Shown here one piece after another: positions 1 to 64,000 of a stretch of DNA of 64,000 nucleotides; positions within the stretch are counted from its first letter, which is position 1, and each line of letters begins with the position of its first letter. Origin of the DNA: Arthrobacter pullicola (GTDB lineage: Bacteria > Actinomycetota > Actinomycetes > Actinomycetales > Micrococcaceae); NCBI RefSeq assembly GCF_014836875.1, contig NZ_JACSQC010000003.1:294619-358618 (forward strand), in the 5' to 3' direction. The notes under the pieces are model-generated. The model saw only the letters and a program-made list of their open reading frames with translations, did no database searches and had not been told where the DNA came from. Both the position numbers and the translations under genes were made by a program.

Positions 1-859
1 TCAAAAAGGCCGATACTTCGCTGAGGTTGGCGTCGCCGATGATCACGTGCAGCCGCCGGTACTTCTCAGCGACGGCGTGCGGCTCGTCCCGGGTATTGAT
101 GATGGGCCGGCGGATGGTGGTTTCCAGGCCCACCTCGGTTTCGAAGAAGTCGGCGCGCTGGCTCAGCTGGTAACCCTGCCGCTGATTGCTGGTTCCTATC
201 CCCACGCGGCCGGAGCCGCAGATCACCTGGCGGGAGACAAAGAACGGCAGCAGCCCGGCGACCAGGCGGGTGAAGGGCACACTGCGCGGGACCAGATAGT
301 TCTCATGGGCGCCGTAGGAAACGCCCTTGTTATCGGTGTTGTTTTTGTACAGGTGGACCGGCGCGAAGCCAGGCGTCGCCGCGATGTGGCGCATCGCTGC
401 GAGCACGACGGCGTCGCCCGCCTTGTCCCACAGGACAGCGTCCCTGGGGTTGGTCACCTCGGGCGAGGAATACTCCGGGTGGGCATGATCGACGTAGAGG
501 CGCGCTCCGTTGCCCAGGACCATGTTCATCAGCACCGCGTTGTCCTCGGTGTCGCCGTACAGGGCAGACGGTCCCCCGCCTTCCATGGCGATCTGTTCGG
601 CATCCATCACCGGGGGTGCGTCGGTGAGCTGGGACGGGTCGGCGGCGGTCCGCGGAACCGTGTACCCGCGGGCATCGTTCAGGGGCGCCTCGTCCGTGTA
701 GTCCCAGCGGGTACCGGTGAGGTTGCCCATCCCGGTGCGCACCGTGGCGGCGTAGGCGTTGACGATCTGGCTGGAGAGCACGGTGGCGTTGGCGTTCGGC
801 AGGGCCGGAGCGAGTACGCCGTACTCGGTCTCCGTCCCCATCACCCTGCGGACCGTCAC
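1..859 (-). CDS. dop: Depupylase/deamidase Dop, 3'-truncated by window edge
   Basis: Dop removes Pup from pupylated proteins and, in many actinobacteria, deamidates Pup-Gln; it belongs to the glutamine-synthetase-like PafA/Dop family. The 286 visible codons read [14 protein letters not shown] near the start, then [44 protein letters not shown] and [11 protein letters not shown], all family hallmarks. The N-terminal part carries an insert before the [10 protein letters not shown] motif compared with the mycobacterial protein as I recall it. The GTG start at 857-859 overlaps the mpa stop codon as GTGA, implying translational coupling; an in-frame ATG at 839-841 is the alternative. The remaining C-terminal part lies outside the window, where pup and proteasome genes would be expected. 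Confidence 0.93.
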
Positions 860-2619
860 AGATACTGTCCCGGATTGGCCGTCGTTTCAATGGTCCGGCC
901 GGGCTCCTGGCCGGCCTTGCCCTGGATGATCGTCCGGATATAGGTGATGCGTTCGCCCTTCTTGCCGGAGATGCGTGCCCAGTCATCGGGATTGGTGGTG
1001 TTGGGCATGTCTTCGTGCTCGCGGAACTCGTCTACGACGGCGCGCATCAGGTGCTCGATCCGCAGTCCGCGCTGGCGCAGCGTCAGGAAGTCCTTGATGG
1101 CGTACTTCTTGGCGCGGTCCACGACGTTCTGGATCACGGCTCCGGAGTTGAAGTCCTTGAAGTAGAGCATTTCCGTGTCCCCGTTGGCGTAGGTCACTTC
1201 CAGGTACTCGTTGGACTTGTCCTCGGCGTACATCTTTTCGACCGTCCTCCGGATCATCTCGCCGACGGTGGCGACCGGATCGTAACCATGTTCGGCGAGG
1301 TCGTCACGGTGCAGCGGAAGGTCCGGTGTGAGGTACTTCGCGAAGATCTCCCCTGCACCTTCGGAGTCGGGCCGCATGATCTTGATCTTCACGTCCAGCC
1401 GGCCGGGGCGCAGGATGGCCGGATCGATCATGTCCTCGCGGTTGGAGGCACCGATGACGATCACGTTCTCCAGCTTCTCCACGCCGTCGATCTCGCTGAG
1501 CAGCTGCGGAACAATGGTGGTCTCGACGTCGGAGGAGACGCCGGTTCCGCGGGTCCGGAAAAGTGAATCCATCTCATCGAAGAACACCACCACCGGGCTG
1601 CCGTCGGACGCCTTCTCCCGGGCGCGGGCAAAAATGAGCCGGATATGGCGTTCCGTTTCGCCGACGTACTTGTCCAGCAGCTCGGGTCCCTTGATGTTCA
1701 GGAAGTAGCTGCGGGTCCCGAGGGAGCCCGTCTGTTCCATCACCCGGGCTGCCAGGGAATGCGCAACGGCCTTGGCGATCAGGGTCTTGCCGCAGCCGGG
1801 AGGGCCGTAGAGCAGAAGGCCCTTGGGGGCCTTCAGCCCGTGTTCGCGGTACAGGTCCGGATGCATAAAGGGCAGTTCGACGGCGTCGCGGATCGCCTCG
1901 ATCTGAGGACCCAGCCCGCCGATATCCGAATACGAAATATCCGGAACTTCCTCCAGGACCAGGTTCTCGACTTCGCTGCGCGGGATCTTCTCCAGGGCGT
2001 AACCGATCCTGGTATCCACGGTCAGGGCGTCGCCGACCCGGATCTTTTCCTCGATCAGCGGGCCATTGAGCCGGACCACGCGCTCGTCGTCAGCCCGGCC
2101 CACGACCAGCGCGCGGTCCCCTTCCAGAAGTTCCTGCACCGTAAAGAGTTCGCCGGCCTTCTCGAAACCGAGCCCGGCCACCACCGTCAGGGATTCGTTC
2201 AGCAGGACTTCCTGGCCGGGGACAATCTGCCCCAGGTCCAGGAGCGGGCTCACCGCCACCCGGAGCTTGCGCCCGGACTGGATGATGTCCACGCTTTCCT
2301 GGACCGTGGCCGTGGTGCTTACTCCGGGCTCGGGCTCCTGCCGTTCATTGACCGCAATCACCGTGCCGAAGCTGAAGGGTGTGGCGCCCTCCTTCTCCAG
2401 CGCGTCCTTCAACCGGATGATTTCCGCCTTGGCGGTTTCCAGCATTGCCACCAGCCGTGCATTGTTATGCGTCAGCGCCGCGAGCTGCCGGTCCACGTTC
2501 CGCAGCTTATCCCGCAGGATGTTGAGCTGCCGGGACTCGGCACTGGCCGCTGTTCCGTAAGGGGAATCGGTACGCATACCTTCAACCCCGGCTCCGCTGG
2601 TATTTTCCGCTTCAACCAT
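856..2619 (-). CDS. mpa: Proteasome-associated AAA ATPase Mpa/ARC
   Basis: Ring-forming ATPase that unfolds pupylated substrates and feeds them to the 20S proteasome. The 587-aa product has an N-terminal coiled-coil stretch, OB-fold inter-domain, and one AAA module with Walker A GPPGCGKT, Walker [10 protein letters not shown] and the segment [17 protein letters not shown]. It ends in GQYL, the C-terminal tail that docks into the proteasome alpha ring, so the complete pathway is implied. I chose ATG 2619 (MVEAEN); an upstream in-frame start at 2682 adds 21 unsupported residues. dop follows with a 4-base overlap, forming a Pup-pathway operon. Confidence 0.95.
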
Positions 2620-2732
2620 TGTCCGACCGCCTTCATCGCTCCAGGGTCTCTTCGTCTGACGATAACGCAGTGGCGCACGCAATGCACCGTGCCCGGAGTC
2701 TTGTGTTTTCCAGCTTTACGGCTATGGCGGGG

Positions 2733-3782
2733 CTACTCCGTGCCGTGATCTTCCTGGAAGCGTTCGGCCTTGGCCAGGGCACCGCGCTGGACGGTTGAAC
2801 TGGCATCCTTCGCGGCCCGGCGGAGCTTCTTGTCGGAGACCTGCCGCTCGCCGACGGCTGCCGGGGTCCAGGCATTGAGGTCTTCCTGGCTGAAGTCCGT
2901 TTTGGAGGCGCGGCGCTTGGCTACCAGCCCCGTGGCACCCTCGGCGAGCCGGCGGGCTGAGAGCAGGAACCCGGTGTGGGCCACCATCCGGTGGTCCGGG
3001 CGCACGGCCAGTCCCTCCAGGTGCCAGCCGCGGACCATGGATTCCCAGCCCTCGGGCTCGGTGAACCTGCCGTCAGCGCGGATGGCTTCCGCTGTGCGCG
3101 AAAGCTGGGTGACTGTCGCGACGTAGGAGATCCAGACGCCGCCCGGGGCCAGGACGGTCGCTACCGCGTCGGTGCATTCCCAGGGGGCAAGCATGTCCAG
3201 GACCACGCGGTCCACGCTGCCGGGTTCCTGGTTCTTCACCACCTGGTCCTGGAAGTCACCGAGGGTGATCTCCCAGGCGGGGTGCGGGCCGCCGAAGAAG
3301 GTTTCCACGTTCCCGCGGGCGATGTCAGCGAATTCCTCGCGGCGCTCGTAGGAGTGCAGCGAGCCGTTGTCGCCAACCGCCCTGAGCAGGGAGATGCTGA
3401 GCGCTCCGGATCCGACGCCGGCTTCGACGACGCGGGCGCCCGGGAAGATGTCTGCCATGGTGACAATCTGGCCGGCGTCCTTCGGATAGACCACGGCTGC
3501 GCCGCGCGGCATGGAGAGCACGAAGTCCGAGAGCAGGGGACGCAGCACCTGGTACTGGTGGCCGGTGGTGTTCGTGACAATGGTGCCTTCGGAGACCCCG
3601 ATGATGCTCTCGTGCGGAAGGTAGCCGCGGTGGGTGTGGAAGGCGCCGCCTTCCGTGAGCGTGATCGTGTTCCGGCGTCCCTTTTCATCGGTGAGCTGGA
3701 CGCGCTCCCCGGGCCGCAGGGGGCCACGGCGCATGTCCGCGCCGTGGGCAGCGGGAGCAGAGGGTGTACCCGGGTTGTTCAT
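2733..3782 (-). CDS. trmI: tRNA (adenine-58-N1)-methyltransferase TrmI
   Basis: SAM-dependent Rossmann methyltransferase that makes m1A58 in the T-loop of tRNA. The 349-aa product shows the N-terminal beta domain and the SAM motif VVEAGVGSGALS, followed by ERREEFADIARGN and the catalytic-domain segment VDRVVLDMLAPWE. Family members of this type (such as the mycobacterial enzyme) work as tetramers. The ATG at 3782 has GAAGGA about ten bases upstream; Met17 (MRRGPLRP) is a possible later start. It lies upstream of mpa on the same strand with a 113-bp gap, an arrangement shared with other actinobacteria. Confidence 0.93.
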   Translation of the reverse strand: MNNPGTPSAPAAHGADMRRGPLRPGERVQLTDEKGRRNTITLTEGGAFHTHRGYLPHESIIGVSEGTIVTNTTGHQYQVLRPLLSDFVLSMPRGAAVVYPKDAGQIVTMADIFPGARVVEAGVGSGALSISLLRAVGDNGSLHSYERREEFADIARGNVETFFGGPHPAWEITLGDFQDQVVKNQEPGSVDRVVLDMLAPWECTDAVATVLAPGGVWISYVATVTQLSRTAEAIRADGRFTEPEGWESMVRGWHLEGLAVRPDHRMVAHTGFLLSARRLAEGATGLVAKRRASKTDFSQEDLNAWTPAAVGERQVSDKKLRRAAKDASSTVQRGALAKAERFQEDHGTE

Positions 3783-3821
3783 ATGTGGCTGTCCTTCGGT
3801 TTCAGGCGGTTCAGGTCGGAT

Positions 3822-3845
3822 GCGGGGCCAGGGCTGCTGGCCCGC
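3822..3845 (-). terminator. GC hairpin between M50 protease and trmI
   Basis: GGGCCAG (3825-3831) and CTGGCCC (3837-3843) form a 7-bp stem with a 5-base loop, just after the M50 stop in the direction of transcription. There is no T-tract, so it may only slow or partly stop readthrough into trmI. Confidence 0.3.
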
Positions 3846-3860
3846 TGGTGGCTGGGCTGG

Positions 3861-5027
3861 TTAGCTGCCGGTTTTCGGCCGGCGGCCGGTGACAGCGGCG
3901 ACGACGGCGGCTTGCCGCAGCAGGCCGACCACCGTGCCTTCGCGGTTGATAACGGCATACTCGCTGCCGGTCAGCTGCGATAGGTACTGGATGAGTTCCT
4001 GCCCCGTGGCGGCATCAGGAACATAGGCGCCTGGTGCCAGCGCGCGGGCCACGGCGTTGACCGGGGTCTGGGCGGCCAGGTGCACGGGCACGGAGCCCAT
4101 CGCGCCGGGATCCACCACGGCTTCCGGCCGGCCGGTGGGCCCTGTCACCACAAGTGCACCGGAAGCGCCGTCAGCTGCGAAGCGCCGGGCTTCGGACACC
4201 GGCGTCCCCGAAGGCACCTGGAAGGCCGGTTCCATCAGGCTGCCGGCCGAAAGTTCCGGCAGCCGCAGCCGCAGGCGGGCGTTACTGATGGAAGCTGAGG
4301 CACCCATCCACAGGAAGCCTGAGACCAGGGCGGTGATGATCACCAGGCTCAGGCCGGGCGTCTGGCCCCGCAGATACGGGGGGATAAAGACGACGGCCAC
4401 CAGTGCGGCGGCGATAATCCGCCCGGCCCAGCCGGCGGCGATCGTGCCCTTCTCCTGGACCCCGGTGGCCTTCCAGACAGCGGACTCCACGATGCGTCCG
4501 CCATCCAGGGGCAGGCCGGGGAGGACATTGAAGATGGCAACCAGCACGTTGGCCCACACAAAGATGTCCGTCAGGAGCCAGCCCACGGTGCCGGGTTCGA
4601 AGAACGGCAGGACCAGCCGCCCGGCCAGGGCCAGGAGGAAGTTCGCGGCCGGTCCGGCCAGGGCAACCACCAGGGATCTGCCCGGCGTCGCGTTCACATC
4701 ACCAAACTGGGTGTGCCCGCCCCACAGCGTCAGGACGATTCTCGGCGTGGGCCATTTCCAGGCCCGGGCGGTGAGGGCATGGGCCAGCTCATGGGCCAGG
4801 ACTGAGAGCAGCAGGAGCAGCGCATAGCCCAGGGCGACGGCGTACGCGCCGGGGCTGCCGAGCTGCGGGAGGGCCTGGGCCACCTGGGGTCCGAAAAGCA
4901 GGACTATCGCTGCGGCAATGACAAACCAGGACCAGGCCAGGGTGACCGGCACTCCCCCGATCTTTCCCAGGGGTATGCCTTCGCTGCGTCCCTCCTCCGC
5001 CGCCGCGCTGTCCGGGCCCTGCGTCAC
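3861..5027 (-). CDS. M50 site-2-type metalloprotease with C-terminal CBS-like region
   Basis: Intramembrane zinc protease of the rhomboid-unrelated S2P class, expected to clip membrane-bound substrates such as anti-sigma factors. The 388-aa product has several membrane segments, the zinc motif HELAH at residues 79-83 and the third ligand in NVLPGLPLDGGR (Asp175). After about residue 250 comes a soluble part (starting near LMEPAFQVP) that looks like a CBS pair, as in Rip3-like members. The start codon is GTG at 5025-5027 and overlaps the upstream HAD stop by four bases (GTGA), so the two genes are translationally coupled. The substrate is not indicated by neighbours. Confidence 0.88.
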   Translation of the reverse strand: MTQGPDSAAAEEGRSEGIPLGKIGGVPVTLAWSWFVIAAAIVLLFGPQVAQALPQLGSPGAYAVALGYALLLLLSVLAHELAHALTARAWKWPTPRIVLTLWGGHTQFGDVNATPGRSLVVALAGPAANFLLALAGRLVLPFFEPGTVGWLLTDIFVWANVLVAIFNVLPGLPLDGGRIVESAVWKATGVQEKGTIAAGWAGRIIAAALVAVVFIPPYLRGQTPGLSLVIITALVSGFLWMGASASISNARLRLRLPELSAGSLMEPAFQVPSGTPVSEARRFAADGASGALVVTGPTGRPEAVVDPGAMGSVPVHLAAQTPVNAVARALAPGAYVPDAATGQELIQYLSQLTGSEYAVINREGTVVGLLRQAAVVAAVTGRRPKTGS

Positions 5028-5776
5028 TTTTGGGCTCCTGACTCATGGCTGCCGGATTCCGGTGCTCCGGTGCCGGGCGCCGTCAATGCCTGCAGGTCGC
5101 TGATGCTGCGTCCGGCAAGCGTGGTCCATTCGATCCTGTCCGCGTCCGGCGGCAGGGGGACGAAATGCGGGACGGCCAGGGCAGTCAGCCCGGCAGCCCG
5201 GGCGGATGTATAGCCCGGGTAGGAATCCTCGATGGCGATGCAGCGGGACTTCGACAGTCCGGGAACTGACTGCGCCAGCTCTGTGAAGGCCAGCTGGTAC
5301 GGCTCCGGATGCGGTTTCCCGCGTTCAACCATGTCGCCGGTGACCAGGATCCGGAACGTCCGCTCCGGCAAATGGGAGGCGATGGCCCGGGCCAGGACCG
5401 CGGTGGACATGGTGACCATTGCGCAGGGAATGCCTGAGGCTGCGAGTTCCCCGAGCAGCTCGCGTGCGCCGGGGCGCCAGGGAACATGGGTCCGGACCTG
5501 CCGCGCCACCTGGTCCGTCAGGGTGGAAATGATGGTGTCAACGCTCAAGTCAACGCCGGCCTGCTGCAGCCGGCGGGCAGAAAAAGTAAGGGCCTGCCCC
5601 ACCAGTTCCAGGGCTTCTTCATCAGTCCAGGTGCCGCCGTGCGAGGCAACAAGGTCTTTTTCCGCCTGGATCCAATAGGGTTCCGTATCGACGATCGTGC
5701 CGTCCATATCCCAAAAAACCGCCTGAAGCTGGCTATCGGGGCCGCCGGACGGGAGGAAACTTCCTGGGAGGGACAT
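5024..5776 (-). CDS. HAD-family hydrolase (phosphatase/phosphoglucomutase-like)
   Basis: The 250-aa protein carries the HAD nucleophile motif FWDMDGTIVDTEPYW (Asp23 and Asp25), a cap insertion, motif II near VTMSTAVLA, Lys in RGKPHPEP and the late motif CIAIEDSYPGYTSARAAG. This is the beta-phosphoglucomutase/pseudouridine-5'-phosphatase-like subgroup; the substrate cannot be told from sequence. The gene overlaps the M50 gene by four bases. No Shine-Dalgarno is seen, and a TAGACT hexamer sits exactly at -12 to -7 relative to the ATG, which suggests a leaderless mRNA diverging from the PAC2 gene. Confidence 0.88.
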   Translation of the reverse strand: MSLPGSFLPSGGPDSQLQAVFWDMDGTIVDTEPYWIQAEKDLVASHGGTWTDEEALELVGQALTFSARRLQQAGVDLSVDTIISTLTDQVARQVRTHVPWRPGARELLGELAASGIPCAMVTMSTAVLARAIASHLPERTFRILVTGDMVERGKPHPEPYQLAFTELAQSVPGLSKSRCIAIEDSYPGYTSARAAGLTALAVPHFVPLPPDADRIEWTTLAGRSISDLQALTAPGTGAPESGSHESGAQK

Positions 5777-5782
5777 ACCGCA

Positions 5783-5788
5783 AGTCTA
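5783..5788 (-). promoter_or_regulatory. -10 element of the HAD gene (leaderless)
   Basis: On the minus strand TAGACT lies at -12 to -7 if the first base of the ATG (5776) is +1. This matches a TANNNT -10 element. No convincing -35 hexamer is visible. Confidence 0.5.
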
Positions 5789-5844
5789 CGTGGCTCCGGA
5801 CAGGGTTCCTTGTCCCGGCCGGGCTGCCCGGACTGCGGGCGGGA

Positions 5845-5873
5845 CTGACACTGCGGTGCCGGGAGCATATGGT
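5845..5873 (+). promoter_or_regulatory. Promoter of PAC2 gene, leaderless geometry
   Basis: CTGACA (5845-5850, one mismatch to TTGACA) and TATGGT (5868-5873) are separated by exactly 17 bases, and the -10 ends six bases before the GTG at 5880. Transcription would start at the first base of the start codon. Confidence 0.65.
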
Positions 5874-5879
5874 GAATCT

Positions 5880-6761
5880 GTGAGTTATACCGATAAGACC
5901 CCAGCCGCTGGCCTGCAGGATTTCTTTGGCGGCGGCTCCGGAGAGCGGGTCACCGTGATGCTGGCTGCCTTCGAAGGCTGGAACGACGCCGGAGAGGCCG
6001 CCAGTGACGCCCTGAACTTCCTCTCCCTGTACTGGGACAGCGAAAAGATCGCCGGGATCGACGCCGACGAATACTACGATTTCCAGTTCACCCGCCCTGC
6101 GATCGAGCGGAACGCGGCAGGCAAGCGCAGGATCAAGTGGCCCACCACACGGATATCCCGGGCAGAGGTCCCGGGAACCAACCTGGACCTGATCCTGGTT
6201 TCCGGTGTTGAACCGTCCTACAAATGGCGCGCCTACACGGCTGAGGTCATTGGGCTGGCCAAGGAACTCGACGTGGACTGCATAGTGCTCACCGGGGCGC
6301 TGCTGGCCGATGTTCCGCATACCCGCCCCATTCCGGTGACTGCCACCTGTGAGGAAGAAGACCTGAGGGAACACCTCGGCGTTGAGTCCTCGCAGTATGA
6401 GGGGCCCATCGGAATTGTGGGTGTCCTGGCGGAAGTGGCCAATTTGGCCGACATTCCCACGTTGTCGCTCTGGGCGGCGGTGCCGCACTATGTGGGGCAG
6501 CCGCCGTCGCCCAAGGCGCAGCTTGCTTTGCTGCACCGTTTGGAAGAGCTGCTGCAGACCCCGATCGACACCGCCGTCCTGACGGAGGAAGCCGAGGCAT
6601 GGGAACGCGGAGTGGATGAACTTGCCACGGAGGACCCGGAAATAGCGGCCTACGTGCGGCAGCTGGAGGAAGCCAAGGATACGGCTGAGCTGCCCGAAGC
6701 AACCGGCGAATCGATTGCACGGGAGTTTGAGCGCTACCTTAAGCGGCGGCGCCGGGACTAG
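5880..6761 (+). CDS. PAC2-family protein
   Basis: The 293-aa product belongs to the PAC2 family named after the proteasome assembly chaperone 2 fold; the actinobacterial members have no firmly assigned biochemical role. Visible features are an N-terminal AAFEGWNDAG segment, DFQFTRPAIER, a central VSGVEPSYKWRAY block and the GALLADVPHTRP segment, then an acidic helical C-terminus. A mycobacterial relative is also found in the region of the Pup-proteasome genes, so a link to proteostasis is tempting but only inference. GTG 5880 is chosen because a full promoter places the transcript start there; upstream in-frame codons lack any ribosome site. Confidence 0.87.
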   Translation: MSYTDKTPAAGLQDFFGGGSGERVTVMLAAFEGWNDAGEAASDALNFLSLYWDSEKIAGIDADEYYDFQFTRPAIERNAAGKRRIKWPTTRISRAEVPGTNLDLILVSGVEPSYKWRAYTAEVIGLAKELDVDCIVLTGALLADVPHTRPIPVTATCEEEDLREHLGVESSQYEGPIGIVGVLAEVANLADIPTLSLWAAVPHYVGQPPSPKAQLALLHRLEELLQTPIDTAVLTEEAEAWERGVDELATEDPEIAAYVRQLEEAKDTAELPEATGESIAREFERYLKRRRRD

Positions 6762-6762
6762 C

Positions 6763-6815
6763 CCGGGACAGCACAGTGACCGCGGACGGATTCCGCGGTC
6801 ACTGTGCTGTCCCGG
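6763..6815. terminator. Perfect 24-bp bidirectional terminator hairpin
   Basis: Bases 6763-6786 and 6792-6815 are perfectly complementary over 24 bp around a 5-base loop. It lies between the convergent PAC2 and mshC genes. There is no T-tract, so the very long stem must carry the function. Confidence 0.8.
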
Positions 6816-6821
6816 ATGCGC

Positions 6822-8114
6822 CTAGCGCAGGCGGATGCCCAGGAGGGCATCGAAAGCTGCTTCAACCAGTTCTGCTCCGGCCGTGGAGCCGGCTGCTGCC
6901 GCCTTCGGCTCGTCGAGGAGCGCCGCAGCCCATGCATCGGCGGCAGCCAGGGCGGCCGGAGCATTGAGGTCATCGGCCAGGGCCATGCGGAAACTCTGCA
7001 GCAGCTCCATGGCAGCCTGCTCCCCGGTCAGCGGCAAGGCCCTGCGGTAACGCCGCAGCCGGTCCTCGGCACGGCCCAGGTCCTCGGCCGTCCAGAACCA
7101 GTCTGACCGGTAGTGGTGGCCGGCAAGGGTGATGCGGACCGCTGCCGGTTCCACCCCTTCCGCCCGCAGGCGGGACACCAGAACGAGGTTGCCCAGGGAC
7201 TTGCTCATCTTTTCGCCGTCCAGGCCCACCATGCCGGCGTGGGCGTAGTGCTTTGCCAGTGGCTCACCCGAGCAGGCGTAGGCATGTGCCGCGCTCATTT
7301 CGTGGTGCGGGAACATCAGGTCTGATCCCCCGGCCTGAACCGTAAAGGGAGCGGGAAGGAACCGGCGGGCAATGACCGCACACTCAATGTGCCAGCCTGG
7401 ACGCCCGTCGCCAAGCTCTCCGCCGGGCCAAAGGGGTTCACCGGGCCGCGCGGCCCGCCACAGCAGCGCATCGAGTGGATTCCGCTTCCCCGGACGGCTG
7501 GGGTCGCCGCCGCGTTCTGCGAAGACGGGCAGCATCTGCTCGGCTGTGAGGCCGGATACCTGGCCCGGCCACCATGCGTCGGGTCCCTGCTTTTCCAGTT
7601 CCTGTGCGGCATCGACGGAAAAGTAAACGTCTCCGTCGGGCTCGGCGCCGGTCCCGGGCACGCGGTACGCGATCCCCTTCTCGAGCAGTGCCTCAACCAC
7701 GGGCACGATCCATTCGATGGACTCAACGGCGCCAATGTAGCTTTGCGGAGCAATGACGTTCAGCGCTTCCATGTCTTCGCGGAAGAGCTGGGTCTGCTCC
7801 TTGGCGAGGACGGTCCAGTCAACCCCGGTCGCGGCAGCACGCTCCAAAAGCGGATCGTCGATGTCAGTGACGTTCTGGACATAGTTGACTGTGTGTCCAG
7901 CGTCCCGCCACTGCCGGTTCAGCAGATCAAACGCGACGTACGTCGCCGCATGGCCCATGTGGGTCGCGTCGTACGGGGTGATCCCGCAAACATAGAGACC
8001 GGCTTCACCGTCCGGGCGGACGGGCACTGCCCTTCGCAGCGCCGAATCGAAGAGGACGAGGCCTGGAGACTTTCCGGGCAGTACTGGCAGGGGGCGGGAT
8101 TTCCAAGCGATCAC
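6822..8114 (-). CDS. mshC: Mycothiol ligase MshC (Cys-GlcN-Ins ligase)
   Basis: ATP-dependent ligase that joins cysteine to glucosaminyl-inositol, the third step of mycothiol synthesis, a thiol restricted to Actinobacteria. The 430-aa protein is built like cysteinyl-tRNA synthetase: [16 protein letters not shown] with zinc-ligand Cys43 and the HIGH-like [40 protein letters not shown] and KMSKSLGN. It lacks the tRNA anticodon-binding extension of CysRS, which distinguishes it from cysS. The start is GTG (8112-8114) with TAGAGT seven bases upstream and no ribosome site, so it is probably leaderless. uppP lies just upstream on the same strand. Confidence 0.95.
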
Positions 8115-8121
8115 AGGTTCA

Positions 8122-8127
8122 ACTCTA
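8122..8127 (-). promoter_or_regulatory. -10 element TAGAGT before mshC
   Basis: Minus-strand TAGAGT ends seven bases before the mshC GTG, giving a leaderless or one-base leader transcript. It lets mshC be transcribed apart from uppP. Confidence 0.45.
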
Positions 8128-8173
8128 CTGACTCCGATAGCGGTTCACGTTCTGTGTCCGGGCCGGTGCGCAC

Positions 8174-8998
8174 TCAGGCCTGCAGCACCCCGAAGCCAAG
8201 TGCGATGTAAATGGCCACGCCCAGGCCGATCCGGTACCAGACGAACAACTGGTAGCTGCGGGTGGAAACGTAGCGCAGGAACCAGCCGATAATGATGAAG
8301 CCGACGACGAAGGCCACCACGGTAGCGAGTGCGGTCTCCGCCCCGCCATAGGGGCCCGTCTCTCCCCACGATTTGGCCAGCTGGTAAAGGCCGCTGCCGA
8401 ACACCGCGGGAATAGCCAGCAGGAAAGCGTACCGGGCCGCCGCTTCACGGGTGTAGCCCATGAGCAGGCCCGCCGTAATGGTGCCGCCGGAGCGTGAGAC
8501 GCCTGGGATGAGCGCCAGTGCCTGGGCGAAGCCGTAAAGGATGCCGTGCTTGTAGGTGAGCTGGTCCAGGGTCCGCTGCTGCTTCCCGATGATGTCGGCG
8601 ATCGCCAGAAAAATGCCGAACACGATCAGCATGGTCGCCACGATCCAGAGGCTGCGGAAAGTGCTCTCAATCTGGTCCTGGAACAGCAGCCCAAGCACAA
8701 CGATCGGGATGGTGCCAACGATGATCAGCCAGCCCATGCGTGCGTCCGGATCAGAGCGCGGCACCCGGCCGGCCAGCGACCCGAACCATGCCTTGACGAT
8801 CCGGACGATGTCCTTCCAGAAATACACCGCGACAGCAGTCTCTGTCCCAAGCTGGGTAATAGCGGTGAACGCGGCGCCGGGATCCTGGGCGCCGGGAAGC
8901 AGCTCGCCGGCAATCCGCAGATGCGCGCTGGAAGAAATGGGCAGGAACTCGGTCAGGCCCTGAAGGAAACCAAGGAATATCGCTTCAAACCAATTCAC
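8174..8998 (-). CDS. uppP: Undecaprenyl-diphosphatase UppP/BacA
   Basis: Integral membrane phosphatase that recycles undecaprenyl pyrophosphate to the carrier lipid used for peptidoglycan and other wall polymers. The 274-aa product has the two family signatures [14 protein letters not shown] (residues 13-26) and [15 protein letters not shown], and about eight hydrophobic segments. The start codon is GTG at 8996-8998 (MNWFEAI), preceded by TAGAGT exactly at -12 to -7, so the message is likely leaderless. In mycobacteria uppP and mshC are also near neighbours, which supports the shared ancestry of this block. Confidence 0.94.
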
Positions 8999-9004
8999 CC
9001 TACG

Positions 9005-9010
9005 ACTCTA
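9005..9010 (-). promoter_or_regulatory. -10 element TAGAGT of uppP
   Basis: Minus-strand TAGAGT occupies -12 to -7 when the first base of the uppP GTG (8998) is +1. The -35 region is not recognisable. Confidence 0.5.
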
Positions 9011-9050
9011 GGGCACAGCGCCGCCCGGACCTGCCAGGCGGGGGCGCGTG

Positions 9051-9413
9051 CTACCGGTCGCTGCCTGACTGCCGGCGGTAATCATCCTGGTCGAGGGACC
9101 CGGTTGAGATTTCTTCGGTCCCTTCATCCGCGCCGAAACGCGAAGGGTCACCGAAGCCGGACCTGCGGAGCATCTCTTCATCGTCGTCGAGCAGGTCCTC
9201 GTCGCCGTCTTCGTCGTCGTAGATCTCCAGCGGCGTCACTTCGCCATAGGCGTCGTAAAGGACTTCCTCGTACACCTCGAACGCGTCGGCTATGGCCAGA
9301 TAGGCCCCTTCGACAGCAGGATCCTTCTCTCCGCGGCGGGCAGCAGCGGCAGCCAGGTGCTCTTCGAAGGCAGCGACCAGGGACTGGAGCGCAACGCGCG
9401 GATCTATGCTCAT
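9051..9413 (-). CDS. Conserved acidic small protein of unknown function
   Basis: The 120-aa protein has a helical N-terminal half (ALQSLVAAFEEHLAAAAARR) and a strongly acidic second half with runs such as DDEDGDEDLLDDDEEM. I see no enzyme motif, signal peptide or membrane segment. It sits 52 bp upstream of uppP on the same strand; a small protein is also next to uppP in mycobacteria, so it may be a conserved actinobacterial partner gene, but homology was not tested. A TAACGT hexamer lies seven bases before the ATG on the minus strand, consistent with a leaderless transcript. Function unknown. Confidence 0.75.
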   Translation of the reverse strand: MSIDPRVALQSLVAAFEEHLAAAAARRGEKDPAVEGAYLAIADAFEVYEEVLYDAYGEVTPLEIYDDEDGDEDLLDDDEEMLRRSGFGDPSRFGADEGTEEISTGSLDQDDYRRQSGSDR

Positions 9414-9448
9414 GGACTAGACGTTATCGGTAAAGCAGGCAAAATGGG

Positions 9449-9688
9449 ATGCAAATGCGAGAACAAATTCTTAGACCGGACCGGTCCTTCAAAGCCGGTC
9501 CCGCCAAAGGCTATGAGTACCTGGTCCTCTCCGTAGGACCCTCTGAGTCCCTCCCTGAAGTCCGGAGGGCACTCACTGACCACGCTGAGTATGGCAAGTG
9601 GGAACTGGAACGGACCCGCATCTACCGCGGCGGCCACCACCGCTACTGGCTGCGCCGGAAAATCATGCGGGTCGAACGCACGTTCTAG
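9449..9688 (+). CDS. DUF5703-type small basic protein
   Basis: The 79-aa product is rich in Arg, Tyr and Trp (EYLVLSVGPSESLPEVRRAL, KWELERTRIYRGGHHRYWLRR) and resembles the actinobacterial DUF5703 family, whose function is unknown. No membrane segment or signal peptide is present. Two starts are possible, ATG 9449 and ATG 9455, and neither has a good ribosome-binding site. It is transcribed away from the acidic protein gene, with only 35 bp between the two starts. Confidence 0.75.
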   Translation: MQMREQILRPDRSFKAGPAKGYEYLVLSVGPSESLPEVRRALTDHAEYGKWELERTRIYRGGHHRYWLRRKIMRVERTF

Positions 9689-9765
9689 CCCTGCTCCGTC
9701 AGCCCTCCCCGCTGAGCCCCGGTTCAAAACCCGGAGCGCCCTTCCCAGCGCGGTCCCCGGGCGGC

Positions 9766-10914
9766 CTACTCCGTATCCGCGGGTCCCAGCAGTGCGGTGG
9801 CCATGGTGTTGTGGGCCGAATCCTCGCTTGAGGGATGGAACATGCCGGCGAGGACGTCGCGGTACAGCCGTTCAAGTTCCTGGCCGCGGAAATAGCTCCT
9901 GCCGCCCGCCACTTTCATGGCGGTTTCAACGACGCCGCGGACCGTATCGGTTGTGCGCAGCTTGAGTCCTGACAGTCGGGCGAACCAGAACCCGCCGTGG
10001 TCCGCTCCGGCTTCCAGGTCACGGGCGACTGCTTCCAGCTCCAGTGCGGCTCCGTCCATCCGGATGGCCGCGTCAGCGATCCGCCACCTGGTGTGCGGGT
10101 CCTGGGCCGCCGGAACACCGCCGGGCTTCCGGAAGGCTGCGGCTTCTGCCGCGAGGGTGACCGCCCGGTCTCCGATCCCGGTGTAGACCGCGGAGAGCAG
10201 CGTTTCAAAGAGGCTGAAGATGCCGAAGACGAACTGATCCGCGTGCGGCCCCACCGGGGTATGCCGGACTATCCGTTCTGCCGGAACAACGGCCCCCTCC
10301 AACACCGTGGAGCAGGACTGGGAAGCCCGCATGCCCATGGTGTCCCAGTCATCCAGCGTGGTGATCCCTTCGGTGCCCCGGTCCGCGAAACCAAACACGA
10401 GCCGCGGTTCGTCCGGATCGGTGCTGTCCTTGCCGAAAATGCCAAGCCGGGTCCAGGCCGGAGACAGGCTGGTGAAGATCTTGCGGCCGGTAAAGGCGTA
10501 GCCGCCGCCGCGCGGTTCTGCCTGCGTATTGGAATCGAACAGCACGGCACTGTTTCCCGGTTCGGAGATGCCGAAGGCGAAGACTTCCCCACGGGCCGCT
10601 TCCTCGAGGATGAACGAAAGGGAATCGTCGCCCCGCAGTGACAGCAGGTGCGCCACCCCGCACCAGACCAGGTGCATGTTGATGGCCAGGGCGGTCGCCG
10701 GCGCAGCGGAGGCCAGCAGCCGCTGGCAGGCGGCCACTTCCGGAAGGCCGAGCCCGGCTCCGCCCTGTGCCGGGGTCGAGAACAAAGCCAGGTAACCGAC
10801 GCGGCGGAGGTCTTCGAGGTCCTCGGCAAAAAACTCATTGCGTCGGTCGTACTCCGGTGCCCGGCTGCGCAGCCGTTCCAGAAGTTCGGGGGTGAGAATA
10901 TCTCCGGCAGGCAT
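9766..10914 (-). CDS. Acyl-CoA dehydrogenase family protein
   Basis: FAD-dependent oxidation of an acyl-CoA thioester, or a related flavin reaction, is expected. The 382-aa protein shows the acyl-CoA dehydrogenase order: helical N-domain, central FAD/substrate segment FAFGISEPGNSA with GRKIFTS, and a C-terminal helical bundle ending in VAGGRSYFRGQELERLYRDV and FHPSSEDSAHNTMA. The usual catalytic-Glu context of short-chain enzymes (YEGT) is absent, so it could belong to a branch with other chemistry. ATG 10914 has AAGGAA ten bases upstream. An M20 peptidase gene lies 68 bp upstream on the same strand. The substrate is unknown. Confidence 0.85.
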   Translation of the reverse strand: MPAGDILTPELLERLRSRAPEYDRRNEFFAEDLEDLRRVGYLALFSTPAQGGAGLGLPEVAACQRLLASAAPATALAINMHLVWCGVAHLLSLRGDDSLSFILEEAARGEVFAFGISEPGNSAVLFDSNTQAEPRGGGYAFTGRKIFTSLSPAWTRLGIFGKDSTDPDEPRLVFGFADRGTEGITTLDDWDTMGMRASQSCSTVLEGAVVPAERIVRHTPVGPHADQFVFGIFSLFETLLSAVYTGIGDRAVTLAAEAAAFRKPGGVPAAQDPHTRWRIADAAIRMDGAALELEAVARDLEAGADHGGFWFARLSGLKLRTTDTVRGVVETAMKVAGGRSYFRGQELERLYRDVLAGMFHPSSEDSAHNTMATALLGPADTE

Positions 10915-10982
10915 GGGGTTGTGTTCCTTTTTCGGTTCGGGGTCTTGTGGTTGGGCAGGATTCCGGCGGGAAGGAGTTCTCT

Positions 10983-12284
10983 TTAGTATCGGTGCAGCAG
11001 GCGGGAAAGTACCCGGGTGCCGAACTTCAGGGAATCCACCGGAACCCGTTCGTCCACGCCGTGGAACATTCCGGTGAAGTCCAGGTCCTCCGGCAGGCGG
11101 AGCGGGGCAAAGCCGTAGCCGGTGATGCCCAGCCGGCTCAGCGACTTGTTATCCGTCCCGCCGGAAAGGGTATAGGGCAGTACCGGAGCCCCTGGGTCTT
11201 CGGCCTGCAGTGCAGCCACCATGCTGTCCACCAGATTTCCGGTGAACGGCACCTCCAGGGAAACGTCGCGGTGTTCGTAGCTGACGTCGATGCCGTCGCC
11301 TGCCAGGCCGCGGATCACCTCAAGCAGGTGTTCCTCCTGGCCGGGAAGCGTCCGGGCGTCGATGAGGGCCTCCGCCGTTCCCGGGATCACGTTGTGCTTG
11401 TAGCCGGCGGAGAGCAGGGTCGGGTTGGCGGTGTTCTGGAGCGTGGCTCCGACAAACCGGGCCACCGTCCCGAGCTCCGCGAGGAGTTTCTCCGGGTTGT
11501 TCGGATCGAATTCCACCCCGGTGAGTTCCGTAACGCCGTCCAGGAAGGCCCGGGTGGTGTCAGTGAGCTCGATGGGCCACTGATGCCCACCGATACGGGA
11601 CACAGCCCCGGCCAGCCGGGTCACCGCATTGTCGGTATTGATCTGCGAGCCGTGGCCGGCCCGGCCGTGGGCCCGCAGGCGAAGCCAGGAAATACCCTTC
11701 TCCGCGGTCTGCAGGAGGTAGGTCCGGCGCCCCCCGATGGTGGCGGAGAATCCACCAACCTCGGATATGGCCTCAGTGGCACCTTCGAAAAGCTCCGGCC
11801 GGTTCTCGACGGCCCAGCCGGCGCCGTAGCTGCCGCCGGCCTCTTCATCGGCGAAGAAAGCGAAAATGATGTCACGCCGCGGCCGGGTGCCGGTGCTGGA
11901 CATCTCCCGCATCACGGACAGGATCATGGCGTCCATGTCCTTCATGTCAACCGCTCCCCGGCCCCAGATCAGTCCATCGCGTTCTTCCCCGCTGAAGGGG
12001 TCAACGGTCCAGTCCTGCTTCTGTGCCGGGACAACGTCCAGATGGCCGTGGACTACAAGGGCAGGCAGGGACGAATCGCTGCCTTCCATCCGGGTCACCA
12101 CGGAGGCGCGGCCCGGCGCGGATTCGAAGAGGTCCGCTTCGAGGCCGGCCTCGGCGATAAGGCCGGCAGTGTATTCGGCGGCCGCACGTTCGCCTGGGCC
12201 GGTGCCGTCGCCGTAGTTCGAGGTGTCAATTCGAATCAGGTCCTGGCAGATGCGGGTGACTTCGTCTTCGGCGCGAATAGTCAT
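10983..12284 (-). CDS. M20-family dizinc peptidase/deacylase
   Basis: Cytosolic metallo-hydrolase of the M20 (ArgE/DapE/CPG2) family, probably a dipeptidase or N-acyl amino acid deacylase. In the 433-aa product HGHLDVVPA supplies zinc ligand His81 and Asp83, GRGAVDMKD the bridging Asp113, and FADEEAGG the catalytic Glu pair at 147-148. A lid dimerisation domain follows, with GRAGHGSQI where the lid domain begins. ATG 12284 is preceded by AAGGAGAG. Substrate range cannot be assigned. The acyl-CoA dehydrogenase gene downstream may be co-transcribed. Confidence 0.88.
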   Translation of the reverse strand: MTIRAEDEVTRICQDLIRIDTSNYGDGTGPGERAAAEYTAGLIAEAGLEADLFESAPGRASVVTRMEGSDSSLPALVVHGHLDVVPAQKQDWTVDPFSGEERDGLIWGRGAVDMKDMDAMILSVMREMSSTGTRPRRDIIFAFFADEEAGGSYGAGWAVENRPELFEGATEAISEVGGFSATIGGRRTYLLQTAEKGISWLRLRAHGRAGHGSQINTDNAVTRLAGAVSRIGGHQWPIELTDTTRAFLDGVTELTGVEFDPNNPEKLLAELGTVARFVGATLQNTANPTLLSAGYKHNVIPGTAEALIDARTLPGQEEHLLEVIRGLAGDGIDVSYEHRDVSLEVPFTGNLVDSMVAALQAEDPGAPVLPYTLSGGTDNKSLSRLGITGYGFAPLRLPEDLDFTGMFHGVDERVPVDSLKFGTRVLSRLLHRY

Positions 12285-12415
12285 GCAGCTCTCTCCTTGG
12301 TCACGGGTTTAGGGCCAGCCTAGCCACTTGCCGGCTCAGCGTGCCCGGCATTCTTAGCCCAGTGACATCTGACGCGCGGCCGAAATGTGCCGATTCGTCC
12401 TTCACGGCAAAACCG

Positions 12416-12424
12416 TGTTAGAGT
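12416..12424 (+). promoter_or_regulatory. Possible extended -10 of tRNA-Leu
   Basis: TGTTAGAGT (12416-12424) combines a TGn extension with the TAGAGT hexamer also used before mshC and uppP. It would start transcription near 12431, about 50 bases before the tRNA. No clear -35 element is present. Confidence 0.4.
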
Positions 12425-12480
12425 TTTTCCCGTTGCAAACGAAGAAACGGAATAAAAACCGGCCTTCGGAAGACACCTAA

Positions 12481-12564
12481 GCGCGGGTGGCGGAATGGCA
12501 GACGCGCTAGCTTGAGGTGCTAGTCCTCTTATTGAGGGTGGGGGTTCAAGTCCCCCTCCGCGCA
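12481..12564 (+). tRNA. tRNA-Leu (anticodon GAG)
   Basis: The 84-base gene folds as a class II tRNA. The acceptor stem pairs GCGCGGG with TCCGCGC (one G-U pair) and the discriminator base is A. The anticodon stem CTAGC/GCTAG encloses TTGAGGT, giving GAG for the CUC leucine codon. A long variable arm (TCCTC...GAGGG) fits leucine, and the T-arm is GGGGG-TTCAAGT-CCCCC. The CCA end is not encoded. Confidence 0.96.
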
Positions 12565-12587
12565 CAGTGGAGATAACCACGGCAAAG

Positions 12588-12626
12588 ATCCTCCCGGATT
12601 CCTTATGGAAACCGGGAGGATTTTTT
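12588..12626 (+). terminator. Rho-independent terminator of tRNA-Leu
   Basis: ATCCTCCCGG (12588-12597) pairs with CCGGGAGGAT (12612-12621), followed by a run of six T. A short inner pairing TTCC/GGAA extends the stem. Confidence 0.88.
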
Positions 12627-12711
12627 GCTTCCAAGGTTTCGGGTGCCAGTGTGTCCTTAGTCTCAAAGGCGTCCCGGGCGGCCCCCCTGTCACGGCCGCA
12701 GAACCAGCGGG

Positions 12712-12717
12712 TACGCT
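12712..12717 (+). promoter_or_regulatory. -10 element TACGCT of the CNNM gene (leaderless)
   Basis: TACGCT sits exactly at -12 to -7 relative to ATG 12724, and the ATG has no ribosome-binding site. A weak -35 (CTGTCA at 12687-12692) is 19 bases upstream. Confidence 0.5.
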
Positions 12718-12723
12718 CACATC

Positions 12724-14052
12724 ATGGACGGCAGCGGGCTCCTGAACGTTATCCTGGTGCTCTTCTTTGTGCTGCTGGGCGGAGTGTTCGCCGGAGCTGA
12801 AATGGCGCTCGTGTCCCTGCGTGAAGGGCAGATCCTGCGGATCGAGAGCTCCGGAAAGCGGGGAGCCAAGACAGCACAGCTGGCCCGGAACCCCAATCTG
12901 TTCCTCTCCGCCATCCAAATCGGCGTCACCCTTTCCGGATTTTTCTCCGCAGCCTACGGCGCCTCCGCACTTGCACCGGCGCTCGCGCCGGTCCTTGAGA
13001 GCTGGGGACTGAACCCGGCCGCAGCGCAGAGCACGGCATTCATCGCCATGACGCTGGTGGTCGCCTACCTGTCGCTTGTGTTCTCCGAGCTTGTCCCCAA
13101 ACGGCTGGCAATGCAGAACGCCGAAGCTTTTACCCGCGTCCTATCCCCTCCCCTGGCCGGTTTCGCCACTCTGATGCGCCCGGTGATCCGCCTGCTTTCC
13201 GCCTCAACCAACGCCGTGGTACGGCTGCTTGGGGCAGACCCCAACCTCAAGAACCTGCCTGTCTCGCAGCAGGAACTGCTGGAAATGGTGAAGGCCAGCC
13301 CGGTGCTCGCGGATGAAAGCCGCAGCATCCTGGCGGATGTTTTCGGTGCAGGCCAGCGCCTGCTGCAGGAAGTCATGCGCCCGCGTCCCCTGGTGGAGTT
13401 CCTGCCAGCCTCACTCACCCTGGCAGAAGCCGGCCGCAGGGTGCAGGCACTGCCCTATTCCCGGTACCCGGTGACAGGTGAGTCCACTGACGACGTCCTC
13501 GGTTTCGTCCATGTTCGTGACCTCCTCGGCCGGAGCCCGGAGTCTGCCGCTGACGTCAGGGTGGGCGGCATCGTCCGGCCGATCCTTTTCCTGCCCGGCA
13601 CCGCCACGGTGCTGCCCACGCTTTCGCGGATGCGGCGCGAAAACAGCCACATCGCCGTCGTTGTGGACGAATACGGCGGCACCGACGGGATCGTGACGCT
13701 TGAGGACCTGGTGGAGGAGCTGGTCGGGGAGATCTACGACGAATATGACACCGGCCGGGATCCGGAGGACAGGCATTTGATGGTGGAGGGAGAACTGATG
13801 GTCGACGGCGGACTGATCCTTCAGGAGTTCGCCCGCCTCACCGGCATGGAGCTGCCCGAGGGACAATATGAGACCGTGGCCGGCTACATCCTTGACCGGC
13901 TGGGACGGATGGCTGTGCCCGGAGACACCGTGTCCGCGCCCGGCGGCCGGCTGCGGGTGCTCGATGTCGAGCACCATCGCATCCGTGCTGTGCGCGTGAT
14001 TCCGGCCCCGCCGGCGTCTGACCGAAGCACCGGCAGGAGGACGAAAGAGTGA
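12724..14052 (+). CDS. CNNM/CorC-type membrane protein with CBS pair
   Basis: Predicted ion-transport-related protein of the hemolysin-C/CorC (CNNM) family, linked in other bacteria to Mg2+/Co2+ efflux. The 442-aa product has an N-terminal CNNM (DUF21) membrane domain up to about residue 170 (MALVSLREGQILRIE, then hydrophobic segments and VFSELVPKRLAMQ), a CBS pair around residues 200-330 (YSRYPVTGES, HIAVVVDEYGGTDGIVTLEDL, EELVGEIYDEYD) and a C-terminal CorC/HlyC domain. It is not a toxin despite the historical name. ATG 12724 is favoured by the -10 placed for leaderless expression. The APC permease gene follows 73 bp downstream. Confidence 0.9.
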   Translation: MDGSGLLNVILVLFFVLLGGVFAGAEMALVSLREGQILRIESSGKRGAKTAQLARNPNLFLSAIQIGVTLSGFFSAAYGASALAPALAPVLESWGLNPAAAQSTAFIAMTLVVAYLSLVFSELVPKRLAMQNAEAFTRVLSPPLAGFATLMRPVIRLLSASTNAVVRLLGADPNLKNLPVSQQELLEMVKASPVLADESRSILADVFGAGQRLLQEVMRPRPLVEFLPASLTLAEAGRRVQALPYSRYPVTGESTDDVLGFVHVRDLLGRSPESAADVRVGGIVRPILFLPGTATVLPTLSRMRRENSHIAVVVDEYGGTDGIVTLEDLVEELVGEIYDEYDTGRDPEDRHLMVEGELMVDGGLILQEFARLTGMELPEGQYETVAGYILDRLGRMAVPGDTVSAPGGRLRVLDVEHHRIRAVRVIPAPPASDRSTGRRTKE

Positions 14053-14125
14053 ATCAGCAGCTTCGCCGGAGGAAAGCCCGGGTGTGCATTGCAGGCTCCT
14101 TGGCGCTGGGCGGAGAATACCGGGC

Positions 14126-15601
14126 ATGAGTCTTCCCAGCCCCGGCGAGGAAACAGCAGCCGGAAGCGCGCCGCAAGGCAGCACCGGCCCCGCCCTGAAA
14201 CGGGTCATGGGGAGCAAGCTTCTGCTGCTGTTCATCATCGGGGATGTTCTCGGCACGGGTGTTTATGCCCTCACCGGGCAGATTGCCGGAGAGATCGGCG
14301 GCGCCGCCTGGGCGCCTATCCTGATCGCCTTCATCGTCGCAACGGTTACGGCGCTGTCCTATCTGGAACTGGTGACCAAATACCCCCAGGCCGCCGGCGC
14401 CGCCCTGTACACACACAAGGCATTCGGCATCCACTTCGTGACGTTCCTGGTGACGTTTGCCGTGCTGTGTTCGGGCATCACCTCGGCCTCCACCGCATCG
14501 AAGTTCCTGGCGGAGAATTTCCTGGTCGGCTTCAACCTCGGCTGGGGGCAGTTCGGGGTTACTGCGGTGGCCGTGAGCTTTGTCCTGCTCCTCGCCGTGG
14601 TCAACCTGCGCGGCGTCGGAGAGAGCATCAAGTTCAACGTCTTCCTGACCATCGTGGAACTCACCGGCCTGCTGATCGTGATCGGCATAGGTTTCTGGGC
14701 CATGGGGCAGGGCAATGTGGACTTCTCCCGCGTGATGGTCTTCGAGACGGCAGAGGGCAAATCGGTCTTTCTGGCCCTGACGGCAGCCACGTCCCTGGCG
14801 TTCTTTTCCATGGTCGGCTTTGAAGATTCAGTCAACATGGCAGAGGAAACCCGCGATCCCGCACGGATTTTCCCTAAAGTCATGCTCAGCGGACTCGGCA
14901 TCACCGTCCTCATCTACGTGCTGGTGTCCATCGCTGCCGTAGCCGTGGTGCCGGTGGGGCAGCTGTCAGCGAGCCAGACGCCACTGCTGGAGGTTGTTCA
15001 GACCGGCGCACCCGGTTTTCCGATCGACGTCGTCTACCCGTTCCTGTCCATTTTCGCGGTAGCGAACACGGCGCTGATCAACATGCTCATGGCAAGCCGC
15101 CTGCTCTACGGGATGGCCCGCCAGGAGGTCCTTCCCCGGCCCCTGGCCCTGGTTCTTTCGGGCCGCCGCACACCGTGGGCCGCCATCCTCTTCACCACGG
15201 CGATCGCAGTGGGCCTGATCATTCTGGTCACCAACGTGATGGGACCCCAGACAGTCTCCGCCCTCGGAGGGACCACCGCCCTGCTGCTGCTGTGTGTCTT
15301 CACGGTGGTCAACATTGCCTGCATCGTCCTGCGCCGGCACCCGCCCGATCCGCAGCCCGATGGGGGCGGGGGAAGCCACCCGCCGCGGAAGACCTTCCGC
15401 TCCCCCGGGATCACTCCGTACTTCGGGGCCCTGAGCTGCGCCTTCCTCGTGGGGCCCTGGGCTCAGGACCCCATCGAATACCGGATTGCCGGGATCCTGC
15501 TCGCCGCCGGCGTCGTGCTGTGGTTCTTTACCTGGCTCTGGAACCGCGCGGTCAAAGCCAAGCGCACGCGCTTCACAGACCCGGAGGAACTCCATGGCTA
15601 G
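14126..15601 (+). CDS. APC-family amino acid/polyamine permease
   Basis: The 491-aa protein is an amino acid-polyamine-organocation transporter with about 12 membrane segments. The first contains GDVLGTGVYALTGQIAGEIGG, the typical TM1 unwound region, and TM6 carries SLAFFSMVGFEDSVNMAEE, the conserved acidic residues after Gly-Phe-Glu. Substrate is unknown. ATG 14126 (MSLPSPGEE) has CGGAGAA ten bases upstream; an in-frame ATG at 14084 adds 14 residues with no support. It overlaps the universal stress protein gene by eight bases, so the two form an operon in which the stress protein could regulate the permease, as in other APC-USP pairs. Confidence 0.9.
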   Translation: MSLPSPGEETAAGSAPQGSTGPALKRVMGSKLLLLFIIGDVLGTGVYALTGQIAGEIGGAAWAPILIAFIVATVTALSYLELVTKYPQAAGAALYTHKAFGIHFVTFLVTFAVLCSGITSASTASKFLAENFLVGFNLGWGQFGVTAVAVSFVLLLAVVNLRGVGESIKFNVFLTIVELTGLLIVIGIGFWAMGQGNVDFSRVMVFETAEGKSVFLALTAATSLAFFSMVGFEDSVNMAEETRDPARIFPKVMLSGLGITVLIYVLVSIAAVAVVPVGQLSASQTPLLEVVQTGAPGFPIDVVYPFLSIFAVANTALINMLMASRLLYGMARQEVLPRPLALVLSGRRTPWAAILFTTAIAVGLIILVTNVMGPQTVSALGGTTALLLLCVFTVVNIACIVLRRHPPDPQPDGGGGSHPPRKTFRSPGITPYFGALSCAFLVGPWAQDPIEYRIAGILLAAGVVLWFFTWLWNRAVKAKRTRFTDPEELHG

Positions 15602-16004
15602 CATCGTCGTGGGCTACGTGCCCGGCCCCGAAGGCGAGGCGGCGCTGGCGCATGCACGCGCGGAAGCTGCCGTGGCGCGGGATCTGCTGGTGATAGTGAA
15701 TGTCCGCACCACGGGGCGCGGGCTGGGGCACGGGCATGCCCACGGCGAAGACGCGGCCGACGATCTGGACGCGATCGCGGCCCAGCTGCAGGCCGACGGC
15801 CAGCCATTCGAGATTGCGCACCCGGAGGGAGACTACGATCCCGCTGATGAGATTCTCGCTGCAGCGGAACGGTATTCCGGCCGGCTGATCGTTGTTGGCA
15901 TCCGGCACCGGACCCCGGTCGGCAAGCTGATCCTTGGAAGCACGGCCCAGCGGGTGCTGCTCGAAGCCGACTGTCCGGTTCTCAGTGTCAAAGCCGGGCA
16001 GTGA
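15594..16004 (+). CDS. Universal stress protein (UspA family)
   Basis: The 136-aa protein has the Usp fold start SIVVGYVPGPEGEAAL and the ATP-binding signature GIRHRTPVGKLILGSTAQ, so it is of the nucleotide-binding type. A His-rich stretch GHGHAHG lies near residue 45. Start ATG 15594 has an excellent GGAGGA (15583-15588) five bases upstream and lies inside the 3' end of the permease gene. Translational coupling suggests a function tied to that transporter. Confidence 0.9.
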   Translation: MASIVVGYVPGPEGEAALAHARAEAAVARDLLVIVNVRTTGRGLGHGHAHGEDAADDLDAIAAQLQADGQPFEIAHPEGDYDPADEILAAAERYSGRLIVVGIRHRTPVGKLILGSTAQRVLLEADCPVLSVKAGQ

Positions 16005-16014
16005 CTCTCTGGAA

Positions 16015-17247
16015 CTAGCCCTGCCGCTCCAGTTCCTCCGCGATTGCCTCGATACCTGTCCATGTCTCCGAGAAGGACGTCGAGAGTGGTGAAAGGCCCA
16101 GCCGGATGCCGTTCGGATTGCGGTAGTCCGGGATGATGCCGCGCTGCCACAGCCGTGCGGTTATGTCCCTGAATGCCGGATGGTCGATCGTAATGTGGCT
16201 CCCCCTGTTCTCCGGGTCCCGCGGTGAGGCGAGGACGACACCGTGCCCGGCCAGCACCTCATCCACTGCTTCAACGGCGAAGGACGTCAGGGCAACGGAC
16301 TTTGCCCGAACGGCCTGGATCCCGACCCGGGAGATGAGATCCGCCATATCCTGCATGGCGAGCATGCCCAGGATCGGAGGCGTTCCGGAGACCACCCGGG
16401 CAATACCGGCGGCCGGCACAAAGCCAGCTTCCATGGCGAACGGATCACCGGCGCCCAGCCATCCCTGGATGGGCTGGGCAAAGTGCTGCTGGTGCCGCCG
16501 GGCGACGTAGGCCCAGGCGGGCGCGCCCGGACCGCCGTTGAGATACTTGTAGCTGCAGCCTGCGGCGTAGTCCACGTTCCAGGCATCAAGCTCGGCCGGA
16601 ACCGAACCGGCGGAATGGCAAAGGTCCCACAGCACCCGTCCGCCGGCCGCGTGGACCAATGCGGTGATGGCCGGCACATCGGCGATAAAGCCGGAGCGGT
16701 AGGCGACATGGCTCAGCACGACCAGGGCGGTCTGCGGCCCGACGGCTGCGGCCACCGCGGCGGGTGTCACGCCGCCGTCGTAAGCGGCTTCCACCCAGTG
16801 CAGCGTCAGCCCGCACTCACGGGCGATACCGTCCATAACGTATCTGTCGGTGGGAAAGTTGTCCCGGTCCAGTACGATTTCCGTGCGGCCGCTCCCGGCG
16901 GCAACGGCGGCGCGGGCCAGCTTGTAGAGCAGGACCGTGGTTGAATCCGCCACGATGCACTGGCCCGGAGCCGCGCCCAGGACGCTGGCTCCCAGCTGGT
17001 CTCCGATCGCTTTGGGCAGACCCAGCCAGCCCTCGTCCCAGCCGCGGATCAGCCGCCCGCCCCACGCGTCGGAGATGAACTCCGTCATCCGGTCCAGCGT
17101 TGCCGCCAGCGGCCGGCCGAGTGAGTTGCCGTCCAGATAGGCACTGACTCCGGGGTCATTGTGCCCGATGAACTCCTCCCGCAGATCAGCCAGCGGATCG
17201 GCGGCGTCGAGTTCCTTGGCGCGGTTGGAAAGGAGAGAGCCCGTCAT
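16015..17247 (-). CDS. kynU: Kynureninase
   Basis: PLP enzyme that cleaves kynurenine to anthranilate and alanine (or 3-hydroxykynurenine to 3-hydroxyanthranilate). The 410-aa length is normal. AYLDGNSLGRP, RDNFPTDRY, LVVLSHVAYRSG, VLWDLCHSAGS and CSYKYLNGGPG (PLP lysine at 234) are all family signatures. No tryptophan dioxygenase or kynurenine formamidase gene is present in the window. It lies 18 bp after the MaoC gene on the same strand. There is no ribosome site; TAGGGT (17255-17260, minus strand) ends seven bases before the ATG, so a separate leaderless transcript is possible. Confidence 0.95.
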   Translation of the reverse strand: MTGSLLSNRAKELDAADPLADLREEFIGHNDPGVSAYLDGNSLGRPLAATLDRMTEFISDAWGGRLIRGWDEGWLGLPKAIGDQLGASVLGAAPGQCIVADSTTVLLYKLARAAVAAGSGRTEIVLDRDNFPTDRYVMDGIARECGLTLHWVEAAYDGGVTPAAVAAAVGPQTALVVLSHVAYRSGFIADVPAITALVHAAGGRVLWDLCHSAGSVPAELDAWNVDYAAGCSYKYLNGGPGAPAWAYVARRHQQHFAQPIQGWLGAGDPFAMEAGFVPAAGIARVVSGTPPILGMLAMQDMADLISRVGIQAVRAKSVALTSFAVEAVDEVLAGHGVVLASPRDPENRGSHITIDHPAFRDITARLWQRGIIPDYRNPNGIRLGLSPLSTSFSETWTGIEAIAEELERQG

Positions 17248-17265
17248 GGCCCGAACCCTAGCAGC

Positions 17266-18186
17266 CTAGGTGCCGGCCGGTCCCCCGGCCGCACCCAGCG
17301 GACGGGCGGATCCGTGGAAATGCCGGCGGCGGGTGCGCTGATTCCAGCCGGTGAACGTGGTTTCCCCTCGCTCCCCCGGTGATCCGGCGTCGGAAATCCG
17401 CAGGCTGACCGTTGCGGGGAGGAATACCGGAGACTCGAACTCAATCTTCCATTCGAACGGTTCCTGCACCGCGGGCCCCGCCTCCGCGACCACCCGGGAG
17501 GCGAGGTACATCCCGTGGGCGATCGAGCGCTTCATGCCCAGCGCTTTCGCGGAGAGGCTGCTGAGGTGGATCGGGTTGAAGTCTCCGGAGACCCTGGCAT
17601 AGTTCCGCCCGGCATCCGCGCCGAGCCGCCACTGCGCCGTGGGCAGCGGCGGAGTGAAGTCGGCACGTTCCGCTCCGCGGGCCGGACGGTCAAGACGGGG
17701 AAGGAAAACTCCCTTCGCGAGGTACACCGACCTTCCGGTCCAGACCAGTTCCGCGCCGGAACGGACTTCGGCGACCAGCTCAACCTGGGTTCCGGCACGG
17801 TGGCCGGCCAGGTTTTCCGCCCAGGCCGTCACGGACAGCGGTTCCGTGTAATGGATCGGCCGCAGGTGCTGGACCTCATTGCGCAGATGCACCATTCCGA
17901 GCAGCGGCAGCGGAAAATCCTCCCGGGCCATCACGCTCATGGCCACCGGGAACGCAAAGGTGTGGACATATCCGGAAGGGAGGGTGTCCTGCGCGCTGTG
18001 CATGACCAGCCGCTGGAAGTCCGTCAGTTTCGCCAGGTCAACCCGTGCCTGCGGCACAGAGTGGCGTGCCGTGGGAAGCTCCTCTGCCGGCGACGGCGGT
18101 GAAAGCCGGCTGCGTGCCGCGTTGCCCACGGCGGCGAGATACAGCCGCCCGAGGGCCGGGATTTCCTCCAGTTCCTGAACGCTCAT
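17266..18186 (-). CDS. MaoC-like double hot-dog hydratase (HtdX-like)
   Basis: R-specific enoyl-/3-hydroxyacyl-CoA hydratase or dehydratase. The 306-aa product has an N-terminal hot-dog half and a C-terminal half with the hydratase-2 motif YARVSGDFNPIHLSSLSA (Asp and His of the catalytic dyad), followed by AHGMYLASRVV. The ATG at 18184-18186 overlaps the FabG stop by four bases (ATGA). The order MaoC-long FabG-thiolase matches the mycobacterial htdX-fabG4-fadA2 cluster (established arrangement), so it probably converts enoyl-CoA and hydroxyacyl-CoA for the coupled reductase. Confidence 0.9.
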   Translation of the reverse strand: MSVQELEEIPALGRLYLAAVGNAARSRLSPPSPAEELPTARHSVPQARVDLAKLTDFQRLVMHSAQDTLPSGYVHTFAFPVAMSVMAREDFPLPLLGMVHLRNEVQHLRPIHYTEPLSVTAWAENLAGHRAGTQVELVAEVRSGAELVWTGRSVYLAKGVFLPRLDRPARGAERADFTPPLPTAQWRLGADAGRNYARVSGDFNPIHLSSLSAKALGMKRSIAHGMYLASRVVAEAGPAVQEPFEWKIEFESPVFLPATVSLRISDAGSPGERGETTFTGWNQRTRRRHFHGSARPLGAAGGPAGT

Positions 18187-19523
18187 GCGCCCACCATATT
18201 CTGGCCGCAGACCCGCAGGACAGTGCCGTTGATGCCGGCGGCCGCATCGGAAGCCAGGAAGGCGATGGTTTCGGCGACATCCAGGGGAAGTCCGCCCTGC
18301 TGCAGGCTGGAAAGGCGGCGGGCGACCTGCCGGGTCAGGGCAGGCATCCGCGCAGTCATGTCCGTTTCGATAAAGCCCGGTGCCACCGCGTTGATCGATC
18401 CGCCGCGGGGCGCCAGCAGCGGTGCGGTGGCCCGCACCATGCCGATAATCCCGGCCTTCGAAGCGGCGTAGTTGGTCTGGCCGCGGTTCCCCGCTATACC
18501 GCTGGTTGAGGCAAGGGAGACAATCCGGCCGCTGCGGCTGAAGGTCTCCGACGCCAGGAAGGCTGCGTTCATTCTGAGCTGGGAGGAGAGGTTGACTGCC
18601 AGCACCGAGTCCCATCGGGATGAATCCATGTTGGCCAGCAGCTTGTCGCGCGTGATGCCGGCGTTGTGGATCACGATGTCCAGGTGCCCGTAGCGTTCCG
18701 CCGCGTGCGCCAGGATCCGGTCGGCGGCGTCGTCCCGGGTGATATCGACCTGCAGGGCGGTTCCCCGGACTTCGTTGGCAACGGCAGCGAGCTGCTCACC
18801 CGCCGCCGGAACGTCAACCACGATCACGTTGGCGCCTTCGCGGTGCAGGACCCGGGCAATGGAGGCGCCGATCCCGCGGGCGGCACCGGTGACGACGGCG
18901 GTTTTCCCCGCCAGCGAAGCCGTCCAGTCCGCGGGCAGTTCACCGGCCGCAGAACCGATGGTGATGAACTGGCCGTTGACATACGCGCTGCGGCCGGAGA
19001 GCAGGAAGTGCAGAGCGGCGGCCACGGACGGCGCGGTGGCGTCCGTGCCGTTGGCCAGCACAATGCCGTTGGCGGTGGCACCTCCGCGCAGTTCATGTGC
19101 CAGGGAACGGAGGGTGCCGTCGATGCCCTGCCTGGCTGCCGCGGCGGCCGGATCCTGGGCTTCGGCGGCAGGACGGGAGACGGTGATGATCCGCCCGCCC
19201 GGGGCCAGGTCGCGAAGGCTGGCTCCGGCGTCGAGAGCGACGGCGGAAAGGTCTTCCGGTGTCAGCGCTTCGTCCAGGACCATCAGGATGGCGCCCAGAC
19301 GCTCTTTGGGCGTGGCATGGCGGCGCACATCCTGCTGCCAGGAAAGCAGCGTGGAGGCCAGGGTGTCCGCGGATTCACCCTTTCCCAGCACCAAAACGGG
19401 GCCCGGAACCAGTGGTTTGGCTGGGTCAAAGCGACGGAGCACGGCCGGACGGGGAAGACCCAGCTTCTTGGCGATTTCCTTGGTGAAACCGGAATTGACG
19501 AGGTTGAGGTAGGCATCGGTCAT
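18183..19523 (-). CDS. fabG4: High-molecular-weight 3-oxoacyl-ACP/CoA reductase (FabG4-like)
   Basis: SDR ketoreductase of about double the usual FabG length (446 aa). The N-terminal ~200 residues form a degenerate flavodoxin-like Rossmann domain (VLVLGKGESADTL, SRPAAEAQ). The C-terminal half is a complete classical SDR: TGAARGIGASIAR, NAGITRDK, catalytic Ser in SLASTSG and Tyr/Lys in TNYAASKAG, and APGFIETDM. Such HMwFabG enzymes in mycobacteria use NAD(H) and CoA thioesters. It lies two bases after the thiolase gene and overlaps the hydratase gene, so all three form an operon. Confidence 0.92.
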   Translation of the reverse strand: MTDAYLNLVNSGFTKEIAKKLGLPRPAVLRRFDPAKPLVPGPVLVLGKGESADTLASTLLSWQQDVRRHATPKERLGAILMVLDEALTPEDLSAVALDAGASLRDLAPGGRIITVSRPAAEAQDPAAAAARQGIDGTLRSLAHELRGGATANGIVLANGTDATAPSVAAALHFLLSGRSAYVNGQFITIGSAAGELPADWTASLAGKTAVVTGAARGIGASIARVLHREGANVIVVDVPAAGEQLAAVANEVRGTALQVDITRDDAADRILAHAAERYGHLDIVIHNAGITRDKLLANMDSSRWDSVLAVNLSSQLRMNAAFLASETFSRSGRIVSLASTSGIAGNRGQTNYAASKAGIIGMVRATAPLLAPRGGSINAVAPGFIETDMTARMPALTRQVARRLSSLQQGGLPLDVAETIAFLASDAAAGINGTVLRVCGQNMVGA

Positions 19524-19525
19524 GA

Positions 19526-20857
19526 TCAGCGGGCCTCCAGGATGGCCACGAGGCCCTGGCCGCCGGCGGCGCAGATCGAAATCAGCCCGCGCCCGGTTCC
19601 CTTTTCATGCAGCATCTTCGCCAGGCTGGCAACAATCCGGCCGCCGGTCGCCGCAAACGGGTGGCCTGCCGCCAGGGAAGAGCCGTTAACGTTCAGCCTG
19701 CTCCGGTCAATGCTGCCCAGGGGTCCTTCCAAGCCCAGCCGGGTGCGGCAGAATTCGTCGTCCTCCCACGCCGCGAGGGTGCTGAGCACCGTTCCGGCGA
19801 AGGCCTCGTGGATTTCGAAGAAGTCGAAGTCGTCGAAGCTGAGGTTGTTCCGGGCCAGGAGGCGCGGCACGGCGAAGGCCGGGGCCATCAGGAGCCCGTC
19901 GCGTCCGTGAACGAAATCGACGGCGCCGGCTTCGGCGTCGACGATATTGGCGAGCATGGGAAGGTCATGCTCCCGGGCATAGTCCTCAGAACCAAGCAGC
20001 ACCACGGAAGCGCCGTCGGTGAGCGGCGTCGAGTTGCCTGCGGTCATGGTCGCTTCATCGCCGAGCGCGCGGCCGAAGACGGGCTTGAGTGAGGCCAGCT
20101 TCTCCAGCGAGGTATCGGCGCGAAGGTTGGAGTCCCGGGACAGTCCGCGGTAGGGGGTGATGAGGTCGTCGAAGAACCCGCGGTCATAGGCGGCCGCCAG
20201 GTTCCGGTGGCTGTTGTAGGCCAGCTCGTCCTGGCTTTCGCGGGTGATCTTCCACTGTGCCGTAGTGAGCGCCTGATGCTCCCCCATGGACAGACCTGTC
20301 CGGGGTTCTCCGGTGTTGGGTGCGTTCGGAGCCAGGTCTTTGGGCCGGATCGTCGCGACAGCCGCTATCTTCTGTTTGGTGGTCCGGGCCCGGGAGAGGT
20401 CCAGCAGTGCGCGGCGCAGCCCTTCGCTGACGGCAATGGGCGCATCGGAGGCGGAGTCGACGCCGCCGGCGATCCCGGACTCCAGCTGGCCGAGCTTGAT
20501 CTTGTTGGCCAGGGAGACAACGGTTTCCAGTCCGGTGGCACAGGCCTGCTGGACGTCGTATGCCGGAGTCTCGGGGGACAGCGCCGAGCCCAGGACAGCT
20601 TCCCGGGTCAGGTTGAAGTCCCGCGAGTGCTTCAGGACGGCCCCGGCAGATACGGCGCCGATCCGTTCGTCCTGGAGGCCAAACCGGGCCACGAGCCCAT
20701 CCAGCGCGGCGGTCAGCATGTCCTGATTGGAGCTGTGCGCGTACGCTCCGCCGGACCGGGCAAACGGGATGCGGTTGCCGCCAATCACCACGGCATTCCG
20801 TACGGCGGGACCTGCGGGCTGTGCCGGGCGGGGCGCGGACGTGGGTTGAGCAGCCAT
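19526..20857 (-). CDS. Acetyl-CoA C-acyltransferase (thiolase)
   Basis: Thiolase performing the last beta-oxidation step (3-ketoacyl-CoA + CoA to acetyl-CoA + shortened acyl-CoA) or its reverse. The 443-aa protein has nucleophile Cys106 in DVQQACATGLE, HEAFAG, GHPFAATGGR and the second catalytic Cys in ISICAAGGQG. It resembles the FadI/FadA2 type rather than the short biosynthetic AtoB type. The start lies 72 bp from the divergent tetR start, across a double palindrome. Confidence 0.93.
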   Translation of the reverse strand: MAAQPTSAPRPAQPAGPAVRNAVVIGGNRIPFARSGGAYAHSSNQDMLTAALDGLVARFGLQDERIGAVSAGAVLKHSRDFNLTREAVLGSALSPETPAYDVQQACATGLETVVSLANKIKLGQLESGIAGGVDSASDAPIAVSEGLRRALLDLSRARTTKQKIAAVATIRPKDLAPNAPNTGEPRTGLSMGEHQALTTAQWKITRESQDELAYNSHRNLAAAYDRGFFDDLITPYRGLSRDSNLRADTSLEKLASLKPVFGRALGDEATMTAGNSTPLTDGASVVLLGSEDYAREHDLPMLANIVDAEAGAVDFVHGRDGLLMAPAFAVPRLLARNNLSFDDFDFFEIHEAFAGTVLSTLAAWEDDEFCRTRLGLEGPLGSIDRSRLNVNGSSLAAGHPFAATGGRIVASLAKMLHEKGTGRGLISICAAGGQGLVAILEAR

Positions 20858-20890
20858 TCGTCGATCTCCTTGTGGGTCGTTGTGTGACGG

Positions 20891-20905
20891 GAGTTACTGT
20901 AACTC
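20891..20905. promoter_or_regulatory. Operator palindrome 1 between thiolase and tetR
   Basis: GAGTTAC-T-GTAACTC is a perfect palindrome with 7-bp arms around one central base. It shares its last three bases with the second palindrome and lies in the 72-bp divergent region, a likely TetR binding site. Confidence 0.65.
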
Positions 20906-20926
20906 AGCGTACCTGATACGCTGAGT
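20902..20926. promoter_or_regulatory. Operator palindrome 2 overlapping tetR -10
   Basis: ACTCAGCGTA (20902-20911) and TACGCTGAGT (20917-20926) form a perfect 10-bp inverted repeat with a 5-base spacer. It covers the TACGCT -10 hexamer (20917-20922) seven bases before the tetR GTG, so bound repressor would block tetR and probably the divergent promoter. Confidence 0.75.
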
Positions 20927-20929
20927 ATC

Positions 20930-21688
20930 GTGAACAGCGCAGTGAAACAAACCACACCCGCTCCGGATGGCCGGTCCATCCGGTGGGAGGCCCACCGGGC
21001 TGAACGCCGGGGCACTCTGATCAAAGCCGCCCGCCGCGCCGTGCACACCATCGGTGCGCAGGCGTCGATGGAGGAGATTGCCGCCGCCTCAGGCACTTCC
21101 AAATCCGTGTACTACCGCTACTTCGGTGATAAATCCGGCCTTCAGCAGGCCATGGGCGAGGTGGTCATCAGCCAGATGCAGGACAAGATCCTGTCTGCGG
21201 CACGCAGTGCCGATTCTCCGCGGTCCGGTCTGCGCGCCATGGTTTCCGCCTATCTGCAGATGGCAGAGACCTCTCCCGCCGTGTACGCCTTCGTCACCGG
21301 CGGTCCGGCCGGTGACGCCGCAGGGACGAACGAGCCCGGTGTCGCGGCAGCACTGTCGGACTTCTTCGCCAACATCAGCGCCATGATGGACCACGCCGTG
21401 AGGTTCTACCTCGAAGGCCACGAGTCAGATGCGGTGACCCAGGCGGCCGCCGGCTTCTGGCCGACGGCGGCCCTTGGCATGGTCAGGGCCGCCGGTGAGC
21501 GGTGGCTGGCCACGCCTCCCGGACCGGCCCGCCCCACTGAAGCTGAAATGACCGACCAGCTGACGGCCTGGCTGTTCGACGGCATTGGATGGGACAGCCC
21601 CCAACCCGCAGCCGCCTCCGCTTCTTCATCAGCCCCTCCGCACGACCGCACCCGGAAAAACTCCGCCGCGGCCGGCGCCGACAAGTAA
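20930..21688 (+). CDS. TetR-family regulator of the fatty-acid module
   Basis: The 252-aa protein has the TetR helix-turn-helix at about residues 30-75 (TLIKAARRAVHTIG, SMEEIAAASGTSKSVYYRYFGDKSGL), followed by a ligand-binding domain and a disordered Ser/Ala/Pro-rich tail. It lies between the thiolase-FabG-MaoC operon and the acyl-CoA oxidase gene, with two palindromes at its own promoter. The likely role is autorepression and control of both arms, relieved by an acyl-CoA; the ligand is inference. The start codon is GTG 20930. Its stop overlaps the AAGGA site that serves the oxidase gene nine bases on. Confidence 0.9.
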   Translation: MNSAVKQTTPAPDGRSIRWEAHRAERRGTLIKAARRAVHTIGAQASMEEIAAASGTSKSVYYRYFGDKSGLQQAMGEVVISQMQDKILSAARSADSPRSGLRAMVSAYLQMAETSPAVYAFVTGGPAGDAAGTNEPGVAAALSDFFANISAMMDHAVRFYLEGHESDAVTQAAAGFWPTAALGMVRAAGERWLATPPGPARPTEAEMTDQLTAWLFDGIGWDSPQPAAASASSSAPPHDRTRKNSAAAGADK

Positions 21689-21697
21689 GGACATGCA

Positions 21698-23794
21698 ATG
21701 ACGCAATCAGTCTCCACCCCACAGCGCCAGCTTCCGGCCAGCACCATCATCAGCGATGACGATTCGGCCACCGTGAATGTGGAGGTCCTGGGCCGTGCGC
21801 TCCTGGGTAAGTGGCACGACATCCGGCTGCAGGCCCGCCAGCTGGCGGGCAACGAGGCCCTGCACACACCTGCCGGCCTGACCCACACCGAGCACCGGCT
21901 CCGCGTGATGGAACAGTTGAAGGTCCTGGTGGACTCCAAAGCTGTCCACCGGGCGTTCCCGGCCTACGTCGGCGGCCAGGACAACCACGGCGGCAACATC
22001 GCGGGCTTTGAGGAGCTGGTGACGGCTGACCCTTCCCTGCAGATCAAGGCCGGTGTCCAGTGGGGTCTCTTCGGCTCCGCTGTCCTTCACCTGGGAACCC
22101 GTGAACACCACGAGAAGTGGCTTCCGGGGATTATGAACCTGGACATCCCCGGCTGCTTTGCGATGACCGAGACCGGCCACGGCTCAGACGTCTCCAGCAT
22201 TGCCACCACTGCCGAATATGATGCCGGCACGGAAGAATTCATCATCAACACACCCTTCCGGGCTGCGTGGAAGGACTACATCGGCAACGCCGCGGTCAAC
22301 GGCAAGGCAGCCGTGGTCTTCGCGCACCTGATCACCAAGGGCGTGGACCATGGGGTGCACGCCTTCTACGTGGAGCTTCGCGGCGAAAACGGCTTCCTTC
22401 CGGGAGTCGGCGGCGAGGATGACGGCGTCAAGGGCGGCCTGAACGGCATCGACAACGGCCGCCTGCACTTCGACAACGTCCGGATCCCCCGGACCAACCT
22501 GCTCAACCGCTACGGCGACGTTGCCGCGGACGGTACCTACACCTCGACCATCGAGAGCCCGGGCCGCCGCTTCTTCACGATGATCGGCACCCTGGTCCAG
22601 GGCCGCGTTTCCCTTGACGGGGCAGCCGTGGCCGCCTCCAAGCTCGGCCTTAAGATCGCCGTCCAGTACGCCACTGAGCGCCGCCAGTTCAACGGTGCCT
22701 CGGACACGGTCGAAGAAGTCCTGATGGACTACCAGCAGCACCAGCGCCGGCTGCTGCCACTGGTGGCCACCACCTACGCGGCGTCGTTTGCCCACGATGA
22801 GCTGCTCGCCAAGTTCGACGACGTTTTCTCCGGCGCCGACGACACGGACGAGAACCGCCAGGACCTGGAAACCCTCGCCGCTGCGCTGAAGTCCCTTTCC
22901 ACCTGGCACGCGCTGGACACGCTCCAGGAGTGCCGCGAAGCGACCGGCGGCGCCGGGTTCCTCGCCGAAAACCGGCTGACCGCCCTGCGGTCCGACCTGG
23001 ATATCTACGTCACGTTTGAAGGTGACAACACCGTCCTGCTCCAGCTGGTCGCCAAGCGCCTGCTGGCCGACTACGCCAAGGACTTCCAGGGAGCGGACTT
23101 CGGCGTGCTGGCCCGTTACGTGGTGGGGCAGGCAACCGAGCGCACCTTCAACCGTTCGGGGCTGCGCCAAATTGTCCAGACCGTCGCGGATACCGGCTCG
23201 GAAAAGAAGTCAGCGATTGCACTGCGGGATCCGAAGACGCAGCACGACCTGCTGGCAGACCGGGTAGCAACGATGGTGGCCGAAGTGGCAGCGAACCTGC
23301 GCGAAGCACGCAAGCTGCCCAAGGCAGAGGGTGCTGCTGTATTCAACCAGAACCAGCATGACCTGATCGAAGCGGCCCGCGCGCACGCCGAGCTGCTGCA
23401 GTGGGAAGCGTTCACCCGGGGCCTGGACAGCATTGACGACGCCGGAACGCGCCAGGTGCTCACCTGGCTGCGCGACCTGTTTGGCCTGGGACTGCTCGAA
23501 AAAAACCTGGCCTGGTACCTGATGCACGGCCGGCTGTCCTCCCAGCGCGCCCGCACCCTGGGTGAGTACATCAACCGGCTGCTCGCGAAGCTGCGGCCGC
23601 ACGCCCTGGACCTGGTGGATGCCTTTGGCTATGGTCCGGAGCACCTGCGCGCGGCCATCGCCACGGGCGCCGAAAAGACGCGCCAGGATGAGTCAATGGA
23701 ATACCAGCGGCTGCTGCGCGCCAGCGGTGCCGCACCGATCGAGGAAAAGACGCTCATCCAGCGGAAAAAGCAGGCTGCCAGGTCCAAGGGCTGA
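21698..23794 (+). CDS. Acyl-CoA oxidase/long acyl-CoA dehydrogenase (ACOX type)
   Basis: The 698-aa length and the double C-terminal helical region match the acyl-CoA oxidase branch rather than 380-aa dehydrogenases. FAMTETGHGSDV (residues 154-165) is the FAD/acyl site, ATERRQFNG the mid-protein motif, ATGGAGFLAENRL the FAD-binding loop, and VTFEGDNTVLLQ holds catalytic Glu441. It should form enoyl-CoA from acyl-CoA, passing electrons to oxygen (H2O2) or to ETF; sequence alone cannot decide. GGA (21689-21691) lies six bases before the ATG. It completes beta-oxidation together with the divergent operon. Confidence 0.9.
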   Translation: MTQSVSTPQRQLPASTIISDDDSATVNVEVLGRALLGKWHDIRLQARQLAGNEALHTPAGLTHTEHRLRVMEQLKVLVDSKAVHRAFPAYVGGQDNHGGNIAGFEELVTADPSLQIKAGVQWGLFGSAVLHLGTREHHEKWLPGIMNLDIPGCFAMTETGHGSDVSSIATTAEYDAGTEEFIINTPFRAAWKDYIGNAAVNGKAAVVFAHLITKGVDHGVHAFYVELRGENGFLPGVGGEDDGVKGGLNGIDNGRLHFDNVRIPRTNLLNRYGDVAADGTYTSTIESPGRRFFTMIGTLVQGRVSLDGAAVAASKLGLKIAVQYATERRQFNGASDTVEEVLMDYQQHQRRLLPLVATTYAASFAHDELLAKFDDVFSGADDTDENRQDLETLAAALKSLSTWHALDTLQECREATGGAGFLAENRLTALRSDLDIYVTFEGDNTVLLQLVAKRLLADYAKDFQGADFGVLARYVVGQATERTFNRSGLRQIVQTVADTGSEKKSAIALRDPKTQHDLLADRVATMVAEVAANLREARKLPKAEGAAVFNQNQHDLIEAARAHAELLQWEAFTRGLDSIDDAGTRQVLTWLRDLFGLGLLEKNLAWYLMHGRLSSQRARTLGEYINRLLAKLRPHALDLVDAFGYGPEHLRAAIATGAEKTRQDESMEYQRLLRASGAAPIEEKTLIQRKKQAARSKG

Positions 23795-23825
23795 CACCTC
23801 TGGGCGGTAACCGCCGCTGCCGGGC

Positions 23826-23869
23826 AAACGCCGATGCCCGCCTGGATCTCCAGGCGGGCATCGGCGTTT
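23826..23869. terminator. Bidirectional terminator, ~20-bp perfect stem
   Basis: Arms from AAACGCCGATG (23826 onward) to CATCGGCGTTT (ending 23869) pair over about 20 bp around a tiny loop at the GGATCTCC centre. The A-start and T-end make it usable for both the oxidase gene and convergent glgA. Confidence 0.85.
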
Positions 23870-23900
23870 ACTGTCTGAGGCCAGGCCGTGTCCGGACCTG

Positions 23901-25097
23901 TTACGGCAGCACTGACCGGTAAACGTCGAGCGTGGCCTCGGCGATCGCATCCCAGGAGAACTCCTTTGCCGCGCGCCGCCGCCCGGCCTCCCCCATCTCC
24001 CTGGCACGCAGCGGATCGGTGACGACGGCGGTCAGGGCCGCAGCGAAGTCCCGCACGAATACTTCGGGGTGCAGCGGCGTGCCGGTGCCGTCACCCATCT
24101 GTTCCAGCGGGACCAGAAGTCCGGTCACGCCGTCGTCGACAACCTCCGGGATGCCGCCGGTGGCGCTGGCCACCACGGCGGTGCCGCAGGCCATCGCCTC
24201 CAGGTTCACGATGCCGAGCGGCTCGTAAATTGAGGGGCAGGCGAAAACGGTGGCGGTGCTGAGGACCTTGAGAAGCTCTGCCCGCGGGAGCATTCGTTCG
24301 ATAACGACCACTCCGCTCCGCGTTTGTGCCAGTTCCTCGATCAGGACCGCTGTCTCTGCGGCCAGCTCAGGAGTGTCTGCCGCCCCCAGACACAGGACCA
24401 CCTGGACCTCGGGAGGCAGGAGCGCAGCTGCGCGCAGCAGGAACGGAACACCCTTCTGGCGGGTGTTCCGGCCCACGAACACCACGCTCGGCGCATCCGG
24501 ACTGATGCCAAGCGCCCGGACGGCGTCCGGGTCTTCGTCAGGATGCCAGGCGACGGTGTCGATGCCGTTGTGGACCACCCGGACCTTGCCGGGGGTGACT
24601 TCGGGGTAGGCGCGCAGGATGTCCCTGCGCATTCCCTCGGAGACGGCGATGATGGCGGAGGCGGCGTCGTACGCCGTTTTTTCGACCCAGGAGGAAAGGG
24701 CGTAGCCACCGCCCAGCTGCTCGGCTTTCCAGGGCCGGAGCGGTTCCAGGCTGTGGGCGCTCAGCACGTGGGGCACGCCGTAAAGCAGGGATCCCAGGTG
24801 TCCGGCCAGGTTCGCGTACCACGTGTGCGAATGAATCAGGTCGGCACCGGCAAGGCCCTGAAGCATGTCCAGGTCGGTGCCGAGGGTCTGAACCGCCGGA
24901 TTGGCCCGGGACAGTTCACCCGGCACGCCGTAGGCCTGCACCTGCGCGCCGTGGAAATCAGCCTCCCGGGGCGCTCCGAAGCAGTGAACGCGCAGGTCAA
25001 CCCGGCTGGCCAGTACCCGGCTCAACTCTGCGACATGCACACCGGCACCGCCGTAGATCTCGGGCGGGAATTCCTTGGAAACGATATCTATTCGCAC
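23901..25097 (-). CDS. glgA: Glycogen synthase / alpha-maltose-1-phosphate synthase (GT4)
   Basis: GT4 glycosyltransferase using ADP-glucose (or related donor). Actinobacterial proteins of this type were named GlgA and in mycobacteria shown to make alpha-maltose-1-phosphate (GlgM). The ~398-aa protein has FPPEIYGGAGVHV at the N-terminus, IHSHTWYANLAG, VVHNGID, VFVGRNTRQKG and the donor-site motif PSIYEPLGIVNLEAMACG. GTG 25097 (MRIDIVSKEF) is favoured because TACGTT (25105-25110) ends seven bases upstream; the in-frame TTG at 25106 is unlikely. It diverges from glgC, the enzyme that supplies ADP-glucose. Confidence 0.93.
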   Translation of the reverse strand: MRIDIVSKEFPPEIYGGAGVHVAELSRVLASRVDLRVHCFGAPREADFHGAQVQAYGVPGELSRANPAVQTLGTDLDMLQGLAGADLIHSHTWYANLAGHLGSLLYGVPHVLSAHSLEPLRPWKAEQLGGGYALSSWVEKTAYDAASAIIAVSEGMRRDILRAYPEVTPGKVRVVHNGIDTVAWHPDEDPDAVRALGISPDAPSVVFVGRNTRQKGVPFLLRAAALLPPEVQVVLCLGAADTPELAAETAVLIEELAQTRSGVVVIERMLPRAELLKVLSTATVFACPSIYEPLGIVNLEAMACGTAVVASATGGIPEVVDDGVTGLLVPLEQMGDGTGTPLHPEVFVRDFAAALTAVVTDPLRAREMGEAGRRRAAKEFSWDAIAEATLDVYRSVLP

Positions 25098-25104
25098 CCT
25101 GACC

Positions 25105-25110
25105 AACGTA
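25105..25110 (-). promoter_or_regulatory. -10 element TACGTT before glgA
   Basis: Minus-strand TACGTT ends seven bases before GTG 25097, consistent with leaderless expression and with choosing that start. Confidence 0.4.
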
Positions 25111-25209
25111 GTGCACGCCCCTTCCTTGATCTAGTGTGATGGGCAGCACGCTTATCTGTCCGGTCATCGCTCAACATTTTCCCTGCGGGAAAAGTCAGGA
25201 GTATGCACA

Positions 25210-26454
25210 ATGGCACCCAAGAAAGTCCTGGCCGTCGTCCTCGCCGGCGGCGAGGGGAAGCGGCTGATGCCGCTCACTGCCGACCGGGCCAAACCCGCGG
25301 TGCCGTTTGCCGGCAAGTACCGGCTGATCGATTTCGCCCTGTCCAACCTGGTTAATTCCGGTTACCTGCAGATCGTGGTGCTGACCCAGTACAAGTCCCA
25401 CAGCCTGGACCGGCATATTTCCGAAACCTGGCGGCTGTCGACCCAGCTGCAGAACTACGTCGCGTCCGTCCCCGCCCAGCAGCGGGTGGGCAAGAGCTGG
25501 TTCCTGGGCAGCGCGAATGCGCTCTACCAGTCGATGAACCTGATCGACGACGCGCGGCCGGACATCGTCGTCGTCATCGGTGCAGACCACGTCTACCGGA
25601 TGGACTTCTCCCAGATGGTGGAGGCCCACATTGAATCCGGGGCGCCGTGCAGCGTCGCGGCGGTGCGGCAGCCGCTGTCGATGGCCGATCAGTTCGGTGT
25701 CATCGAGACCAGTCCAGCGGTTCCGGGACGGATTGCCGCCTTTGTGGAAAAGCCGTCCACCACCCCCGGCCTGCCGGATGACCCGGACAGCTTCCTCGCC
25801 TCGATGGGCAACTACGTGTTTACCACTGACGCGCTGGTTGAAGCCCTGCGCGTCGACGCAGAGCGGCTGATCACCAAGCACGACATGGGCGGGGACATCA
25901 TTCCCTACTTCGTGGAGCGCGGCGAAGCGGCGGTGTACGACTTCACCGAGAACGTCATCCCGGGCGCCACCGGCCGCGACCACCGGTACTGGCGGGACGT
26001 CGGGACACTGGATTCCTACTACGACGCCCACATGGACCTGATCTCCCCGTTGCCGGCCTTCAACCTCTACAACCTGCAGTGGCCCATCTATACCCGCCAG
26101 AGCATTTCCCCACCCGCGAAGTTTGTCCGCGGGGCCGATGACGAGCCGGGTACTGCCATGGACTCGATTGTGTCCAACGGCGCAGTGATCTCCGGCGGCA
26201 GCGTCAGCGGTTCGGTGCTGGCCCACGACGTCTACGTCGACGCCCTGTCCACGGTCAGCGACAGCGTCATCATGGACGGCGTACACGTGGGCGAACGGTC
26301 CATTGTCCGCCGGGCCATCATCGACAAGTTCGTCCAGGTGCCGCCGGGGGCCACTATCGGCGTCGACCGGGAACTGGACCTTGCCCGCGGGTTCACGGTC
26401 ACGGCGTCGGGACTTACGGTGGTGAGTAAAGGGCAGTCGGTGCGGACCGGCTAG
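25210..26454 (+). CDS. glgC: Glucose-1-phosphate adenylyltransferase GlgC
   Basis: Makes ADP-glucose from ATP and glucose-1-phosphate, the committed step of glycogen synthesis. The 414-aa product begins with the nucleotidyltransferase loop [15 protein letters not shown], continues with [39 protein letters not shown], and ends with a left-handed beta-helix. AGGAG lies about ten bases upstream of the ATG. It is divergently arranged with glgA over a 112-bp region, which allows joint control. Confidence 0.95.
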
Positions 26455-26477
26455 CACCGGCAGCTGGGTTGGCCGAT

Positions 26478-26495
26478 ACCGGGCCCTGCCCGGGT
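26478..26495 (+). terminator. Weak hairpin after glgC
   Basis: CCGGGC (26479-26484) and GCCCGG (26488-26493) form a 6-bp stem with a 3-base loop 24 bp after the glgC stop. There is no T-tract. Confidence 0.3.
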
Positions 26496-26572
26496 TCGCG
26501 GTAGAGTCAAAGGGCACCAGATTGCCTCCGCCGTGTACACCGCCGGCGGACCCACACCGCAGAAACGACTCC

Positions 26573-28012
26573 ATGAGCAGCACTGACCTGAGCCCTGAAG
26601 ACCTCGACGCCTGTCTTCGGGTCCTGTCCCAGATCCACGTCCTTGATGAAGAGCACCCGGACCATGTGGCCGTCCGCCGGGCCACGGCGAAGATGTTCAA
26701 AGCCGTCAAGAAACACCGCAAGGTCACCAAACGGGAAGCGGTCGCGGAAGCAGACCGCGCCGTCGTCGCCCGCACGGCCACCGGCGCGCCGGACCGGATC
26801 GATGATGAGACCCGCGGTGCCCAGCTCACCAGCGCCGCCCACGGTCCCTCCGCCGGTACCCTGCTCAAGCCGCGCAACTGCTACATCTGCAAGCAGCCCT
26901 ACACCCTTGTCGACGCGTTCTATCACCAGCTTTGCCCGGAGTGCGCCGCCTTCAGCCACAGCAAACGGGATGCACGCACGGACCTGACGGGCAAGCGGGC
27001 ACTGCTAACCGGCGGGCGCGCCAAAATCGGCATGTACATCGCCCTGCGGCTGCTGCGTGACGGTGCGCACACCACCGTCACCACACGGTTCCCCAAGGAC
27101 GCTGCCCGCCGCTTCGCGGCCATGGAGGATTCCGCGGAGTGGCTGCACCGGCTCAAAATCGTGGGAATCGACCTGCGTGATCCGGCCCAGGTGATTTCGC
27201 TGGCCGACGCCGTGGCGGCTGAGGGTCCGCTCGACATCCTGATCAATAACGCCGCGCAGACCGTCCGCCGCACTTCCAACGCCTATCAGCCGCTGATGGA
27301 TGCCGAGCTCGAAGAGCTGCCGGCCGGCCGGCCGATGCCGGAACTCGTCACCTTCGGCAACACGTACAACGCCCACCCCACGGCGCTGGCCGGATCCGTG
27401 GCCGAGCACCCGGTGCTGGCAGGGGACGCCGTGACCTCACTCGCTTTGACCGCCGGATCATCCTCCCTGGCCAGGCTCGAGGCGGGAACCGCGATCGACG
27501 GCGGCGGCCTGGTTCCGGACACGGCACCCATCAACAGCTGGACCCAGGTGGTGGACCAGGTGGAACCGCTGGAAATGCTGGAGGTGCAGCTGTGCAACGT
27601 CACGGCGCCGTTCCTGCTGGTGAACCGGCTGCGTCCGTCCATGGCAGCTTCACCGGCACGGCGGAAGTACATTGTGAACGTCTCCGCGATGGAGGGCCAG
27701 TTCGCCCGCCGCTACAAAGGCCCCGGCCACCCGCACACCAACATGGCGAAAGCCTCGCTGAACATGCTCACCCGCACCAGTGCCGGCGAGATGCTCGAGA
27801 CCGACGGGATCCTCATGACCGCCGTCGACACCGGCTGGATCACGGATGAACGTCCCCACCCGACCAAGGTGCGGCTCGCCGAGGAAGGTTTCCATGCGCC
27901 GCTGGACCTGGTGGACGGAGCGGCCCGCGTTTACGATCCGATCGTCATGGGCGAAGCCGGAGAGGACCTGCACGGGGTCTTCCTCAAGGATTACCGGCCC
28001 TCTCCCTGGTAG
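26573..28012 (+). CDS. SDR-fold protein with N-terminal zinc-ribbon, atypical active site
   Basis: The 479-aa protein has a helical N-terminal domain (1-95), a four-cysteine knuckle CYICKQPY...CPEC (Cys103, 106, 121, 124), then an SDR Rossmann domain from about residue 139. The cofactor motif is TGGRAKIG, with Lys in place of the middle Gly; NNAAQ replaces NNAG. The Ser is present (VNVSAMEGQ, Ser371) but the YxxxK position reads TNMAK (Thr389, Lys393), so the usual catalytic Tyr is missing. A long insert (about 240-325) interrupts the fold. Function is unknown; it may be a non-classical reductase or a nucleotide-binding sensor. ATG 26573 has no clear ribosome site. Its 3' end overlaps the convergent ATPase gene. 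Confidence 0.8.
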   Translation: MSSTDLSPEDLDACLRVLSQIHVLDEEHPDHVAVRRATAKMFKAVKKHRKVTKREAVAEADRAVVARTATGAPDRIDDETRGAQLTSAAHGPSAGTLLKPRNCYICKQPYTLVDAFYHQLCPECAAFSHSKRDARTDLTGKRALLTGGRAKIGMYIALRLLRDGAHTTVTTRFPKDAARRFAAMEDSAEWLHRLKIVGIDLRDPAQVISLADAVAAEGPLDILINNAAQTVRRTSNAYQPLMDAELEELPAGRPMPELVTFGNTYNAHPTALAGSVAEHPVLAGDAVTSLALTAGSSSLARLEAGTAIDGGGLVPDTAPINSWTQVVDQVEPLEMLEVQLCNVTAPFLLVNRLRPSMAASPARRKYIVNVSAMEGQFARRYKGPGHPHTNMAKASLNMLTRTSAGEMLETDGILMTAVDTGWITDERPHPTKVRLAEEGFHAPLDLVDGAARVYDPIVMGEAGEDLHGVFLKDYRPSPW

Positions 28013-30791
28013 ACCGCCGCCGGCGCACCGCGGCGATGGCTTTGCTGAGCTCGGAGACCAGCACGATGGTCGCTGCCACGCCGATGCAGAGCAGCCACTG
28101 GTCGGCTGTGAGCGGAACCGTATCGAAAAGCGACTCGAACACGCCGAGCTGGACCACCAGGAACTGCAGAACGACGACGGCGCCCAAGGCCAGCCAGATG
28201 GTGCGGTTCGTAAACGTCTGCAGGGAGAAGAGTGAGGACGTTTCACTGCGGACGTTGAGCAGGTTGAAAACCTGGTAGAAAACGAAGGTGGTGAACGCCA
28301 TGGTGGTGGCGAAGTTGGTGCTCGCCGCCGCACTGTCCGGGAAAAGCGCCGGTGCGCTCAGCAGCACCCAGCAGGTCCCCGCGGCCATCACCAGGCCCGA
28401 GACCAGGAGGCTGGCCAGCCGCTGGCCGGTCAGCAGCGGCTCCCGGGGTTTCCTCGGCGGCTGCTGCATCACCTTCGGGTCCGTGGAGTCCACCCCGAGC
28501 GCCAGGGCCGGCGGCCCGTCCATGATGATGTTGACCCACAGGATCTGGATCGCCGTAAACGGTGCTCCCCCGGCGAAGCCAAAGGTGGCAGCGGCCAGGA
28601 AAATCAGTACGAAACCCCACGCAGTCGTGAGCTGGAAGCGGACGAACTTGAGGATGTTCGCGTAAATTCCGCGTCCCTCTTCGACTGCGGCGACGATCGT
28701 GGCGAAGTTGTCATCTGTCAGGATCATCCGTGCAGCACCCTTGGACACATCGGTCCCGGTGATGCCCATGGCGATGCCAATGTCCGCGCGCTTGAGGGCG
28801 GGCGCGTCGTTCACGCCGTCGCCCGTCATGGCTACCACGTCACCGTTGGCCTGCAGGGCCTCGACGACCCGGAGTTTATGCTCCGGTGAGACCCGTGCCA
28901 GCACCCCGTACTCCGGTGCCCGCTCCCGGAGTTCCTGCTCACTGAACCGGTCCAGATCGGCTCCGGCCACTGCCCTCCCCCGGATACCCAGGTCCTTGGC
29001 GATCGCCGAAGCGGTCACGAGGTGATCGCCGGTGATCATGTGCACGTTGATGCCTGCGGCGTGGGCCACGGCGATGGCGTCGCGGGCCTCGGCCCGGGGC
29101 GGGTCCATGATGCCGACGACGGCGAACAGCACCAGGTCTGTGGCAGCTTCCTTCAGGCCGTCCTGAGTGCCGGGAAGCGGTGCGTTCAGCGGGCGCCCAG
29201 CGACGGCAAGGGTGCGCAGGCCCTGATCCGCCAGGGCTGTGACACCGGCCAGCAGCCGTTCGCGGTCTTCGGCGGACATTGGCTGCACGCCATCGGGAAC
29301 TGACATCGATGAGCACAGATCCAGCACAACGCCCGGCGCGCCTTTCACGTTGCAGTAAACGGCACCGGGGCTGTTGACGTTGTCGTTGAACGTGGCCATG
29401 TACTTGTATTCGGAGTCAAACGGTATTTCCGCAACCCGCGGATGCTCGGCACGAGCGCCGGAGGGATCGATGCCGCCCTTTTCCGCCAGCACCACCAGGG
29501 CGCCCTCCGTAGGATCTCCGGTGAGCACTCCGTCCGTCACCGAGGCATCGTTGCACAGGACCATCACCAGGTAGGCCTCGGTAAGCGCGGGAACCGGAAG
29601 GCCATCCGGGCTCAGGATCCTGCCCTCGATCCCGTAGCCGGTCCCGGTGACCCGGAACTGCCGCCCGTTGGCGGTGATGATCTGCCGTGCGGTCATTTCA
29701 TTCAGCGTCAGCGTGCCGGTTTTATCCGTGCAGATTTGAGACGTTCCGCCGAGTGTTTCCACTGCGGAAAGCTGTTTGATGATGGCACCGCGGGCCGCCA
29801 GCCGGGAGGCACCCATCGCCAGAGTGAAGGCGACGACGGCGGTGAGGCCCTCCGGGATCGTGGCGACGGCCAGCGAGACCGAAGTCAGCAGCAGGGTATT
29901 CAGGTCCTCACCGCGGAGCAGACCGAGGAGGAAGACCACCGCCACGACGCCCAGGGCGATCCAGGTCAGCAGGGCCGCCAGCTGGTCGATGCTGCGCTGG
30001 AGGGAGGTCTTCTCTTCAGCCGTACTGCCAAGGAGGTGGGCGATCCGGCCCATCTGGGTGTCCATGCCCGTGCCGGTCACCACCATAACGGCCCGCCCCC
30101 GGCTGATGTCGGTGCCCATGTACAGCATGCCGTGCCTGTCGGCGACGGGAACGTCCTCCGGCGCGATGGCGGCCGCGTCCTTATTCACCGGCTGGGATTC
30201 ACCGGTGAGGGCGGCTTCAGCGGCCTGCAGCCGCACCGCATCAAGCAACCGGCCGTCTGCCGGTACGGCATCCCCGGCTTCCAGCAGGACGATGTCGCCG
30301 GGCACGAGGCTGGTGCGCGGGACCGTGACGGCTGTGCCGCCGCGGCGGACCCGCGCCGATCCGACATCGGTGCGGCGCAGCGCTTCAAGGCTGTTCTCCG
30401 CCCGGCGTTCCTGGACATAGTTGAGGATGGTGTTGAGGATGACGACAGCCAGGATCACAATCGGCGTCTCGAGGTCGCGGGAAACGACGGCGCTCAGGAC
30501 CGCCGCGGCCAGGAGAACCAGGATCAACCTGTCGGACAGCAGGGCCAGGATCTTCCGCCAGGCCGGTACGGCAGGCGCACCGGCGAGCTGGTTCGGGCCG
30601 TACCGGGACAGGCGTTCGGTGACCTGTTGTTCACTCAACCCGGTTTCCGGGCTGGTTCCCAGGGCCGCGGCGGCAGCCGGACCGGACACGGTCCAGGGCG
30701 GCGGGATCTGTTCCTGTAGCGCTGGGGATGTTTTGGGTGACCCGGCGTCCGCGCCGGACCGCCCGGAATCCGGGTTACTGCCATGCTGCAT
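27984..30791 (-). CDS. P-type cation-transporting ATPase (type II, SERCA/PMCA-like)
   Basis: Membrane pump that exports a cation, most likely Ca2+ or Mn2+, at the cost of ATP. The 935-aa product has the N-terminal cation-ATPase domain, TGES (196-199) actuator loop, TM4 motif ATIPEGL, phosphorylation site CTDKTGTLT with Asp356, GDPTEGAL, MTGDGVNDAPALK and the hydrophobic C-terminal six-helix domain. Start ATG 30791 (MQHGSN) is preferred; an upstream in-frame start at 31019 would run into the divergent YeiH gene. Its last 29 bases overlap the convergent SDR gene. A TAGACT hexamer lies about 40 bases upstream of the start. Confidence 0.92.
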   Translation of the reverse strand: MQHGSNPDSGRSGADAGSPKTSPALQEQIPPPWTVSGPAAAAALGTSPETGLSEQQVTERLSRYGPNQLAGAPAVPAWRKILALLSDRLILVLLAAAVLSAVVSRDLETPIVILAVVILNTILNYVQERRAENSLEALRRTDVGSARVRRGGTAVTVPRTSLVPGDIVLLEAGDAVPADGRLLDAVRLQAAEAALTGESQPVNKDAAAIAPEDVPVADRHGMLYMGTDISRGRAVMVVTGTGMDTQMGRIAHLLGSTAEEKTSLQRSIDQLAALLTWIALGVVAVVFLLGLLRGEDLNTLLLTSVSLAVATIPEGLTAVVAFTLAMGASRLAARGAIIKQLSAVETLGGTSQICTDKTGTLTLNEMTARQIITANGRQFRVTGTGYGIEGRILSPDGLPVPALTEAYLVMVLCNDASVTDGVLTGDPTEGALVVLAEKGGIDPSGARAEHPRVAEIPFDSEYKYMATFNDNVNSPGAVYCNVKGAPGVVLDLCSSMSVPDGVQPMSAEDRERLLAGVTALADQGLRTLAVAGRPLNAPLPGTQDGLKEAATDLVLFAVVGIMDPPRAEARDAIAVAHAAGINVHMITGDHLVTASAIAKDLGIRGRAVAGADLDRFSEQELRERAPEYGVLARVSPEHKLRVVEALQANGDVVAMTGDGVNDAPALKRADIGIAMGITGTDVSKGAARMILTDDNFATIVAAVEEGRGIYANILKFVRFQLTTAWGFVLIFLAAATFGFAGGAPFTAIQILWVNIIMDGPPALALGVDSTDPKVMQQPPRKPREPLLTGQRLASLLVSGLVMAAGTCWVLLSAPALFPDSAAASTNFATTMAFTTFVFYQVFNLLNVRSETSSLFSLQTFTNRTIWLALGAVVVLQFLVVQLGVFESLFDTVPLTADQWLLCIGVAATIVLVSELSKAIAAVRRRRSTRERAGNP

Positions 30792-30829
30792 GGGCTGCCC
30801 CTGTGCTGGCCTTGTCGGATGGTCCGGCC

Positions 30830-30838
30830 AGTCTAGCA
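30830..30838 (-). promoter_or_regulatory. Extended -10 of the P-type ATPase gene
   Basis: Minus-strand TGCTAGACT joins a TGn extension to TAGACT (30830-30835). Transcription would begin near 30823, leaving a leader of about 32 bases. A weak -35 TTACCG is 17 bases upstream. Confidence 0.4.
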
Positions 30839-30909
30839 ACGGGTCATCGGGCCGGTAATGGGCGGACGCAGAGTTGGTTGCCCGGCCCCGGGTCAGGGAT
30901 TGTGGAGCA

Positions 30910-31914
30910 ATGCCCTCACTCTCCGCCGCCAGGACCCTTCCCGGGCTGGCCGCCTCAGCAGTTGCCGTGCTGGCCTGTCTTGCACTGCACCGGCTGCTGC
31001 CCGGCTTCCCGGTCCTCACTGCAGCCGTTGTCCTGGGCCTGCTGGCGGGGAACCTGCCCGGAACGGCGGCTCAGGTCACCGGCGCCTGGAAACCCGGACT
31101 GGCCCTGGCCGCGAAAAAGTTCCTGCGCCTGGGGATCGTGCTGCTGGGCCTGAAGGTTTCCCTGGTGGACATCGCCGGACTGGGCTGGCTCACCGTGCTG
31201 CTGCTCGCCGCGCTCGTGGGCTTTTCCTTCGGGATGACCTACCTGGTGTGCCGGGCATTCCGGCTGCCGGGCGAGGAGCCCGTGCTGATAGCCGCAGGTT
31301 TCTCTATCTGCGGAGTCTCCGCAATCGGTGCCGTGGCCGCTGCCCGGCAGGTCCGCCAGGCGCAGACGGCGGTTCCGGTGGCCGTGGTCACCATGTTCGG
31401 AACCCTTGCTATCGGAGTACTTCCGCTGCTGTCCTCCCTGCTTGGTCTTGCACCCGAAGTATTCGGGTTCCTGGCAGGCGCCGCCGTCCACGATGTGGGG
31501 CAGGTGGTGGCAACCGCGCAGACCGCCGGAACGGCGGCCCTGGCCCTGGCCGTCGTCGTAAAACTGGTCCGGGTGCTCATGCTGGCGCCGGTCAGTGCTC
31601 TGGCCGGACTCCACCACCGCCGCCGCTCCGGCCATGAGGGGAAGCTTCCCCCGCTCATCCCGCTGTTTGTGGCGGGTTTCCTGGCCGCTGTGCTGCTGCG
31701 GACCACTGGGATCCTCCCGGCGGACGTCCTCGGAGCGGCAGCCGCCGTGCAGGACCTCCTGTTTGCGGCCGCGCTCTTCGGACTCGGGGCGTCAGTGAAT
31801 GTCCGCAGCCTTCTGCGGACCGGTGGACCAGCCGTTGCGGCCTCACTGGTGTCCTGGCTGATCATCGTCGGTGCAGCGCTCCTGCTGGCTCTCCTGCTGG
31901 TTCCGGCGGGCTGA
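30910..31914 (+). CDS. YeiH/UPF0324-family membrane protein (putative sulfate exporter)
   Basis: The 334-aa hydrophobic protein has about ten membrane segments and the family blocks LRLGIVLLGLKVSL, FSICGVSAIGAVAA and GAAVHDVGQVVATAQ, as in the conserved YeiH family (annotated as putative sulfate exporters on limited evidence). ATG 30910 (MPSLSA) has GGAG only two bases upstream, too close for a standard ribosome site; an upstream TTG at 30874 is less likely. It diverges from the P-type ATPase gene. The actual substrate is unproven. Confidence 0.85.
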   Translation: MPSLSAARTLPGLAASAVAVLACLALHRLLPGFPVLTAAVVLGLLAGNLPGTAAQVTGAWKPGLALAAKKFLRLGIVLLGLKVSLVDIAGLGWLTVLLLAALVGFSFGMTYLVCRAFRLPGEEPVLIAAGFSICGVSAIGAVAAARQVRQAQTAVPVAVVTMFGTLAIGVLPLLSSLLGLAPEVFGFLAGAAVHDVGQVVATAQTAGTAALALAVVVKLVRVLMLAPVSALAGLHHRRRSGHEGKLPPLIPLFVAGFLAAVLLRTTGILPADVLGAAAAVQDLLFAAALFGLGASVNVRSLLRTGGPAVAASLVSWLIIVGAALLLALLLVPAG

Positions 31915-32001
31915 CACCCTTGTCTGCCGGTTTCCGCCGCAGCTACGATCTGGCTCACGGTGAGCCGGGTGATCAGCGCCCAACGGCGGCAAGGGGACAG
32001 T

Positions 32002-33657
32002 ATGACGGCGGTCCACGCTCGAACGCCCCTCCCTGCCGGTCCTGAAACGGTTCCCAGGAAAGCCGGTCTGCTGCCCAGGATCGCCGGGCTGGCCTGGTGT
32101 GCCGTGATCCTGTGGCTGCTGTGCTCAAACCTGGTCCTGCCATCCTTCGGCATCTCCCGGTATGAGACGTGGGCAGCCGTGCTTGGCGGCGCGGGGGTGC
32201 TGGGACTCACCGTGGCATTCCCCTGGCTGCTGGCCAGGATGGACGCCGGGCTTGCAGGACTGCGGTGGCTGCGGGTGCTGCTGTCGGTTCTGGGCTGGTC
32301 CGTTCTTTTCTCCTGCCAGGCCAGGGCAGCGGATGCTGTCCGGCTGCCACCTGACTGGGATGCCGCTCCGGTGTTCTACTCTGCGCTGGCACTGGCGGAC
32401 GGGGCGCCGGGCAACGTGGACGTCAGCTACTTCCAGATCAACCCCAACAACCTGCTGCTGATGCTCCTGCTGAGCAAATTCATGGAGACGGCGCAGGCTT
32501 TGGGTGTCACGGACCTGCGCCAGTCGGTGGCCTACCTCAACGCGGCAGTCCTCTTCTGCGGCATGCTGCTGACGTACGCCGCGGCCGCCCTGCTGGGCGG
32601 CCGGCAGACTGCCCGGCTGACGCTGGTGCCCTCGATCATCCTGATTCTCTTTTCGCCGTGGCTGCCGGTTTTTTACTCCGATACGGTGGGGCTGCTGTTC
32701 CCGATTCTCATTTTCTGCCTGCTGGCCGCTGCTGGACGGTGCCGCTGGCCGGCGCGGATGCTCCTCTGGGCGGCCGCCGGGGCCGCAGCGGCCGTGGGGT
32801 ACGGCATTAAACCCACGGTCCTGATCTGCCTGGCGGCCGCCGCGCTGGTGGGGCTTTTTTCGATCCGCCGGGGCCGGTGGCGGCAGGATGCGCTCTCCGT
32901 GCTGCTCGCCATGGCCGTGGCAGGGGGCTCTTTCGCAGGGATGCATGGCGCGGTCCAGGCGTGGGAGCGGTCCAGCGTGGTCAACGGGGATCCTGCCTCC
33001 CGGGAGCCTGCCATTCCGCCGACACACTTCCTGAAGGTGGGAGCCCAGCAGTATCCGGGCCCGAACGGAGACTACTACGGCGCCTACAATGAACCGGACC
33101 GCCTCGGGACGCTCTCGATTGAGGATCCGCAGGAGCGTTTTGACGCGGGCCTCCAGGCGTACCGGGAACGTGTGGAGGCCATGGGCCCTGCGGGCTACGC
33201 GGGGTTCCTGAACGCGAAACTGCGGTGGATCACTGGCGACGGTTCCTTCTTTGGCTGGGGCGAAGGAGGGATGACGGCGGACCAGTTTCTCGCCGATGAC
33301 GGGCTAAGCCGGAGCATCCAGGATTTTTACGGTCCGGGCCGGCCGGGTTTCGGATTCTCACTCTCCCTCTGGCAAGGAACCTGGTTCCTGCTCCTGGCTC
33401 TGTGCGGCGGTGCAGTGTTCCTGCGGGATCCCCGCCTGGCCGCGCTGGGCCCGGTCATGGCCCGCATCAGCCTGCTGGGTCTGCTGCTGTTCCTGATGTT
33501 CTCGGAGGGCAGGGCACGGTTCCTGTACCTCTACGTCCCCTATTTCATCGTGCTGGGAGCGGTCTCGCTGCAGTGCCTGCCGGTGCTGACCGGAAGGTGG
33601 GGCGCCACACGCCGTGGGAGGCAACCTGTGGAAGATGGGGCCAAGGTGGTTGAATGA
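32002..33657 (+). CDS. Multi-pass membrane protein, possible GT-C glycosyltransferase
   Basis: The 551-aa product has roughly 10-12 membrane segments. The extracytoplasmic loop after the third carries PPDWDAAPVFYSALALADG, which resembles the acidic first-loop motif of GT-C (ArnT/PMT-like) glycosyltransferases. A second large loop around residues 325-440 contains YGAYNEPDRLGTLSIEDP and FLNAKLRWITGDGSFFGWGE. That suggests a lipid-linked sugar transferase acting on the outside, but the family is not certain. AGGGGA precedes ATG 32002. pepN starts five bases after its stop. Confidence 0.65.
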   Translation: MTAVHARTPLPAGPETVPRKAGLLPRIAGLAWCAVILWLLCSNLVLPSFGISRYETWAAVLGGAGVLGLTVAFPWLLARMDAGLAGLRWLRVLLSVLGWSVLFSCQARAADAVRLPPDWDAAPVFYSALALADGAPGNVDVSYFQINPNNLLLMLLLSKFMETAQALGVTDLRQSVAYLNAAVLFCGMLLTYAAAALLGGRQTARLTLVPSIILILFSPWLPVFYSDTVGLLFPILIFCLLAAAGRCRWPARMLLWAAAGAAAAVGYGIKPTVLICLAAAALVGLFSIRRGRWRQDALSVLLAMAVAGGSFAGMHGAVQAWERSSVVNGDPASREPAIPPTHFLKVGAQQYPGPNGDYYGAYNEPDRLGTLSIEDPQERFDAGLQAYRERVEAMGPAGYAGFLNAKLRWITGDGSFFGWGEGGMTADQFLADDGLSRSIQDFYGPGRPGFGFSLSLWQGTWFLLLALCGGAVFLRDPRLAALGPVMARISLLGLLLFLMFSEGRARFLYLYVPYFIVLGAVSLQCLPVLTGRWGATRRGRQPVEDGAKVVE

Positions 33658-33661
33658 ACGG

Positions 33662-36274
33662 GTGTCGAACCAAAACCTGAGCCGCGAAGAAGCCGCTGCA
33701 CGTTCCCGCCTGCTGAGCGTTGATTCCTATGACGTCGACCTGGACCTGGGCAACGCCGCCGATCCAGCCGCGGCCGGGTTCCGGTCCCGCACCACCATCC
33801 ACTTCTCCTGCAGCGAGGCCGGTGCCTCCACGTTCCTGGACTTCATCCACGGTGGGGTGGACGCCGTCGTCGTGAATGGAATGGCCTTCGATCCGGCGGA
33901 GACAGTAGACGGTTCCCGGATTGAACTGCATAACCTCCTGGCCGGGGCGAACACTGTGACGATTCAGGGCACAGCCCTGTACAGCCGCAGCGGTGAAGGG
34001 CTGCACCGTTTCACCGACCCGGCAGACGGGCAGACTTACCTGTACACGCAGTACGAGCCGGCGGACGCCCGCCGGGTTTTCGCGAACTTCGAGCAGCCGG
34101 ACCTGAAGGCTTCCTTTACCTTCCACGTGAGCGCGCCGTCGGGCTGGGAGGTTGCCTCCAACGGCGTGGAAGCCGCCCGCACACCGCTGGAGGACGGAAC
34201 GCTCAGCCGCTGGGATTTCTCCCCCACCCAACGGATCTCCACCTACATCACCACCGTGCTGGCCGGCCCGTACTTCAAGGCTGCTGACAGCTGGTCGACA
34301 CAGCTGGCGAACGGAACTGAACTGGTAATCCCGCTGGGAGCCTACTGCAGGGCGTCACTGGCTGAATTCTTCGATCCGGACAGTATTTTCGACACGACCA
34401 AGCGGGGCCTGGACTACTTCCACCGGCTCTTCAACTACCCCTATCCCTTCGGCAAGTACGACCAGGCGTTTGTGCCCGAATACAACCTGGGCGCCATGGA
34501 AAACCCGGGCCTGGTGACCTTCACGGAGGCCTATGTCTTCCGGACCAAGGCAACCGAGGCACAGTACGAGGCCCGGGCCAACACCATCCTGCACGAGATG
34601 GCACACATGTGGTTCGGCGACCTGGTAACGATGCGCTGGTGGGATGACCTGTGGCTGAAGGAGTCATTCGCCGATTACATGGGTGCCCTGGCGGTCGACG
34701 AGGCAACGGACTGGACGAACTCCTGGGTCAGTTTCGCCAACCGGCGGAAGGCCTGGGCCTACGTCCAGGACCAGCTGCCCACCACCCACCCGATCGTGGC
34801 GGACATTCCGGATCTCGAAGCTGCCAAGCAGAACTTTGACGGCATCACCTACGCCAAGGGCGCCTCCGTCCTGAAGCAGCTGGTCGCCTACGTAGGATTT
34901 GAGCCGTTTATCGAAGCCTCGCGGGCCTACTTTGCCCGGCATGCCTACGGCAACACGACGCTCACCGACCTGCTGGACGTCCTGGCCGAGGCATCAGGGA
35001 GGGACATGGGGCACTGGGCGCAGCTGTGGCTCCAGACGGCCGGTGTTCCGGTATTGGAAGTGGACGCCGAGACCGCCGGGGACGGCACGTTCAGGGCTGT
35101 CACGATTCGCCAGGACGCTCCTGATCCGGTCAGCGGCGAACAGGTTCCGCGCCCTCACCGCCTGCAGCTGGGCCTGTACGACCTCACCGCCGAGGGATGG
35201 CTGGAACGTTCCGGCTGCGTTGAGGTTGATGTCGAGGGCCGGCGAACACCGGTCCCCGAACTGGTGGGGCGGAAGCGTCCTGCCCTCCTGCTGCCGAACG
35301 ACGGTGACCTCACCTATGCCAAGATCAGGTTTGACCCGGTGTCCCTTGCGAACCTGCTGGATAACCTGCCCCGGCTCCGTGATCCCCTGGCCCGCGCCAT
35401 CTGCCTTTCAGCGCTATGGAACAACGTGCGCGACGGCGTGCTCTCTGCCCACGATTACGTCCGGCTGGTCGTCCGCACCGCTCCCACGGAAACCGGAGCA
35501 GGGGTCCTGCAGGCACTCCTGGAAAACGCACGCTTCGCAGTGGAACGGTATGCGCCGCAGGAAATCCGTGCTCAGCTGCGCGAACAACTGTTCACGGCCG
35601 TTGCCGCCCAGCTTGCGGAGGCAGCCGGAGGAAGCGACCTGCAGCTCATCTGGGCACGGGCTGCTGCGGCGCTCGGCCGGCGCAGCTCCAGTCATGACAA
35701 AATGCTCCGCGGCCTGCTTTCCGGCGGGGTTGCCTTCCCCGGCCTCGCTGTTGACGCCGATCTGCGCTGGAAGCTCTGGCAGGCCCTGGCCGGGACAGGG
35801 GCAGCCGGGGCGGAGGAACTCAAGGCCGAACTCGCCAAGGACAACACGGCAGCCGGACGGGTGGGTTACACGGTGGCGGCCGCGGCGGTGCCCGACCCCG
35901 CCGTCAAGGCAGCTGCCTGGGAGGCAGCAGTTCATTCGAACGAGCTGTCCAACGAACTCCTGTCGGCCACCATCGAAGGATTCTGCATTGGCGGACACGA
36001 CCTTTTGGATCCCTACATTGGTGATTACTTCGCATCGCTGACCGGGGTGTGGAGCAGCCGCAGCATTGAACTGGCCTCACGGGTGGTGGCCGGCCTCTAT
36101 CCGGCGGCACAGGACCTTCCCCCGCATATGGTCCCGGCCGACCACCCCGTGGTGGAACTGGGCCAGCAATGGCTCGAGACGAATCCCCAGGCGCCTGCGG
36201 CACTGCGCAGGATTGTCCTTGAACAGCAGGACCACCTGTTGAGGTCGCTTCGCGCGCAGGCGGCCGCGCGCTAG
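33662..36274 (+). CDS. pepN: Aminopeptidase N (M1 metallopeptidase)
   Basis: Zinc aminopeptidase that trims N-terminal residues from peptides. The 870-aa protein has the substrate-recognition motif GAMEN at residues 277-281, zinc site HEMAHMWFGD (311-320) with the second Glu 19 residues later (Glu334), and a long C-terminal ERAP1-like helical domain with many HEAT-like helices. The actinobacterial start region NLSREEAAARSRLLSVDSYDV shows that GTG 33662 is the real start; the preceding 16 codons belong to the upstream gene region. It ends three bases before the convergent cupin gene. Confidence 0.94.
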   Translation: MSNQNLSREEAAARSRLLSVDSYDVDLDLGNAADPAAAGFRSRTTIHFSCSEAGASTFLDFIHGGVDAVVVNGMAFDPAETVDGSRIELHNLLAGANTVTIQGTALYSRSGEGLHRFTDPADGQTYLYTQYEPADARRVFANFEQPDLKASFTFHVSAPSGWEVASNGVEAARTPLEDGTLSRWDFSPTQRISTYITTVLAGPYFKAADSWSTQLANGTELVIPLGAYCRASLAEFFDPDSIFDTTKRGLDYFHRLFNYPYPFGKYDQAFVPEYNLGAMENPGLVTFTEAYVFRTKATEAQYEARANTILHEMAHMWFGDLVTMRWWDDLWLKESFADYMGALAVDEATDWTNSWVSFANRRKAWAYVQDQLPTTHPIVADIPDLEAAKQNFDGITYAKGASVLKQLVAYVGFEPFIEASRAYFARHAYGNTTLTDLLDVLAEASGRDMGHWAQLWLQTAGVPVLEVDAETAGDGTFRAVTIRQDAPDPVSGEQVPRPHRLQLGLYDLTAEGWLERSGCVEVDVEGRRTPVPELVGRKRPALLLPNDGDLTYAKIRFDPVSLANLLDNLPRLRDPLARAICLSALWNNVRDGVLSAHDYVRLVVRTAPTETGAGVLQALLENARFAVERYAPQEIRAQLREQLFTAVAAQLAEAAGGSDLQLIWARAAAALGRRSSSHDKMLRGLLSGGVAFPGLAVDADLRWKLWQALAGTGAAGAEELKAELAKDNTAAGRVGYTVAAAAVPDPAVKAAAWEAAVHSNELSNELLSATIEGFCIGGHDLLDPYIGDYFASLTGVWSSRSIELASRVVAGLYPAAQDLPPHMVPADHPVVELGQQWLETNPQAPAALRRIVLEQQDHLLRSLRAQAAAR

Positions 36275-36277
36275 GGG

Positions 36278-36610
36278 TTACGGCCGTTTTGCGACACTGA
36301 GCAGGAACGCGGAGTCCTCCAGTGCGGTGACGGAGTGCCGGGCCTGCGGCACGATCAGCAGGTCGCCGGCAGATCCCTCCCAGGAGGTTCCCTCCGAGCT
36401 GAGGCTCACGCGGCCCTTGAGGACCATCACGGTGGCCTCGCCCGGATTGTCATGTTCATCCAGGACAAAACCCGACGCCAAAGCGATGACCGTCTGGCGC
36501 AGGATGTGTTCGTGTCCCCCGTACACCGTGACGGAGCTACGCCCGGAGGAAGCTTGCCGGGCCGTTTCCAAATGGTTCCTGACCAGCGCCGTCAGCGACT
36601 TCTTTTCCAT
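36278..36610 (-). CDS. Small cupin-domain protein
   Basis: The 110-aa protein is one cupin barrel: LRQTVIALASGFVLDEHDNPGEATVMVLKGRV is motif 1 and GDLLIVPQARHSVTALEDSAFLLS motif 2. Of the usual metal ligands, His in DEHDNPGE, Glu after it and His in ARHSV are present. The reaction is unknown; such small cupins often act as sensors or modifying enzymes. TAGACT (36618-36623, minus strand) ends seven bases before the ATG, again a leaderless layout. The coding end nearly touches pepN. Confidence 0.82.
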   Translation of the reverse strand: MEKKSLTALVRNHLETARQASSGRSSVTVYGGHEHILRQTVIALASGFVLDEHDNPGEATVMVLKGRVSLSSEGTSWEGSAGDLLIVPQARHSVTALEDSAFLLSVAKRP

Positions 36611-36617
36611 GCAGCGA

Positions 36618-36623
36618 AGTCTA
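36618..36623 (-). promoter_or_regulatory. -10 element TAGACT before the cupin gene
   Basis: Minus-strand TAGACT ends seven bases before the cupin ATG 36610, consistent with a leaderless or one-base leader transcript. No ribosome-binding site is present. Confidence 0.45.
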
Positions 36624-36653
36624 TGGGCCGGTTCCGGCAGGCGGTAGACGTGC

Positions 36654-37724
36654 CTACGGCACGCGGTTGATCCACTCCGAAGTGCCGAACTTATCGGCGA
36701 CTTTCCGCCGCGCCAATTCCATCTCCGAATCCGTGATCTCCGTCTGCTTGGCGCCGTAGCGTTCGGCGAACGTCTGCATCATCGTCGCGATGATCTCTTC
36801 GCGGCTGAGGCCCGTCTGCCGGCGCAGCGGATCGACGCGCTTCTTGGCGCTCCGGGTGCCCTTGTCGGAAAGCTTCTCCTTGCCGATGCGCAGGACGTCA
36901 ACCATTTTGTCGGCATCGATGTCATAGGACATGGTGACGTGGTGCAGCATGCCCCCGGAGCTGAGCCGTTTCTGTGCTGCCCCGCCGATCTTCCCCTGGT
37001 CGGTGGCAATGTCATTGAGCGGCTGATACCAGGCCTTGATGCCGAGGCGTTCAAGGGATTCCATCACCCAGGCGTCCAGGAACGGGTACGAGTCAGCGAA
37101 GCTGAGTCCGTCCACGAGGGACTGCGGGATGTAGAGGGAGTAGGTGATGGCGTTGCCGTGTTCCATGAACATGGCGCCCCCGCCGCTGATGCGCCGGACG
37201 ACGGTCACGCCGTGGCGCTCCGCGCCGTCGGGATCCACTTCATTGCGCAGCGACTGGAAGGAGCCGATCACTACGGACGGTGCTTCCCATTCCCAGAAAC
37301 GAAGGGTCGGGTTCCGCCGTCCGGCTCCAACCTCTTCGGCAAGGACCTCGTCCATGGCGACGTGCATGTGAGTGGGGAGCGCTGTGGGAGGGATGATTTC
37401 CCACTCATGGTCACCCCAGCTGGTGGCCTTCGCCAGTGCCCGGCGGACGGTGATTGCCACTGCCTCCGGCGAGAACCCGAACAGGACGGCATCCGGGCTC
37501 AGCCGTGCGCGGACGGCAGTGCTGATCTGCTCAGCAGTACTGTCCGCCGGCAGGCCGTTGAGGGCTGCATTGATCTCTTCGAGGGCGTCGTCCGGTTCCA
37601 GGAAGAAGTCTCCGCTGAGGGAGACGGAGTCCAGGACCCCATCGCGTACCTCAAGGTCCACGACGACGAGTTTCCCGCCCGGTACCTTGTATTCCCCGTG
37701 GCGGCTGCCGTTTTCTTCGTTCAT
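36654..37724 (-). CDS. lplA: Lipoate-protein ligase, accessory domain at N-terminus
   Basis: Attaches lipoate to the lipoyl domains of 2-oxoacid dehydrogenases and glycine cleavage H protein. In this 356-aa protein residues 1-100 (GKLVVVDLEVRDGVLDSVSL, then GDFFLEPDDALEEINAAL) resemble the Lip_prot_lig_C accessory domain that E. coli LplA has at its C-terminus. The catalytic domain then shows RRISGGGAMFMEHGNAITYS and the lysine in GKIGGAAQK. The order is thus permuted. AAGAGGGG lies upstream of ATG 37724. The function as LplA rather than an octanoyltransferase is likely but not certain. Confidence 0.88.
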   Translation of the reverse strand: MNEENGSRHGEYKVPGGKLVVVDLEVRDGVLDSVSLSGDFFLEPDDALEEINAALNGLPADSTAEQISTAVRARLSPDAVLFGFSPEAVAITVRRALAKATSWGDHEWEIIPPTALPTHMHVAMDEVLAEEVGAGRRNPTLRFWEWEAPSVVIGSFQSLRNEVDPDGAERHGVTVVRRISGGGAMFMEHGNAITYSLYIPQSLVDGLSFADSYPFLDAWVMESLERLGIKAWYQPLNDIATDQGKIGGAAQKRLSSGGMLHHVTMSYDIDADKMVDVLRIGKEKLSDKGTRSAKKRVDPLRRQTGLSREEIIATMMQTFAERYGAKQTEITDSEMELARRKVADKFGTSEWINRVP

Positions 37725-37782
37725 TCTGACCCCTCTTGGACATGCAATCCGGACTGGTTCGCGGAAGATGCTGACGAAAACG

Positions 37783-37816
37783 AAAGGCCCGTCCGGAATA
37801 TGCCGGACGGACCTTT
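37783..37816 (-). terminator. Terminator after rpmE2
   Basis: AAAGGCCCGTCCGG (37783-37796) and CCGGACGGACCTTT (37803-37816) form a 14-bp stem with one mismatch and a 6-base loop. Read on the minus strand it is followed by a T-rich CCTTTCGTTTTCG. It separates rpmE2 from lplA. Confidence 0.7.
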
Positions 37817-37848
37817 CAATTTTAGGCTGATGCCTTAGAAGTGAACTG

Positions 37849-38106
37849 CTACTTCTTGCCGCCGAAGCCCTTGAAGCGTGCGTTGAAGCGCTCGACGCGG
37901 CCTGCGGAGTCCATGATGCGCTGCTTGCCCGTGTAGAACGGGTGCGATGCGGAGGAGATTTCCACCTCGATGAGCGGGTAGGTGTTGCCGTCTTCCCACT
38001 CGATGGTCTTGGAGGAGGAGGCCGTGGAGTTGGTCAGGAAAGCGGTGTCAGACGCGAGGTCGCGGAAGACTACCGGGGCGTACTTGGGGTGGATATCAGA
38101 CTTCAC
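37849..38106 (-). CDS. rpmE2: Ribosomal protein L31 type B (zinc-independent)
   Basis: Large-subunit ribosomal protein of 85 aa. [32 protein letters not shown] and ERFNARFKG are L31 landmarks. The CxxC zinc ribbon of type A is absent: the protein has no cysteine. In many actinobacteria this paralogue is induced under zinc limitation to free zinc from type A copies. GTG 38106 is chosen with GAAGG upstream. I saw no obvious Zur box; instead a perfect palindrome lies about 85 bases upstream. Confidence 0.93.
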
Positions 38107-38187
38107 AGTAATACCTTCTTTAGGTGACTGGATTTTGCCAGGCACGATGGGTGTCAAAAACTTAAGACTTCACAAGCTCTGATGGCC

Positions 38188-38199
38188 TGTTGGCCAACA
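38188..38199. promoter_or_regulatory. Palindrome TGTTGGCCAACA upstream of rpmE2
   Basis: A perfect 12-bp palindrome lies 82-93 bp upstream of the rpmE2 start. Close -10 candidates on the minus strand (TAGGAT 38204-38209 or TACGGT 38209-38214) put it around or just after the transcript start, a position suited to an operator. Confidence 0.35.
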
Positions 38200-38230
38200 C
38201 TCAATCCTACCGTAAACGGGCCTGCGGCTG

Positions 38231-39079
38231 TTAACCACTCCGCCAGCCGGTTACGGATGCCCGGACCGAGGAGTGGATTCCGCGGGTCGTGCCGGTGTAT
38301 TCGATGAGCAGCGGGCGGTAGAGATCATCGAGCAGCAGCACCAGGGATCCGGTGAACCCTCCGGGCTCCGTTGCCTCGATGACAGCTGTGAGCTTTGTGA
38401 CCGGGACACCGTTGTGCTCCGAATCGTATTCGGGAAGGGCGGGCCTGGCTGACTCCAGCAGGCTGCGCAGGCGGTCGGGATTCGCCGTGAGTTCGGCGGC
38501 GTCAACGAGGACAGCCGCGTAAGCTTCCTCGGCGCCTCCGTCGGCGTTGGCGGCAACGGCGGCATCACCCGTGCGCAGGGTGCGGGAAGCACCGTCGACG
38601 GTGATTTCAAGGTCACCGTCCTGGCTGTTCAACTCCATGCTGAAACCGGGAGCGGTCCGGAAATCCATGCTGTAGGTACCCGGCGGCAGCCAGCTGGCCG
38701 ACGTCGTCAGGCTCTGCCGTGCGCCGGCCCCAGCCACCATGGCGGCCGAGACGCAGGAACCGGCATCCGGAAAACCCGCGGTGTCCCTGCGGAGCAGCCA
38801 CTGACAGGCATCCTGAACGTCTGCTGCCATGCCGGTCTGTGCTCCGCTGACGCCCACCTGCAGCGGCGCGGACGGCGGCGGCGGCTCCGGTTCCGCTGTG
38901 CGAACCCGTGCCTGCTGGGGAGCAGCGGGTCCGGCTGCGGAAACGGAAGGTGCCTGCGTTGCCTGGCGGGCTTCCAGCTGCTCTGCGGTGGGTCCGCAGG
39001 CCGCCGCTGCCGGCAGCAGCGCAGCCAGGCACAGCACGGCTATCCGTTGCCGCCGGAACGGGTGGACGCGTCTGGCCAT
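38231..39079 (-). CDS. Putative secreted lipoprotein of unknown function
   Basis: The 282-aa protein starts with a signal peptide of type II: positive RRVHPFRRQR, hydrophobic IAVLCLAALLP and cleavage before Cys28 in AAAACGP. A Pro/Ala/Glu-rich linker follows (AEPEPPPPSAP), then a globular part with repeated beta-strand patterns (TGSLVLLLDDLYRPLLIEYTG near the end) that resembles LppX/LprG-like or sensor-type domains, but I cannot assign it. It lacks introns of homology to its neighbours and is on the same strand as the SpoU methyltransferase gene, 86 bp downstream of that gene's stop. Confidence 0.75.
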   Translation of the reverse strand: MARRVHPFRRQRIAVLCLAALLPAAAACGPTAEQLEARQATQAPSVSAAGPAAPQQARVRTAEPEPPPPSAPLQVGVSGAQTGMAADVQDACQWLLRRDTAGFPDAGSCVSAAMVAGAGARQSLTTSASWLPPGTYSMDFRTAPGFSMELNSQDGDLEITVDGASRTLRTGDAAVAANADGGAEEAYAAVLVDAAELTANPDRLRSLLESARPALPEYDSEHNGVPVTKLTAVIEATEPGGFTGSLVLLLDDLYRPLLIEYTGTTRGIHSSVRASVTGWRSG

Positions 39080-39165
39080 GGAAGAGACCCCGGGAGTCAG
39101 TGGATGGTGCTTCGTGCACCGACAGTGTCGCACCGCAGGGCCAGGAACATAAGGGTATTCCGGTG

Positions 39166-39972
39166 CTAGAAAACGCGGCACTCCCAGAAGGCGACAGCGC
39201 TTGCCGCGGCAACGTTCAGGGAGTCCACTCCCCCCTGCATGGGGATGCGGACCGTGAGGTCGACCTCGGCCAGGGTGCTGCGGGAAAGGCCGTCCCCCTC
39301 GGTCCCAAGGACCAGCGCCAGCCGCTCGTGCCGCTGCGCGCCCAGCTCCTGCAGCGTCAGTGAATCCTCTTCCAGTGCCAGCGCAGCGGTGGTGAATCCT
39401 GCGTGGCGCAGATCCGCGAGGGCTCCGGGCCACTCCTGCAGCCGCAGCCACGGCACCTGGAACACCGTTCCCATGCTCACCCGGATGGCGCGGCGGTACA
39501 GCGGATCGGCGCACTGCGGGCTGACCAGGACGGCGTCGACGCCCAAAGCTGCGGCCGAGCGGAAGATTGCCCCAATATTGGTGTGGTCCACAATGTCCTC
39601 CAGCACGGCAACCCGCCGGGCAGCTGCCAGGACCGGGCCAAGTTCCAGTGGCTGCGGCCGGTGCATGGCGGCCAGGGCCCCGCGGTGCAGATGGAATCCG
39701 GTGATTGCTTCGAGGACAGCCGGCGAGCCTACGTAGGCCGGCACATCGGGGAACGCATCCAGGACGTCCTGCAGGTCCGGGAGCCACTTATCCGCCAGGA
39801 AGAAGGAACGGGGCACATGGCCGGCCTCAATGGCGCGCCGCAGCACCTTGGAAGACTCCGCGATATACATGCCCTCGGCGGGCTCCCGGAGCCGGCGCAG
39901 AGACGTGTCGGTCAGCCGGGTGTAATCGGATACGCGGGGATCGTCGGCGGACTCCAGGCGGTGGAGACTCAC
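39166..39972 (-). CDS. SpoU/TrmH-family RNA 2'-O-methyltransferase
   Basis: Knot-fold (SPOUT) methyltransferase acting on rRNA or tRNA ribose. The 268-aa product has an N-terminal substrate-binding domain and the three SpoU motifs: NIGAIFRSAAALG (motif 1), LVLGTEGDGLS (motif 2) and IPMQGGVDSLNVAAASAV (motif 3). The specific nucleotide is unknown. GTG 39972 overlaps the TSUP stop by four bases (GTGA); an in-frame ATG at 39990 would overlap by 22 bases. Translation is therefore coupled to the transporter gene. Confidence 0.9.
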   Translation of the reverse strand: MSLHRLESADDPRVSDYTRLTDTSLRRLREPAEGMYIAESSKVLRRAIEAGHVPRSFFLADKWLPDLQDVLDAFPDVPAYVGSPAVLEAITGFHLHRGALAAMHRPQPLELGPVLAAARRVAVLEDIVDHTNIGAIFRSAAALGVDAVLVSPQCADPLYRRAIRVSMGTVFQVPWLRLQEWPGALADLRHAGFTTAALALEEDSLTLQELGAQRHERLALVLGTEGDGLSRSTLAEVDLTVRIPMQGGVDSLNVAAASAVAFWECRVF

Positions 39973-40769
39973 CCGAACACCATGACCCAAAGAGCCACGA
40001 GGCCCAGGAGAACGATAACGCTGCGCAGCACCACCGGGGAGAGGCGGCGTCCGACTGCCGCACCCACGAATCCGCCGATCAGGGAGCTGACGGCAATGAG
40101 GGCAACCACGGGCCAGACAATGCGGTCGAAGGCAAAGATTACGTAGGACGTCGCAGCCACGATGTTCACGCCCAGCACCAGGATGTTCTTCATGGCGTTG
40201 GCGTTCTGCATAGTGCCGTGCAGGAAGATGCCCAGGATGCCGACCAGCAGAATCCCCTGCGCTGCCACGAAGTAGCCGCCGTAGACGCCGGCCAGGTAGA
40301 CCAGGGCAATCAGCACCCAGGAATGGCCTGAACGTGCGGGCTCATCCTCCGCTTCCTGCGTCCGGGCGGCGCGGGCCCGGACCCAGGACTGCAGTTTCGG
40401 CTGGAAAATCACGAAGCACAGGGCCAGGACAATCAGATACGGTGCCACCGTGCCGAACACGGCTTCGGGCAGGTGAAGCAGCAGCCAGGCGCCGGTGATC
40501 CCACCGAGGATCGACGCCGGCAGCAGCCGAAGCAGTGTGCCTTTGAGGCCGGCCAGTTCACGCCGGTAGCCCCAGGATCCGGCCATGTTCCCGGCAACCA
40601 GTCCCATGGCATTGCTGATGGTCGCGGTGACCGGGGCGTAGCCCAGCGCAACGAGCACAGGAAAGGTAACCAGTGTGCCGGATCCAACAATGGCGTTGAT
40701 GGTCCCGGCCCAGAGCCCGGCGAAGAAGATGAGGGCATCGTGGAACAGCCCCGCTGAGGACATGAGCAT
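39969..40769 (-). CDS. TSUP-family (TauE/SafE) membrane transporter
   Basis: The 266-aa protein has about eight membrane segments in two halves: GLWAGTINAIVGSGTLVTFP and the repeat GYFVAAQGILLVGILG are the typical TSUP/TauE motifs. Family members move sulfonates, sulfite or organic anions; the substrate here is unknown. An alternative start at Met3 is possible. It follows an ABC ATPase gene by 14 bp and overlaps the methyltransferase gene, so all three are probably co-transcribed. Confidence 0.88.
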   Translation of the reverse strand: MLMSSAGLFHDALIFFAGLWAGTINAIVGSGTLVTFPVLVALGYAPVTATISNAMGLVAGNMAGSWGYRRELAGLKGTLLRLLPASILGGITGAWLLLHLPEAVFGTVAPYLIVLALCFVIFQPKLQSWVRARAARTQEAEDEPARSGHSWVLIALVYLAGVYGGYFVAAQGILLVGILGIFLHGTMQNANAMKNILVLGVNIVAATSYVIFAFDRIVWPVVALIAVSSLIGGFVGAAVGRRLSPVVLRSVIVLLGLVALWVMVFG

Positions 40770-40783
40770 GCGGCGCTGCGGTC

Positions 40784-41572
40784 TTAGCGCCGGGCGGTCG
40801 CGGTGTAGCGGCCCGAGGCATCACGCTGGACCGAGAGGGGAAGGTCGAACGCGGTGCTGAGATGGTCCTCGGTAAAGACCGTTTCGATCGGGCCCGCGGC
40901 CACGACGGTGCCCTCGCGCAGCAGCAGCGCATGCGTGAAGCCCGGGGGTACTTCCTCAAGATGGTGGGTGACCAGGACCATGGCGGGAGCCTCGTCGTCG
41001 GCGGCCAGGTTGGCCAGGCGCTGCACCAGGTCCTCGCGGCCGGCAAGATCAAGGCCGGCAGCGGGCTCGTCCAGAAGCAGCAGCTCCGGGTCCGTCATGA
41101 GGGCCCGGGCGATCTGCACACGCTTGCGTTCCCCTTCGCTGAGCGATGCGAAAGGGCGGTTGATGAAGGTGGACATGCCCCAGTCGTGCAGCAGGCGGAA
41201 GGCGCGGCGCTCATCGAGCTTGTCGTACTTTTCGCGCCAGCGTCCCGTCATGCCGTAGGCGGCGGTCAGGACCACATTCAGGACGGTTTCATGCTCGGGA
41301 ATCTGATTGGCCAGGGACGCCGAAGCCAGCCCGATCCTGGGGCGGAGTTCGAAGACGTCGACCGCACCAAGGATCTCTTCCAGGATGCCGGCCATGCCCC
41401 GTGTGGGGTGCATCCGTCCGCCGGCAATCTGCAGCAGCGTGGTTTTCCCGGCGCCGTTGGGTCCCATGATGACCCACCGTTCACCTTCCCTGACCTGCCA
41501 GTCGACGCCGTCCAACAGGGTCTTTCCGCCCCGGACGACGCTTACTCCAGCAAATTCAAGAACATCACTCAT
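40784..41572 (-). CDS. ABC-type ATPase, soluble stand-alone (ModF/YfbB-like)
   Basis: The 262-aa protein has the ABC core: Walker A GPNGAGKT, signature SLSEGERKRVQ, Walker B LLLLDEPAAGLD and switch VTHHLEE. The sequence between Q-loop and signature (ANQIPEHETVLNVVLTA) matches single-domain ATPases without known permease partner, often annotated as iron- or molybdate-type. It is not clearly paired with the TSUP gene below it, which uses no ATP. Met5 (41572) is taken as start since the preceding codons lack a ribosome site; TAGTGT ends eight bases upstream. It diverges from serB. Confidence 0.82.
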   Translation of the reverse strand: MSDVLEFAGVSVVRGGKTLLDGVDWQVREGERWVIMGPNGAGKTTLLQIAGGRMHPTRGMAGILEEILGAVDVFELRPRIGLASASLANQIPEHETVLNVVLTAAYGMTGRWREKYDKLDERRAFRLLHDWGMSTFINRPFASLSEGERKRVQIARALMTDPELLLLDEPAAGLDLAGREDLVQRLANLAADDEAPAMVLVTHHLEEVPPGFTHALLLREGTVVAAGPIETVFTEDHLSTAFDLPLSVQRDASGRYTATARR

Positions 41573-41697
41573 AGCAGTAGACACTAGGCTAAAGAAAGGC
41601 GCGTTGGCGAAACGCTACGCCGCCGCGCCGCCGTGCCGTTCCCCAGGCCGACCGGCAGACAGTGCACCTATAGGACTACCCGCAGAACGGAACCCGC

Positions 41698-42612
41698 ATG
41701 CCCCCCGAAAGCTTCCCGGAATTCAGTGTCGTCAGCTACGGTCGGGAGCTTGCCGATGACTACCTGGGCCAAGTCCAGCAGGCCGTAACCGATCTCGGCG
41801 CGCGGATCCTGGAGCTGGAGAATGCGGACGGTGACGGGTACACCGTTTCCAAGCTCTTCGTGTCCTACGCCGGCGGTGTGGAGGCACTGCGGCTTGCGGT
41901 GGCCGCCGCGGCCGCAGCCGCCCTGGACAGCGGAGCAGCGCCGGCTCAAAGCACAGTGGTGCCCGCGTCGCTGCTGGAGCCCGCCCGGAAGCTGCTGGTC
42001 ATGGACGTTGACTCGACCCTCATCAAGCAGGAAGTAATTGAACTCCTCGCCGCTCACGCGGGACGTGAAGCCGAAGTGGCCGCGGTGACCGAGGCAGCCA
42101 TGCGCGGCGAACTGGATTTTGCCCAAAGCCTGCACGAACGGGTGAAGACCCTGGCCGGGCTCCCCGAAACCGTGATCGCGGAAGTCGGGACGCGGATCGA
42201 ACTCTCCGACGGCGCGGAAATCCTGGTGGGCGAGTTCCTGGCCGCCGGACACGCCGTCGCCGTCGTCTCCGGCGGGTTTAACCAGGTCCTGGCACCGCTG
42301 GCCGAGAAGCTGCAGCTGACGTTCGCCCGTGCCAACGAACTGGGAATCGAGAACGGCTTCCTGACCGGTGAGGTGAGCGGCGAAGTCGTGGACCGGGCGG
42401 TCAAGGCCCGTTCACTGCGGGAATGGGCAGCCGGACTGGGTATCAAGGAGGAGCACACCATCGCCGTGGGTGACGGTGCCAATGACCTGGACATGCTGGC
42501 GGCCGCCGCCCTTGGCGTGGCGTTCAACGCCAAGCCTGCCGTGCAGGCCGCAGCGGATGCCGTGCTTAACCTGCCCAACCTGGACGTGGTCCGGCACTTC
42601 GTCAAGCTCTAG
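41698..42612 (+). CDS. serB: Phosphoserine phosphatase SerB
   Basis: Final enzyme of serine synthesis, hydrolysing O-phosphoserine. The 304-aa protein has an N-terminal ACT-like regulatory part (residues 1-90) and a HAD domain with nucleophile motif LLVMDVDSTLIKQEVIELLA, AVVSGGFNQVL (motif II), the Lys in VVDRAVKARS region and GDGANDLDML (motif III). ATG 41698 lies in a 125-bp region shared with the divergent ABC gene. Confidence 0.93.
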   Translation: MPPESFPEFSVVSYGRELADDYLGQVQQAVTDLGARILELENADGDGYTVSKLFVSYAGGVEALRLAVAAAAAAALDSGAAPAQSTVVPASLLEPARKLLVMDVDSTLIKQEVIELLAAHAGREAEVAAVTEAAMRGELDFAQSLHERVKTLAGLPETVIAEVGTRIELSDGAEILVGEFLAAGHAVAVVSGGFNQVLAPLAEKLQLTFARANELGIENGFLTGEVSGEVVDRAVKARSLREWAAGLGIKEEHTIAVGDGANDLDMLAAAALGVAFNAKPAVQAAADAVLNLPNLDVVRHFVKL

Positions 42613-42623
42613 CGGACTGAATC

Positions 42624-42666
42624 TCCGGCTGTCCCCGCGGTTCGAACACCGCCCGGGACAGCCGGA
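42624..42666. terminator. Terminator between serB and SDR gene
   Basis: TCCGGCTGTCCC (42624-42635) pairs with GGGACAGCCGGA (42655-42666) over 12 bp, with additional pairing of GCGGT/ACCGC inside. It serves the two convergent genes. Confidence 0.75.
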
Positions 42667-42675
42667 AAACTGCCG

Positions 42676-43419
42676 TCAGGCGCCTAGGTAATCCTGGCCG
42701 CCGATGTACTCGGTGTGGCCGGCCGGAACGTCTGCCAGGGCCATGCGGGCCACTTCAGCGGCGAATTCCTCGACCGAGTAGAGCCGCCCGGCTTCTTCCC
42801 GGCGAGCTTCGATGGCTCCCGGATTGGCCCGGTCCAGCAGGGTCGCCGTGACGGTTCCTTCGATCATGTCGCCGGAAACCACCACCAGGGAAATGCCCTT
42901 CTCCTCCAGCGCCGGAATCATTGCCCGCAGGGCGTCTTCTCCGGCACGCTTGCTCCGGGCCACCGGCTCATATTCGGGCATGGTCGGCACGGAGTTGATG
43001 AAGTGTGCCTGGTGGCTGGTGACGAACACCACGCGGGATCCCGGCTTCATAACTTCCGCAGCGGCTGTGAGCATGTTCACCTGCGCGTCACGGTTCAGCT
43101 TCAGCGCGTAGTCCTCACCGAGCCCGGTTTCCATGCCGCCTGAGGCATTCAGGACCAAAATGTCCACCCCGCCGAAGGACTCCCTGGCCGCTTCGACCAG
43201 TGCTGCCGGCCCTTCCGGTGAGGTGAGGTCCGCGCCGACCGCAACTGCGCGGCCGCCGGCGGCCTCGATGCCCGCCACCACCTTGTTGGCCCGGGGGGCC
43301 TTCTGCCGGTAGTTGACGACGACGGCGGCGCCGTCGCCGGCGAGCAGCTTCGCTACCTCAGCTCCGATACCGCGCGACGACCCGGTAACAATCGCGGCTT
43401 TGCCATCAAGCTGGCCCAT
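42676..43419 (-). CDS. SDR-family protein with displaced catalytic Tyr
   Basis: The 247-aa protein has an intact NAD(P) motif VTGSSRGIGAEVA, ADLT and LNASGG (for NNAG). Ser135 is present (VFVTSHQAH), but the sequence near Lys157 is EYEPVARSKRAGE: the YxxxK position holds Val153 and the only nearby Tyr is Tyr150, seven before the Lys. It is therefore a non-classical SDR, possibly using a shifted Tyr. It shares the strand with fabG 131 bp upstream but has its own good promoter. GAGGAG lies upstream of ATG 43419. Reaction unknown. Confidence 0.82.
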   Translation of the reverse strand: MGQLDGKAAIVTGSSRGIGAEVAKLLAGDGAAVVVNYRQKAPRANKVVAGIEAAGGRAVAVGADLTSPEGPAALVEAARESFGGVDILVLNASGGMETGLGEDYALKLNRDAQVNMLTAAAEVMKPGSRVVFVTSHQAHFINSVPTMPEYEPVARSKRAGEDALRAMIPALEEKGISLVVVSGDMIEGTVTATLLDRANPGAIEARREEAGRLYSVEEFAAEVARMALADVPAGHTEYIGGQDYLGA

Positions 43420-43447
43420 GAATACTCCTCTTTGTGGAAAGTAGCTA

Positions 43448-43475
43448 AAAGTAGCTGACGAATTAGACTCTGCAA
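43448..43475 (-). promoter_or_regulatory. Promoter of the SDR gene
   Basis: On the minus strand TTGCAG (43470-43475) and TACTTT (43448-43453) are separated by 16 bases, giving a start near 43441 and a short leader with the GAGGAG ribosome site. Confidence 0.5.
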
Positions 43476-43480
43476 ACCAT

Positions 43481-43530
43481 CCTGCCAGCCGGGCTGGCAG
43501 GGAGCGTTAGTGGATTCCTCCAAGGAATCC
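43481..43530 (-). terminator. Two hairpins between fabG and the SDR gene
   Basis: GGATTCC/GGAATCC (43512-43530, 5-base loop) and CCTGCCAG/CTGGCAGG (43481-43501, with a CCGGG-type loop) lie in tandem just past the fabG stop. Neither has a long T-tract; together they may end or weaken fabG transcription. Confidence 0.4.
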
Positions 43531-43550
43531 CTCCGCGGCAGGGTGCGGAG

Positions 43551-44279
43551 CTAGTGGCCCATCCCGAGGCCGCCGTCGACCGGGATGACGGCACCGGAGA
43601 TGTAGCCGGCTTCCGGCCCGGCGATCCACCGGACAACCCCGGCGACTTCCTCCGGATCGGCGAACCGCCCGGCGGGGATCGAGGAAAGGTAGCTCTTGCG
43701 GGTGTCTTCCGGCAGGGCCTGCGTCATATCCGTGTCGATGAAGCCCGGCGCCACAACGTTCGCCGTGATGTTCCGTGAACCAAGCTCACGCGTCAGGGAC
43801 CGGGCAATGCCAATCAGGCCGGCCTTGGACGCGGCATAGTTGACCTGGCCCGGTGAGCCGTACAGGCCGACAACGGAGGAAATCAGCACAACCCGTCCCC
43901 GCCGGAGCTTCAGCATGCCCTTGGAAGCCCGCTTCACCACCCGGAAGGCGCCAGTGAGGTTCGTATCCACCACATCGGTGAAATCGTCTTCGCTCATGCG
44001 CAGCAGAAGGGTGTCGCGGGTGATGCCGGCGTTGGCGACCAGGACCTCCACCGGCCCATGGGCGGCTTCGACTTCGGTGAAAGCGGCATCGACCGAAGCC
44101 ATGTCCGTGACATCCGCCTTGACGCCGAGCATGCCGTCGGGAACGTCCCCGCTGCGGTAGGTGATGGCAACCCGGTCCCCCGCTTCCAGGAAGGCCTTCG
44201 CAATGGCCAGGCCTATGCCGCGGTTACCGCCCGTCACAAGGACGCTTCGGCCGGCTGGTGTCTGGGGATCGTTCTGCAC
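43551..44279 (-). CDS. fabG: 3-oxoacyl-ACP reductase FabG (classical)
   Basis: NADPH-dependent ketoreductase of fatty acid synthesis. The 242-aa protein is canonical: TGGNRGIGLAIA, NAGITRDTLLLRM, SSVVGLYGSPGQVNYAASKAG (Ser, Tyr, Lys) and APGFIDTDMT. The start codon is GTG 44279 with AAGGA about eight bases upstream. It differs from the long FabG4 near 19 kb and is likely the housekeeping enzyme. Confidence 0.93.
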   Translation of the reverse strand: MQNDPQTPAGRSVLVTGGNRGIGLAIAKAFLEAGDRVAITYRSGDVPDGMLGVKADVTDMASVDAAFTEVEAAHGPVEVLVANAGITRDTLLLRMSEDDFTDVVDTNLTGAFRVVKRASKGMLKLRRGRVVLISSVVGLYGSPGQVNYAASKAGLIGIARSLTRELGSRNITANVVAPGFIDTDMTQALPEDTRKSYLSSIPAGRFADPEEVAGVVRWIAGPEAGYISGAVIPVDGGLGMGH

Positions 44280-44340
44280 GCAAAAATCCTTACGCTGGGG
44301 TCAGGTGGTAAGTTCCGATCCTATCGGCGCCCGGGGTAAC

Positions 44341-44369
44341 TTCAAGAACACTGCGGGCAGTGAGATAAT
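44341..44369 (+). promoter_or_regulatory. Promoter of the DUF3099 gene
   Basis: GATAAT (44364-44369, five of six bases match TATAAT) has the weak -35 TTCAAG 17 bases upstream. Start would be near 44376, leaving a short leader with GGAG before ATG 44392. Confidence 0.5.
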
Positions 44370-44391
44370 AGAAATACCTGTTTGGAGAATC

Positions 44392-44784
44392 ATGAAAAAG
44401 GCTACCCGCCGCGGCGGCCACATCCCGCGGATTACGGATGCCCGCACGGCCCACACTGACGAGATGCATGCGCGCATGGTCAAGTACACCGTGTCCATGA
44501 GCATCCGCCTCGTGTGTCTTTTCCTGCTCTTTTTCGTCCACGGCTGGATGATGTGGGTGGTGATTGCCGGGGCCATAGTCCTGCCCTGGTTCGCCGTCGT
44601 CATTGCCAACGGCGGCAGCGACACCCGCAACATGGACGGCTCTGATTCTGCTTACCAGGACGCGCCCCCGCCACAGCTGGAGGCCCGGCCGGCGCAGGAT
44701 TCCGCCGAGACCACGGTTCTTCACGGGGAAATTATCGACGACGACGGCCAGACCGGCCGGGGCAAGGCAGAACCGGACGCATGA
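44392..44784 (+). CDS. DUF3099-family small membrane protein
   Basis: The 130-aa protein has a basic, cytoplasmic N-terminus (MKKATRRGG), two adjoining membrane helices at about residues 36-53 and 55-74 (IRLVCLFLLFFVHG, WMMWVVIAGAIVLPW) and an acidic, proline-rich tail. This matches DUF3099 of actinobacteria; function is unknown. It overlaps the next gene by ATGA and lies upstream of SURF1, so a part in cytochrome oxidase biogenesis is possible but unproven. Confidence 0.82.
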   Translation: MKKATRRGGHIPRITDARTAHTDEMHARMVKYTVSMSIRLVCLFLLFFVHGWMMWVVIAGAIVLPWFAVVIANGGSDTRNMDGSDSAYQDAPPPQLEARPAQDSAETTVLHGEIIDDDGQTGRGKAEPDA

Positions 44785-45032
44785 ACCTGCTTGACCAGTT
44801 ATCCGGCGGCGCCGGCTCAGAAGACCGCGCCCGTTGTTCCCGCAAAGGCTGCCGTGCAGACGCCGCCTGGCAGCTGCTGTGGAACAACCCGAAGATCCAT
44901 ACTCCTGAGCGGAGGAAGATCTGGCTGGCCTGCGGAGACCACCGCGGCTGGCTGGAAGATTACCTGCAGGTCCGGTCCCTCTGGAAAGAGACGCTGCCCC
45001 TGGGCCCTGCTACCGAAAGCGACACGCCATAA
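44781..45032 (+). CDS. Small conserved Cys/His protein upstream of SURF1
   Basis: The 83-aa product contains CSRKGCRADAAWQLLWNN and LACGDHRGWLEDYL, which provide Cys-x4-Cys and Cys-x2-His pairs suitable for zinc binding. A Trp-rich hydrophobic core is also seen. ATG 44781 overlaps the DUF3099 stop, and its stop codon abuts the SURF1 ATG, so all three are one operon. Similar small genes beside surf1 occur in actinobacteria; function is unknown. Confidence 0.75.
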   Translation: MNLLDQLSGGAGSEDRARCSRKGCRADAAWQLLWNNPKIHTPERRKIWLACGDHRGWLEDYLQVRSLWKETLPLGPATESDTP

Positions 45033-45923
45033 ATGTATAAGTTCCTCCTGTCCAGCCGCTGGCTCGGCTGGTTTGCCCTTGTCTGCGCGCTGGCAGCAGT
45101 CTGCGCCTACCTGGGCACCTGGCAGCTGGACCGCCGGGATGCCATCCGCGAGGACATCGGATGGGTGGAAACCAACTATTCGGCCGCACCGGTGCCGTTC
45201 GATGAGGCGGCCGGCTACTTCCAGGAATTCGATCCCTCGGCAGAGTGGCTGCCCGTGGAACTTACCGGGACCTACGACACCGCGAACCAGCGGATCGTCC
45301 GCAACCGGCCCCTGAACGGCCGGCCCGGCTATGAAGTCCTGGTGCCGCTGAAGCTCGGGGACGGAACCGCCGTCGTCATCAACCGCGGGTGGCTGCCGAT
45401 CGGCGACAACGAAGCCGGCTGGCCGGATGAGATTCCCGAAGCTCCGGCCGGTGAAGTCACGGTGACCGCCAGATTGAAGCCGGCCGAGCCCACTTTGCTC
45501 CGCGGCGCCCCCGAAGGACAGCTTGCGTCCATCGATCTCACCGAATACGAACGCCAGACCGGATATCCGCTGCAGACGGCGGCGTACGGACTGATGGACA
45601 CCGAAGACCCGGCTCCCGCAACGCGCCCGGAGGCAGCGCCGAAACCCTCCGTTGATGAAGGCCCGCACCTCTCCTATGCCATGCAGTGGTACGCATTCGG
45701 ACTGCTTTTCTTCGTGGGCCTGGGCTACGCGGCCCGCCAGGAAGCATGGAACCGGATTGAATCCGGTGAAGACGAAGAGTGGGAGGACGAGGAGTGGGAC
45801 GACGACGAGAATGAGACACACTCGGCGGCTCCGGCGCCCAGGCGCACCCGTCCTGTCCGTAAACGCCGGGGACCCACGGGCGAGGAAGAGGAAGATGCGA
45901 TCCTCGACGCCCAGGGGTTCTAG
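45033..45923 (+). CDS. SURF1-family cytochrome oxidase biogenesis protein
   Basis: Membrane protein that helps insert heme A into cytochrome c oxidase. The 296-aa product has an N-terminal membrane anchor (WLGWFALVCALAAVCAYLGTWQLDRR), the SURF1 motifs RIVRNRPLNGRPGYEVLVPL and VINRGWLP, and a C-terminal membrane segment (YAMQWYAFGLLFFVGLGYAA). The end is unusual: an acidic stretch (EDEEWEDEEWDDDEN) and then a basic segment (RRTRPVRKRRG). The ctaA and ctaB heme genes lie 11-13 kb downstream in the same window. Confidence 0.9.
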   Translation: MYKFLLSSRWLGWFALVCALAAVCAYLGTWQLDRRDAIREDIGWVETNYSAAPVPFDEAAGYFQEFDPSAEWLPVELTGTYDTANQRIVRNRPLNGRPGYEVLVPLKLGDGTAVVINRGWLPIGDNEAGWPDEIPEAPAGEVTVTARLKPAEPTLLRGAPEGQLASIDLTEYERQTGYPLQTAAYGLMDTEDPAPATRPEAAPKPSVDEGPHLSYAMQWYAFGLLFFVGLGYAARQEAWNRIESGEDEEWEDEEWDDDENETHSAAPAPRRTRPVRKRRGPTGEEEEDAILDAQGF

Positions 45924-45941
45924 AACCGCCTGAACAACATG

Positions 45942-45985
45942 CGAAGAGGCCGCCGCCTTCCGGAAGGAAAGCGGCGGCCTCTTCG
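45942..45985. terminator. Bidirectional terminator after SURF1
   Basis: CGAAGAGGCCGCCGC (45942-45956) pairs perfectly with GCGGCGGCCTCTTCG (45971-45985) over 15 bp with an inner CTTCC/GGAAGG pairing. It lies between SURF1 and the convergent ABC-F gene. Confidence 0.82.
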
Positions 45986-46001
45986 TCTGCCGGGCCGGGA
46001 A

Positions 46002-47600
46002 TCAGGCCAGGGTGACCAGATCCAGGTAGCCGTCGTTCCAGTGGTCTTCGTCGCCGTCCGGCAGAAGCACCACGCGTTCCGGGTTCAGGGCCGCCACGGC
46101 TCCCTCATCGTGGCTGACCATAACCACGGCCCCGGAGTAGTTGCTCAGGGCGCCCAGGATCTCCGCACGGGAGGCCGGATCCAGGTTGTTCGTCGGCTCA
46201 TCCAGGAGCAGGACGTTGGCGGAGGAAGCCACAATGGTCGCCAGTGCCAGGCGGGTCTTTTCACCGCCGGAGAGGACTCCGGCAGGCTTGTTCACGTCAT
46301 CACCACTGAACATAAAGGAACCCAGGACATTGCGCACCTCGGCGTCATCCATGTCCGGTGCCGATGAGCGCATGTTTTCCAGCACGGTCCGCTCGGTGTC
46401 CAGGGTTTCGTGCTCCTGGGCGTAGTAGCCGACCTTCAGGCCGTGGCCCGGAATGATCCTGCCTGTGTCCGGCGTATCCACACCCGCAAGCATCCGCAGC
46501 AGTGTGGTCTTGCCTGCACCGTTCAGCCCCAGGATGACTACCTTGGAGCCGCGGTCGATGGCCAGGTCCACGTCGGTGAAGATCTCCAGCGATCCATAGC
46601 TCTTGCTGAGCCCTTCGGCCATCATGGGGGTCTTGCCGCAGGGAGCCGGATCCGGGAACCGAAGTGCCGCGACCTTGTCCGAGGCGCGGACGGCATCGAG
46701 CCCGCTCATCAGCCGGTCCACGCGCTTGAGCATGCTCTGCGCGGCAGAGGCGCCCGACGCGCGGGCCTTCATCTTGTTGGCCTGGGCCAGCAGGACCCCG
46801 GCCTTCTTCTCAGTATTGGCACGTTCGCGCTTGCGGGCGCGTTCGTCAGTCTCGCGCTGGATCTTGTAGCGCTTCCAATCCATGTTGTAAATGTCGATGG
46901 TGGCCCGGTTGGCGTCCAGGCTGAAGACCTTGTTGACCGTTGCTTCCAGCAGCTCGGTGTCGTGGCTGATGACGATCAGTCCGCCGGTGTGGTTCTTCAG
47001 GAACTCTCGCAGCCACGCGATGGAGTCCGCGTCGAGGTGGTTGGTGGGTTCGTCAAGGAGCATGGTCTCGGCGTCGGAGTAAAGGATCCTGGCGAGCTCC
47101 ACGCGGCGGCGCTGGCCACCGGAAAGGGTCTTGAGCGGCTGGTTCAGCAGCCGGTCCGGAAGGGCAAGGTTGGCGCAGATGGTTGCGGCTTCCGATTCTG
47201 CGGAGTAGCCGCCGGCCGCAAGGAACTCAGCCTCGAGCCGGTCGTAGCGGTTCATGGCCTTCTGCGAGATCTTCGGATCATCGCTGGCCATTTCGTCCTG
47301 GCACTTCTTGAGCTGCGCCACGACCTTGTCCAGGCCGCGGGCAGAGAGGATGCGGTCCCGGCCGAGCTGTTCCATGTCCGGCGTACGCGGGTCCTGCGGA
47401 AGGTAGCCGATGTCACCGGTGCGCTTGATGTGTCCGTTGGCGGGAAGGGCCTCACCGGCCAGGACCTTGGTCAGGGTGGTCTTGCCGGCGCCGTTGCGCC
47501 CGACGAGTCCGATCTTGTCTCCCTTGTCCACACGGAATGAGACCGCTTCCATGAGCAGGCGTGCACCGGCACGAAGCTCGAGATCAGATACGGCAATCAC
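46002..47600 (-). CDS. ABC-F ribosome-associated ATPase
   Basis: ABC-F proteins have two ATPase domains and no membrane part, and act on the ribosome in translation or antibiotic protection. In the 532-aa product the first domain has GRNGAGKTTL, SGGQRRRVELA and LLDEPTNHLD; the second GLNGAGKTTLL, LSGGEKTRLALA and LLLDEPTNNLD. A charged linker with RETDERARKRERANTEKKAG joins them. Overall similarity is to EttA/Uup-like housekeeping members rather than a resistance-specific one, but that is a guess. GTG 47600 (MIAVSDLELR) is the chosen start; upstream in-frame sequence to 47738 is unlikely to be translated. Confidence 0.9.
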   Translation of the reverse strand: MIAVSDLELRAGARLLMEAVSFRVDKGDKIGLVGRNGAGKTTLTKVLAGEALPANGHIKRTGDIGYLPQDPRTPDMEQLGRDRILSARGLDKVVAQLKKCQDEMASDDPKISQKAMNRYDRLEAEFLAAGGYSAESEAATICANLALPDRLLNQPLKTLSGGQRRRVELARILYSDAETMLLDEPTNHLDADSIAWLREFLKNHTGGLIVISHDTELLEATVNKVFSLDANRATIDIYNMDWKRYKIQRETDERARKRERANTEKKAGVLLAQANKMKARASGASAAQSMLKRVDRLMSGLDAVRASDKVAALRFPDPAPCGKTPMMAEGLSKSYGSLEIFTDVDLAIDRGSKVVILGLNGAGKTTLLRMLAGVDTPDTGRIIPGHGLKVGYYAQEHETLDTERTVLENMRSSAPDMDDAEVRNVLGSFMFSGDDVNKPAGVLSGGEKTRLALATIVASSANVLLLDEPTNNLDPASRAEILGALSNYSGAVVMVSHDEGAVAALNPERVVLLPDGDEDHWNDGYLDLVTLA

Positions 47601-47680
47601 TAAGGAGGACCTTTCGAAGGGGGTGGGGTTGTGAAGAAAGCTGCCCGGGCAGCCTTTCAAGTCTACCGGTCCCACGCGGT

Positions 47681-47698
47681 TTGTAGGAACCCGACAAA
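47681..47698. promoter_or_regulatory. bioY upstream motif copy 1
   Basis: TTGTAG-N6-GACAAA; the two ends and flanking bases give an imperfect palindrome (GTTTGTnGG...CCnACAAAC at 47679-47699). A second copy of the same pattern lies 88 bp downstream. Confidence 0.45.
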
Positions 47699-47768
47699 CA
47701 GAATGCCGGTGGGACGCCGCTAATGTCGGAACTGCCAAGGAATTACGTGCACGACTTCACATCACTTG

Positions 47769-47786
47769 TTGTAGAACCCCGACGAA
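47769..47786. promoter_or_regulatory. bioY upstream motif copy 2
   Basis: TTGTAG-N6-GACGAA with the same spacing as copy 1, ending 10 bases before the bioY ATG at 47797. The pair is a candidate operator for a biotin-responsive repressor. Confidence 0.45.
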
Positions 47787-47796
47787 ATGAGCCAAA

Positions 47797-48417
47797 ATGT
47801 CCGCAGTTTCAGAGCCCGCGGTGCGCCGCCCCCGCCGCACCGCGTGGTCGGCCACTGATCTTTCCTACATTGCTGTCTTCGCTGCCCTCACGGCAGCTTT
47901 TTCCCTGCTGCCCGGGATTCCGCTGGCGGCCGGCGTCCCCATTACGCTGCAGACGCTGGCGGTCATGCTTGCGGGACTGATCCTCGGTCCGCTGCGCGGT
48001 GCAGCGGCCGTGGGCCTGTACCTTGTGGCAGGACTGGCCGGGCTCCCGGTCTTCAGCGGCTTCAGCGGCGGCCTCGGGGTCCTGGCCGGCCCTTCTGCCG
48101 GCTACCTGCTCTCCTTTCCCCTTGCCGCGCTGGTAGTGGGGCTGCTCTCCCGCGCCGTTCTGCGCCGGGTCCGCAGGGCCCGGTTCGCGGCCCTGTTTGG
48201 TGCCGCCCTGGCCACCAGCTTCCTGGTCATCCACCCGCTCGGAATTGCCGGAATGATGCTCAACGCAAAGCTTCCCTTCGCCGCCGCAGTGGCAGCGGAC
48301 ATGGCCTTCTGGCCCGGAGACGTGATCAAGAACCTCGCCGCGGCCGCCGTCGCCGTCAGCGTGATGGCCGCCTTCCCCCGGCTGGTGCCCAACCGTCCGG
48401 CCCCGGCCGCACACTGA
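47797..48417 (+). CDS. bioY: Biotin ECF transporter substrate-binding protein BioY
   Basis: S-component of the biotin ECF transporter; it alone binds biotin at high affinity. The 206-aa protein has about six membrane segments and the BioY motifs LPGIPLAAGVPITLQTLAVMLAGLILGPLRG (in parts GVPITLQTL), GLPVFSG and GPSAGYLLSFPLAALVVG. It is followed by bioM with a 1-bp overlap (TGATG) and bioN, so the transporter is complete. No ribosome site is obvious at ATG 47797; the upstream region carries two copies of an 18-bp motif. Confidence 0.94.
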   Translation: MSAVSEPAVRRPRRTAWSATDLSYIAVFAALTAAFSLLPGIPLAAGVPITLQTLAVMLAGLILGPLRGAAAVGLYLVAGLAGLPVFSGFSGGLGVLAGPSAGYLLSFPLAALVVGLLSRAVLRRVRRARFAALFGAALATSFLVIHPLGIAGMMLNAKLPFAAAVAADMAFWPGDVIKNLAAAAVAVSVMAAFPRLVPNRPAPAAH

Positions 48418-49133
48418 TGCCCACTGTCTCTTTCGCCGCCGCCGGGGTGCTGGCGGAGGACGGCGCCGCAGGAACGCCGGCTGCCGTCCGCACGATCCTG
48501 CACCCCGTCACCCTGGAACTCACGGAGCGCCGGGTAGCGGTGATCGGCGCCAACGGGTCGGGTAAATCCACCTTCCTGCGCCTGATCAACGGACTGCTGC
48601 TGCCGTCCAGCGGGAGCGTCAGTGTTGACGGCGAGGACACCGCGCGGAACGGTTCCCGGGTGCGGCGGCGGGTCGGGTTTGTCTTCACCGACCCGCTGTC
48701 GCAGCTGGTGATGCCCACGGGACGCGACGACGTCGAACTTTCCCTGCGCCGCAGCGTCCGGGATCCGCAGGCCCGGCGGGCGGCTGCGGAGGAACGGCTG
48801 GCCTCCCTGGGGCTGCTGGAACTGGCGGACCGCAGCATCTACGATCTCTCCGGCGGTGAACGGCAGCTGATGGCCCTGGCCACGGTCCTGGCGGTGGAAC
48901 CGGCGGTGCTGGTGGCGGATGAACCGAGCACCCTGCTGGACCTCCGGAATACCGCCCGGCTGCGGGAGAAACTCGCCGCGCTCCCCCAGCAGGTCATTTA
49001 CACGACCCATGACCTGGATTTCGCGGCCGACGCCGAGCGGGTTCTGGTCATCGACGATGGGCGGATTGTCTGCGATGCCGGCCCCGAAGAGGCCATCGCC
49101 AGGTACCGGGCACTTTCGCTGGGTATTCGATGA
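48417..49133 (+). CDS. bioM: ECF biotin transporter ATPase BioM
   Basis: ATPase subunit powering BioY. The 238-aa protein has Walker A GANGSGKST, signature YDLSGGERQLMALA and Walker B LVADEPSTLLD, and lacks membrane segments. The ATG begins on the last base of the bioY stop. BioN follows 16 bases later. Confidence 0.92.
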   Translation: MPTVSFAAAGVLAEDGAAGTPAAVRTILHPVTLELTERRVAVIGANGSGKSTFLRLINGLLLPSSGSVSVDGEDTARNGSRVRRRVGFVFTDPLSQLVMPTGRDDVELSLRRSVRDPQARRAAAEERLASLGLLELADRSIYDLSGGERQLMALATVLAVEPAVLVADEPSTLLDLRNTARLREKLAALPQQVIYTTHDLDFAADAERVLVIDDGRIVCDAGPEEAIARYRALSLGIR

Positions 49134-49149
49134 CAGGCGGGAGGGGGCT

Positions 49150-49785
49150 GTGAGGAACCGGGATGCGCTGCTCGGCGCCTACATCGCCGGGAACTCTGCC
49201 GTGCACCGGACGCCGCTGGCCCTGAAGGCCGCCGCCGTCGTTGTGCTCTCCATCCTGACCCTCGCCCTTGCGAGCCTGCCGGTCACCGCTGCCGCCGCCC
49301 TGCTGACCACCGCGGCCTATGCGGCAGCAGGACTGCTGCGCGAGCTTCCGCGCCCGCTGGCCGTGATGTGGCCGGTGCTGGTGCTGATCATGGCGGTTCA
49401 GCTGTGGACCGTGGACGCCGCGGGCGCGGTGGTGACCGCGGGGAACATCCTGGTCTGCGTGGCCGCTTCCAGGCTGCTGATCCTGACCGTGCCGGTGCCG
49501 GAACTTCTGGACGGCGTTGTTGCGCTGGTCCGGCCACTGAAGGTCTTTGGAGCGGATCCGGAACGATTCGGCCTGGCCCTGGCACTGATGGTCCGCAGCC
49601 TGCCCTATCTGCTTGGCTCAGCAGCGGATGTGCGGGCTTCGGCCAAGGCGCGGGGGCTGGAGCGGAACCTGCGGGCGCAGGCGGTACCTGTGGTGATCCG
49701 CGCTGTCGCCTACGCACAGCAGACCGGAGAGGCGCTGGCCGCCCGCGGCATCGGGGAACCCGGGGACCCAGACGTCCCCGCTTAA
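49150..49785 (+). CDS. bioN: ECF biotin transporter transmembrane subunit BioN
   Basis: T-component linking BioM to BioY. The 211-aa product has four to five membrane segments and two coupling-helix motifs of the Ala-Arg-Gly type, ASAKARGLE and ALAARGIGE. GTG 49150 is preceded by GGGAGGGGG. The gene ends at 49785 before a strong terminator. Confidence 0.91.
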   Translation: MRNRDALLGAYIAGNSAVHRTPLALKAAAVVVLSILTLALASLPVTAAAALLTTAAYAAAGLLRELPRPLAVMWPVLVLIMAVQLWTVDAAGAVVTAGNILVCVAASRLLILTVPVPELLDGVVALVRPLKVFGADPERFGLALALMVRSLPYLLGSAADVRASAKARGLERNLRAQAVPVVIRAVAYAQQTGEALAARGIGEPGDPDVPA

Positions 49786-49802
49786 GGGACAGGTTCAGGC
49801 AC

Positions 49803-49842
49803 GCAAAAGGGCGGACACCCATCAGGATGTCCGCCCTTTTGC
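49803..49842. terminator. Bidirectional terminator between bioN and sufT
   Basis: GCAAAAGGGCGGACA (49803-49817) pairs perfectly with TGTCCGCCCTTTTGC (49828-49842), 15 bp with a 10-base loop and T-tract in one arm and A-tract in the other. Confidence 0.85.
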
Positions 49843-49863
49843 CTGCTGCTTGGCAGAGAAGCG

Positions 49864-50193
49864 CTAGATGTTGAAGCCCAGGGCCCGCATCTGGTCACGT
49901 CCATCGTCCGTGATCTTCTCGGGACCCCACGGCGGCATCCAGACCCAGTTCAGCCGGAACTCGTCGACAACGCCCTCAAGCGCCTTGCCGGTCTGCTCTT
50001 CGAGGACATCGGTGAGCGGGCAGGCAGCGGTGGTGAGCGTCATGTCGATGAGCAGGGCACCGTCGTCGGCGTACTTCAGGCCGTAGAGCAGGCCCAGATC
50101 GACGATGTTCACCCCCAGCTCAGGGTCAATGACGTCCTTGAGGGCCTCTTCGACATCCTCCAGGGATGTCTGGGCCAGATTGGCGTCAGTCAT
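49864..50193 (-). CDS. sufT: Metal-sulfur cluster assembly factor (DUF59/MIP18, SufT-like)
   Basis: Helps assemble or transfer Fe-S clusters. The 109-aa protein has DVIDPELGVNIVDLGLLYG and TLTTAACPLTDVLEEQTG, the MIP18/DUF59 core with its conserved Cys. The C-terminal WMPPWGPEKITDDGRDQMRALGF is typical of the SufT type. It is the last gene of the suf operon, 36 bp after sufC. Confidence 0.92.
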   Translation of the reverse strand: MTDANLAQTSLEDVEEALKDVIDPELGVNIVDLGLLYGLKYADDGALLIDMTLTTAACPLTDVLEEQTGKALEGVVDEFRLNWVWMPPWGPEKITDDGRDQMRALGFNI

Positions 50194-50229
50194 GTTCTGC
50201 TCCTGTTCCTCAGGCTCGTGCGGTCCAGC

Positions 50230-51000
50230 CTAGGCGCTGACGGCGCCGGTCTTGGTGAACCGGTCGTAGCCTTCTTCTTCCAGACGGTCGGCAAGCTCGG
50301 GGCCACCCTGCTCGGCGATCCGGCCGTCAACGAACACGTGTACGTTGTCCGGCTTGATGTAGCGCAGGATCCGCGTGTAGTGCGTAATCAGCAGGGTACC
50401 CATGTTGCCGTCCGCATGCTCGCGGTTCACACCTTCGGAGACAACCTTCAGTGCGTCAACGTCCAGACCGGAGTCCGTCTCATCCAGGATGGCGAACTTC
50501 GGGTGGAACAGTTCCAGCTGCAGGATCTCCACGCGCTTCTTCTCGCCGCCGGAGAAACCTTCGTTGACGTTGCGCTGGGCAAAGTCAGCGTCGATGCGCA
50601 GCTGGGACATGGCTGCCTTGACGTCCTTGGTCCAGTGGCGCAGGGACGGAGCTTCGCCGTCCAGGGCGGTCTTGGCGGTCCGCAGGAAGTTGGTCATGGT
50701 GACACCCGGAACCTCCACCGGGTACTGCATGGCCAGGAAGAGGCCGGCGCGGGCACGCTCGTCAACGCTCATCGCCAGGACGTCTTCGCCGTCCAGGGTG
50801 ATGCTGCCGCTGTCCACGGTGTAACGCGGGTGGCCGGCGATGGTGGAGGCCAGGGTGGACTTACCGGAGCCGTTCGGGCCCATAATGGCGTGGGTCTCGC
50901 CGGTCTTGATGGTGAGGCTGACGCCCTTCAGGATCTGCTTCTTGACACCCTGTTCGGTCTCAATGCTGACGTGAAGGTCCTTGATTTCAAGAGTGGACAT
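50230..51000 (-). CDS. sufC: Fe-S assembly ATPase SufC
   Basis: Cytosolic ABC ATPase of the SufBCD scaffold. The 256-aa protein shows Walker A GPNGSGKST, signature GFSGGEKKRVEILQL and Walker B ILDETDSGLDVDAL, with the SufC-typical Glu/Asp in ETDSGLD. It lies between sufD (66-bp gap) and sufT. Confidence 0.95.
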   Translation of the reverse strand: MSTLEIKDLHVSIETEQGVKKQILKGVSLTIKTGETHAIMGPNGSGKSTLASTIAGHPRYTVDSGSITLDGEDVLAMSVDERARAGLFLAMQYPVEVPGVTMTNFLRTAKTALDGEAPSLRHWTKDVKAAMSQLRIDADFAQRNVNEGFSGGEKKRVEILQLELFHPKFAILDETDSGLDVDALKVVSEGVNREHADGNMGTLLITHYTRILRYIKPDNVHVFVDGRIAEQGGPELADRLEEEGYDRFTKTGAVSA

Positions 51001-51066
51001 GCGTAGTTTCGCTTTCTCTTTGCACGCAATTGGTGCGGGTCTGCAGGTTTTTCGGGAGGAAGGTGC

Positions 51067-52410
51067 TTAGGCCTCGACGGCGGCGAGCTCACGCTCGACG
51101 GCGGCGGTCAGGCGCTCTTCCAGTTCCGGAACCTTGATCTGCTGGATGATTTCGTTCAGGAAGCCACGTACCACCAGGCGGCGTGCAACGTCCTCCGGGA
51201 TGCCCCGGGCCATCAGGTAGAACAGGTGCTCGTCGTCGAACCGGCCGGTGGCGCTGGCATGGCCTGCGCCCTCAATCAGGCCGGTCTCAATCTCGAGGTT
51301 CGGCACGGAGTCGGCGCGGCCGCCGTCGGTCAGCAGCAGGTTGCGGTTCACCTCGTAGGTGTCCGTCCCTTCGGCTTCCTTGCGGATCAGCACGTCGCCA
51401 ACCCAGACCGTGTGCGCGTCCTTGCCCTGCAGTGCGCCCTTGTACATCACGCGGGACTTGCAGTTCGGGACAGCGTGGTCAACGAAGAGGCGCTGTTCCA
51501 GGTGCTGGCCGGCGTCGGCGTAGTACAGGCCGAACATCTCGACGTCGCCGCCGGTGGCGGTGAACTTGGATGAGGGCGTTACGCGGACCAGGTCGCCGCC
51601 GAGGCTGACCACAACGTGCTTGAAGCGTGCGTCGCGGCCGATCCGGGCGTACTGCGCCGAGGCGTGCACGGCGTCGTCGTCCCAGTCCTGGACGCTGATG
51701 ACGGTGAGTTCCGCACCGTCGCCGACGAGGATCTCCACGTTCTGCGACAGGGTAGCCGAACCCTTGTGGTCCAGGACCACAACGGCCTTGGAGAAGGCTC
51801 CGGCTTCGATGACCACGTGCTGGGCGGCCGGATCGATGCCGGCGCCGGTGATGGTCAGCGTGATGGTGCCTTCGGCCTGGGTGTCCTTCGGGATGCTCAC
51901 CAGTGTTGCGTCGGTGAACGCTTCCCAGGCAGCGGCAGCCACCAGATCCTCAGGGATGCCTGCGGCGCCGATCCGGGCATCATCGCGGCCGATACCGGCA
52001 ACTGTGACGTTGTCGGGGGCGACGACGGCGACCTCAGGGGCGGTGCCCGTCAGCTCTGCGGTGTGCAGGCCGCGCAGGCGCTTCAGCGGGGTGAACCGCC
52101 AGTCCTCTTCACGGCCGGTGAGCTTGCCGAAGTCGGCCCGGTGGAAGGAGGAGGGACGGCCGGCGCGTGAGCTGTCCGGAATGCCTGCCCCGGCACCGTG
52201 GCTGTGGGACTTGCTGCTGTCGCCGCCCAGTACGGGAGAGGAATCGTTCAGCGGGGAAAGGTTTTCGCCTTCCTCAGTGAACCCGTCAATGCGGACGCGG
52301 CGTTCGCCCGAAGGCGCACCGATCCGTGCCTTGACGCCCTCCACTGCATTGCTGACCTTTTCGGCCACGTTCTCGGCTGCGTTTACTACGGTGTCGTTAA
52401 GCTTCGACAT
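51067..52410 (-). CDS. sufD: Fe-S assembly protein SufD
   Basis: Scaffold partner of SufB. The 447-aa product has the SufBD beta-helix core with GAELTVISVQDWDDDAVH, HLEQRLFVDHAVPNCKSRVMYKG and the His in AGHASATGRFDDEHLFYLMARG, plus an extra acidic N-terminal segment before about residue 85. The ATG at 52410 overlaps the sufB stop by one base (TAATG), so they are coupled. Confidence 0.94.
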   Translation of the reverse strand: MSKLNDTVVNAAENVAEKVSNAVEGVKARIGAPSGERRVRIDGFTEEGENLSPLNDSSPVLGGDSSKSHSHGAGAGIPDSSRAGRPSSFHRADFGKLTGREEDWRFTPLKRLRGLHTAELTGTAPEVAVVAPDNVTVAGIGRDDARIGAAGIPEDLVAAAAWEAFTDATLVSIPKDTQAEGTITLTITGAGIDPAAQHVVIEAGAFSKAVVVLDHKGSATLSQNVEILVGDGAELTVISVQDWDDDAVHASAQYARIGRDARFKHVVVSLGGDLVRVTPSSKFTATGGDVEMFGLYYADAGQHLEQRLFVDHAVPNCKSRVMYKGALQGKDAHTVWVGDVLIRKEAEGTDTYEVNRNLLLTDGGRADSVPNLEIETGLIEGAGHASATGRFDDEHLFYLMARGIPEDVARRLVVRGFLNEIIQQIKVPELEERLTAAVERELAAVEA

Positions 52411-53885
52411 TAACCGACGGCTCCTTCCATCTGGAGTTCGATGAGGCGGTTGAGTTCAAGGGCGTATTCCATCGGCAGCTCACGTGCGATCGGCTCGATG
52501 AAGCCGCGCACGATCATGGCCATTGCCTCGTCCTCGGGAAGGCCGCGTGACATGAGGTAGAAAAGCTGTTCTTCGCTGACGCGCGAGACCGTGGCCTCGT
52601 GGCCCATGGTCACGTCGTCCTCGCGGATATCCACATACGGGTATGTGTCCGAGCGGGAGATGGTGTCCACCAGCAGCGCGTCGCAGCGAACGGTGTTGGC
52701 CGAGTTCTTGGCACCCTCGCGGACCTGCACCAGGCCGCGGTAGGCTGCACGGCCGCCGCCGCGGGCCACCGACTTGGAGATGATCGAACTCTTGGTGTTC
52801 GGTGCGATGTGCACCATCTTGGAGCCGGTGTCCTGGTGCTGGCCCTCACCGGCGAACGCGATCGACAGGGTCTCGCCCTTGGCGTGCTCGCCGACCAGGT
52901 AAACAGCCGGGTACTTCATGGTGACCTTGGAACCGATGTTGCCGTCGATCCACTCCATGGTGGCGCCTTCGTGTGCGATGGCGCGCTTGGTCACCAGGTT
53001 GTACACGTTGTTGGACCAGTTCTGGATGGTCGTGTAGCGGACGCGGGCGCCCTTCTTCACGATGATTTCGACGACGGCCGAGTGCAGCGAATCCGAGGTG
53101 TAGATCGGCGCGGTGCAGCCCTCGATGTAGTGGACGTAGGAGTCCTCGTCGGCGATGATCAGGGTCCGCTCGAACTGGCCCATGTTTTCCGTGTTGATCC
53201 GGAAGTATGCCTGCAGCGGGATCTCCACGTGCACGCCCTTCGGGACGTAGACGAAGGAGCCGCCGGACCACACGGCAGTGTTCAGCGAGCCGAACTTGTT
53301 GTCACCCACCGGAATGACGGTGCCGAAGTACTCCTGGAAGATCTCCGGGTGTTCCTTCAGGGCAGTGTCGGTGTCGAGGAAGATGACGCCCTGGCGTTCC
53401 AGGTCCTCGCGGAGCTGGTGGTAGACAACCTCGGACTCGTACTGGGCGGCGACGCCGGAAACCAGGCGGCCGCGCTCAGCTTCGGGGATGCCGAGCTTCT
53501 CATACGTGTTGCGGATGTCCTCCGGCAGGTCCTCCCAGGTGTTGGCCTGCTTCTCGGTGGAGCGCACGAAGTACTTGATGTTGTCGAAGTCGATGCCGGA
53601 GAGGTCTGCACCCCAGGTCGGCATGGGCTTGCGGTCGAAGTACTTCAGGCCCTTCAGCCGGATGTCCAGCATCCATTCGGGTTCGTTCTTCTTCGCCGAG
53701 ATGTCGCGGACAACCTCCTCGGAGAGGCCGCGGCGTGCGTTGGACCCGGCTACATCGGAGTCAGCCCAACCGTACTCATAGGTGCCGATGCCCTCGAGCT
53801 CGGGGTTCTTTTCCAGAATGTCTGAAATTACGGAATCGGGCACCGCTGCGGGTGCCTCCGCCTTCCGGGTTACTTGATCCGTCAT
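52410..53885 (-). CDS. sufB: Fe-S scaffold SufB
   Basis: Main scaffold on which Fe-S clusters are built. The 491-aa protein reads [37 protein letters not shown] (candidate cluster Cys), [14 protein letters not shown] and [20 protein letters not shown]. No intein splits it, unlike the mycobacterial orthologue. ATG 53885 is taken (AAAGG upstream); the GTG three bases earlier is less likely. The ATG overlaps the sufR stop by one base (TGATG). Confidence 0.96.
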
Positions 53886-54688
53886 CACGGCCTTTCTTGC
53901 TGATGAGTGGATGTGGACTGGGTTGCGGCGCCCACCGGCTGGTGCGGCGCAGACATGGAACGGCCCACCGGAATGTGGGTCGTACAGACGTGCCCCCCGC
54001 GGGAGAGTGTGGACAGCCTTCGCACGTCCACTCCCAGCAGCCGGGAGAAAACTTCGGTCTCCTTGTCACAGAAGACGGGATAGGCGCTTGCCAGCGCCTG
54101 GATAGGGCAGTGCCCCTGGCACAGCTGGATGCTCAGCAGGGTGCTGGGTGTCCGGCTGGTGCCGATCATGGTGGTGGATCCGACGAACCCGTCCTTGGTC
54201 AGCAGGGCGGCCAGGGCCTCAGCCCGGTCTTCGAGAGCCGGCCCGGCGGCGTCGAGCATCGGACGGTACCGTTCCTCCATTTTCTGGAAGCGCGCCGCCG
54301 CGAAGGCCTCAATAGCCCCGGGGCCGGCAGCCTTGCCCAGTTCCCGCAGGGCTTCGGTGGCAATGGTCAGGTAATCATTACCAAGGTAGGACTGCCCCTG
54401 ATGGCTCACCACGTAGCGGCGTGCCGGACGGCCTGCACCTGAACCTGGGTTGCTGACGCGCTTGACCTCGATCAAGCCCTCCCGCTCCAGCGTGTCGAGG
54501 TGCCGGCGGACTGCCGCGGGCGTGAACCCGAGCTTCTCGCCGAGTTCAGCGGCGCTGACAGGACCGCGCTCCAGTACTGCACCGAGCACGCGGTCCCGGG
54601 TGCGCTCGTCCGGCTCCCGGGCAACTGTGGCAGGGGCGGTGTTCACCGCCCCTGGAATCTCCGTCTCAGAACTCTTCACTGAATACAC
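53885..54688 (-). CDS. sufR: SufR Fe-S-responsive transcriptional regulator
   Basis: Winged-helix repressor that holds an Fe-S cluster and represses the suf operon when clusters are plentiful. In the 267-aa product the helix-turn-helix is [30 protein letters not shown], split over about residues 42-72 (motif [13 protein letters not shown]). Four cysteines (190, 194, 207, 235) with 4-13-28 spacing are suited to cluster binding, near [16 protein letters not shown] and GGHVCTTH. It is the first gene of sufR-B-D-C-T. The start is GTG 54688 or GTG 54679; CATGAT at -12 to -7 favours the first. Confidence 0.93.
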
Positions 54689-54791
54689 AACACAATCATG
54701 ACCTAATCCATTCCTCCAGGCTACTAAGGGCAGGCTTCCCCTTGGCAGGGAGGATGCTGACCGGGCGGCGGAACTGGACTACTACCTAACG

Positions 54792-54797
54792 TAGAAT
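54792..54797 (+). promoter_or_regulatory. -10 element TAGAAT of the ABC exporter gene
   Basis: TAGAAT (five of six matches to TATAAT) lies at -12 to -7 relative to GTG 54804, which suggests that the true start is this GTG rather than the ATG six bases earlier. Confidence 0.5.
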
Positions 54798-54803
54798 ATG
54801 GGC

Positions 54804-55757
54804 GTGCCTAACGACGAACCGTGCCTGACCATCCATGGCCTGATCCGGGACCGCGGTCCCATTCCCGGCCTGGAAGGCAAAATGATCCGGGTCCTGGCCG
54901 GCGTCGATTTCTCGGCCAGACGCGGCCAGGTCACCGCACTCCTGGGGGCCAACGGAGCCGGCAAAACCACCACGCTTGAATGTGCCCAGGGGCTGCAGCC
55001 GATCGACGGCGGAGAGGTGCGGCTGCTGGGCCGTGCGCCCTATGGGGCCGGTGCGGACCTGCGCGCACGCGTAGGCGTGATGCTTCAGGACGGCGGTTTG
55101 CCGCCGTCGGCCCGTCCGATGGCACTACTGCGCCATGTAGCCCGGATGTACGCAGATCCCCGTGATGTGGACTCCCTGGTGGACCGGCTGGGGATCGGCA
55201 GCTTCGCCAATACGGGAATCCGGCGCCTCTCCGGAGGCCAGCGGCAGCGGGTGGCACTGGCGGCCGCGCTGGTGGGCAATCCGGAAGTCCTTTTCCTGGA
55301 TGAACCCAGCGCCGGGCTGGATCCGCAGTCCCGCCAGATCGTGTTCGACCTGATCCAGGAACTTCGTGCCGAGAACCTCGGCATTATCCTCACTACGCAT
55401 CTGCTCGACGATGCGCAGAAGCTTGCCGACTACGTTTACATCATCGACGCCGGCCGCACGGTGGCCAGGGGAACCGTGGCTGAACTGACGGCGCGGACGG
55501 CGGATCACCCCTCCGGCCGCGAACTGACCTTCGAAGCCCCGCCTGGGTTGGCGGTATCCATTCCCCCGCTTTCCCACCTCGCCCTCACCGAAGAAAGCCC
55601 GGGACGCTACGCGCTGCGCGGTGAGTTCTCCCCCGCAGACCTGGCAAACCTTGCCGGCTGGTGGCACGAAGCCGGGATCCTGCCGGACAGTATCCACATG
55701 GCGTCGCGGACGCTGGAGGATGTATTCCTCGAACTCTCCGGAAAGGAGATCCGATGA
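54804..55757 (+). CDS. ABC transporter ATP-binding protein (heme-copper/daunorubicin-like)
   Basis: ATPase subunit of a two-gene ABC exporter. The ~317-aa product has Walker A GANGAGKTTTLE, Q-loop VMLQDGGLPP, signature RLSGGQRQRVALA, Walker B VLFLDEPSAGLD and H-loop TTHLLDD, with a C-terminal extension. It begins at GTG 54804 or ATG 54798. The permease follows with an ATGA overlap and ctaA follows that. In mycobacteria a similar ABC pair precedes ctaA, so it may serve heme or cytochrome assembly, which is inference. Confidence 0.9.
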   Translation: MPNDEPCLTIHGLIRDRGPIPGLEGKMIRVLAGVDFSARRGQVTALLGANGAGKTTTLECAQGLQPIDGGEVRLLGRAPYGAGADLRARVGVMLQDGGLPPSARPMALLRHVARMYADPRDVDSLVDRLGIGSFANTGIRRLSGGQRQRVALAAALVGNPEVLFLDEPSAGLDPQSRQIVFDLIQELRAENLGIILTTHLLDDAQKLADYVYIIDAGRTVARGTVAELTARTADHPSGRELTFEAPPGLAVSIPPLSHLALTEESPGRYALRGEFSPADLANLAGWWHEAGILPDSIHMASRTLEDVFLELSGKEIR

Positions 55758-56497
55758 GCGCCCCCGCGTCCCTGGCCGTCCGGGTCCTGAACCAAGGCAA
55801 GTATGAAGCCGGCACCATGCTGCGCAATGGAGAGCAGCTGGTTCTCGCCGTCGTGCTTCCCCTGCTGGGACTGATCGCGCTGAGCGTGACACCTATCCTC
55901 GACAGCTACGGGCCATCCCGGGTGGACACCGCCACACCGGGTGTCCTGGCGCTCTGCGCCATGTCCACGGCCTTCACCGGCCAGGGCATTGCCACCGGGT
56001 TCGACCGGCGTTACGGCGTCCTGCGGTTCCTTTCCACCACGCCGCTGGGCCGGGCCGGGCTGATCGCGGGCAAGGTCATCGCCGTGCTCTCCGTCCTGGC
56101 CATCCAGGTCCTGCTGGTCACGGTCGTTGCCCTGTTCCTTGGGTGGCGCCCCTCCCTGCCAGGCATCCCCCTGGCACTGCTGCTGCTGATACTCGGGGCA
56201 GTGGCCTTCACCGCCCTCGGCCTGCTCGTGGCCGGCACCGTCCGTCCCGAAGCGACGCTCGCCATCACCAACCTGCTCTGGATCCTGCTGGCGGGCCTTG
56301 GCGGTATCATCATTCCCGCCAGCAGCCTCAACGCGGGCCTTGAGCCGTACATCCAGCTGCTGCCCTCGGCGGCTCTGGGTGATGCCCTAAGGGCTGCCCT
56401 GATCGATACACAGTTCAACCTTCCCGCCACGTTCGTCCTGCTGGCGTGGACAATCCTGGGCGGCCTCGCTGCCGTCCGCTGGTTCAAATGGAGTTAG
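55754..56497 (+). CDS. ABC transporter permease
   Basis: The 247-aa membrane protein has about six segments and resembles ABC-2-type permeases: VLPLLGLIALSVTPILDSYG, FDRRYGVLRFLSTTPLGRAGLIAGK, GLLVAGTVRPEATLAITNLLW and LAGLGGIIIPASSL. ATG 55754 overlaps the ATPase stop. Its last bases overlap or abut the start of ctaA. Confidence 0.9.
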   Translation: MSAPASLAVRVLNQGKYEAGTMLRNGEQLVLAVVLPLLGLIALSVTPILDSYGPSRVDTATPGVLALCAMSTAFTGQGIATGFDRRYGVLRFLSTTPLGRAGLIAGKVIAVLSVLAIQVLLVTVVALFLGWRPSLPGIPLALLLLILGAVAFTALGLLVAGTVRPEATLAITNLLWILLAGLGGIIIPASSLNAGLEPYIQLLPSAALGDALRAALIDTQFNLPATFVLLAWTILGGLAAVRWFKWS

Positions 56498-56502
56498 CCC
56501 CC

Positions 56503-57522
56503 GTGCCGAAGACACCCGCACCTGCCCCAGCCACCCGAAACCCGGAGACTTCCACGGGTCCCGCGACCAGCCGCCTGGTCCGGTCCCTGGCGGTCGCCAC
56601 CCTGGTGGCCAACATCGGCATCGTTGTCACGGGCGGAGCCGTGCGTCTCACTGCCTCCGGCCTCGGCTGCCCGGAATGGCCGCTCTGCACCCCGGATTCC
56701 CTGATTACGACGCCGGAAATGGGTGTCCACGGAATCATCGAGTTCGGCAACCGGCTGCTGACCTTTGTGCTGGCAGCCATTGCCTTCGCGATGGTGGCCT
56801 CGGTCTGGAAGGCACGCTCTGCCCGTCCGGACCTCTTCTGGCTTTCCGTGGCTGCCCTGGCCGGCATCCCCGCCCAGGCCCTGATCGGCGGCATCACCGT
56901 GTGGACAGGCCTGAACCCGTGGGTGGTAGGACTGCACTTCATTGTTTCCATGGTGATCATCTGCGTGGCCGTGGTCCTGGTGAACCGGGCCTGGCTCAGC
57001 GGCTCCAGGCTTGCTGCTGCCGAGGCACCGCTGGCCGGGCGCACCCTGCGTCCGGTGGTCTGGGCCATTGCTGTCCTTTCTGCCATCACGGTGATCCTCG
57101 GCGTCATCGTGACCGGCTCCGGCCCGCACGCCGGAGACCATGGCGCAGCACGCAACAACCTGGACCCTGACCTGGTGACCCGTCTCCACGTGGTTCCGGT
57201 CTACCTGCTGGTCTTCGCCGTCGCTGTTGCGCTGTACCTGGTGTACCGCCGCGGTGCCGACCGGCGTCTCCGGCGTTCGCTGCTCATCTTTACAGTTGTT
57301 CTGCTGGCCCAGGCTGTCATTGGCTACACCCAGCACTTCCTGCACCTGCCGATCGTCCTGGTGGCGCTGCACATGCTCGGTGCCTCGATGATGACCGCTG
57401 CGGCGGCCCACGTCGTCTACACCGGCCTCTCACGGAAGGTTCCGGGCGGCGCGGTGTCTGAAGCAGCGGTTTCCGATGCTGCAGTTTCCGGTGCTGCGTC
57501 AGGTGATGCTGCCCGGGGCTAA
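56503..57522 (+). CDS. ctaA: Heme A synthase CtaA
   Basis: Membrane enzyme that oxidises the C8 methyl of heme O to make heme A for cytochrome aa3. The ~339-aa product has eight membrane segments and heme-ligand regions: the Cys-containing loop LGCPEWPLC, HGIIEFGNRLLT, LHFIVSM, HAGDHG, RLHVVPVY and ALHMLGASM. GTG 56503 has GGAG about nine bases upstream; ATG 56488 is an alternative that overlaps the permease. The last 20 residues are a low-complexity AAVS-type repeat. It is separated from ctaB by 946 bp of non-coding DNA. Confidence 0.93.
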   Translation: MPKTPAPAPATRNPETSTGPATSRLVRSLAVATLVANIGIVVTGGAVRLTASGLGCPEWPLCTPDSLITTPEMGVHGIIEFGNRLLTFVLAAIAFAMVASVWKARSARPDLFWLSVAALAGIPAQALIGGITVWTGLNPWVVGLHFIVSMVIICVAVVLVNRAWLSGSRLAAAEAPLAGRTLRPVVWAIAVLSAITVILGVIVTGSGPHAGDHGAARNNLDPDLVTRLHVVPVYLLVFAVAVALYLVYRRGADRRLRRSLLIFTVVLLAQAVIGYTQHFLHLPIVLVALHMLGASMMTAAAAHVVYTGLSRKVPGGAVSEAAVSDAAVSGAASGDAARG

Positions 57523-57590
57523 CCCGGTACCCGCTGAACCCCTTCCGGTTTAGTGTCTGTGCGGCGCTGACGGAGGGAGCGGTTACCTGC

Positions 57591-57651
57591 TGGAACGGCT
57601 GGAACCACTGGAACGGCTGGAACGGCTGGAACCTGCTGGAACGGTTGGAAC
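57591..57651. repeat. 9-bp tandem repeat (seven units)
   Basis: Seven TGGAAC cores occur at 57591, 57600, 57609, 57618, 57627, 57637 and 57646, i.e. a 9-bp period with one slip to 10. The unit is close to TGGAACGGC. It lies 68 bp after the ctaA stop. Confidence 0.88.
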
Positions 57652-57705
57652 CTTGCTGGTCCGGCGTGACCGGCTTGCCGTCCCTCTTGCTGTGAACGTA
57701 TTTGT

Positions 57706-57739
57706 CAAAGGCCTCTCCGCGTCTGCGGGGAGGCCTTTG
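57706..57739. terminator. Terminator-like hairpin after ctaA
   Basis: CAAAGGCCTCTCCGC (57706-57720) pairs with GCGGGGAGGCCTTTG (57725-57739) over 15 bp with one wobble and a 4-base loop. It likely ends ctaA transcription and could also stop ctaB transcripts. Confidence 0.65.
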
Positions 57740-57753
57740 GGGTTTCTGGGGGT

Positions 57754-57813
57754 GGGCGCGCGGGGGCTGTGGGGATGGGCGCGCGGGGGCTGTGGGGATG
57801 GGCGCGCGGGGGC
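57754..57813. repeat. 23-bp tandem repeat, 2.6 units
   Basis: The unit GGGCGCGCGGGGGCTGTGGG plus GAT occurs at 57754-57776 and 57777-57799 without a mismatch, followed by 14 bases of a third unit. It is a G-rich minisatellite. Confidence 0.9.
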
Positions 57814-57851
57814 GGCTGGGCTGGAGCTGTGTACCAGCTGCCAGGTGCCAG

Positions 57852-57923
57852 GTTTCCCACTAAATGTGACTGCCGTGGCCCGTGGGGTCACTCTCGGTTA
57901 CTCCTGTAACTGAGAGTGGGAAC
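57852..57923 (-). repeat. 72-bp inverted-repeat element, copy A
   Basis: Ends are GTTTCCCACT and AGTGGGAAC. Inside is a strong hairpin, CACTCTCGGTTAC/GTAACTGAGAGTG with one mismatch. Read on the minus strand, the copy starts GTTCCCACTCT, has GAGTGACCCCAC at position 31-42, and ends AGTGGGAA, as in copy B. No transposase is associated. Confidence 0.6.
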
Positions 57924-58006
57924 GGTGGATCCGCGTGGATCCGTGTGGACCGCGATTGCCGGATGAGTGCCACAGATGCCGGGCCGGAACGTCACCAGAC
58001 AGCGCT

Positions 58007-58046
58007 CAGACAGTGCGGGACCCGGGCAGACACTGCGGGACCCGGG
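58007..58046. repeat. 20-bp direct tandem repeat (two units)
   Basis: CAGACAGTGCGGGACCCGGG (58007-58026) and CAGACACTGCGGGACCCGGG (58027-58046) differ at one base. Confidence 0.9.
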
Positions 58047-58069
58047 CAGCAAGCCTTCCTATGACACGG

Positions 58070-58141
58070 GTTCCCACTCTTTGTTCACTCCTGGGCCTGG
58101 AGTGACCCCACCAGCCCCAGGAGAATACACACAGTGGGAAC
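58070..58141 (+). repeat. 72-bp inverted-repeat element, copy B
   Basis: Ends GTTCCCACT (58070-58078) and AGTGGGAAC (58133-58141) are perfect 9-bp inverted repeats, extended outward to GACAC/GTGTC with two mismatches. The core GAGTGACCCCAC lies at element position 31-42. Inside, CACTCC/GGAGTG forms a hairpin. It is the opposite orientation to copy A, 146 bp away. Confidence 0.6.
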
Positions 58142-58190
58142 GTGTGTCGCCGTATCGGCGGGGACGAAACAGGCGAGGCTGGGGTGATGG

Positions 58191-58265
58191 GATTCGCCGG
58201 GTTACGGCACCAGCAGCGGACGGACTTACGGCCAACGGATTCGCCGGATTCGGCACCAGCGGCGG
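58191..58265. repeat. Diverged 28/29-bp direct repeat
   Basis: 58191-58219 and 58238-58265 both read GATTCGCCGG(G/A)TT(A)CGGCACCAGC and then (A/G)GCGG, about 25 of 29 bases alike. Confidence 0.7.
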
Positions 58266-58468
58266 GCCCTTTCGGGAGTTACAGTGTTCGGACACCAGCA
58301 CCGCCCCGGGGTCCACTGGTCTTCCAGAGACATCGGGAAGAATCACCCGCGAATCAGACGCAACTTCAGAAGACAGCCCGTTACAGACCGGCACACAGCC
58401 CCTGAGGCAGCTAACGGCTGGAACCAGCACGCAGCCACCCGCCGGGCACAGGCCGGAAAAAGGACGGG

Positions 58469-59413
58469 CTAGAAGAGCGGACCGCCGACGAACGGGTCGA
58501 TGGCGAGGGCAATGAAGAGGATCGTGAGGTAGCTGATCGAGCCATGGAAAACCTTCATGGCCGACTTGTCGCTGACCTCGCCGCGCTGGGCACGGCCGTG
58601 CAGGCGGTGCGTCTCGGCAAGGAACCAGATACCGCTCAGGGCAGCACCGATGGTGTAGACCCAGCCGGCACCGCCGACCGGGACCAGAAGCAGGGAGCAG
58701 ACCACGGTGGCGTAGGCGTAGAGCACAACCTGGACGGAGACGAGCTTGGCACCGGCCACGGCACCGAGCATCGGTACCGAGGCATTGCGGTAGTCCTCGC
58801 CGTACTTCATGGACAGCGGCCAGTAGTGCGGCGGGGTCCAGAGGAAGATGACCATGAACAGGATGACTGCCGGCCATTCGACGGTGTTTGTTACGGCAGC
58901 CCAGGCGATCAGCACCGGCATGCAGCCGGCAGCGCCGCCCCAGACAATGTTCTGGGTGGTCCGGCGCTTGAGGATCAGGGTGTACAGGACCACATAGAGC
59001 AGGATGGCGCCGAGGCCAAGCAGCCCCGTCAGCGGGTTCGCGCCGAACCACAGGAGGGCAATCGAAACGATGCCCAGCACCCAGCCGAAGACGAGGGCCT
59101 CACGCGGCGTCACCTCACCGGTGACCAGCGGGCGCTTCTCGGTCCGGCGCATCAGCCGGTCCATGTCCCGGTCAATGTAGCAGTTGAAAACGCCGGCGCT
59201 GGCCGCTGCCAGTGCGCCGCCGACCATGGTTGCCACCATGAGCCAGACAGAGGGAATGCCGCCCTGGGCAAAGAACATGGTGGGAAGCGTGGTAACCAGC
59301 AGGAGTTCAATGACGCGCGGCTTCGTCAGCGCAACGTAGGCCCGAAGCTTACGTCCCGCGCTCATTTTTCCGGTGTAGACCGGAACCTCGGCGGGGGCAT
59401 GCTGCGTACTCAC
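58469..59413 (-). CDS. ctaB: Protoheme IX farnesyltransferase (heme O synthase) CtaB
   Basis: Membrane prenyltransferase that adds farnesyl to heme B to form heme O, the substrate of CtaA. The 314-aa protein has about eight to nine membrane segments, the Asp motifs [20 protein letters not shown] (with NxxxDxxxD pattern) and the second region [36 protein letters not shown]. The start codon is GTG (59411-59413). It diverges from tkt over 385 bp and converges on the repeat-rich interval. Confidence 0.94.
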
Positions 59414-59798
59414 GAAACGATCACTCAGTCCTGTCTAGGGTCCTGCTCTGGGCCGGAAAAGTCCGAGATCATCATAACCTCTATCCCCTGTAGAAAACGA
59501 AGCCTGCGAGCCGTTCCCGCAGCAACGTCCCCGGAGTGTGCTTCTCCCCCGGCAGGATCCCACGGGGATGACCGTCACGATACGCCCAATGGCGTGCCCT
59601 TCGGGATAAGGTTGGAGCGGACATTCCCACGGGGCCATCGGGCACCGCAGGAGGAGCGCAGAGCCTGCCGCCCCGATCAGCATTACCGCGCATGCGGCAG
59701 CGGATGAGCAGGAGAGCGCGATTGTCCGGTAACGATTCAGCACAAGGCTTCCGGTGCTCAAGGCGCCGGTCATCCCCGAAAGAGAGGGCCCGGTAAAC
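59414..59798. other. Divergent ctaB-tkt intergenic region
   Basis: This 385-bp stretch must hold the ctaB and tkt promoters. A TAAGGT hexamer at 59607-59612 is a possible + strand -10. I see no strong palindrome or riboswitch. A 35-codon Arg-rich frame ending just before tkt (59692-59796) is not supported as a gene. Confidence 0.6.
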
Positions 59799-61997
59799 GT
59801 GCCACATTTGGAAGAGCAGAACCTGACCTGGACCGAGACGGACAGCAAGGCAGTGGATACGATCCGCGTCCTCGCTGCCGACGCAGTTGAAAAGGTCGGC
59901 AACGGACACCCCGGAACAGCCATGAGCCTGGCTCCGGCAGCCTACCTGCTGTTCCAGAAACTCATGCGCCACGACCCGGCCGACCCGCACTGGATCGGCC
60001 GCGACCGTTTCGTCCTCTCCCCCGGCCACACCTCGCTGACCCTTTACATCCAGCTCTTCCTCTCCGGCTACGGACTGGAGCTGGACGATCTGAAGGCGCT
60101 GCGGACCTGGGGCTCCAAGACCCCCGGTCACCCCGAGTACCGGCACACTGACGGTGTGGAAATCACCACCGGCCCGCTGGGCCAGGGCCTGGCCTCCGCC
60201 GTCGGCTTCGCCTTCGCTCAGCGCCGCCTGCGCGGAATGTTCGACGCCGAGGCTCCCGCCGGCGAGAGCCCCTTCGACCACACCGTCTGGGTCATTGCCT
60301 CCGACGGCGACCTCCAGGAAGGTGTCACCTCCGAGGCCTCCTCGCTGGCCGGGCACCAGGAACTGGGCAACCTCGTGGTGATCTACGACGAGAACCACAT
60401 TTCCATCGAAGACGACACCGACATCGCCTTCACTGAGGACGTCCTCAAGCGCTACGAGGCCTACGGCTGGCACACCCAGCGCGTGGACTGGACCGCCAGC
60501 GGCGAATACAAGGAAGATGTGGCAGGCCTCTACCAGGCACTGATGGCCGCCAAGGCTGAGACCTCGCGTCCCTCGATCATTTCGCTGCGCACCATCATCG
60601 GATGGCCCTCCCCCAACAAGCAGAACACCGGCAAGATCCACGGTTCGGCCCTGGGCCGGGACGAGGTCGCCGCACTGAAGGAAACCATGGGCTTCGACCC
60701 GGAAAAGTCCTTCGACGTCGATCCCGCCGTCCTGGAGCACGCCCGTGCAGCCGTCTCCCGCGGCGCCAAGGAACACGCCCTGTGGAACGAGGCGTTCGCC
60801 GCCTGGCAGGAAGCCAACCCGGAGGGCGCCGAGCTGCTTGAGCGCATCCAGGCCGGCAAGCTGCCCGCCGGCTGGGAAGCTTCCCTGCCCGAGTTCGCGG
60901 CAGGCAAGGATGTCTCAACCCGCGCCGCTTCCGGCAAGGTCCTCAGCGCCATCGGTCCGGTCCTGCCGGAACTCTGGGGTGGTTCAGCAGACCTCGCCGA
61001 ATCCAACAACACCACCATCGAAGGGGCACCTTCCTTCGTCCCCGCAGGCAAGCAGACCAGCACCTGGTCCGGCGGCCCCTATGGACGGGTGCTGCACTTC
61101 GGCATCCGGGAACACGCCGCGGCAGCGATCGTCAACGGCATCACGATGGCGAGCAACACCCGCGCGTTCTCCGGAACCTTCCTGATCTTCAGCGACTACC
61201 AGCGCCCCGCCATCCGCCTCGGAGCCCTGATGGGCGTCCCGTCCATCTACGTCTGGACGCACGATTCGATCGGCCTCGGCGAAGACGGACCGACGCACCA
61301 GCCGGTCGAGCAGCTGGCATCGCTGCGCGCCATCCCGGGTCTCGACGTCGTCCGTCCCGCAGACGCCAACGAAGTGGCAGTCGCCTGGCGCACCATCCTT
61401 GAAAACACGGAAAACCCCGCAGGCATCGTCCTGACCCGCCAGAACGTTCCCACCTGGGAACGCGGCACAGGCACGGCAGACGCCGCTTCCTTCGGCTCCG
61501 CCGAAGGTGCCGCCCGCGGCGGGTACGTGCTCGCCGAGGCTGTGCGCGGCGGCGAAGCTGTCACTCCGGACGTCGTGCTGATCGGCACCGGCTCCGAGGT
61601 CCAGCTGGCCGTCGAAGCCCGCGAAGCCCTTGCAGTCGAGGGAATCGCCGCCCGGGTCGTTTCCATGCCCAGCGTTGAGTGGTTCAACCGGCAGGACGCG
61701 GACTACCGCGAGTCGGTCCTCCCCCGCGGCGTCAAGGCACGTGTTTCGGTCGAAGCCGGAATTTCCCAGGGCTGGCGTGAGTTCGTAGGAGATAACGGGC
61801 GCATGGTTTCCCTGGAGCACTTCGGCGCCTCCGCAGACTACAAGACCCTGTTCAACGAGTTCGGCATCACCGCCGACGCCGTCGCACAGGCCGCCCGCGA
61901 TTCCCTGGCAGCCGTCCGCGGCCAGGACTCCGCACCCGCCGGCACGCCAGCCGCGCCTTCCGGAGCCGCGTCCACCAAGACCGGCGACCAGAAGTAA
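59799..61997 (+). CDS. tkt: Transketolase
   Basis: Thiamine-pyrophosphate enzyme moving two-carbon units in the pentose phosphate pathway. The 732-aa product shows [17 protein letters not shown], the TPP motif [49 protein letters not shown], and [18 protein letters not shown] 59799 with GAGAGGG upstream is chosen. tal starts 23 bp after its stop, so they are co-transcribed. A Gly/Ala/Ser-rich tail of about 30 residues is unusual for the family. Confidence 0.95.
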
Positions 61998-62020
61998 AAC
62001 GGAACTAAAGGAGCACACCA

Positions 62021-63136
62021 ATGACTTCCACCCCTACCGCAGCCCTCTCCGAGGCCGGAGTTTCCATTTGGCTTGATGACCTCTCGCGCGAAAGGATCAC
62101 CTCCGGCTCGCTGAAGGACCTGATTTCCTCGCGCAACGTCGTCGGCGTCACCACCAACCCGAGCATCTTCGCCGCCGCCCTGGCGAACGGCGAGTCCTAC
62201 GCGGCCCAGGTCCAGCAGCTGGCAGCCAGCGGCGCCGACGTCGACAAGGCCGTCTTCGAGATCACCACCGACGACGTCATCCAGGCGTGCGACGTCTTCG
62301 CCCCCGTGTACAAGGCAACGAACGGCGTTGACGGCCGGGTCTCGATCGAGGTGGACCCCCGTCTCTCCCGCGACACCCAGGGCACGATCAACGAAGCGAA
62401 GGAACTCTTCGACAAGGTTGGGCGCAGCAACGTGCTCATCAAGATCCCGGCCACCCAGGAAGGCCTGCCGGCGATCTCGGCTGTCCTTGCAGCCGGCATC
62501 AGCGTCAACGTCACCCTGATCTTCTCGCTGGAGCGCTACCGCGAGGTCATCAACGCGTTCATGGTGGGCATCGAGCAGGCCCGTGAAAACGGTCATGATC
62601 TCTCCACCATCCACTCGGTGGCGTCCTTCTTCGTCTCCCGGGTCGACGCCGAGATCGACAAGCGGCTCGACGCCGCCGGCTCGGACGAAGCGAAGGCACT
62701 CAAGGGCAAGGCCGGTCTCGCAAACGCCCGCCTGGCCTACCAGGTCTTCGAAGAGTCGTTCGCCACGGAACGCTGGCAGGTCCTGGCAGCCGCCGGTGCC
62801 AATGCGCAGCGTCCCCTCTGGGCCTCCACCGGCGTCAAGGACCCGGCCCTGCCGGACACCCTGTACGTCACCGAGCTGGTGGCTCCCGGCGTCGTCAACA
62901 CGATGCCGGAGAAGACCCTCGAAGCGACAGCAGACCACGGCAAGGTCACCGGTGACACCGTCACGGGCACCTACGCCGAGTCCGCTGCCCTGCTCGACGC
63001 CCTGGACCGCCAGGGCGTGGACTACAACGAAGTCGTCGAACTCCTTGAGGCCGAAGGCCTGGACAAGTTCGTCGTCTCCTGGGGCGAGCTGCTCGAGACT
63101 GTATCCACCGCACTGGCCGGCGCACGGGAGGCATAG
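62021..63136 (+). CDS. tal: Transaldolase
   Basis: Transfers dihydroxyacetone units between sugar phosphates. The 371-aa product has [14 protein letters not shown] and the Schiff-base Lys141 in [12 protein letters not shown], with [18 protein letters not shown] following. The length fits the long actinobacterial type. AAAGGAG lies before ATG 62021. pgi follows by five bases. Confidence 0.95.
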
Positions 63137-63141
63137 GAACC

Positions 63142-64000
63142 ATGACAACACTGTCCTTTGAAGCGGCCGGGGCCGCCCGAGACGCCGTGGAGGCGAAGGT
63201 CCCTGGGCTGGTCCGCGATGAAGTCGCTGCGCGGCTGCTCGCGCAGGACCCCACCCTGTGGGGCCCCGACGCCGAAGCTGAAGCCGCCATCCGGCTTGGC
63301 TGGCTGAACCCCTCGGAACATTCCCGGCCGCTGCTGGGACAGATCCGTGCGCTCCGCGACGAGCTCGCTGCTGAAGGGGTCACCCGCGTGGTCCTGGCCG
63401 GCATGGGCGGCTCGTCGCTGGCGCCGGAGGTCATCACCCGCACTGCGGGTGTGGACCTCACGGTCCTTGACTCCACCGATCCGGACTCCGTCGCTGCGGC
63501 CCTGGCCGAAGACCTGGCGGGGACCGTGATCGTGGTGTCCTCCAAGTCGGGTTCCACGGTGGAGACCGACTCCCAGCGGCGTGCCTTTGAGGATGCCTTC
63601 ACGAAGGCCGGTATCAACGCCGCGTCACGGATCGTGGTCGTGACCGATCCGGGCTCGCCCCTGGACGGCGCGGCGCGCGAGGCCGGCTACCGCGCAGTCT
63701 TCAACGCCGATCCGAACGTCGGCGGGCGCTATTCGGCGCTGACCGCGTTTGGCCTGGTGCCCTCCGGGCTGGCAGGTGCGGATATCGAAGCCCTGCTGGA
63801 CGCCGGAGAGGACACGGCCGAGATTCTCAGCGAAAACGACGCGGATAACATCGGCCTCGCGCTCGGCGCGGCGCTGGGCGGGACGGATCCGCTGCGGAAC
63901 AAGATCGTGATCGTGGATGAGGGGTCCGGCCTGGCCGGCTTCCCCGACTGGGCTGAACAGCTGATCGCGGAATCCACGGGCAAGCTGGGCACCGGGCTGC
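63142..64000 (+). CDS. pgi: Glucose-6-phosphate isomerase, 3'-truncated by window edge
   Basis: Interconverts glucose-6-phosphate and fructose-6-phosphate. The 286 visible codons, starting MTTLSFEAAGAARDAVEAK, contain VVLAGMGGSSLAPEVITRTAG, VIVVSSKSGSTVETDSQRR, VVVTDPGSPLDGAAREAG and NADPNVGGRYSALTAFGLVP, the SIS sugar-isomerase motifs of the long type that follows tal in many actinobacteria. AGGAA (63135-63139) lies before ATG 63142. The gene is complete except for its right end, where the window stops. Confidence 0.93.
   Translation, partial: MTTLSFEAAGAARDAVEAKVPGLVRDEVAARLLAQDPTLWGPDAEAEAAIRLGWLNPSEHSRPLLGQIRALRDELAAEGVTRVVLAGMGGSSLAPEVITRTAGVDLTVLDSTDPDSVAAALAEDLAGTVIVVSSKSGSTVETDSQRRAFEDAFTKAGINAASRIVVVTDPGSPLDGAAREAGYRAVFNADPNVGGRYSALTAFGLVPSGLAGADIEALLDAGEDTAEILSENDADNIGLALGAALGGTDPLRNKIVIVDEGSGLAGFPDWAEQLIAESTGKLGTGL

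Follow-up and report, generated by a model that had tools for sequence, protein, structure and literature searches.

Two inverted copies of a palindromic element, A and B, in the gap between ctaA and ctaB are, on balance, probably members of a dispersed family of dyad-symmetric sites at which a putative protein would bind double-stranded DNA. In each element, 9-bp direct repeats with the consensus RWGTKRCNG form two arms that face each other head to head, with TCCCA and TGGGA as caps. The family is scattered between genes, keeps its 9-bp register and its dyad, has a fixed length in a second genus, and its arms are not kept paired.

Copies in the ctaA-ctaB gap

The bare pattern TTCCCACTN{40,70}AGTGGGAA matched 11 places in the host genome (G000, 3.62 Mb) versus none for the reversed control, and these 11 copies, A and B among them, were used to build model R1. 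Model R2, which is sequence-only, was built from 38 other copies of the host genus (g1) with A and B excluded, and model R3 was built from copies of another genus (g27), which includes genomes G152 and G054. Copies A and B both lie in the 946-bp gap between the convergent genes ctaA and ctaB of the window, by which we mean the whole 64-kb stretch of DNA analysed. The features are as follows.

56503-57522, plus strand: ctaA (COX15-CtaA, Pfam PF02628), convergent neighbour
57842-57934, minus strand: copy A, full family unit, about 93 bp (R1 match at G000:C9:352460-352552, minus strand, 67.2 bits)
57854-57922, minus strand: core of copy A, TTCCCA..TGGGAA, 69 bp (pattern match)
57889-57918, no strand: inverted repeat within one arm of copy A, 13-nt arms and 4-nt loop
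58059-58152, plus strand: copy B, full family unit, 94 bp (R1 match at G000:C9:352677-352770, plus strand, 94.4 bits)
58071-58140, plus strand: core of copy B, TTCCCA..TGGGAA, 70 bp (pattern match)
58071-58076, plus strand: left cap TTCCCA of copy B (right cap TGGGAA at 58135-58140)
58083-58084, plus strand: first GT mark in the left arm of copy B (mirror AC mark at 58127-58128)
58469-59413, minus strand: ctaB (UbiA family, Pfam PF01040), convergent neighbour

Model R2, to which neither copy contributed, recovered copy A at 57846-57927 (E = 6.2e-15) and copy B at 58063-58151 (E = 9.4e-20) in the window. In the family alignment, units with their flanks aligned at about 92-94 bp (GACACGNGTTCCCA...TGGGAACGCGTGTC); the outer motif was absent from copy A, and copy B was 80-82% identical to copies at other loci. 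The preliminary description had placed A on the minus and B on the plus strand of this convergent gap, both starting GTTCCCACTCT and carrying GAGTGACCCCAC at element positions 31-42, and all of this was borne out, with GAGTGACCCCAC occurring exactly twice within the 64-kb window. The length of 72 bp that it gave to both copies proved to be an artefact of the drawn ends, as the core lengths and the unit of about 92-94 bp indicate. Its 13-nt arms in copy A were recovered (57889-57901 with 57906-57918, 92%), and the orthologue in sister genome G005 has the identical sequence at this inverted repeat; its 6-bp arms in copy B gave way to 38-nt arms at 79% (58063-58100 with 58111-58148).

Other repeats were observed in the same gap. 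Four short tandem repeats lie at 57589-57651, 57747-57813, 57925-57954 and 58007-58049, with units of 9, 23, 10 and 20 bp in that order. At 57706-57739, 184 bp past ctaA, a 15-nt inverted repeat (93%) has a terminator-like shape, and the terminator scan was silent on it. In G005 (L112), the ctaA-ctaB gap contains one A-type copy and three of B type spaced by about 210 bp, an apparent segmental tandem duplication.

Size and distribution of the family

The first reading of these copies as a family of small dispersed inverted repeats that share conserved ends and a conserved core was upheld by further copies in the genome and their presence in sister species. A lack of both was looked for; instead, R1 gave 69 strand matches in the host genome, which represent 36 places at E<=1 and 35 at E<=0.01 (11 had built R1), and 25 of the 29 genomes of the genus had a match at E<=0.01, the other four (G007, G013, G023 and G024) having none at that threshold. 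Several of the host places were arrays; for instance, four units lie about 100 bp apart at C7:434870-435266 and two abut at C11:19091-19275. A local regulator of ctaA/ctaB was rejected, since the copies are dispersed and only 11 of the 29 genus genomes had a match in this gap. One exact pattern, run against named genomes, was found only in Arthrobacter gallicola and A. luteolus (7 stretches), a result from which records of the host genome itself are possibly omitted.

Among 245 genomes of the taxonomic family, R2 matched 23 at E<=0.001, including 17 from the host genus. In g27, G152 had 17 matches and G054 had 5, and the remainder were one or two weak matches apiece in three g16 genomes and one g6 genome. 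The full count in G152 was 79 strand matches, or 40 places. Over the Micrococcales, R3 matched 9 of 396 genomes at E<=0.001; the matches in G043 were stronger (best E 1.9e-8), and those in G403, G430, G339, G529 and G586 were weak (E 2e-4 to 5e-4). By eye, the weak matches in G403, G430, G339 and G529, which belong to other families of the Micrococcales, contain TGTGRC-type 9-bp units, a hint of a wider range that is suggestive only, and the match in G586 (L221) looks like chance. The 57-bp site pattern was not enriched among 394 genomes of the class, where it matched 65 and the reversed control matched more often; this counts against protein docking. Three near-perfect 57-bp palindromes, TGTCACTGGTGAAACGG..CCGTTTCACCAGTGACA, were observed on contigs C15, C16 and C17 of G717, a distant member of the Actinomycetes.

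An origin from phage or plasmid was rejected on searches of plasmid, phage and viral-contig records. One host copy had no match among plasmid and phage records, one g27 copy had a single 21-base match among plasmids (E 1), and the exact 57-bp pattern had no match among viral records. The bare ends matched 14 viral contigs, with R1 scores of at most 25.8 bits; the sole contig above 20 bits, L344, carries a distinct TGTTCCCACT repeat and falls outside the family. The TGTTCCCACT repeats of L344 are clustered in direct and inverted order at about 5829-6075, beside a gene that we take to resemble a phage replication gene. No description of such a family was found in the mainly open-access literature covered, PMC12306157 included.

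Caps, length and 9-bp register

The g27 sample comprised 38 copies, 35 fetched from the 40 places in G152 and three of the five G054 copies; outside it were five unfetched G152 places, two G054 copies whose caps are altered (L159 and L182), and a further G054 place (L230) found by R3 only and without a cap match. With 65 to 85 bp permitted, the span from TCCCA to TGGGA was exactly 77 bp in 35 of 35 fetched G152 copies and in 3 of 5 from G054. In the remaining two the left cap reads CCCCA or TGCCA, and the spacing, as we read it, is likewise 77 bp. The symmetrised g27 profile, mirrored about position 38, consists of TCCCA with TGT-type marks at 10, 19 and 28 and an outer CCCAGYTR, and the g27 copies that show the cap had been selected by it. 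In 38 diverse g1 copies, CCCA and GGGA were invariant and the outer T was present in at least 90%. In the arms of the host copies, column 12 was G in 72 of 72 and column 13 was T in 63 of 72.

Column-frequency similarity between positions of the g27 arms peaked at a shift of 9 (0.284; next best 0.071 among shifts 5-15), and the information profile had period-9 power (permutation p 0.019). The host copies also peaked at shift 9 (0.121, then 0.077 at shift 10), less sharply because their cores range from 68 to 70 bp. In clade-2 arms the value at shift 9 (0.178) was close to that at shift 6 (0.161). The caps differ by lineage: the group of the host genome has TTCCCA, the sister clade in most cases has GTCCCA together with an outer motif of GCAC type, and g27 has TRTCCCA with CCCAG. 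The core is longer in g27 than in g1 by 9-11 bp, roughly one helical turn, and the extra length, as placed from the alignments, appears to sit at the centre.

Between-copy identity of the spacers in G152 was at chance (0.330 versus 0.339 expected), and the best pair, at 0.70, equalled the shuffled 95% value. The marks and the length have thus outlasted the divergence of the spacers.

Genomic context

Of the 35 fetched G152 copies, 33 lay outside the genes predicted by a simple caller and two overlapped predictions. The gaps were indifferent to gene direction (9 ++, 8 +-, 8 -+, 7 -- and 1 unclassed). Among 21 gaps classed by hand in the host genome, only one was divergent, against 8 convergent and 12 tandem, so divergent gaps seem under-represented there and indifference to direction is clear only in G152. 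The 40 G152 sites were consistent with a uniform spread (KS p 0.39 and 0.46). No common family that could point to a partner protein was found among 66 proteins flanking the G152 sites, in which 117 Pfam families were matched and none in more than two proteins; the 25 shown included core genes, with no transposase among them. When 65 host locus proteins were compared with 97 from G152, there was one close match (86% identical, tgt family, site-flanking in both genomes) and one further match at 26% identity, a count of shared flanking proteins that is about at chance level by our own estimate.

A putative docking site for a protein array

A dyad of fixed length made of 9-bp repeats, with free spacers and arms that are not kept paired, would suit protomers that assemble as an array on double-stranded DNA. 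Each site would present two arms, aimed at the dyad from both sides and each with about three 9-bp direct repeats, and at each end a TCCCA cap with a lineage-specific outer motif. Small protomers of an array-forming DNA-binding protein could load head-to-tail, one per 9-bp unit, from the caps inward, and the two arrays would meet at the dyad, each site thereby becoming a single bent nucleoprotein complex. Among known proteins, the candidate binder is best modelled on a winged-helix protein of the BldC/Xis type, and a ribbon-helix-helix protein is possible. We infer the binding, the binder and the role of the sites from these features. The likeliest role would be chromosomal (DNA architecture, insulation or anchoring) rather than control of single genes, because the 36-40 sites are spread over the genome and, in G152, indifferent to the direction of genes. 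A wider reading is possible but tentative: the Micrococcaceae, and perhaps other Micrococcales, might have an undescribed chromosome-wide system in which each genome carries some 36-40 large docking sites between its genes. The caps, specific to a lineage, would change in concert in most copies of a given genome, a candidate array-forming protein would occupy the sites and shape or partition the chromosome, and selection would act against cruciform folding. If a protein does read the 9-bp register, about forty sites per chromosome would offer a handle on genome organisation or insulation in actinobacteria, and since the caps vary by lineage, the co-evolution of site and protein could be followed.

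Chromosome-organising sites such as parS, matS and the SlmA/Noc sites are sequence-specific, short and single, with tens dispersed over a chromosome. The present family likewise has tens of dispersed sites per chromosome, but its sites are about 92-101 bp long with several repeated marks, and its binder is putative. A solved precedent for such arms is offered by sites of the MerR-like winged-helix protein BldC of Streptomyces, on which every protomer occupies one 9-bp direct repeat, the protomers follow one another head-to-tail and the DNA is bent; repeat number varies between sites, which include promoter sites with two and four repeats (PMC5859096). Related filaments are described for RdfS and Xis (PMC11963761). 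In contrast to the AATTnnnn(C) consensus given for BldC, the family has RWGTKRCNG, two opposed arms, TCCCA caps and 36-40 dispersed intergenic sites. This difference in consensus counts against the docking of such a protein, and membership of the BldC system is not claimed on these sequences.

Conservation, turnover and spread of copies

Orthologous elements of the host genome and the sister genomes G005 and G012 were compared in 22 of 26 pairs (20 with G005 and 2 with G012, tandem neighbours included); the four dropped pairs, three of them with the more distant G012, had no spanning alignment. Marks differed at 22 of 571 sites (3.9%) and spacers at 93 of 948 (9.8%; p 1.3e-5), a difference that is an upper bound because the orthologues were fetched as matches; copies found by models that reward marks likewise overstate the constraint on marks. 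The outer 12 bp differed at 46 of 518 sites and the flanks at 477 of 4014 (11.9%), with no significant difference between spacers and flanks (p 0.079). In aligned orthologues the element cores were often more alike than the flanks, with exceptions such as copy A against G012 (0.65) and array units absent from G005.

Individual sites are dispensable, as copies present in one genome are missing from its relatives, and this also counts against protein docking. At 11 host loci chosen for having no known partner in G005, a copy was present in G005 at 3 of the 10 loci located and in G012 at 2 of 9, scored by the cap pattern, which would miss diverged copies. Ten elements traced from the sister genomes gave a similar picture, several being missing in relatives. 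Host copies at unrelated loci are up to 90-91% alike over the element, so the copies have spread and some copying is recent. Such identity at separate loci is what a mobile element would give, and it too speaks against docking as the sole account.

The main rival is a MITE-like non-autonomous element, in which the arms would be back-to-back terminal inverted repeats, the 9-bp marks the sites of a transposase, and the transposase encoded elsewhere. ERIC is an example of a MITE. The enterobacterial RU repeats are also described as MITEs (PMC2759123). The family resembles such elements in being short, dispersed, non-coding, built as inverted repeats and present or absent between relatives, and at L084 the host genome and G012 form a near-precise filled and empty pair. 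At other loci, however, the genomes differ over much of the gap, and where an element is absent the whole gap has often shrunk to about 80 bp or less (not at L089, where it is 733-763 bp), rather than leaving a clean empty site. No target-site duplication was detected in the 38 g27 copies, and the 33 g1 copies examined, a set without A, B and C13:848, gave a single marginal result: 4 of 33 shared a 3-bp match where 0.58 were expected, which is within what so many trials, roughly a thousand boundaries, would yield. A MITE decaying neutrally would accumulate indels, whereas G152 has kept length and marks with spacers at chance, and the arms are not selected to pair. The MITE-like reading in the preliminary description holds for the dispersal of the copies and fails for a clear target-site duplication, and we consider it unlikely as an explanation of the family. 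Protein docking and mobile spread may both be true in part, with sites spread by copying and then kept by use.

A module of about 226 bp with two elements was observed in tandem at G000:C9:372572-373386 and, about 75% alike, at G000:C12:192377-192605; the flanks of the latter are just 41 bp apart in G005 and 57 bp in G012.

REPs are short foldable hairpins. REP/BIME-like repeats, kept or spread by a RAYT-type tyrosine transposase and secondarily bound by host proteins, would share with the family its intergenic palindromes, its tandem and mosaic arrays and its many copies per genome; a second palindromic family that sometimes lies nearby also favours this reading. The unit of about 92-101 bp is several times longer than a REP, however, and is set by the 9-bp register rather than by a hairpin, pairing of which is not favoured, so that this origin is quite improbable. 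The second palindromic family is about 98 bp long, apparently with four units of about 22 bp (TGGGACTTTCCTGCC..), and was found near copies of the first at seven loci. Its positions in the host genome (locus, then coordinates within the locus) are as follows.

L087, 1361-1449: second palindromic family
L078, 1259-1359: second palindromic family
L080, 606-703: second palindromic family
L081, 1376-1482: second palindromic family
L082, 1143-1234: second palindromic family
L083, 1163-1275: second palindromic family
L085, 1525-1622 and 1780-1877: second palindromic family

Pairing of the arms

The preliminary description took the stems of these copies to have diverged while staying paired and saw their shape as possibly under selection, and neither view was supported. 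In the 38 ungapped g27 copies, 69.2% of the positions in 45 mirror pairs were standard pairs, versus 72.5% (sd 0.7) after column shuffling, and covariation was 0.130 versus 0.170; the shuffles equalled or exceeded the real value in 500 of 500 cases for both. Pairing in the true mirror register exceeded that in slid registers (33.6-42.3%) because the motifs are dyad-symmetric. Native g27 copies folded more weakly than chimeras of their halves (-31.2 versus -33.7 kcal/mol, p 0.017), and so, not significantly, did the host copies (27 distinct copies left from 36 after removal of near-duplicates). In 24 distinct host copies, reduced from 36 in the same manner, pairing at variable columns was 0.52 within a copy versus 0.49 between copies (permutation 0.138), and no excess of covariation was found in the host copies. 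The shuffle and chimera tests speak against the arms as a selected hairpin, and the conserved frame is instead a series of 9-bp sequence marks. Arms that avoid pairing and fold no better than chimeras are compatible with a protein that reads double-stranded DNA, and they illustrate that a palindrome may resemble a selected hairpin though pairing between its arms is not maintained.

A structured RNA or hairpin (small RNA, attenuator or bidirectional terminator) under selection for shape, for which one could cite the predicted fold of each of the 36 host copies (-11.8 to -44.6 kcal/mol), the position of most classed host copies downstream of a gene and the excess of pairing over slid registers, is scarcely credible beside these tests, the equal use of divergent gaps in G152 and the lack of RNA signals at A and B. 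No Rfam family reached its gathering score at 57500-58500 (best mir-4874, 26.4 bits versus a cut-off of 70), and a scan of 57450-58520 gave no promoter or T-run terminator consensus at either copy. The sole terminator site in that scan was located at 58347-58363, away from A and B.
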